A stretch of 20,757 nt of DNA, from the IMG/VR virus record IMGVR_UViG_3300042294_002172, positions 1-20,757 of that record; one strand, 5' to 3'. This document shows, one piece after another, positions 1-20,757 of the stretch. Every line of letters starts with the position of its first letter. Position 1 is the first letter of the stretch. Source of the stretch: a virus. The position numbers and the translations under genes were made by a program. The notes below the pieces were generated by a model. It worked only from the letters and a program-made list of their open reading frames with translations. It did not search any database and was not told where the DNA came from.

Positions 1-71
1 GGAGATGCACGAAAGACTGGGCGCGGGGTGTCGCGTTCGTGAGGGGATTGAGATTTTTACCCACTCCCGAG
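1..71 (-). other. Candidate cos / packaging region (GC-rich, downstream of HNH gene)
   Basis: This non-coding stretch follows the stop of the terminal HNH gene and is clearly more GC-rich than the rest of the window, with CGCG-type runs near 22-36. On the minus strand it reads GGGTAAAAATCTC followed by C-rich clusters. HK97-like cos phages often have an HNH gene, then a GC-rich cos region with a GGGTCAAATCTC-like motif, then the small terminase gene. The arrangement here fits, but the resemblance is from memory and the terminase would lie outside the window. It could instead be the start of another gene or plain intergenic DNA. Confidence 0.35.
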
Positions 72-389
72 TTATGCCGTAGGGGGTTTGTTGCCTCTTG
101 AGCTGTTACAGGATTTATGAGCTGGTAATAGTGGTGATTGTGATTGACCTGGGAAGTAGTGGTCTGCTGTGATTTGTGATTTGTCTGTGAATGGCTGGTT
201 ACATAGCCAACATATTGTGGCTGAATCTCTTACTTGTTTTGCTCTTTTGCGATAATCGCCTGAATAGTGTGTTCTGTTTGGTTTACGTCTTTCGTCTAAC
301 TTTGCAATGTATTCGCTTTGGTGTTTAGCGCAACGGTTTCCTTTCTCAACGAGTGTGCCACAGGTGAGGCAAGGTCTTTTAAATCCCAT
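72..389 (-). CDS. HNH endonuclease (terminal, packaging-associated type)
   Basis: This 105-aa protein has two zinc-binding parts. The N-terminal knuckle has C7, C10, C20 and H23. The HNH (beta-beta-alpha metal) core has C60-x2-C63, the D76-H77 catalytic pair, and C94-N95 followed by RGNK. Small HNH proteins of this layout sit next to the terminase genes in many cos phages and assist DNA cleavage during packaging; that role is inferred. The start overlaps the preceding HslV-like gene by 94 nt and I see no strong Shine-Dalgarno, so translation is probably coupled. The N-terminal Cys/His cluster is the reason to keep this start. The GC-rich 1-71 segment lies directly downstream. Confidence 0.85.
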   Translation of the reverse strand: MGFKRPCLTCGTLVEKGNRCAKHQSEYIAKLDERRKPNRTHYSGDYRKRAKQVRDSATICWLCNQPFTDKSQITADHYFPGQSQSPLLPAHKSCNSSRGNKPPTA

Positions 390-985
390 TGTTTAATTGT
401 CCCATTGGATTGAGATACCCAGCCGTAGATTGGTGGATGGGAGAAGCTGTCGTGGGTGGTAGCTGTTTCTATTGCTTGATACAAATATGTTGTGTGATTC
501 TTGGCCCAGTCATTTGTTGTTCTGAATGCTGTGGCTAATGAACCTAAAGCTAATGTTCCACCTGAACCTATTGCCCAGTATGGTGTGCATCTTGATATGC
601 CAAGTGTGTTGCTTATGCTGAATGCTTTGCCGTGTGTTACGAGTATTAGTTCTGAGTCTGGTAGTTCTGCTACACCATCTTTAACATCAAGAGCTAATTG
701 TTCTTGTGCAACCTTTCTAATTAAAGGAATGATTCTTTTTGCTATCCATTGATACCAACTCATTATGTCCTCTTTCTTTTTCAGTTGTGGTGGAACAGCT
801 GGATACTTCACAAGATATTGTGTAATGTCACAAATTCTGTCTGCCCCTGCCGCAGCTATTAACCATTCTCCTTGTCGGATTATTTTATTCATAGGCATTG
901 AGGTAGTAAAATTTTCATCTGTTATGCCACTTTCTGACATCATCACGCATTGTTTGTTTGTTGATGCAATCCCTATTGTTGTCAT
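296..985 (-). CDS. HslV/proteasome-like Ntn hydrolase
   Basis: This 229-aa protein resembles the proteasome beta/HslV fold. It starts Met-Thr-Thr-Ile; after Met removal Thr1 would be the N-terminal nucleophile. In mature numbering Lys33 (in the MNKII context) is at the catalytic lysine position, and Glu17 sits where HslV and proteasomes usually have Asp17. An AAAG turn near residue 45 and an IGSGG motif near residue 140 followed by a helix match the family, the latter corresponding to the conserved G-S-G region around Ser129. A phage peptidase or a cleavage/assembly factor is possible; the substrate is unknown and no ATPase partner (HslU/ClpX-like) is visible. Its start overlaps the previous stop (ATGA), and its last ~31 codons overlap the HNH gene. 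The D-to-E change leaves activity open. Confidence 0.7.
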   Translation of the reverse strand: MTTIGIASTNKQCVMMSESGITDENFTTSMPMNKIIRQGEWLIAAAGADRICDITQYLVKYPAVPPQLKKKEDIMSWYQWIAKRIIPLIRKVAQEQLALDVKDGVAELPDSELILVTHGKAFSISNTLGISRCTPYWAIGSGGTLALGSLATAFRTTNDWAKNHTTYLYQAIETATTHDSFSHPPIYGWVSQSNGTIKQWDLKDLASPVAHSLRKETVALNTKANTLQS

Positions 986-1089
986 TTAACTTTCAGGCTC
1001 TCTCGGTCAATGGATATGTTGGCAGCCTGTAAACATTCGGCATAAGTGTTATGGTCTTGTGTTTCGCAACCTGAACGACAGTTACTCAT
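982..1089 (-). CDS. Cys-rich microprotein of a conserved actinophage family
   Basis: This 35-aa ORF runs from ATG at 1089 to TGA at 982. Its start overlaps the end of the 1082-1273 gene by 8 nt, and its stop overlaps the HslV-like start as ATGA. The peptide contains CRSGCETQDH followed by a Y-A-E-C segment and two alanines. I recognise the pattern C-x-S-G-C-x-T-x-D-H-x5-E-C-x2-A-A from small proteins common in actinobacteriophages, usually with Trp where Tyr is here. Three cysteines and a histidine could bind a metal. No function is known to me. The family's longer members continue well past this motif, so this may be a minimal or shortened version. Confidence 0.75.
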   Translation of the reverse strand: MSNCRSGCETQDHNTYAECLQAANISIDRESLKVK

Positions 1090-1273
1090 TATCTTCCTTT
1101 GGTGCAACATAAGGTTGAAGTCTTTTCTGCTCACGCATCTTCAGCTTTACAGGACTGTAACCACCAATGGTTCTACCAGTCTTGCGTTGCTTGCGTGGGT
1201 TCTTCTTCCACGCTTTGCCACACTTACGATTGTCATTGCGAGCACCACCTGACTTGCCTCTACCTTTAGCCAT
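1082..1273 (-). CDS. Small highly basic protein of unknown function
   Basis: This 63-aa protein is very rich in Lys and Arg in its first 40 residues (MAKGRGKSGG, then KAWKKNPRKQRK), which suggests nucleic-acid binding. I chose ATG at 1273, which overlaps the stop of the preceding gene (TGATG). A GTG one codon upstream (1276) is an alternative. A GGAAAAGGTGAG sequence just upstream provides the ribosome binding site. It lies between an unrecognised 105-aa gene and the Cys-rich microprotein, all overlapping by a few bases, so they are almost certainly co-translated. I do not recognise the family; a ribosomal-protein-like basic fold or a DNA-packaging accessory cannot be told apart here. Confidence 0.65.
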   Translation of the reverse strand: MAKGRGKSGGARNDNRKCGKAWKKNPRKQRKTGRTIGGYSPVKLKMREQKRLQPYVAPKEDNE

Positions 1274-1590
1274 CACTCACCTTTTCCTATAACTGAACCT
1301 TTACCAGCGGCCACATCAGCGGCGTGTAACACACCAGCAATGAACAAAGTTGGTATCTGATGCTCTTGACTATTAACATTCCTAAAAGTCATAACTTCAA
1401 CTTCAGCCATCAACGAATCAATAACTGCTTGACGTGTAAAACCAACAATCAAATGTGTTTGATTGATACCAGGCTCAAGTTTCTCTGGTGTACTGTCGTA
1501 ATGCTCCAAAGCATAATTCATCAACAACGCTTTAATCCTCTGTCCAACAGGGTCATCAAAGATTTCTACTCCCACGAATGTTTCAACCAC
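1273..1590 (-). CDS. Hypothetical protein (105 aa)
   Basis: I do not recognise this protein. It has no signal peptide, transmembrane segment or metal-binding motif. The middle (about residues 40-75) alternates hydrophobic residues in a beta-like way (HLIVGF, EVEVMTF), and a helical region ends in an Ala/Gly-rich tail (AADVAAGKG). The start is uncertain: GTG at 1590 overlaps the HNH stop by 25 nt but has poor ribosome binding site spacing, and GTG at 1575, five codons downstream, is better placed after an AAGGGTGG stretch. It is part of the overlapping gene chain running down to the HslV-like gene. Confidence 0.6.
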   Translation of the reverse strand: MVETFVGVEIFDDPVGQRIKALLMNYALEHYDSTPEKLEPGINQTHLIVGFTRQAVIDSLMAEVEVMTFRNVNSQEHQIPTLFIAGVLHAADVAAGKGSVIGKGE

Positions 1591-1847
1591 CCTTGTTGAT
1601 ACGCTTCCTCAGGATTACAAGTAACCCAGTTATGGCACTTGCGACAAAGAGCAACCAAGTTTTCCTCATCAGTAATAGAACCACCTCTAGCGCGTGATTT
1701 AATTTCGTGAATGTCTTGGCTTCTATCTGACAAACATCTTTGACAAACAGGTCTATCAGCCAGCATCTTGCGAACAAGGTTTCTACGCTTAGTTGCGTAA
1801 AGGTTTTCCATTTTTGCTGAGCGTGGTCTGATAGGTTTCCTGTTCAT
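1566..1847 (-). CDS. HNH endonuclease
   Basis: This 93-aa protein has a textbook HNH motif: C35-x2-C38, then DIHEIK with H47-E48, a GG turn, N63 in EENLVALC, and C68-x2-C71-H72. The fold makes metal-dependent DNA nicks or breaks. It starts at ATG 1847 behind TTAGGATTAACTT, nine bases after the SSB gene. The N-terminus is basic (RKPIRPRSAK). It differs in length and spacing from the HNH protein at 72-389, so the two are not recent duplicates. It could be a free-standing homing-type nuclease or a domesticated recombination/packaging nuclease; context does not decide. Confidence 0.85.
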   Translation of the reverse strand: MNRKPIRPRSAKMENLYATKRRNLVRKMLADRPVCQRCLSDRSQDIHEIKSRARGGSITDEENLVALCRKCHNWVTCNPEEAYQQGWLKHSWE

Positions 1848-1856
1848 AAGTTAATC

Positions 1857-2276
1857 CTAAAAGGTATCTGATACCCAAGGATTGTTGTCAGATTGTGTAG
1901 CGTGAGGCTTATCCCTCATTATCTCTGCTTGTGGTGCAAATGCTTTACGTCTAAGTTCAGCACCAACAGAATCAGCTTCTACTTCAAAAACTGTTTTCTC
2001 TGTGCCATCTTTAGCTGTGTAAGAGCGTTGTTTGAACTTACCTGTGATGACAACTGTGTCGCCTTTAACAACTGTTTTAGTTGTGTTCTCTGCTGTGTCA
2101 TTCCAAACATTAACGTTCAAAAATACTTTGTCACCATCAACCCATTGACCTGATGGGTCTTTCTTTCTCTCAGAGCAAGCAACACGAAGTGACGCAACTG
2201 CTTTACCTGTGGTTGTGAAACGTAGTTCTGGGTCAGCTGTTAAATTACCTACGATAATAATTGTTGGTAATGGCAT
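1857..2276 (-). CDS. ssb: Single-stranded DNA-binding protein
   Basis: This 139-aa protein has the bacterial SSB OB-fold: an N-terminal strand (IIIVGNLTADPELRFT), a central region with VFLNVNVWND, and the VVKGDTVVITGKF segment near residues 69-80, followed by a strand resembling the usual EIxAD. After about residue 105 it becomes a flexible linker. It ends NPWVSDTF, a relaxed version of the acidic, aromatic C-terminal tip that recruits repair and replication proteins. The start at ATG 2276 overlaps the upstream stop (TAATG) and follows AAAGGAG, one of the strongest ribosome binding sites in the region, which fits a protein needed in quantity. Confidence 0.93.
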   Translation of the reverse strand: MPLPTIIIVGNLTADPELRFTTTGKAVASLRVACSERKKDPSGQWVDGDKVFLNVNVWNDTAENTTKTVVKGDTVVITGKFKQRSYTAKDGTEKTVFEVEADSVGAELRRKAFAPQAEIMRDKPHATQSDNNPWVSDTF

Positions 2277-2680
2277 TATTTTTCTCCTTTTATTTTTGTT
2301 AGACGACTTCCCCTAGTTATAGGAAAGAAACCAACAGACTTAGTTCTCTTTGTTCTATTTTCGAACTCTGTTGTTGTTGGTAAATCAGTTTGGTCTTTCC
2401 ATTCAGGTTCAAATAAACGTAAATCAAAAGCCCACACACCTTGAGGTGTTGAACAAATATATGTAGGAATCATTCCACGTTCACCAGCCTCATATTTGAG
2501 TCGAGCATATTTTGATTGCTCAATCATCAAGTTCTCGTAATGAGACTTACGGCATTTCAGCTCAATAAACAGTTGTTTAGCATTAGAGAAACAATCATAT
2601 GAATCATAAATACCTGACGATTTAACTAAATCAGGCATATAAAACTCTTTTAACTTATTAAATAATTCTTTTTCATTCAT
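2276..2680 (-). CDS. PD-(D/E)XK nuclease-like protein (tentative)
   Basis: This 134-aa protein has an acidic IYDSYDCF segment (D26, D29) followed by a beta strand with FIELKCRKS (E40-x-K42) and then a helix starting near EQSKYARLK. That order matches the D...(E)xK...Q/K core of PD-(D/E)XK nucleases, including archaeal-type resolvases and restriction enzymes. A later strand (YICSTPQGVWAFDL) would complete the sheet. The match is by eye only. It overlaps both WhiB (ATGA) and SSB (TAATG), consistent with a role in DNA processing. It would be the third such nuclease-like gene in the window. Confidence 0.5.
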   Translation of the reverse strand: MNEKELFNKLKEFYMPDLVKSSGIYDSYDCFSNAKQLFIELKCRKSHYENLMIEQSKYARLKYEAGERGMIPTYICSTPQGVWAFDLRLFEPEWKDQTDLPTTTEFENRTKRTKSVGFFPITRGSRLTKIKGEK

Positions 2681-3015
2681 AAACGGTGCGCAATCACTCG
2701 AATAACTTTTCTTTTATGTTTCACATCATTTGGCATAGGAAACGCTTTCCTTAATCTTTCACGTTCTGCGGCAGTAAAACTTCCCCAAATACCCCACTTG
2801 TTTGACCAACCATCTTCTAAACAAAAACCACGAACAGGGCAACCTAAACAAATCCTTATCGCTGATTTAATTGCAGGAACATCATCTGCTTCACAGAAAA
2901 ACATTTCAGGGTCAGCGTCAAGGCATTTACTATGTGTTTGCCAATCATCTGGTTTTGGGCATTCTGCGCAGATTTGAGTGCCATCAATCACGGGATGACT
3001 GCAATCTTTTAACAC
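2677..3015 (-). CDS. whiB: WhiB-family iron-sulfur transcriptional regulator
   Basis: This protein, 112 aa from GTG 3015, has the WhiB cluster ligands C31, C56-x2-C59 and C65, a PE-x-FF segment, and the diagnostic turn GIWG at about 75-78 followed by a basic helix (ERERLRK). WhiB proteins carry a [4Fe-4S] cluster, bind the principal sigma factor and are essentially confined to actinobacteria and their phages, so this gene is the strongest host marker. Extra cysteines (5, 16, 19, 41) precede or interrupt the core. A longer frame opens at TTG 3027, but GTG 3015 has a better ribosome binding site (GAGGAACTTC). It overlaps the resolvase-like gene by 32 nt. Phage WhiB proteins can repress host WhiB regulons; that is possible here. 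Confidence 0.92.
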   Translation of the reverse strand: MLKDCSHPVIDGTQICAECPKPDDWQTHSKCLDADPEMFFCEADDVPAIKSAIRICLGCPVRGFCLEDGWSNKWGIWGSFTAAERERLRKAFPMPNDVKHKRKVIRVIAHRL

Positions 3016-3346
3016 GAAGTTCCTCAATAAGTTCAGCTAGTGCAGATAACGGTACAACAGCCCACCAGTCTGCAACGCGTGACACTCCTACGCCATTTGG
3101 TTTAATAACCAGCACACCAAGTTCTTCTTTTGCGTTGATTCGCTCAATTTCTGTTTCTTTCATCCACTCGTGAATCTTGTAAGAGCGTTGATTTTTAACT
3201 TCCACTACACATCCAGGAACGCCAGCAATGTCTCCAGTATCCAATTTTCCTTGGAGAGCACGTCTTTCCACCGCTGGGAAAGTTTGCTTCAAATAATCAG
3301 CAACAGCGGTTTCGGCAAGCGTTCCCTTTTGCTTAGATTTACTCAT
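2984..3346 (-). CDS. Holliday junction resolvase-like PD-(D/E)XK nuclease
   Basis: This 120-aa protein has the order typical of Hjc/VRR-type resolvases: KGTLAETAVADYLK with E12, then RRALQGKLDTGDI with D39, the strand VVEVKNQ with E49 and K51, and a helix with conserved polar residues (HEWMKETE). It probably cuts branched DNA during recombination or before packaging. The ATG at 3346 overlaps the stop of a 22-aa upstream peptide (ATGA). Its 3' end overlaps the WhiB start. Actinophage relatives are usually about this length. The nuclease fold is secure by motif; the resolvase function is by family analogy. Confidence 0.8.
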   Translation of the reverse strand: MSKSKQKGTLAETAVADYLKQTFPAVERRALQGKLDTGDIAGVPGCVVEVKNQRSYKIHEWMKETEIERINAKEELGVLVIKPNGVGVSRVADWWAVVPLSALAELIEELRVKRLQSSRD

Positions 3347-3411
3347 CTAGACAACAGCTTTACAAGTAAAAACATAATCACAATTTGCATACCAATAATG
3401 ATTGCTTCCAT
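3343..3411 (-). CDS. 22-aa putative membrane microprotein
   Basis: This tiny ORF starts at ATG 3411, overlapping the upstream stop (TGATG), and stops at TGA 3343, overlapping the resolvase start (ATGA). The peptide is almost wholly hydrophobic (MEAIIIGMQIVIMFLLVK, then LLSR) and would form one membrane helix with a basic C-terminal end. The exact coupling on both sides in a compact operon is the main evidence that it is translated. Function unknown; it could also simply relay ribosomes across the gap. Confidence 0.5.
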   Translation of the reverse strand: MEAIIIGMQIVIMFLLVKLLSR

Positions 3412-3554
3412 CAGTAACCCCATATTCTTTCATCAGCTCTATCCTTGGCGTATAAATCAGCATCAGGTTGCCAAGTTGGTTCAGACTTAACTAGCTCATC
3501 CCAAGACTCAAAAATGAAAGTCACAGAACCATCATCATTGTTTCTAGTAATCAT
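3411..3554 (-). CDS. 47-aa acidic hypothetical protein
   Basis: This ORF starts at ATG 3554, overlapping the stop of the 30-aa membrane peptide (ATGA), and ends at 3411, overlapping the next start (TGATG). The product is acidic and soluble, with a short beta-like VTFIFES segment and three Trp residues (WDE, WQP, WGY). I do not recognise it. Both ends fit the overlap pattern of the surrounding operon, which supports coding. Confidence 0.55.
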   Translation of the reverse strand: MITRNNDDGSVTFIFESWDELVKSEPTWQPDADLYAKDRADERIWGY

Positions 3555-3643
3555 TTGTTCTTCCCAGGTAGTTTATGAATAGTCCAAGGAAGTGTTAAAA
3601 GAAACAACCAGGTGGCGTAAACAATGTAATCGTAAAGAGTCAT
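3551..3643 (-). CDS. 30-aa single-TM microprotein
   Basis: This ORF starts at ATG 3643, sharing one base with the stop of the 133-aa gene (TAATG), and stops at 3551 with an ATGA overlap. The peptide has one hydrophobic stretch (IVYATWLFLLTLPW) and ends in a basic tail (HKLPGKNK), giving a likely N-out/C-in membrane orientation by the positive-inside rule. No family recognised. Confidence 0.5.
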   Translation of the reverse strand: MTLYDYIVYATWLFLLTLPWTIHKLPGKNK

Positions 3644-4044
3644 TATCTGACCACGCAATCGTGTGAATCGCCTTTAACATAACCTTTTTGGCATTCAACA
3701 CAAATCTTCACTAAACGAAGTGTTGGTTTCTCGTTAGCTTTTATGACAGGCCCAAAACCCTCTGGTTTCTCATCATAAATAACATCAGCTAACTCATCAC
3801 ATAATGCCAAAGCCTCAGCACCATCTAAAACTAAAGCCCAATCATCAATACCAAGTGTTTCAATTAAAGACTGTGCATACAAATCCTGTAAAGACAAATC
3901 GCCCTCAACAATCTTGTTTGATAAATCTTTAATTCGTTCAGACTTATTGACCACATTGTGAGCAATCCATCTGACCATTGAATCTAAATCATCTTGAGGA
4001 ATCTTGATAACAATGTGTTCACCATCTCTTTTAACCTCAGACAT
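3643..4044 (-). CDS. Hypothetical protein with C-terminal zinc-knuckle-like motif
   Basis: This protein is 133 aa from ATG 4044, chosen because AAAAAGGAGACAAA lies directly upstream; a longer frame upstream lacks such a site. The N-terminal half is helical and polar, with an acidic amphipathic stretch around residues 60-95. The C-terminus carries CVECQKGYVKGDSHDC, a C-x2-C...H-x-C arrangement that could bind zinc. I do not recognise the family. It overlaps the upstream 62-aa gene by 8 nt and the downstream membrane microprotein by one base. Confidence 0.65.
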   Translation of the reverse strand: MSEVKRDGEHIVIKIPQDDLDSMVRWIAHNVVNKSERIKDLSNKIVEGDLSLQDLYAQSLIETLGIDDWALVLDGAEALALCDELADVIYDEKPEGFGPVIKANEKPTLRLVKICVECQKGYVKGDSHDCVVR

Positions 4045-4225
4045 TTTGTCTCCTTTTTGTGACACCATATTCTTCTCTTAAACTTTTGACCAAAACTTGT
4101 AATTGGTCATCTGTGATAACTGTTGAAAAAATACCCACTAAAGCTTCTAAAGCAAGGTCATCCCAACGTTTTCTCAACAAATCAGTTAGTTCATTTAAGT
4201 TATTAGAAAAAGTTGCTTCACTCAT
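4037..4225 (-). CDS. Hypothetical protein (62 aa)
   Basis: This is a small, largely helical protein. It begins at ATG 4225, sharing one base with the upstream stop (TAATG), behind AAAGGGACTTCT. It is mixed-charge with leucine-rich segments (LNELTDLLRKRW, QVLVKSLREEYG) that could pack as a helical hairpin. Its 3' end overlaps the next gene by 8 nt. Family not recognised. Confidence 0.6.
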   Translation of the reverse strand: MSEATFSNNLNELTDLLRKRWDDLALEALVGIFSTVITDDQLQVLVKSLREEYGVTKRRQNV

Positions 4226-4446
4226 TAGAAGTCCCTTTGGTTAGCAGGATGGTTTGCAAAGTAATGTTCAATGACAACTGTTCCAGCCATCACTTGACCA
4301 TTCCAAGAATTGTCGTGCTTGAAACCAAAACTACATTCCAAACACAAAAGCTCACAATCAGGATTGACTGACTGGTCAATAATTGATGCAAATAAATCAA
4401 AGTTCTCATAAATTGCATCTGGTAATGCTTCCTTTGTCTTACTCAT
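4225..4446 (-). CDS. Hypothetical protein (73 aa) with CxxC
   Basis: The start is ATG 4446, directly behind CAAGGAAAGAGGGACAAA, the leader type shared by several genes here; an upstream in-frame ATG at 4497 lies inside a hairpin spacer and is less likely. The acidic protein has a CELLCLEC segment near the middle, followed by hydrophobic strands (GTVVIEHYF). No known domain recognised. An inverted repeat sits in the spacer just upstream of its ribosome binding site. Confidence 0.6.
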   Translation of the reverse strand: MSKTKEALPDAIYENFDLFASIIDQSVNPDCELLCLECSFGFKHDNSWNGQVMAGTVVIEHYFANHPANQRDF

Positions 4447-4468
4447 TTTGTCCCTCTTTCCTTGTAGG

Positions 4469-4506
4469 TTCTGCTGGCTGATTACGCAGGTATCCAACCA
4501 GCAGAA
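4469..4506. repeat. Inverted repeat in intergenic spacer
   Basis: TTCTGCTGG (4469-4477) pairs perfectly with CCAGCAGAA (4498-4506) around a 20-base loop. It fills the spacer between the stop of the 4513-4884 gene and the ribosome binding site of the next gene. It has no following T-run, so an RNA processing or stabilising hairpin is more likely than an intrinsic terminator. Confidence 0.55.
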
Positions 4507-4512
4507 GATTAT

Positions 4513-4884
4513 TTATTTGATAATACGAATCCCAGCGTAAAAAGTCTGGGTTCTAACAATAGAATGTGTTTCTTCAACCAAAACGTACTTTAGATTGTTC
4601 TTCAAACAATAAAGTTCAATTTTAAGAAAGAACGCTTCATTGTGATAACGCAAAGCAGTTTCTTTTGTGTATTGATTATCACCATAAACATCAATTCCAC
4701 CTGCAAAACGAATTAAAGTTTTATCACTACGACTCCTAGTGAATCCTCTACCGTAATTGTGATAACGGTCTTTATCTTTGTAGTAACGAACTCCGATAGC
4801 GTCAGCCATTTTTTCAATTGCTTGCCACGTAAATTCTTGATACTCAACTGCTGTGTCTTGCTTTTCTATTGTTGCTGTTGTCAT
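4513..4884 (-). CDS. Hypothetical protein (123 aa)
   Basis: This gene starts at ATG 4884 behind CCAAGGAAAGGGACAAAGAA, a strong site shared with neighbouring genes. The protein is soluble and tyrosine-rich, with a basic patch (YGRGFTRSRSDK), a GGIDVYGDNQYT turn and a C-terminal beta-rich end (KYVLVEETHSI...AGIRIIK). The alternation suggests a compact alpha/beta fold. I do not recognise the family. Hairpin-containing spacers flank it on both sides. Confidence 0.65.
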   Translation of the reverse strand: MTTATIEKQDTAVEYQEFTWQAIEKMADAIGVRYYKDKDRYHNYGRGFTRSRSDKTLIRFAGGIDVYGDNQYTKETALRYHNEAFFLKIELYCLKNNLKYVLVEETHSIVRTQTFYAGIRIIK

Positions 4885-4909
4885 TTCTTTGTCCCTTTCC
4901 TTGGACTAA

Positions 4910-4931
4910 GGGCTGACCCTTTAGCCAGCCC
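4910..4931. repeat. Short hairpin before the 4884 gene start
   Basis: GGGCTG (4910-4915) and CAGCCC (4926-4931) form a 6-bp stem with a 10-base loop in the spacer between the 58-aa gene and the ribosome binding site of the next gene. The position matches that of the 4469-4506 hairpin in the next spacer. A role in mRNA processing or translation is inference. Confidence 0.4.
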
Positions 4932-4943
4932 AAATCTATTTCC

Positions 4944-5120
4944 TTAGTTACTTTGCTCTTTTGCTGAATCAACAATTTTCCAGAATCTTTTTTGAATGTA
5001 GCTTGTTTGCCAAGACATCAAATTCATCAACGGTCTCATATCATCAGCGTTGAATCCTGATGCAATAAATGCTTGAGCTGCTTCTTGTACTTCTGTTGTC
5101 TTTAGTCTTGCTGCTTTCAT
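4944..5120 (-). CDS. Hypothetical protein (58 aa), first gene after the LexA-box region
   Basis: I place the start at ATG 5120, after AAGGTCAAGGAAAGGACCAAACAA, rather than at upstream in-frame codons that lie within the promoter. The product is a small helical protein with an Ala-rich N-terminal half and an RPLMNLMSWQTSYIQKRFWK segment. The family is not recognised. It is the leading gene of the long left-hand operon. Its 5' leader is nearly identical to that of the gene at 6580-6870. Confidence 0.65.
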   Translation of the reverse strand: MKAARLKTTEVQEAAQAFIASGFNADDMRPLMNLMSWQTSYIQKRFWKIVDSAKEQSN

Positions 5121-5144
5121 TTGTTTGGTCCTTTCCTTGACCTT

Positions 5145-5173
5145 GTATAACAATACTAAGCGAGAGGTATAAC
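5145..5173. promoter_or_regulatory. Direct repeat of GTATAAC at the left-operon promoter
   Basis: GTATAAC occurs at 5145-5151 and 5167-5173, 22 bp apart (about two helical turns), around the predicted -10. The same heptamer or its complement occurs at the other two promoter-like regions of the window. This suggests binding sites for a phage regulator; the WhiB or the ribbon-helix-helix protein are candidates. Confidence 0.45.
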
Positions 5174-5181
5174 AAAAGCAA
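5153..5181 (-). promoter_or_regulatory. Predicted promoter of the left operon
   Basis: On the minus strand TTGCTT (5181-5176) and TAGTAT (5158-5153) are separated by exactly 17 bp. Transcription would start near 5147, giving a short leader with the AAGGAAAGG ribosome binding site of the 58-aa gene. Two GTTATC-AAA repeats (around 5201-5219) and a LexA box (5227-5240) lie upstream. Confidence 0.5.
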
Positions 5182-5226
5182 GTCAAATCAAGCACATTTT
5201 GATAACAATTTGATAACGATTTTCTT

Positions 5227-5240
5227 AGAACACCTGTTCG
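5227..5240. promoter_or_regulatory. LexA (SOS) box
   Basis: On the minus strand this reads CGAACAGGTGTTCT. The Gram-positive/actinobacterial LexA consensus is CGAACRNRYGTTYC, so 13 of 14 positions match, including both GAAC/GTTC half-sites at the correct spacing. It lies 46 bp upstream of the -35 of the left-operon promoter. Control of phage genes by the host SOS repressor is inferred. Confidence 0.6.
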
Positions 5241-5423
5241 ATAGTTTTACGTTCAGGCGGGGCAAAAAAGGCAGAGGATGGCGAATACTTCAACCACCCT
5301 CAATTACGCCCAGTATGGGGTAAAGGAGTCAGATGGGGGCTATTTCAGCCCGATTGCGCCATATGTAGAAGCAAGTCCCTAGTCAGCATCAGGCAACCCG
5401 ATTTGACACTCTTACAGCTACTC

Positions 5424-5443
5424 GCACATTATCGATATTGTGC
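5424..5443. promoter_or_regulatory. 20-bp near-perfect palindrome (candidate operator)
   Basis: GCACATTATCGATATTGTGC is symmetric at 18 of 20 positions around ATCGAT. A TTGACA motif at 5403-5408 precedes it on the plus strand, and CATTAT at 5427-5432 (18-bp spacing) would be the -10 inside the palindrome. It looks like a dimeric-repressor operator, but no plus-strand gene follows within the region. Confidence 0.45.
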
Positions 5444-5568
5444 TCGCTTGATTATTTTCTTGCAAGACAACACATCTGCCTCAAACGCAGATTGAACGTG
5501 GGATAAGCACGCCCAGAGCCTTTAACGAGCCTCTGTCACTCAGCTACAAGTTCTATCACAAGCTGCAA

Positions 5569-5934
5569 TCAAATACCAACATCAGTCCAATTAATTAAAT
5601 AACCGCGTGTCGAATACTCAGGTCTAATCATCTCAATCTTTCTACCCTTAGCCGCAACAACATCTTTGAGCTTCAATGTTGGAACAATCAAAACAATGTC
5701 CTCTAACACAAAAGCCCAATGAGATGCCTTAGTCGTACTCAAGCCCGATAAATACCAGGAGTTAATCTTTTCAGAGAAACAAGCCATCTCAATATAAAGA
5801 TTCTTTGTTTCTTTCCAACGCCTATCACGCTTTACTTCAACAGTTTCAATTGAAGCTGTTAAAAGCTCATTGACCTGGACTTCACCAGCTTTACCAAACG
5901 ATAAATCTAAATCCCAATCAGATTGATTTGTCAT
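5569..5934 (-). CDS. PD-(D/E)XK endonuclease-like protein
   Basis: This 121-aa protein opens with DLDLSFGKAGE (E18), followed by the strand TVEVKRDRRW (E33-x-K35, D37) and KNLYIEMACF (E49). I associate this pattern, G-x2-G/A-E...EVK-D-x2-W-x2-T-x-N-x-YIE, with phage endonucleases of the PD-(D/E)XK fold, often annotated only as hypothetical. It is the last gene of its operon, ahead of the non-coding region. It starts at ATG 5934, two bases after the upstream stop, with GAGGAAAA somewhat far upstream. A role in DNA repair or recombination is inferred. Confidence 0.7.
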   Translation of the reverse strand: MTNQSDWDLDLSFGKAGEVQVNELLTASIETVEVKRDRRWKETKNLYIEMACFSEKINSWYLSGLSTTKASHWAFVLEDIVLIVPTLKLKDVVAAKGRKIEMIRPEYSTRGYLINWTDVGI

Positions 5935-5936
5935 TC

Positions 5937-6230
5937 TTAAACTAGATTTTCCTCAAGCCCTAAATCGTTGTAAAGCATATTTAACGATAAAGCCACAATA
6001 CGTTTTTCATCTTGCGATAACAGATTTATCTCAGATAAACGCATTAAAGACTCACCACAGTTAATGAAACGAAGAATCTCAATCAAAACAAGTTGAGTGC
6101 GATTCCATTCAAACTTATCAATTGTTTTCCAATCAATCTGGTTAATATCTAAGTCTGTTGTTGCCAATGCTGGATGGTCACGCAACCAAGTCATTTTTAC
6201 AAGATTTGAAGCAACTTTTGCTCTGTTCAT
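5937..6230 (-). CDS. Hypothetical protein (97 aa)
   Basis: This is a mostly helical, soluble protein with several Leu/Ile-rich amphipathic segments (TQLVLIEILRFI, EKRIVALSLNMLYNDL). It has no metal-binding or catalytic pattern that I can see. It starts at ATG 6230, overlapping the stop of the ribbon-helix-helix gene (ATGA), so the two are translated together. A partner role to that small regulator is possible but unsupported by any recognised domain. Confidence 0.6.
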   Translation of the reverse strand: MNRAKVASNLVKMTWLRDHPALATTDLDINQIDWKTIDKFEWNRTQLVLIEILRFINCGESLMRLSEINLLSQDEKRIVALSLNMLYNDLGLEENLV

Positions 6231-6382
6231 CTTTTGGCCTCTGGAATCATCATCTCAATTGAAATACGGATTACTTCTGATACTGATGCGTTGTGCTGTT
6301 TTGCAAACGCTTTGACTGCACGCATTTGTGTATTGTTCAAACGCAGGGCAATCAGGTTTTCTTTTCCTGATTTGTCAGACAT
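6227..6382 (-). CDS. Ribbon-helix-helix (CopG/Arc-like) DNA-binding protein
   Basis: This protein is 51 aa from ATG 6382, chosen for the GAAAGGTAATA site just upstream; in-frame codons further upstream run through the leader. Residues 9-16 (NLIALRLN) form the beta strand that enters the DNA major groove, followed by two helices (TQMRAVKAFAKQH, SVSEVIRISIEMMI) with the turn NAS between. This is the complete minimal RHH fold, which works as a dimer and often represses its own operon. The palindromic GTTATAC-AAGT-GTATAAC site at the promoter of this same operon is a plausible target (inference). Confidence 0.75.
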   Translation of the reverse strand: MSDKSGKENLIALRLNNTQMRAVKAFAKQHNASVSEVIRISIEMMIPEAKR

Positions 6383-6402
6383 TATTACCTTTCTTTGTTT
6401 GT

Positions 6403-6567
6403 TTATTCTTCTTCTAGTTGTAAATACCAACCAACTAAATCTGCTTCAAATCTCCAAACACCATTTGTTTTTTTTTCGTTTAATCTGATGCAAGCGTTCC
6501 AAGCACTTTGATAACTTGCGTAATATTTTGTTTCACCTTTAGCGTTCTTATGAAGTATTTGATTCAT
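6403..6567 (-). CDS. Hypothetical protein (54 aa)
   Basis: This ORF runs from ATG 6567 (behind TTTTTAAGGAAAAATTTTA) to TAA 6403. The peptide is rich in aromatics, with three Trp (SAWNAC, GVWRF, VGWYL) and a GETKYYASYQ segment, suggesting a small beta-alpha domain. A run of nine A residues on the coding strand encodes EKKT, a possible slippage site. It lies between the first gene of the operon and the ribbon-helix-helix gene, with 20 bp before the latter. Family not recognised. Confidence 0.65.
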   Translation of the reverse strand: MNQILHKNAKGETKYYASYQSAWNACIRLNEKKTNGVWRFEADLVGWYLQLEEE

Positions 6568-6579
6568 TAAAATTTTTCC

Positions 6580-6870
6580 TTAAAAATGTGTTGCTAATTT
6601 GTAGGTCATTTTGAACGCCTTGTTTCTATCCATAATAAAAAATTCGTGTCTATGGTCGTGCATAAGTTCCAAGAGCATTTCCTCTTTCATTACATTGATT
6701 AGTACAGTATCAACAACATCTGGAGCATTTAATAAATAACCACGTTCTTTTTTGTATTCAATAAATTTAACTGCTTCTCTTTTTGCAAGTTCTAAAAAGT
6801 ATTTTTGCCATTCTTTTTTATTCTCGCTTTTGATTGCAAGTATTGCTACTTCTTCTCTGCTTAACATCAT
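6580..6870 (-). CDS. Hypothetical protein (96 aa), first gene of the middle operon
   Basis: I place the start at ATG 6870 (a second ATG follows at 6867) because AAGGTCAAGGAAAGGGCCAAGCAA precedes it; longer frames would extend into the promoter. The protein is helical and highly charged (SENKKEWQKYFLELAKREAVKFIEYKKERG), with a C-terminal MKEEMLLELMHDHRHEFF stretch. No family recognised. Its leader is nearly the same as that of the 58-aa gene at 4944-5120, which suggests parallel expression of the two operons. Confidence 0.65.
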   Translation of the reverse strand: MMLSREEVAILAIKSENKKEWQKYFLELAKREAVKFIEYKKERGYLLNAPDVVDTVLINVMKEEMLLELMHDHRHEFFIMDRNKAFKMTYKLATHF

Positions 6871-6894
6871 TTGCTTGGCCCTTTCCTTGACCTT

Positions 6895-6912
6895 GTTATA
6901 CAAGTGTATAAC
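6895..6912. promoter_or_regulatory. Palindromic operator candidate overlapping -10
   Basis: GTTATAC (6895-6901), AAGT, GTATAAC (6906-6912) is a perfect 7+4+7 inverted repeat. It covers the -10 hexamer (6905-6910) and the expected start of transcription, the standard position for a repressor site. The half-site recurs at the promoters near 5150 and 9914. Confidence 0.55.
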
Positions 6913-6933
6913 AACAGGGGGTAGGTCTGTCAA
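6905..6933 (-). promoter_or_regulatory. Predicted strong promoter of the middle operon
   Basis: On the minus strand TTGACA (6933-6928) and TATACA (6910-6905) are exactly 17 bp apart, the best match to the principal-sigma consensus in the window. The -35 is part of a 15-nt box, TTGACAGACCTACCC, also found near 9942. The leader then carries AAGGTCAAGGAAAGG before the ATG at 6870. Confidence 0.65.
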
Positions 6934-6950
6934 GAGGGGGGGTCTAGGGT

Positions 6951-6994
6951 GTGTCGGGTCAGCAGGAAAGGGGACACAAGAGCCAACCCGACAC
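6951..6994. repeat. 9-bp perfect inverted repeat upstream of the middle promoter
   Basis: GTGTCGGGT (6951-6959) pairs with ACCCGACAC (6986-6994) around a 26-base spacer containing AGCAGGAAAGGGGACAC. It sits between the end of the 7024-7260 gene and the 6933 promoter and is GC-rich. It may help end upstream transcription or be a protein-binding site. Confidence 0.5.
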
Positions 6995-7000
6995 TTAGGA

Positions 7001-7030
7001 CATCTGAACCACTAGGGAATGGCTCAGATG
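7001..7030 (-). terminator. Hairpin at the end of the 7024-7260 gene (possible terminator)
   Basis: CATCTGA-A-CCA (7001-7011) pairs with TGG-C-TCAGATG (7020-7030), an 11-bp stem (one G-U pair in the minus-strand RNA) with an 8-base loop, overlapping the stop codon. There is no U-tract after it, so it is either a U-less terminator or a 3'-end stabiliser. Confidence 0.45.
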
Positions 7031-7260
7031 ACATCTTTTAGATTCGCACGCAGCTTTTGAACCCTAATTCTAGTCCAAGCCACATAAGCTAGACAATCAT
7101 CAAGTTCTTCTAAAGCATCATCTAAAACCTCTGCTGGTGTCTTATCCTCAATTTTTTGTCGCTCGCCAGAGTCGTATTGAGAAGCACCAATGCTGAGTAT
7201 TCGTTTCTCAACATTAGAGATGGCGTGACTTATCGCTTTTGCTAGTTGCTCACTTGTCAT
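7024..7260 (-). CDS. Hypothetical protein (78 aa), MazG-like C-terminal helix pattern
   Basis: This is a small all-helical acidic protein. Its second half has a QYDSGERQKIED segment followed by LDDALEELDDCLAYVAWTRIRVQKL, which resembles the EExxD-containing helix of phage proteins related to the MazG/all-alpha NTP pyrophosphohydrolases, but a full EExxE...ExxD site is not visible. I would not claim enzymatic activity. The start at ATG 7260 overlaps the phosphoesterase stop (ATGA). It is the last gene of the operon starting near 9895, followed by the 7001-7030 hairpin. Confidence 0.6.
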   Translation of the reverse strand: MTSEQLAKAISHAISNVEKRILSIGASQYDSGERQKIEDKTPAEVLDDALEELDDCLAYVAWTRIRVQKLRANLKDVI

Positions 7261-8606
7261 AAGACGGCTAAATCACTCCAACCCTTTTTATCGTGCTGAC
7301 CTACCAGCAGGGTCATAGTTCCTGGTGAACTCCAGATTCCAGAGATATCTGTGAACCATTTTGAACCACCAGAAGTTGAACCATCAGTATCAAGTGATGG
7401 GCATTGGAAACGAGTGAACGCACCAAAGTCATCAATCTTAATATGATGCTTATGAGCTGTAAACCATATTCTTGGTTCAGCTCCGTTATCTCTAAGAAGT
7501 CTTAATGATTGTGCTCTCAGCCATTCAAGTTCTTTTCCAGATATTTTATGTCCGTGAGTGAACGCTACTTCTATTCCTGAAAGATTAACTTGCATAGTCA
7601 TTTGGTCGTGTGGAATATGCCAATCATCAACAACGTCATAACCATCAAGAATACGTTTCAAAGTATCCGCTAAAAATCCATCTGCGCTGTCACTATCCGT
7701 TGTTATATTTCTGCCACCGCGTCTTTGCCATTCTCCGTGATTACTTAAAGTAGAAATAAACTTTGTTCTCTCAGCAAGACCAGACAAAGTAGTTACACCA
7801 GTAGTCCACAAATCTAAAGCTGTAAGAAGTTGTTGTCTTTGTGTTTGCTCAACAGAAAACAACTGTGAAGCATAATGACCATCACAACCCTCAACAGGGT
7901 CACCCATATTCACAAAAGCAATCTGCTCAATATTGCGACCAGTTTTCTGTAACTCCTCAACACGTTTCGTTGTTTTCTCAAAAGAATCCAAAACACGTTT
8001 AACAGTTGCTTTAACACCACCAGAAGCAGACTTAGCCAACTGCCAATCAGCCCATAACACCACAAACGTTGATGGGTCTTGAGTAACTCTTTTCAGAGTG
8101 CCTTTAGAGGGCTTAAAAGACCTAATATTGGCGCGAATTTCCTCAATATCATCTTCAGATACCTTTGGGGTGCTCCTGCGAGTAAAAACTGCTTTGTATG
8201 AATAAAGCCAAATCAAATCTCTATCGCCATTTTCTAAACGCTTAGATGATTGCCATTTGGACATTTTTACTTTGTCATCAGCAATCTCAAAAATAGCTGG
8301 GTCTAAACCAAAACTTAAAAGAATTGAATCCCAATCAGTTATCGGTGTATCAACAACACCAGTAGAAATCTCAGCAGTATCTTTTGTCATTTCAACAAAA
8401 GGTTTAGATGCTTGCCCTACAACATCCTCAACTTCCTCAACCTGAACAATATTATTTTTCTTCATATACTCTTGGAGCGCCCTTTCAGCTTCCTCTTTAG
8501 TATCGAATTGACCCAAAGAAATCTTTGATTTACCTTCCGTGAACCTTGCACGGAATTTACCTGTTTCGCGTTTTTCTACTGCGCCGAAACTTCTAATGTT
8601 TTTCAC
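7257..8606 (-). CDS. Mre11-like metallophosphoesterase with N-terminal AP2-like domain
   Basis: This 449-aa protein starts at GTG 8606 behind AAGAGGACAA. Residues 1-48 form a three-stranded-sheet-plus-helix pattern (GKFRARF...KISLGQFDTKEEAERALQEYM) like AP2/integrase-arm DNA-binding domains. After a linker, residues ~180-445 carry calcineurin-like phosphoesterase motifs: VVLWADWQL (D187), VNMGDPVEG (D236), TLSNHGEW (N289-H290), AFTHGHK (H351, H353) and WFTAHKHH (H385-H388). Actinophage relatives are annotated as Mre11-type double-strand-break endo/exonucleases. A role in recombination with the nearby annealing protein is likely. The first motif has Gln where His is usual (D-x-Q). The DNA-binding head could direct the nuclease to phage DNA (inference). 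Confidence 0.8.
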   Translation of the reverse strand: MKNIRSFGAVEKRETGKFRARFTEGKSKISLGQFDTKEEAERALQEYMKKNNIVQVEEVEDVVGQASKPFVEMTKDTAEISTGVVDTPITDWDSILLSFGLDPAIFEIADDKVKMSKWQSSKRLENGDRDLIWLYSYKAVFTRRSTPKVSEDDIEEIRANIRSFKPSKGTLKRVTQDPSTFVVLWADWQLAKSASGGVKATVKRVLDSFEKTTKRVEELQKTGRNIEQIAFVNMGDPVEGCDGHYASQLFSVEQTQRQQLLTALDLWTTGVTTLSGLAERTKFISTLSNHGEWQRRGGRNITTDSDSADGFLADTLKRILDGYDVVDDWHIPHDQMTMQVNLSGIEVAFTHGHKISGKELEWLRAQSLRLLRDNGAEPRIWFTAHKHHIKIDDFGAFTRFQCPSLDTDGSTSGGSKWFTDISGIWSSPGTMTLLVGQHDKKGWSDLAVL

Positions 8607-8722
8607 TTGTCCTCTTTCTCAGTTAAATCACAATAGCGTTTGAGATTAAATAAAAGGATTACAAAACCAGCGAGTCCAAGAATAATTAAAATACTTGCTT
8701 GAAAGATGAGCGCAGGATTCAC
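8603..8722 (-). CDS. 39-aa single-TM microprotein
   Basis: This ORF runs from GTG 8722, four bases after the transglycosylase stop, to TGA 8603, which overlaps the phosphoesterase start (GTGA). One hydrophobic segment (ILIILGLAGFVILLFNL) is followed by a basic-then-acidic tail (KRYCDLTEKEDK). The ribosome binding site (AAAAGG) abuts the start, so translation probably depends on coupling. Its position next to a cell-wall hydrolase raises the possibility of a holin-type partner, but there is no direct evidence. Confidence 0.55.
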   Translation of the reverse strand: MNPALIFQASILIILGLAGFVILLFNLKRYCDLTEKEDK

Positions 8723-8725
8723 CTT

Positions 8726-9091
8726 TTAGTACCAGCCTTTTCTGTTGTGAAACGCTAACGCCTTACAAGGAGTTCCAAATCTTTTAGAAATGTAGCTCAT
8801 TCCCCAATTTACTTGGGTGTAAGGATTTGTTGCGAAATCAACTCCGTGAGAAACCATTTTTGAAGCAGGTAATGCTTGCGGTATTCCGTAAGCACCACTT
8901 GATGCGTTTCTGGCTCTCCAAGGTTTCTTTTTCGTCTGCCACGAACTTTCTCTTTGCCACAACTCGTCAATACATTTCCATTGTGTTTCAGAGTATTGCT
9001 CGCGCACATACTGTCTAACTGCTGTTATTGCTACTTTCTCATCTTGTTCAACATAAGTTGGCGCAAGTAATAGGAGTAGTTTTTCTAGCAA
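8726..9091 (-). CDS. Lytic transglycosylase-like (SLT/lysozyme-fold) muralytic protein
   Basis: This protein is 121 aa from TTG 9091, with AGGAA five bases upstream. Residues 38-121 match the compact actinobacterial transglycosylase domain: W-x-CIDELWQRESSW with catalytic Glu48, then NASSGAYGIPQALPASKM, NPYTQVNWGMSYI and a GTPC...GWY ending. C40 and C109 would form the disulfide typical of secreted members. The first 12 residues are hydrophobic (LEKLLLLLAP) but too short for a confident signal peptide. It lies among DNA-metabolism genes, about 2.3 kb from the M23 lysin, so it may act at another stage or be a second lysin. Confidence 0.8.
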   Translation of the reverse strand: MLEKLLLLLAPTYVEQDEKVAITAVRQYVREQYSETQWKCIDELWQRESSWQTKKKPWRARNASSGAYGIPQALPASKMVSHGVDFATNPYTQVNWGMSYISKRFGTPCKALAFHNRKGWY

Positions 9092-9103
9092 TAGATTCCT
9101 AAC

Positions 9104-9751
9104 CTAGTTGGATGGCGTAGCCCAAGGGTCATAATCTGCGCCTTTCTTGGCTCTCACCAAGTTATAGAACATAGACGATTCGCCTTGTTGCTTTGTTTTT
9201 TGCAAATCTGCAATGAAATGTGAAATTTGTTTCATAGAGAAATCTTCAAGTGTTTTGCACTTGTATTCCTCACACGCCCATTTCATTACATCCTCAAAGC
9301 TAAATTCCAATCGTTGTGCGATTTCTTTTAGCATTGAGATTGCAAAACCTATTTGTTTTTCTGTTGCTTTAGCACGACCCATAGGGCCATCTGAAACATT
9401 TACTGGTCGAGATTCTTTAGCAACAACTCGTTCCATTTCTTCGCGTGATGGTCTTGGCTCATTCTTACGAGTTGAAAGACCAAGAGTTGCAATGCACCTG
9501 CCAATAGCAGAAGTGCTACAAGTCTCTAATGGAAAGTTCTTTGTGGTCATTGATGCCCCAACAGTTTCTTGAGCATAATCAGTTGCACTAGGAAACTGGT
9601 CAGTAGCATTCTTATACGCTGATGCTTTCACAATGTAAGAAGTATCAGAATGGTAAACAAGTTCAGTTTCTAAACGACCATTTGGGTACAGCGACCAAAA
9701 TTCGGCAATTCTTTCTTGAACGGTGGCATACGAACTCAAATCGAAACCCAT
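9104..9751 (-). CDS. Putative ssDNA-annealing/recombination protein (ERF/Sak-like)
   Basis: This 215-aa protein has an N-terminal domain (residues 1-105) with a YATVQERIAEFWSLYP start, a beta-rich middle and the motif ETCSTSAIGRCIATLGL. I associate this S/T-S/A-A-I-GR-A-L-x2-LG pattern with phage single-strand annealing proteins of the ERF/Rad52-like type. Residues 127-185 form a separate helical module (KATEKQIGFAISMLKEIAQ...) that such proteins often carry. The C-terminal DPWATPSN resembles an SSB-like tail (inference). Neighbouring Mre11-like nuclease, SSB and resolvase genes fit a recombination system. It starts at ATG 9751, directly after the upstream TAA. The exact family is not certain. 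Confidence 0.6.
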   Translation of the reverse strand: MGFDLSSYATVQERIAEFWSLYPNGRLETELVYHSDTSYIVKASAYKNATDQFPSATDYAQETVGASMTTKNFPLETCSTSAIGRCIATLGLSTRKNEPRPSREEMERVVAKESRPVNVSDGPMGRAKATEKQIGFAISMLKEIAQRLEFSFEDVMKWACEEYKCKTLEDFSMKQISHFIADLQKTKQQGESSMFYNLVRAKKGADYDPWATPSN

Positions 9752-9895
9752 TTAGAAGTCCTCTCCGCAGGTGCAATTGTATTGATAGCACGTTGAGCAT
9801 CTTGCTTCTGCTAAATCAGCTTGAATTGAAAGCCATTTAACTTTAGCTTTATCCGATAGTTTGTCCCAGATTTCTGGGTCAGTAATATTAGGCAT
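9752..9895 (-). CDS. 47-aa protein with Cys-rich C-terminus
   Basis: This ORF runs from ATG 9895 (behind AGGGAAAGGACAGAA) to TAA 9752, abutting the ATG of the annealing-protein gene. The N-terminal half is helical (PEIWDKLSDKAKVKWLSIQA). The C-terminus is CSTCYQYNCTCGEDF, four cysteines as C-x2-C-x4-C-x-C, probably a metal-binding knuckle. It is the first gene behind the 9940 promoter region. No family recognised. Confidence 0.65.
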   Translation of the reverse strand: MPNITDPEIWDKLSDKAKVKWLSIQADLAEARCSTCYQYNCTCGEDF

Positions 9896-9910
9896 TTCTG
9901 TCCTTTCCCT

Positions 9911-9942
9911 GTTATACACAATATAAAGGGTGGGTCTGACAA
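9911..9942 (-). promoter_or_regulatory. Predicted promoter/operator of the recombination operon
   Basis: On the minus strand TTGTCAGACCCACCC (9942-9928) matches 13 of 15 bases of the box at the 6933 promoter. Downstream lies TGTGTATAAC; the best -10 candidates are TGTATA (18-bp spacing) or TATAAC (20 bp), less ideal than the other promoters. GTTATAC (9911-9917) is the half-site found at the other promoters; TTATACACA (9912-9920) also fits a DnaA box. It directly follows the stop of the late operon. Confidence 0.45.
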
Positions 9943-9945
9943 ATA

Positions 9946-10212
9946 CTAGACTTGAGGGACTTTCAGCGTGTCCTCAAGAATCTGCACACGAGCATCTATT
10001 TTTTCCAACTTTGTTTCAATCCTTTTAATCATCCTAATAGCATCAGGCAAAGATTTACCGCCATTTGCTGTGGGGGAAATAGGGTAAGTCGCTTTATCAA
10101 TATAATTCTGAATCGGTTTAACAACCACATATTTAACAATCACAAAAACAACTGCCCCAATAGCCGATAAAGCACCAGCAATCTGGCCAGCCATAATAAT
10201 TGCTTCAGTCAT
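9946..10212 (-). CDS. Small membrane protein with coiled coil (DUF2746-like)
   Basis: This 88-aa protein has one strong transmembrane helix near the N-terminus (AGALSAIGAVVFVIVKYVVV, 13-32), a Pro/Gly-containing linker and a C-terminal heptad-like coiled coil (IKRIETKLEKIDARVQILEDTL). The layout matches small actinophage proteins at the end of lysis modules, some labelled DUF2746 or holin-like. The ATG at 10212 overlaps the preceding 59-aa gene by 8 nt. It is the last gene before the 9942 promoter. It may work as holin, antiholin or membrane anchor; sequence alone does not say. Confidence 0.65.
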   Translation of the reverse strand: MTEAIIMAGQIAGALSAIGAVVFVIVKYVVVKPIQNYIDKATYPISPTANGGKSLPDAIRMIKRIETKLEKIDARVQILEDTLKVPQV

Positions 10213-10384
10213 CAGATTCCCTAATAGGCAACGTTACGAGCCATATTACAAGACCACCGAAGATAAGAAAACCAGTTACTTGTTTCGCGCTGCCGTCAAG
10301 TGTAAAAAAAGCGATAAGTAATCCGACATATACCCAAGTGTCATTTGTCATAGCAACAACATATTTTCTAAACCAGTTCAACAT
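10205..10384 (-). CDS. 59-aa two-TM membrane protein (holin candidate)
   Basis: This ORF runs from ATG 10384, directly after the TAA of the Pro-Thr-rich gene, with AGGAAATAA as ribosome binding site, to TGA 10205. Two hydrophobic segments (WVYVGLLIAFFTL and VTGFLIFGGLVIWLVTLPI) are joined by a short polar turn (DGSAKQ). The N-terminus is basic (NWFRKY) and the C-terminus acidic (RESDD). Small two-helix proteins next to lysins are commonly class II holins. It overlaps the next gene by 8 nt. Confidence 0.65.
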   Translation of the reverse strand: MLNWFRKYVVAMTNDTWVYVGLLIAFFTLDGSAKQVTGFLIFGGLVIWLVTLPIRESDD

Positions 10385-11386
10385 TTATTTCCTAAACCTT
10401 TGACTTTGTGATACAGAAACAGATGCAATAGAAGCAATTTGAGTAACAACAATTGCGCCCACAACAACAGCCTGTGATTCCTCGCGTTGTTCTTGAGTCA
10501 TATCAGAACCAACATTCAAAATCGCTTCTGTTGCTGCAAAAATTTGTGCAGCACCTGGTATATCTGCAAGCGCAGTTGGTATCTCTAATTCTATTGTATT
10601 TTCTGTAATGTAAAGCTCATCAATTATTTGTTGTTCTTGCTCTACACTTAATTCAGGTTCTGCGATTGGAGTTTCAATTGTTTCTGGTTCAACTATTTGC
10701 TCAACTATCTCTGGTTCTAGCATTGCTGTCTGTGTCGGCTCTGGCGTTGGTAATGTCTCTGGAATTACCTCAACAAAAATCGCTTCGTCATTTGAGTTAT
10801 CTGTTACTGGTTCTTGGGTTGGTAATGGCGTTGGTTCTTGTGTGGGGGTTGGTGTAGGTGAAACTTCTGTCGGTGTTGGTTCGGGTGTTGCGGTGGGAGA
10901 TGGCTCACTTGTGGGAGTCGGCTCTACTGTCGGCTCTGGGGTTGTTGTTGGTGTTGGCGTGGCTGTTGGAATGGTTGTAACGCCAGACCAAGTTAAAAGA
11001 TAACTACCTGTTGGTGTTTGAGTGTAATTACTTGCCATCCAAGCAAAAGAAGTAGCGCGAATAAAATAAAAACCTGTTTCAATAGGTGCTGTAATTATTG
11101 AAGCTAAAACATTTGTGCCAGAGTGCAGACCATCATCATCAGCTCTTAATTTTGTTGCACCTTGCCAAAGCTCAATCCAAGAATCAATAAACCCAGGATT
11201 AGTTTGAGGTGTTCCATTAGTTGTATATACAGTTAAAGTTGTTGGTTCTGTTGCCTCAACAGGAATATCAACATAAGGGGTTTGTGGGTCTAAAACAATA
11301 GTTGTTTCGTCAGCAAGCGCTGGAGACATAACAAAACCCAGTAAAAGTATTGAAAGAGTTAAGCGCAGTTTGGTGCGCCTAGTCAA
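10385..11386 (-). CDS. Secreted Pro-Thr-rich protein with C-terminal membrane segment
   Basis: This protein is 333 aa from TTG 11386, which directly follows the lysin stop, with GGAAGCATAA upstream. Residues 1-25 form a signal peptide ending ALA. Residues ~27-135 look like a beta-sandwich similar to bacterial pre-peptidase (PPC-type) domains. Residues 137-193 are dense PT/EP/PS repeats, continuing as an acidic EP-rich stretch to about 250. A hydrophobic helix (AVVVGAIVVTQIASIASVSV, 306-325) precedes a basic tail. It would be exported and anchored by its C-terminus, spanning the cell wall. It sits inside the lysis module; a wall-spanning lysis accessory or a surface-modifying protein are possible. 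Confidence 0.7.
   Translation of the reverse strand: MTRRTKLRLTLSILLLGFVMSPALADETTIVLDPQTPYVDIPVEATEPTTLTVYTTNGTPQTNPGFIDSWIELWQGATKLRADDDGLHSGTNVLASIITAPIETGFYFIRATSFAWMASNYTQTPTGSYLLTWSGVTTIPTATPTPTTTPEPTVEPTPTSEPSPTATPEPTPTEVSPTPTPTQEPTPLPTQEPVTDNSNDEAIFVEVIPETLPTPEPTQTAMLEPEIVEQIVEPETIETPIAEPELSVEQEQQIIDELYITENTIELEIPTALADIPGAAQIFAATEAILNVGSDMTQEQREESQAVVVGAIVVTQIASIASVSVSQSQRFRK
10808..10978 (-). repeat. Low-complexity Pro-Thr coding repeat
   Basis: This is the DNA for residues 137-193 of the secreted protein: imperfect CCN-ACN repeats encoding TPTP/EPTP units with varied codons. The codon variation argues against very recent repeat expansion. Such regions are prone to length change. 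Confidence 0.6.
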
Positions 11387-11788
11387 TTATGCTTCCAGAA
11401 CTTCTTTCGGGTCAATGTCTTGACCTTTTGACCAACGAATGTTGTCACGGTTTTCAAAATGTAAATGTGGGCCAGATGAGTTGCCAGTATTACCTGATTC
11501 CCCAATATGTTGATTCTTTGTTACTTTGTCACCAATTTTTACAAGTGCTTTTGAAAGGTGCGCATAAATTACCCAAGATTTTTTATCGTTGAGTACAACT
11601 TCTTGAACCAAATGAATACCGTAGGCTTTGCCCCAGTTGGCGTTAGCGATAACACCATCAGCGACAGCAACAATGTCAGTTCCTTGAGGAACAGCAAAAT
11701 CAACGCCAGTATGATAACCCTTTGACCACATCTTGCCTTTTTTCTTATATGCAGTTGTAATTTTGCCATCTTTAATGGGTAAAGCCAT
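11387..11788 (-). CDS. M23-family peptidoglycan endopeptidase (endolysin)
   Basis: This 133-aa protein consists of a single LytM/M23 domain. Zinc ligands are H26 and D30 in YHTGVDFAVP and H110 in GPHLHFE; catalytic histidines are H77 (IYAHLSK) and H108. The GDKVTKNQHIGESGNTG loop is typical. M23 enzymes cut peptide cross-links. There is no signal peptide or separate wall-binding domain, so release needs a holin, and small membrane proteins are encoded on both sides. It starts at ATG 11788 behind GGTGGAAGATAACA. At this length it is close to the minimal catalytic domain, which is short for an endolysin. Confidence 0.88.
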   Translation of the reverse strand: MALPIKDGKITTAYKKKGKMWSKGYHTGVDFAVPQGTDIVAVADGVIANANWGKAYGIHLVQEVVLNDKKSWVIYAHLSKALVKIGDKVTKNQHIGESGNTGNSSGPHLHFENRDNIRWSKGQDIDPKEVLEA

Positions 11789-11790
11789 TG

Positions 11791-12045
11791 TTATCTTCCA
11801 CCCTCAGATTTTTTATTAGCTTTTTTAAATATTGCATCTACTTCTTCTTGTGTAAGTTTTCCGTCATCTAAAAAGGCTTTGGCAAGGTCGGTTGCAATTT
11901 TTGACACAGCGAGCGCTCCCGCAATAATTGCCGAATTTAATGGCTCTACTGAAATGAAAGCTCCAGCACCAATTGCAGGTAAAGCTGTTACTAAAAATAA
12001 TGCAAAACTTCTAAAAACTACGTCTTTAATTATTGCTGGTTTCAT
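11791..12045 (-). CDS. Holin-like membrane protein
   Basis: This 84-aa protein has two hydrophobic segments: residues 9-33 (VFRSFALFLVTALPAIGAGAFI) and 38-52 (SAIIAGALAVSKIAT). A charged C-terminal tail follows (DDGKLTQEEVDAIFKKANKK). This resembles the r1t/actinophage holin layout, with the acidic-helix tail. It starts at ATG 12045, overlapping the upstream stop (ATGA), and ends just before the M23 lysin gene, the usual holin-lysin order. Function inferred from topology and position. Confidence 0.65.
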   Translation of the reverse strand: MKPAIIKDVVFRSFALFLVTALPAIGAGAFISVEPLNSAIIAGALAVSKIATDLAKAFLDDGKLTQEEVDAIFKKANKKSEGGR

Positions 12046-12356
12046 TTATTTTCCTCTGCTACTAAGGGAATCATATCTAGCCATAAATTTTCTTCTTGAT
12101 GCCAATGCCAAGCCCCAGCAGGTGTATCTGTTGGTTTTGGGATGGGTGGTATCCATTGATTTGATGAAGCGTCTAAAATCCAATTTGAATAAGGTTTTGG
12201 GGGAGACCAAACCTCATCAACTTTAATCCACCCGATACCTATTGAAGTATCAGTTATGTCAAACATTCCATCTACAACATCTTTTTCGTTGTATAACGAA
12301 ACGTCAAGAATGTTGTTGTTTTCACCAATTATGGCGATTCGTCTTGTGTTCGTCAT
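12042..12356 (-). CDS. Small tail/fibre-associated protein with W-rich repeat motif
   Basis: This 104-aa protein has an N-terminal part with RRIAIIGENNNILDVSLY and IGIGWIKVDEVWSPPKPYSNWILD, followed by WIPPIPKPTDT and a WHWHQEENLW segment. I recognise the pattern K-P-x2-S-W-x-L-x6-W-x-P-P-x-P-x-P from many marine and freshwater phages, where such proteins are near tail-fibre genes; function is not established. The start, ATG 12356, has a purine-rich site (AAAGGA) very close. It is divergent from the plus-strand gene with only 22 bp between the two starts. Confidence 0.6.
   Translation of the reverse strand: MTNTRRIAIIGENNNILDVSLYNEKDVVDGMFDITDTSIGIGWIKVDEVWSPPKPYSNWILDASSNQWIPPIPKPTDTPAGAWHWHQEENLWLDMIPLVAEENK
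12284..12301. repeat. 18-bp palindrome inside the 12042-12356 gene
   Basis: TTTCGTT-GTAT-AACGAAA is a perfect 7+4+7 inverted repeat about 80 bp upstream of the plus-strand gene. It lies in coding DNA, so it may be chance, but it contains GTATAAC, the heptamer seen at the three promoter regions. It could be an operator for the plus-strand gene. Confidence 0.3.
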
Positions 12357-12372
12357 TCCTTTAGTTTAGCAT
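12344..12372 (+). promoter_or_regulatory. Candidate promoter for a leaderless plus-strand mRNA
   Basis: TTGTGT (12344-12349) and TAGCAT (12367-12372) are 17 bp apart. The ATG of the plus-strand gene begins at 12379, seven bases after the -10, where transcription would start, and there is no good ribosome binding site. Leaderless mRNAs are common in actinobacteria. The hexamers match consensus only moderately. Confidence 0.4.
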
Positions 12373-12378
12373 TAAGAA

Positions 12379-13059
12379 ATGAGCCAAATAACCTTTCGAC
12401 CTATAAAAGATTTTGAACATATAGCAATACCACCAAAACCAGCAAAATTAGAAATTCCAAATTGGTACAAAGATATGCCAACCGACATCAACGACAAAGA
12501 ATCTATTGATAGATTTACTTCAAAAAGGTGTATGCCTTTATTAGACGGATTAACAAATGGTTATTACCTATATAACTATGCTGACATTCACGTCAAAGTT
12601 GAAAATGGTTGCTCTAAATTACAATGGACTCATTCTTCACCAGTTATTGACACTCATCAGCGAAGCCAAGTACCTGGAGTTCCTTTACCAATAGGTTATT
12701 ACAAAGATGAGGCTTTTAAATTTTTTAATCCAATTAGTATTCAAACACCAAAAGGGTACAGTTGTTTGTTTACACACCCTACTTTAAGATTTGATTTACC
12801 ATTTTTTAGTTTTCCTGCAATTGTAGACACAGACGAATACAAAACAGCAGTTCATATACCCTTTTTAATAAAAAAGAATTGGACTGGAACTATCAAAAAA
12901 GGCACACCAATAATTCAAGTTTTTCCTTTTAAGCGTGAAGATTGGCAATCAGCTTACAAAGATGAAGCTGTTGATAACGATAAAATGATTTCATTTCTTA
13001 AAACTTTTATTCATAGTGCTTACAAGAAAACTTTTTGGCACAAAAAATACTTTAATTAG
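12379..13059 (+). CDS. DUF6065-like protein, the only plus-strand gene
   Basis: This 226-aa protein has SKRCMPLLDGLTNGYYL near residue 50, a GYSCLFTHPTLRFDLPF segment in the middle and GTIKKGTPIIQVFPFKREDW near the end. This order (R-C-x-P-L...N-G-Y, ...F-x-HP, ...GxPIxQxxPxxR) recalls DUF6065, a family of unknown function in phages and bacteria. There is no signal peptide or TM segment. It is very AT-rich, lies opposite to all neighbours and overlaps the stop of the glycine-rich gene by 8 nt tail to tail. This looks like an independently acquired and expressed gene (a moron). Family assignment is by motif memory. Confidence 0.6.
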   Translation: MSQITFRPIKDFEHIAIPPKPAKLEIPNWYKDMPTDINDKESIDRFTSKRCMPLLDGLTNGYYLYNYADIHVKVENGCSKLQWTHSSPVIDTHQRSQVPGVPLPIGYYKDEAFKFFNPISIQTPKGYSCLFTHPTLRFDLPFFSFPAIVDTDEYKTAVHIPFLIKKNWTGTIKKGTPIIQVFPFKREDWQSAYKDEAVDNDKMISFLKTFIHSAYKKTFWHKKYFN

Positions 13060-13891
13060 TATATTTAATAATCACAATTCCGTTGCCACCACGACCACCG
13101 CCAGTTGTTTGCTGACCACCACGACCACCGCCAGAACCAGTACCATCTTTTCCTGAAGTTCCGTGTTGAGCAGGACCGTTTGCTGAACCAACCCATTGTC
13201 CACCAATACTTGAACCACCTAAAGATGGTGTGCAATTGTAAGAGTTACCGCCACCACCGCCACCACCGCCAGCATAAAATAAAGAAGTTCCTGTAATCGA
13301 ATACGCTAAACCTGCGCCACCTGAACCGTTTTGTGTTTGACCTGTGTTGTTGCCAACTCCTCCAGCGCCTCCACCACCTCCAGCGCCACCACTTGTACCA
13401 TTTTGTGCAACACCGTTGCCGCCTGCTGAACCTTGACCTGCTGTACCAGAACCGCCATTGTGTGCGTTGCCGCCGTTTCTAATTCCAGCGCCACCACCTG
13501 AGCCACCATTGCCACCATTTTGACCACCATTGCCACCATAACCACCACCAACAGCAATTTGATTATCAAACTGGCTACTTCCACCTTGAGTATTTCCATT
13601 ACCACCTGCACCGACTGTGATTGCGTAAGTTGTTCTTGGTGTAACTGTGTATGCAGCAGAATAAATTAAACCGCCAGCACCACCACCGCCACCTGCGATT
13701 CCAGTACTTGCTGCGCCTCCACCTCCACCACCAGCAACAACTAACAATTCAACAGCATTAACCCCACCAGGACAAAGAAAATTTCCATTTGCTGAAAAAG
13801 TTTCAACATAACTATTCAAGATTGGAGTATTGTTATATGTCAAAGATTTCTCAGACATAAAAGAATTAAACGAAAGCCTTTTTATACCCAT
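13052..13891 (-). CDS. Glycine-rich tail fibre-like protein (copy B)
   Basis: This 279-aa protein has a short non-glycine N-terminus (1-40), a strand segment NAVELLVVAGGGGGG, then a long Gly/Asn/Ala-rich region and a C-terminal GRGGNGIVIIKYTN. This is the phage glycine-rich domain type, which probably forms polyglycine-II helical bundles in fibres or adhesins as in long-tail-fibre tips (analogy). It is the downstream paralogue of the 13901-14743 gene: both share the KR-x-S start, LLVxGGGGG, YxxTVGxGGxG and the GNGIxIxKYT end. It starts at ATG 13891; the ribosome binding site is weak. It is probably a host-recognition or decoration protein. Confidence 0.7.
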   Translation of the reverse strand: MGIKRLSFNSFMSEKSLTYNNTPILNSYVETFSANGNFLCPGGVNAVELLVVAGGGGGGAASTGIAGGGGGAGGLIYSAAYTVTPRTTYAITVGAGGNGNTQGGSSQFDNQIAVGGGYGGNGGQNGGNGGSGGGAGIRNGGNAHNGGSGTAGQGSAGGNGVAQNGTSGGAGGGGGAGGVGNNTGQTQNGSGGAGLAYSITGTSLFYAGGGGGGGGNSYNCTPSLGGSSIGGQWVGSANGPAQHGTSGKDGTGSGGGRGGQQTTGGGRGGNGIVIIKYTN

Positions 13892-13900
13892 AACATAATC

Positions 13901-14743
13901 TTACTGTGTGTATTTCAAAATAATAATTCCATTACCGCCAGCAGCACCACCGTTACCCCCAGCGCCACCACCACCACCTAAACCATTTGTACCAGCATTT
14001 CCGCCAGCATTTCTATTTGAGTTTCCACCGCCACCTGTGCCACCTGCTCCAGTGTTTTGATTATTACCAGTAGTTCCACAACAACCAGCTCCACCACCTG
14101 CATAAGTTACAGATGAACCAGAAATAGAATAAGCGATACCATTACCCCCATTTGTGCCACCGAGTTGATTACTGGTTTGACCAAAGTTACCAGCGCCACC
14201 GCCACCGCCACCGCCACCTGGACTGCCGTTTTGTGGGACAGAGTTACCCCCACCATATCCTTGACCTATCATCCAATAACCTGAATAGTGAACGTTTCCA
14301 CCATTTGCAGCGCCACTTCCGCCACCTGAACCAGCGTTTTGTGAGTTGTTTCCGTTTGCGTAACCTGTGCTACCACTTCCACCGCCATAAGCAGTTTGGT
14401 CGCCAAAAATAGAACCGTTACCATTAGCACCACCACCACCACCAGTACCAACTGTGACTGTGTAACTTGTCGCATTTACTGGGAATGATGCATTATAAAT
14501 AACTCCACCTGCTCCACCGCCACCACAACCAATATTTCCAGCACCATTAGCTCCGCCACCGCCACCGCCAACTAAAAGAATTTCAACAGTTCTTACGCCT
14601 TTTGGTCTTTGCCAAGTTGTCGTGCCAGAAGTAAAAGTTAAAAGTTGCGAGCCTTGAAAAGATAAAGATTCATCTTTTGGATTAAAAAAAGTGTTTGCCT
14701 CAGATGGGTGTATAAAATTTTGCCTTGAAAATCTTTTAATCAT
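13901..14743 (-). CDS. Glycine-rich tail fibre-like protein (copy A)
   Basis: This 280-aa protein is the tandem paralogue of the next gene. Residues 30-50 (FTSGTTTWQRPKG) form the typical lead-in, followed by VEILLVGGGGGG, a long glycine-rich region with NN and GG tracts (including GAGCCGTTGN with two cysteines), and GNGIIILKYTQ at the end. The Thr/Trp-rich lead-in and the VxxLLVGGGGGG strand mark the beginning of phage glycine-rich domains. The start at ATG 14743 overlaps the upstream gene by 8 nt and follows CTGGGAAA. Differences in the glycine-rich middle between the two copies suggest fast-evolving binding loops (inference). Confidence 0.7.
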   Translation of the reverse strand: MIKRFSRQNFIHPSEANTFFNPKDESLSFQGSQLLTFTSGTTTWQRPKGVRTVEILLVGGGGGGANGAGNIGCGGGGAGGVIYNASFPVNATSYTVTVGTGGGGGANGNGSIFGDQTAYGGGSGSTGYANGNNSQNAGSGGGSGAANGGNVHYSGYWMIGQGYGGGNSVPQNGSPGGGGGGGGAGNFGQTSNQLGGTNGGNGIAYSISGSSVTYAGGGAGCCGTTGNNQNTGAGGTGGGGNSNRNAGGNAGTNGLGGGGGAGGNGGAAGGNGIIILKYTQ

Positions 14744-15056
14744 TTTCCCAGCCTAAAAGTTCAATTAAGTGTTGTAAATTGTTGTCTTGCATATATCTTA
14801 CACAATCCAATTTCCAGTCATTTCCATAAAAAATTATTCCGTCTTTTTCGTTATGTAAAAGTAAATAAAAATCAACTTGAGGGTCAAAAGACTTAAAAAA
14901 CCCAATTTTGTTATCTAAATCCTCAATCAATACTTCCCAAGCATCAACATCTTCAACTGTCATATCGTTAGGAATGTCAGTAATTAAAGGCAAAATGTTA
15001 TCTTCTAAATAACCACCCTTGAAAAATATGTTTAAGTTACTTTTATATTTAGGCAC
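14736..15056 (-). CDS. Small tail-module protein, paralogue pair member 2
   Basis: This 106-aa protein begins at GTG 15056, with AGGACAAG upstream and an 8-nt overlap with the previous gene. It shares an IFFKGG start, NDM-x2-EDVDAWEV, a GFF...FDP segment and a C-terminal YMQDNN region with the 115-aa neighbour, so the two are paralogues. There is no signal peptide or TM segment; it is acidic with a compact alpha/beta look. Similar proteins occur beside fibre genes in aquatic phages in my recollection; function unknown. It could be an adaptor or chaperone for the glycine-rich proteins that follow. Confidence 0.65.
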   Translation of the reverse strand: MPKYKSNLNIFFKGGYLEDNILPLITDIPNDMTVEDVDAWEVLIEDLDNKIGFFKSFDPQVDFYLLLHNEKDGIIFYGNDWKLDCVRYMQDNNLQHLIELLGWEND

Positions 15057-15396
15057 TTAGCTTGTCCTGCTCAAAAGGATAACTTATATTATTTTTTTTA
15101 CAATAAGTTTCTGCTAATTTGTTAGCATTTTTGCCTGAAAAAAACTCAATATAAATATTTTTATTTCTAATCAAATATGCTTCACCATAAGGTTGATAAG
15201 CGGCATAAATACCGTTACCGCCGCCACTTTCTTGGATTACTTCCCAAAAATCAACATCTTCTAATTTCATATCATTTTTTCCAAACCAAGCAATTGGGGT
15301 TGGTTCAAATCTTGTTAATGGGTGTTGTTCTAACCAATTTTCGTCAAAGTGGATACCACCTTTGAAAATTTGCTCAGTAGTTCTAAAAATTGACAT
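15049..15396 (-). CDS. Small tail-module protein, paralogue pair member 1
   Basis: This 115-aa protein has IFKGGIHFDENWLEQHP, KNDMKLEDVDFWEVIQE, then GIYAAYQPYGEAYLI and a C-terminal helix (NKLAETYCKKNN). The ~110-residue paralogue follows with an 8-nt overlap. Motif order (IFKGG, NDM-EDVD-WEV, GIYAA-P) is conserved between them. It starts at ATG 15396 behind AAGGAGTTCTAA. The family is unknown to me beyond its presence near tail genes. Two paralogous small proteins followed by two paralogous fibre-like genes suggests paired duplication. Confidence 0.65.
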   Translation of the reverse strand: MSIFRTTEQIFKGGIHFDENWLEQHPLTRFEPTPIAWFGKNDMKLEDVDFWEVIQESGGGNGIYAAYQPYGEAYLIRNKNIYIEFFSGKNANKLAETYCKKNNISYPFEQDKLSA

Positions 15397-15406
15397 TTAG
15401 AACTCC

Positions 15407-15757
15407 TTATGCGGTTATTTCACAACCGTATGCATTAAATGTTAGGCTTGCGTTTCCAGCGTAGCAGGCAAGAATGTCTGCGCCGTCAAGAGTAATACCT
15501 AAAGTTAAAGCAATAGTGTCATTTGCTGGAATTGTTGCATCATAAGCAATGTAATGTTGATTGTTTACCGCTGTTCCATCTGGTCTAACTGCTAAACGAT
15601 AAGTTGTTGAAGTTGCACCACGGTTACAAACTGTCACAGTCGAAATAACAGATTGAGTTGCAGTTCCTGTTGCAGTTCCTGCTTGATAAATTGTTTCAGT
15701 TGCAGCCACCGCAGAGGCAGCAGCAATCTGTCCTAAAACTTTATATGTTGTTGGCAC
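15407..15757 (-). CDS. Tail-associated beta-sandwich protein
   Basis: This protein is 116 aa from GTG 15757, after GGAGCATAA, directly abutting the previous stop. It is rich in Ala, Thr and Val with beta-strand alternation throughout (SVISTVTVCNRG, TYRLAVRPDG, NASLTFNAYGCEI), and two cysteines. It resembles small structural proteins encoded between the tail tip and fibre genes of actinophages and cyanophages, which attach to the virion as decoration or connector proteins (inference). The IPANDTIALTLGITLDGADIL segment is typical of such domains. Confidence 0.65.
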   Translation of the reverse strand: MPTTYKVLGQIAAASAVAATETIYQAGTATGTATQSVISTVTVCNRGATSTTYRLAVRPDGTAVNNQHYIAYDATIPANDTIALTLGITLDGADILACYAGNASLTFNAYGCEITA

Positions 15758-16027
15758 TTATGCTCCCATTAAAAGAAAATTTGTTTCAAAACCGCTTGAA
15801 CCGCCACCACCAGAGGTAAAAGCTACCCAAGCAACTCCATTATATGTGTATAGCGTGGAATCATCAGTTAGGTAAGCAAACATTCCTTGTGATGGGGTTG
15901 GAATTGCTGAGCTTCTTGCAGCAGTTCCAGCGAATACCATTATTGACTGGTCTTGCAAATAACCTTGAACTTGAGCAGCCGTTAAAATATCGCCTGCTGT
16001 AAACGTTTTTCTACCTAAACCTGGCAT
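15758..16027 (-). CDS. Tail tip/minor tail small protein
   Basis: This 89-aa protein has MPGLGRKTFTAGDILTAAQV, GYLQDQSIMVFAGTAARSSAI, and a Y-T-Y-NGVAW segment. This N-terminus (PGLGRKTF-x-x-GD-x-LTA-x-x-V-x-GYL-x-DQSVMVFA) is one I recognise from actinophage tail-tip genes, where it acts as an adaptor between the minor tail protein and fibres (inference). It ends with a flexible GGGGSSG stretch. It starts at ATG 16027 behind GAAAGGATTTAA. Confidence 0.75.
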   Translation of the reverse strand: MPGLGRKTFTAGDILTAAQVQGYLQDQSIMVFAGTAARSSAIPTPSQGMFAYLTDDSTLYTYNGVAWVAFTSGGGGSSGFETNFLLMGA

Positions 16028-16046
16028 TTAAATCCTTTCATCATCA

Positions 16047-16064
16047 TAAGATGAGTTTATCTTA
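16047..16064. repeat. Short AT-rich hairpin between tail genes
   Basis: TAAGAT-GAGTTT-ATCTTA is a perfect 6-bp stem with a 6-base loop in the 39-bp gap between the minor tail gene and the next. There is no U-run after it. It may be a processing site or chance. Confidence 0.3.
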
Positions 16065-16066
16065 GT

Positions 16067-17290
16067 TTACCCAAGTCCATAAGCATTTAAAGCCCCAAAG
16101 ACAGGGTCATCAAGAACAAACGGACTGAAATCCAAAGTATCAAGATTGAAAGTCACTTTATGAGTGAAGTTACCAACATTATGACTGATGCCAATAATGC
16201 GAGCATATTTTTCAATAGGAGCGCCAATATTATTAGGCGTAAATTTAATTTTTACAATGTCTGTTAATTCTAAAGCAAGTATTTGATTTTGTTGTCCAGT
16301 AGTTAGTTCTGCTAATTCTATTGAAATTGAATCAAATCTATATTCTGGGTTTGCATATTTTGCCAAAAGAGCATCAGCAATGTTTGCTACATCTAAATCA
16401 GAATTGTTGAGTAAGTTATCTATTTCGTAAGTTGTGATTCCATAGAATGCTTGTGAAGTTAAATCATCAACAATTTGACTTGCTCCACCAAGTCTTGTTA
16501 AAGAAATTCTGTTATACAGAAGTTCAGAGCCGTAAACAACAGATAAATCGGTAAAATTAATTCCAGAATTATCGTCAGCAAAAGATACTGCACCTGTGCT
16601 ACTTGGGCCAACTGAAGCATCTTGAAAGTTTAAGTAACCATTCTTGCCAATAAATAAAGAACCTTGTTCACTTTGAGTAACTTGATTTAAATAATCTAAA
16701 ACAATAGTTCCATTATCAACAACATCTGCTTGCATTTGATATTGACCTATATCAATGTTTCTTTCAGTTAAAGACCAATCAACTTCAGGTCTAGAAAGAA
16801 CAGCATTAACCCTATCTCCAGAGTTTTGAACAACTGCTGTGTGCGCAGTCATATTTTGTTGAGCTAAAAGTGAAAACTTGTCAGCAACTTCTGCTGTTGT
16901 TGTGTTATCCCCACTTGGGTTGTAGGCCAGATTCCAGTCTTGAACAATTCCTTGATAAACAGCAGAACCACCTGCAAATATCCTCAAACCACGTCTAGGT
17001 AAAAGTTGTTCAGAATATGGGCTTGCAGTATTTAATGGGTCAAAAAGACGAGTTGTGTTATCAAAAGTTACAGAAGCTAAACCAGAGTTATATCTGTCCA
17101 ACAAACGGCTTGAACCACGATTAGTTGAGTAGCCAATAACGTATGGTGTTACATCAGCCCAAACTAAACCACCAAGAATTGCATCAGGTGAATCTAATAC
17201 ACCCAATGTTGGTGAATCTAAAGTAAAAAAAGGTTGTAAGCCTGCATTTGGGTCTATTTCAATTTCAATAGTTTTTGATGGCAGACTCAT
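16067..17290 (-). CDS. Minor tail protein (distal tail/baseplate-like)
   Basis: This 407-aa protein directly follows the tape measure gene (TAAATG). The N-terminal region includes DVTPYVIGYSTNRGSSRLLDRYNSGLASVTFDN, a pattern typical of actinophage minor tail proteins in which the chain folds as a tail-hub-like domain, then RRGLRIFAGGSAVYQGIVQDWN and a later GYLNFQD / DLSVVYGSELLYNRISLTR region as in gp27-like hub proteins. The C-terminal part (SISIELAEL...VKIKFTPN...RIIGISHNVG) is also typical of hub folds. It is probably part of the tail tip below the tape measure. Confidence 0.82.
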   Translation of the reverse strand: MSLPSKTIEIEIDPNAGLQPFFTLDSPTLGVLDSPDAILGGLVWADVTPYVIGYSTNRGSSRLLDRYNSGLASVTFDNTTRLFDPLNTASPYSEQLLPRRGLRIFAGGSAVYQGIVQDWNLAYNPSGDNTTTAEVADKFSLLAQQNMTAHTAVVQNSGDRVNAVLSRPEVDWSLTERNIDIGQYQMQADVVDNGTIVLDYLNQVTQSEQGSLFIGKNGYLNFQDASVGPSSTGAVSFADDNSGINFTDLSVVYGSELLYNRISLTRLGGASQIVDDLTSQAFYGITTYEIDNLLNNSDLDVANIADALLAKYANPEYRFDSISIELAELTTGQQNQILALELTDIVKIKFTPNNIGAPIEKYARIIGISHNVGNFTHKVTFNLDTLDFSPFVLDDPVFGALNAYGLG

Positions 17291-19642
17291 TTATGACCTA
17301 GCGAAAACTTGACCAGATGAACGTTCGTATTTTTGGATGGCATCAACAATTTCTTTACCAACTTGTGCGCCAGAAGTGCCAACACCTGCATTAACAACTA
17401 TGTTAAAAGTGCTACCCATTTTTGCTGAATTAGCTCCAGATAAAGGTACTACCATTTCTGGTCCTGCCTCGCCAATTAAAGCACGCGTAGGTCCGAGCGC
17501 AATTCCCCCTTTAGCCATTCTTAAAGTTTTATTTTGAATTGCAAAAGCCATAGCTTGATATCCGCCAGCAGCAGTTCCAAATTCTTTATTGATTGCAGAA
17601 GCCTTGGCAAATTGATTTGCAGTTAAAAGTTTTCCAGGTTGAACTTTGTTTCCTGTGTCAGTTTGTTTGTCTTTAACAATAGGTTCTGCACCACCAGTAG
17701 CACCAGCGCTTGAACCTGTGGTCAGTCCATCAACAATTAATTTAAGGTCTGCTCTAGCGCTTTCTAATGCTGCTTTGATACCAGCAACCATTGCCTCTGC
17801 TTGTTTAACACCAGCATCATAAAAAGCAACAGCACCGAACTCCCCAACTTGGTCAGCAACAGTAAACACAGAATCAACAAGAGTATTTATTTGCTCAACA
17901 ACTGTTGAACCGCCAATGATGATGCTGTCAGCAATCTTTGAACCAGCCTCAAAACCTGCATCCAAAACTTGACGGATAGCACGTTCGTTTAAGCCAAGAA
18001 CAACAAGTTGTTTAACTTTGTCAGCAAACGCAGTAGCTTGAGTTGCTTGGTCTGCAAGTCCTTTTAAGAAATCCTCAGATTCGGCTGCTTTACCAAAATT
18101 CAAAATGCCTGTGATTGTGCTTCCAATTGCGTTTTTGAAATCATTAAATTTGCCTTTAACATCCTCAAGAGCTGATTCGGCTTTGCGTAAAGAATCTTCA
18201 AGATTATCAACAATAACTTGAGCGGCTTTTTTAGCAGCATCTTTAGCCTTGTCCATAGCAGTAGAAGATTCGTTTAATCCTTGGTTCATTTCGTCAATGG
18301 CAGGAACAACTTGGTCAGCAACGTTCATACCTAAAGTGTCTGTTTGTGCTGCTAAAGCACCCATTGAGTTTTTGGCTTCAACTGCGCTGAAAGATAAGCG
18401 ACCAAAAGCTACTTCTGAAATTTCACCGATTTCTTCAATGTCTACGCCGAAGAATTTTAAGCCTCTAATAACTTTGTTTATAGTTTGGATGAAAAAGTTT
18501 AATCCTTTGATTGCATAATTTATTGCACCCTCAACGAATCCAATGAATGCGTTTCCTAGTTTTGCTATTCCTTGACGGAATGTGTCAGAGGTTTTCCAAG
18601 CCCTGATAACAACTATTGATAAAGCAACAAGACCTGCGATTACTAAACCAACAGGGCTAAGTAAAAATGTAAGATTTAATATTCTGAAAACATCAATAAA
18701 TGTTTTGATAGAGCCAATCAACGTTCCAAAAATAAATAACAATGGTCCAACAGCGGCAACAAATAAACCTATCTTCAAAGCAACATCAATAACTTTTGGA
18801 CTCAAATTAGTCATATAGTCAGCAAAACGCTGCACCAAAGGTACAACATCTGCTCTTAAAACATCAACCAATTGAAGAACAACTGGAAGAAGCGCTGTAC
18901 CAATCTGGGCTTTAACGTTAGAAACTTCTGCTTGTAAAAATTTCATTTGATTAGCAAAACCTTGAGAGGTTCTTGCCACGTCACCTTGCTGTAATGCTGT
19001 GTCTTTCAAAATTAAAGCATAAGCGGCCTGTGATTTTATAGCGATAGGTAAAGTTCCAGAAGTTGTTTTAATTAAACCAAGTCTTAATGCTTCTTCTTTT
19101 AGACGTGCATCAGTAAGAGCAACACCGAAACGTTTTAATGGTTCAGTTTCACCTGAAAGACCTGAACGTAAAGCAGTTAGTGCATCATCAATTGGAACGT
19201 TGTTAAAGGAAGCCATATCTGCGGCAAGTTCAACAAGATTTTGTGACATCTCTTGTGCTTGCTTTGAACCAAGACCAAATGCTCTGAAAAGGTTTCCGTA
19301 GGTTCCAGCAGCTTCAAGTGCTTGTTGTTGTGAAATACCAAAAGCAGCACTTGTTGTTCTTGACCAATCTTGAACTGCTCTGGCGTTAGAACCGAAAACA
19401 GCATTAGTTTTAGAAATAGATTCTTGAAGTGTTGAACCTGCTTGAACAAGTTTGTATATACCAGCGCTTGCAACAGCCAAAGGAACTGTGACGTTTCTGG
19501 TGAGACTTGTTCCTACTGCTTTGAAACCCTCACCAACAGCAGCAAATTTACCTAAACTGGTTTTAGCTCTGTCAAATTCTCTTATTGCAGACTTGATTCC
19601 TTTGTCATCAAATTGCGTGAGAATCGGGACAATAATTGCCAT
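17291..19642 (-). CDS. Tape measure protein
   Basis: At 783 aa this is the longest protein of the window. Residues ~55-240 match the phage tape measure core (TLQESISKTNAVFG, LGLGSKQAQEMSQNLVELAADMASF, LRSGLSGETEPLKRFGV, SQGFANQMKFLQAEVSNVKAQIG). Hydrophobic stretches at about 285-310 (IGLFVAAVGPLLFIFGTLIG) and 325-347 (SPVGLVIAGLVALSIVVI) probably enter the membrane during DNA delivery. Coiled-coil segments follow (AAKKAAQVIVDNLEDSLRK...). A conserved GEAGPEMVVPL motif lies near the C-terminus. The usual 1.5 angstrom per residue rule predicts a tail near 115-120 nm. It starts at ATG 19642, sharing one base with the upstream stop. Confidence 0.93.
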   Translation of the reverse strand: MAIIVPILTQFDDKGIKSAIREFDRAKTSLGKFAAVGEGFKAVGTSLTRNVTVPLAVASAGIYKLVQAGSTLQESISKTNAVFGSNARAVQDWSRTTSAAFGISQQQALEAAGTYGNLFRAFGLGSKQAQEMSQNLVELAADMASFNNVPIDDALTALRSGLSGETEPLKRFGVALTDARLKEEALRLGLIKTTSGTLPIAIKSQAAYALILKDTALQQGDVARTSQGFANQMKFLQAEVSNVKAQIGTALLPVVLQLVDVLRADVVPLVQRFADYMTNLSPKVIDVALKIGLFVAAVGPLLFIFGTLIGSIKTFIDVFRILNLTFLLSPVGLVIAGLVALSIVVIRAWKTSDTFRQGIAKLGNAFIGFVEGAINYAIKGLNFFIQTINKVIRGLKFFGVDIEEIGEISEVAFGRLSFSAVEAKNSMGALAAQTDTLGMNVADQVVPAIDEMNQGLNESSTAMDKAKDAAKKAAQVIVDNLEDSLRKAESALEDVKGKFNDFKNAIGSTITGILNFGKAAESEDFLKGLADQATQATAFADKVKQLVVLGLNERAIRQVLDAGFEAGSKIADSIIIGGSTVVEQINTLVDSVFTVADQVGEFGAVAFYDAGVKQAEAMVAGIKAALESARADLKLIVDGLTTGSSAGATGGAEPIVKDKQTDTGNKVQPGKLLTANQFAKASAINKEFGTAAGGYQAMAFAIQNKTLRMAKGGIALGPTRALIGEAGPEMVVPLSGANSAKMGSTFNIVVNAGVGTSGAQVGKEIVDAIQKYERSSGQVFARS

Positions 19643-20202
19643 TATTTAACCACCAATAAGTTTCTGTTTACTTTCGCTGATGCTTCTTGTAAAGAACGTT
19701 CAATACTATTATCAATCAAATTCTGATTTTTCAAAGCGGCAGGCCAAACAAAGCGAGATGCTCCGTGAATGTTATTTAAGTTACGAATCAATGCCGTGCC
19801 TTGACCACTCAATCTGTAACCAGTTGGTCTACGAGCAGATGGTTTAGAACGACCAGAAGAACGACCAGTAGTTTTCTTTCTACCAGCCATATCAGCAATA
19901 GCCAAACCACGACCTTTAACTACAACTTTTAATAAAGCTGTTGGTGTGTTACCTCTAGGTTTTTTTGTGCCTGTTTTGACTTCAGTTTTGTTATCAGATT
20001 TTCTAAAAGCAGTTGCCCCACTATGGGTAAAACCAGATAGGGGAACAGATTTAGGTAAAGCATTCTCAATACTTTTAGCAAAAGGTAAAGAAGCGTTTTT
20101 AATGTCGGAATTTAATTGTGTATACAAAGTTTTATCTAATGTTCTAAGTTCCATTAGAGTTTCTCTTAGACCACGAACTTCTGTTGAAAGCCCAATAGCC
20201 AC
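19642..20202 (-). CDS. Tail protein, HK97 gp10-like (tentative)
   Basis: This protein is 186 aa from GTG 20202, three bases after the frameshift product's stop, with AAGAGG upstream. It is strongly basic in the middle (residues ~85-130: TKKPRGNTP, GRKKTTGRSSGRSKPSARRPTG). The N-terminal helix region and a SRFVWPAALKN segment near residue 150 followed by a terminal helix (EASAKVNRNLLVVK) resemble gp10-like tail completion proteins of actinophages. Its place between tail chaperone and tape measure is unusual, as gp10-like genes mostly precede the major tail gene. The family call is tentative. Confidence 0.55.
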   Translation of the reverse strand: MAIGLSTEVRGLRETLMELRTLDKTLYTQLNSDIKNASLPFAKSIENALPKSVPLSGFTHSGATAFRKSDNKTEVKTGTKKPRGNTPTALLKVVVKGRGLAIADMAGRKKTTGRSSGRSKPSARRPTGYRLSGQGTALIRNLNNIHGASRFVWPAALKNQNLIDNSIERSLQEASAKVNRNLLVVK

Positions 20203-20204
20203 AA

Positions 20205-20611
20205 TTACCTCTTATTTTGTTCGGATGCTCTCCAACGCAAGTACATTCCTAATGTAAAAAGCATACGGTCAGACTCTTGTAAAAGCAAAGAGGGAGCAAT
20301 CCCAGTTTCACAAGCCAAATAAGCGATATACCAATGCTCAGAGTTTTCTCCGAGCGGCTTTATTTTGGGTCTGAGTCGCTTACACCAATTTCATCAACTT
20401 CATCTAACCAATTATCAAACTCTTTTTTAGTTGCATTGGTTCTTTTCTCAGAATGCCAAGCAAGAAAAAGCAGGTCTGTAAGTTTGAACTCTGATTCGAG
20501 TTTTGCTACCGACCTGCTGTACTTTTCTTCAAACGCAACTAAGTCTCTTGCTGAACAAACTATTTCTTTAGAATTACCATCATTGTAATTCACGCGCAGG
20601 TTGATTTTCAT
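20205..20611 (-). CDS. Tail assembly chaperone, frameshifted long form (G-T-like)
   Basis: The predicted product is 135 aa: 83 residues read in the 20360-20611 frame, then a -1 slip at CCCAAAA (20369-20363), then 52 more residues from the overlapping frame ending at TAA 20205. The downstream part has ESDRMLFTLGMYLRWRA, a typical ending for the T half of G/T chaperones. No independent start is needed for this second part. In siphoviruses both forms are required to load the tape measure. The coordinates span both frames. Confidence 0.78.
20360..20611 (-). CDS. Tail assembly chaperone, short form (G-like)
   Basis: This 83-aa protein starts at ATG 20611, behind AAAAAAGGAAACAA, just after the major tail gene. 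It is acidic, with an N-terminal beta hairpin (KINLRVNYNDGN) followed by helices (ARDLVAFEEKYSRSVAKL, TDLLFLAWHSEKR, KKEFDNWLDEVDEIG). This is the usual fold pattern of phage tail assembly chaperones (gpG-like). It ends one codon after the slippery site, at TAA 20360. The short form is made by ribosomes that do not shift; the long form is in a separate entry. Confidence 0.82.
   Translation of the reverse strand: MKINLRVNYNDGNSKEIVCSARDLVAFEEKYSRSVAKLESEFKLTDLLFLAWHSEKRTNATKKEFDNWLDEVDEIGVSDSDPK
20363..20369 (-). other. Programmed -1 frameshift site (CCCAAAA)
   Basis: On the coding strand the codons read GAC CCA AAA TAA. The heptamer C-CCA-AAA fits X-XXY-YYZ and allows both tRNAs to re-pair in the -1 frame (CCC AAA), just before the in-frame stop. 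The -1 frame then stays open for 52 codons. Location between tail chaperone frames is where such sites are conserved. Confidence 0.75.
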
Positions 20612-20627
20612 TTGTTTCCTTTTTTAA

Positions 20628-20757
20628 TTAGGCAGCAGTTCCGCGAACTACTGAGCCAGATACAGGCCAAGTAACAGAAAGTGTAGCAATATCGCCAACG
20701 CTTGATGCGAATGGTGAGTATTGGGTTACCAATGCTGTCATTGTGTAAGTTGGGTTT
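20628..20757 (-). CDS. Major tail protein, C-terminal end (partial)
   Basis: Only the last ~43 residues are in the window; the gene continues beyond 20757. The visible part includes YTMTALVTQYSPF, GDIATLSVTWPVSGSVVRG and ends TAA at 20628. The beta-rich V-T-W-P-V-S-G-x-V-x-R-G ending is typical of siphovirus major tail tube proteins in the TP901/lambda-V fold. Its place right before the tail chaperone gene supports the call. Nothing can be said about the N-terminus. Confidence 0.75.
   Translation of the reverse strand, partial: NPTYTMTALVTQYSPFASSVGDIATLSVTWPVSGSVVRGTAA

Follow-up and report, generated by a model that had tools for sequence, protein, structure and literature searches.

A proteasome-like Ntn hydrolase with Glu17 encoded near the presumed cos site of a probable actinobacterial phage

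The window, i.e., the whole 20,757-nucleotide stretch of viral DNA analysed here, contains an ATG-initiated open reading frame of 229 codons on its minus strand, whose product has a proteasome (Ntn-hydrolase) fold. This frame lies among the following features:

1–45, no strand assigned: presumed cos region (from the ends of relatives' contigs, by sequence reading)
72–389, minus strand: HNH endonuclease gene adjoining the presumed cos site (PHROG 338, E 7.4e-8; kept in relatives)
296–389, minus strand: 94-base overlap of the protease gene 3′ end and the HNH gene start (from ORF coordinates)
296–985, minus strand: proteasome-like Ntn hydrolase (group I, BPH/HslV-like), 229 aa (from PHROG, alignment, profile, AF2 model and Foldseek)
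982–1089, minus strand: gene for a 35-aa Cys-containing microprotein, MSNCRSGCETQDHNTYAECLQAANISIDRESLKVK; its stop codon and the protease start codon overlap (ATGA)

The protease gene overlaps both of its neighbours, its first 4 bases being shared with the stop of the microprotein gene, and the earlier note had correctly placed it between a microprotein gene and the HNH gene with the presumed cos site. The microprotein, which begins MSNCRSGCETQDHNTYAECLQ..., has no Pfam match. Translation of the protease frame yields the N-terminus MTTIG and the stretches MTTIGIASTNKQCVMMSESGITDENF...PMNKII...AIGSGG, where the IGSGG motif occupies residues 139–143; Thr, Glu and Lys stand at mature positions 1, 17 and 33. 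Ten viral contigs carry the gene (62–91% identity) in much the same gene order, and dN/dS values relative to the window sequence, calculated outside the stretch shared with the HNH gene, range from 0.09 to 0.24. The gene is therefore under purifying selection. Together with a match of the window protein to PHROG 1040 “peptidase HslV family” (E 1.5e-12), its conservation in the ten contigs and the dN/dS values indicate that it is a genuine gene and not a chance reading frame. The part of the protein encoded by the overlap with the HNH gene (residues 199–229) is 72% identical in the clade alignment vs. 89% in the core, and residues 206–229 are predicted to be disordered in the AlphaFold2 model.

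In nearly all contigs of the relatives, the gene order SSB – HNH – 105 aa – 64 aa – protease – HNH is found. Three of these contigs (L004, L008 and L009) stop at a homologous point, GACAC|CCCGCGCCC, by the HNH gene, while the others continue through it, which suggests, as far as can be read from the sequences, that this point is a cos end. Beyond the presumed cos, the relatives have a ParB/methyltransferase gene followed by TerS, TerL and portal genes, the last three assigned by eye and position. The earlier statement that the protease lies away from capsid genes thus holds up to the presumed cos site, but not beyond it. WhiB genes are present in the window and in nine of ten related phage records tested, making actinobacterial hosts likely; the phage therefore probably infects actinobacteria. 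Two scans of genome contigs retrieved no cellular relatives or prophages, and a plasmid search gave weak Sinorhizobium matches at most.

Several other genes of the window and its clade deserve mention in their own right. The minus-strand gene at 7257–8606 encodes an exonuclease (PHROG 284) that looks like a fusion, as its first 50 residues are similar to a module of HNH/integrase proteins. A 226-aa ORF without a Pfam match (12379–13059) lies on the opposite, plus strand amid tail and lysis genes. Two adjacent minus-strand genes for glycine-rich proteins, 13052–13891 (which matches Gly_rich_2, PF21722) and 13901–14743, look like tandem copies. In the window clade, genes that by eye resemble glycosyltransferase genes lie directly behind the major capsid gene (L121:10693-13081 and L120:3699-5662), and the first of these regions also has a cytidylyltransferase-like gene, again recognised by eye.

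As a single query, the window protein had no significant match in Pfam or among PDB sequences; PF00227 did match 21 of 32 aligned relatives. A profile built from the window protein and its relatives (32 sequences) retrieved from the PDB BPH (5ovu, 7.6e-12), HslV (3ty6, 1.8e-10) and then 20S β subunits. An AlphaFold2 model of the window protein (pLDDT 80, pTM 0.77) shows the proteasome-type order of strands and helices with two helix pairs. The best Foldseek match of this model in the PDB was again BPH (5ovs, E 1.8e-10, TM 0.76–0.77 depending on the target), followed by 20S β and HslV among 1218 PDB matches at E ≤ 0.001; many predicted phage proteins were also returned. The model thus matches BPH, 20S β and HslV, so that one of the two refuting outcomes named in the earlier note, a model that departs from the Ntn-hydrolase fold, did not occur, and the window protein is confirmed as a member of the proteasome-like Ntn hydrolases (PF00227/PHROG 1040).

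Using mature residue numbers after the 20S β subunit, the active site residues of the window protein are Thr1 (T2), Glu17 (E18), Lys33 (K34), the oxyanion-hole Gly (G47), Ser129 (S141), Asp166 (D179) and Ser169 (S182). In the alignment, the active site is complete. In the window clade, which consists of the window protein and nine distinct relatives, Thr1, Glu17, Lys33, Ser129, Asp166 and Ser169 are invariant (10/10), so that the residues singled out earlier for alignment (2, 18 and 34) are fixed as Thr, Glu and Lys. In an alignment of 80 distinct phage sequences, Thr1 is found in all 79 rows that reach this position and Lys33 in every row. Position 17 distinguishes the clade: it is Glu in all ten members vs. 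Asp in each of the other 70 sequences. A single D-to-E change suffices on the tree, where the supports are 100/100, with the bootstrap not fully settled and long branches present.

The earlier note had treated Glu in place of Asp as an anomaly that might point to a repurposed scaffold. However, Glu17 occurs naturally in the PDB β subunits of T. acidophilum (1pma) and A. fulgidus (1j2q); the Thermoplasma β sequence used as query was identical to that of the PDB chain. The catalytic triad has been described as Thr1, Lys33 and Asp/Glu17, and, for the Thermoplasma enzyme, an E17A exchange that abolishes activity has been cited (Huber et al. 2016, PMC4792962). QM/MM calculations gave barriers for D17E similar to those of the wild type (PMC11494509). 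Taken together, these data favour activity of an enzyme with Glu17; the Glu is no anomaly, and the inference of a repurposed scaffold drawn from it loses its support. The simple equation of Glu17 with an inactive protein is ruled out by the archaeal enzymes and the Asp/Glu17 triad. A catalytically dead protein that has kept the proteasome fold alone would agree with the lack of an encoded partner ATPase and with Glu17 as it was once read, i.e., as a lost catalytic Asp, but we consider it very improbable, given that Glu17 is normal in active archaeal enzymes and that none of Thr1, Lys33, Ser129, Asp166 and Ser169 varies in the clade.

Among known systems, BPH is the best structural and profile match to the window protein (5ovs/5ovu), a resemblance and not a membership, as BPH is a bacterial gene product with 16–17% identity to the window protein in the structural alignment. 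BPH forms a heptameric double ring, and no unfoldase is known for it (Fuchs et al. 2021, PMC8665760); no AAA+ gene was found in the six phage records searched. HslV (ClpQ), a hexameric double ring, shares the fold, Thr1 and the GSGG motif, but its partner ATPase is HslU, for which these records showed no gene. The 20S β subunits of Thermoplasma and Archaeoglobus share the Thr1-Glu17-Lys33 triad but work with α subunits and are weaker profile matches. Phage proteasome homologues have been described before as PPH and AAH, which, like the window protein, belong to group I (Fuchs et al. 2021, PMC8665760). PPH proteins have ca. 140 aa and lack helix H2 (PMC8665760), whereas the window protein has 229 aa and possesses H2, helices 49–60 and 74–97 both being seen in the AF2 model, and so it is not a PPH; for AAH-type homologues, no actinobacteria-specific phage carrying one was found (Fuchs et al. 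2021, PMC8665760). Since proteasome-fold proteins also include the monomeric ligase connectase, one may ask whether the window protein is a highly specific transpeptidase/ligase or single-substrate enzyme of that kind. The AF2 model makes this highly improbable: it has no trace of the two helices inserted between S3 and S4 by which connectase is recognised, and it contains the first helix pair, which is missing from connectase.

In the window and five relatives of up to 35.8 kb, neither an HslU-type (PF07724) nor a general AAA (PF00004) domain turned up. These six records are fragments or near-complete contigs, so that absence from them is no proof; the earlier remark that no partner ATPase is visible agrees with this result. 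We consider it reasonably probable that the window protein is an active, BPH-like threonine peptidase that self-assembles into a ring and acts independently of an ATPase. Met1 would be removed by the host methionine aminopeptidase, exposing Thr1, since the second residue is small and the gene encodes no propeptide. Glu17 would polarise Lys33, which would in turn activate the Thr1 hydroxyl, and the Thr1 amine would be tuned by Ser129, Asp166 and Ser169. The subunits may form a homo-oligomeric ring or double ring, which would cleave peptides, unfolded proteins or specific proteins in the course of infection. As in BPH, no unfoldase of its own would be needed, although a host unfoldase could still act as a partner.

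Such a partnership could go further, with the phage protein docking on a host AAA+ ATPase or on the 20S α ring and redirecting or blocking degradation. Many actinobacteria have Mpa/ARC and a 20S proteasome, and the WhiB genes, which make actinobacterial hosts likely, as well as the lack of an unfoldase gene in the phage genomes, are consistent with this idea. Yet the sequence profile is nearer to BPH/HslV than to 20S β, and relatives from the same PHROG are found in many phages of enterobacteria, which are not known to have a 20S proteasome. We therefore regard a partner or decoy of host degradation as quite improbable. The analysis turned up nothing in favour of the interference or assembly with host subunits that the earlier note had considered conceivable.

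Homologues annotated as HslV or protease in other phages share with the window protein the fold family, the N-terminal Thr, Lys33, the GSG motif and their location in phage genomes. Those compared here, from Actinomycetia phage DSL-LC01, Arthrobacter phages Hum25 and Pitbull, and Microbacterium phage Pumpernickel, carry Asp17 and belong to groups that are ca. 22–28% identical to the window protein. Their neighbourhoods are unlike that of the window, except in Hum25 and Pitbull, where the homologue is located shortly before a right-end HNH gene; in larger phages, the homologue adjoins nucleotide-metabolism genes. A different arrangement is seen in the ct2KA10-like group (L038-L117 and L118:5698-8036), in which 144 contigs were confirmed and 80 kept. 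In all 75 of these contigs with a detected portal gene, the homologue follows the portal gene after a short gap; one contig of this type (L108) gave no portal match despite sufficient upstream DNA. Neither an S78 nor a ClpP-type protease was found in five ct2KA10-like records of 37–40 kb, which is near genome length.

These arrangements bear on another reading, according to which the protein is a morphogenesis protease. Its substrates would be head, scaffold or packaging proteins, and its gene would for that reason stay with the terminase/portal end of the genome. The position behind the portal and the lack of S78 and ClpP-type proteases in the ct2KA10-like group, the order protease – HNH – cos – ... 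– TerS – TerL – portal in the window clade, and the HNH gene close to the Hum25 and Pitbull homologues all speak for it. On the other hand, the window clade encodes an S78 prohead protease of its own (PF04586, 4.6e-41), contained in a 605–657 aa fusion encoded just before the capsid gene, the window protease gene is oriented with the replication genes (SSB, HNH), and the neighbours in larger phages are nucleotide-metabolism genes. For the window protein, we think a morphogenesis role unlikely, and the S78 protease rules out that it is the sole head protease of its phage. It is likewise rather doubtful that in small actinophages a proteasome-type protease took over part of capsid/portal maturation, replacing the S78/ClpP-type enzyme in the ct2KA10-like group and acting at the packaging end in the window clade.

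A probable BPH-like peptidase, the window protein joins a known phage protein family, to which its Glu17 clade of single origin adds a small twist. In the literature searched, neither biochemical data nor a tested function was found for any phage member, and papers on phage HslV or BPH offered annotation only; the occurrence of HslV without HslU had already been noted in a paper on a Salmonella jumbo phage (PMC7823757). The portal-linked sister group is a more interesting lead than the window protein itself. Peptidases of the proteasome type, of one kind or another, are common among WhiB-carrying, probably actinobacterial phages, including the 144 contigs of this one group, and the position next to the portal gene makes one candidate role, in head/portal maturation, directly testable.
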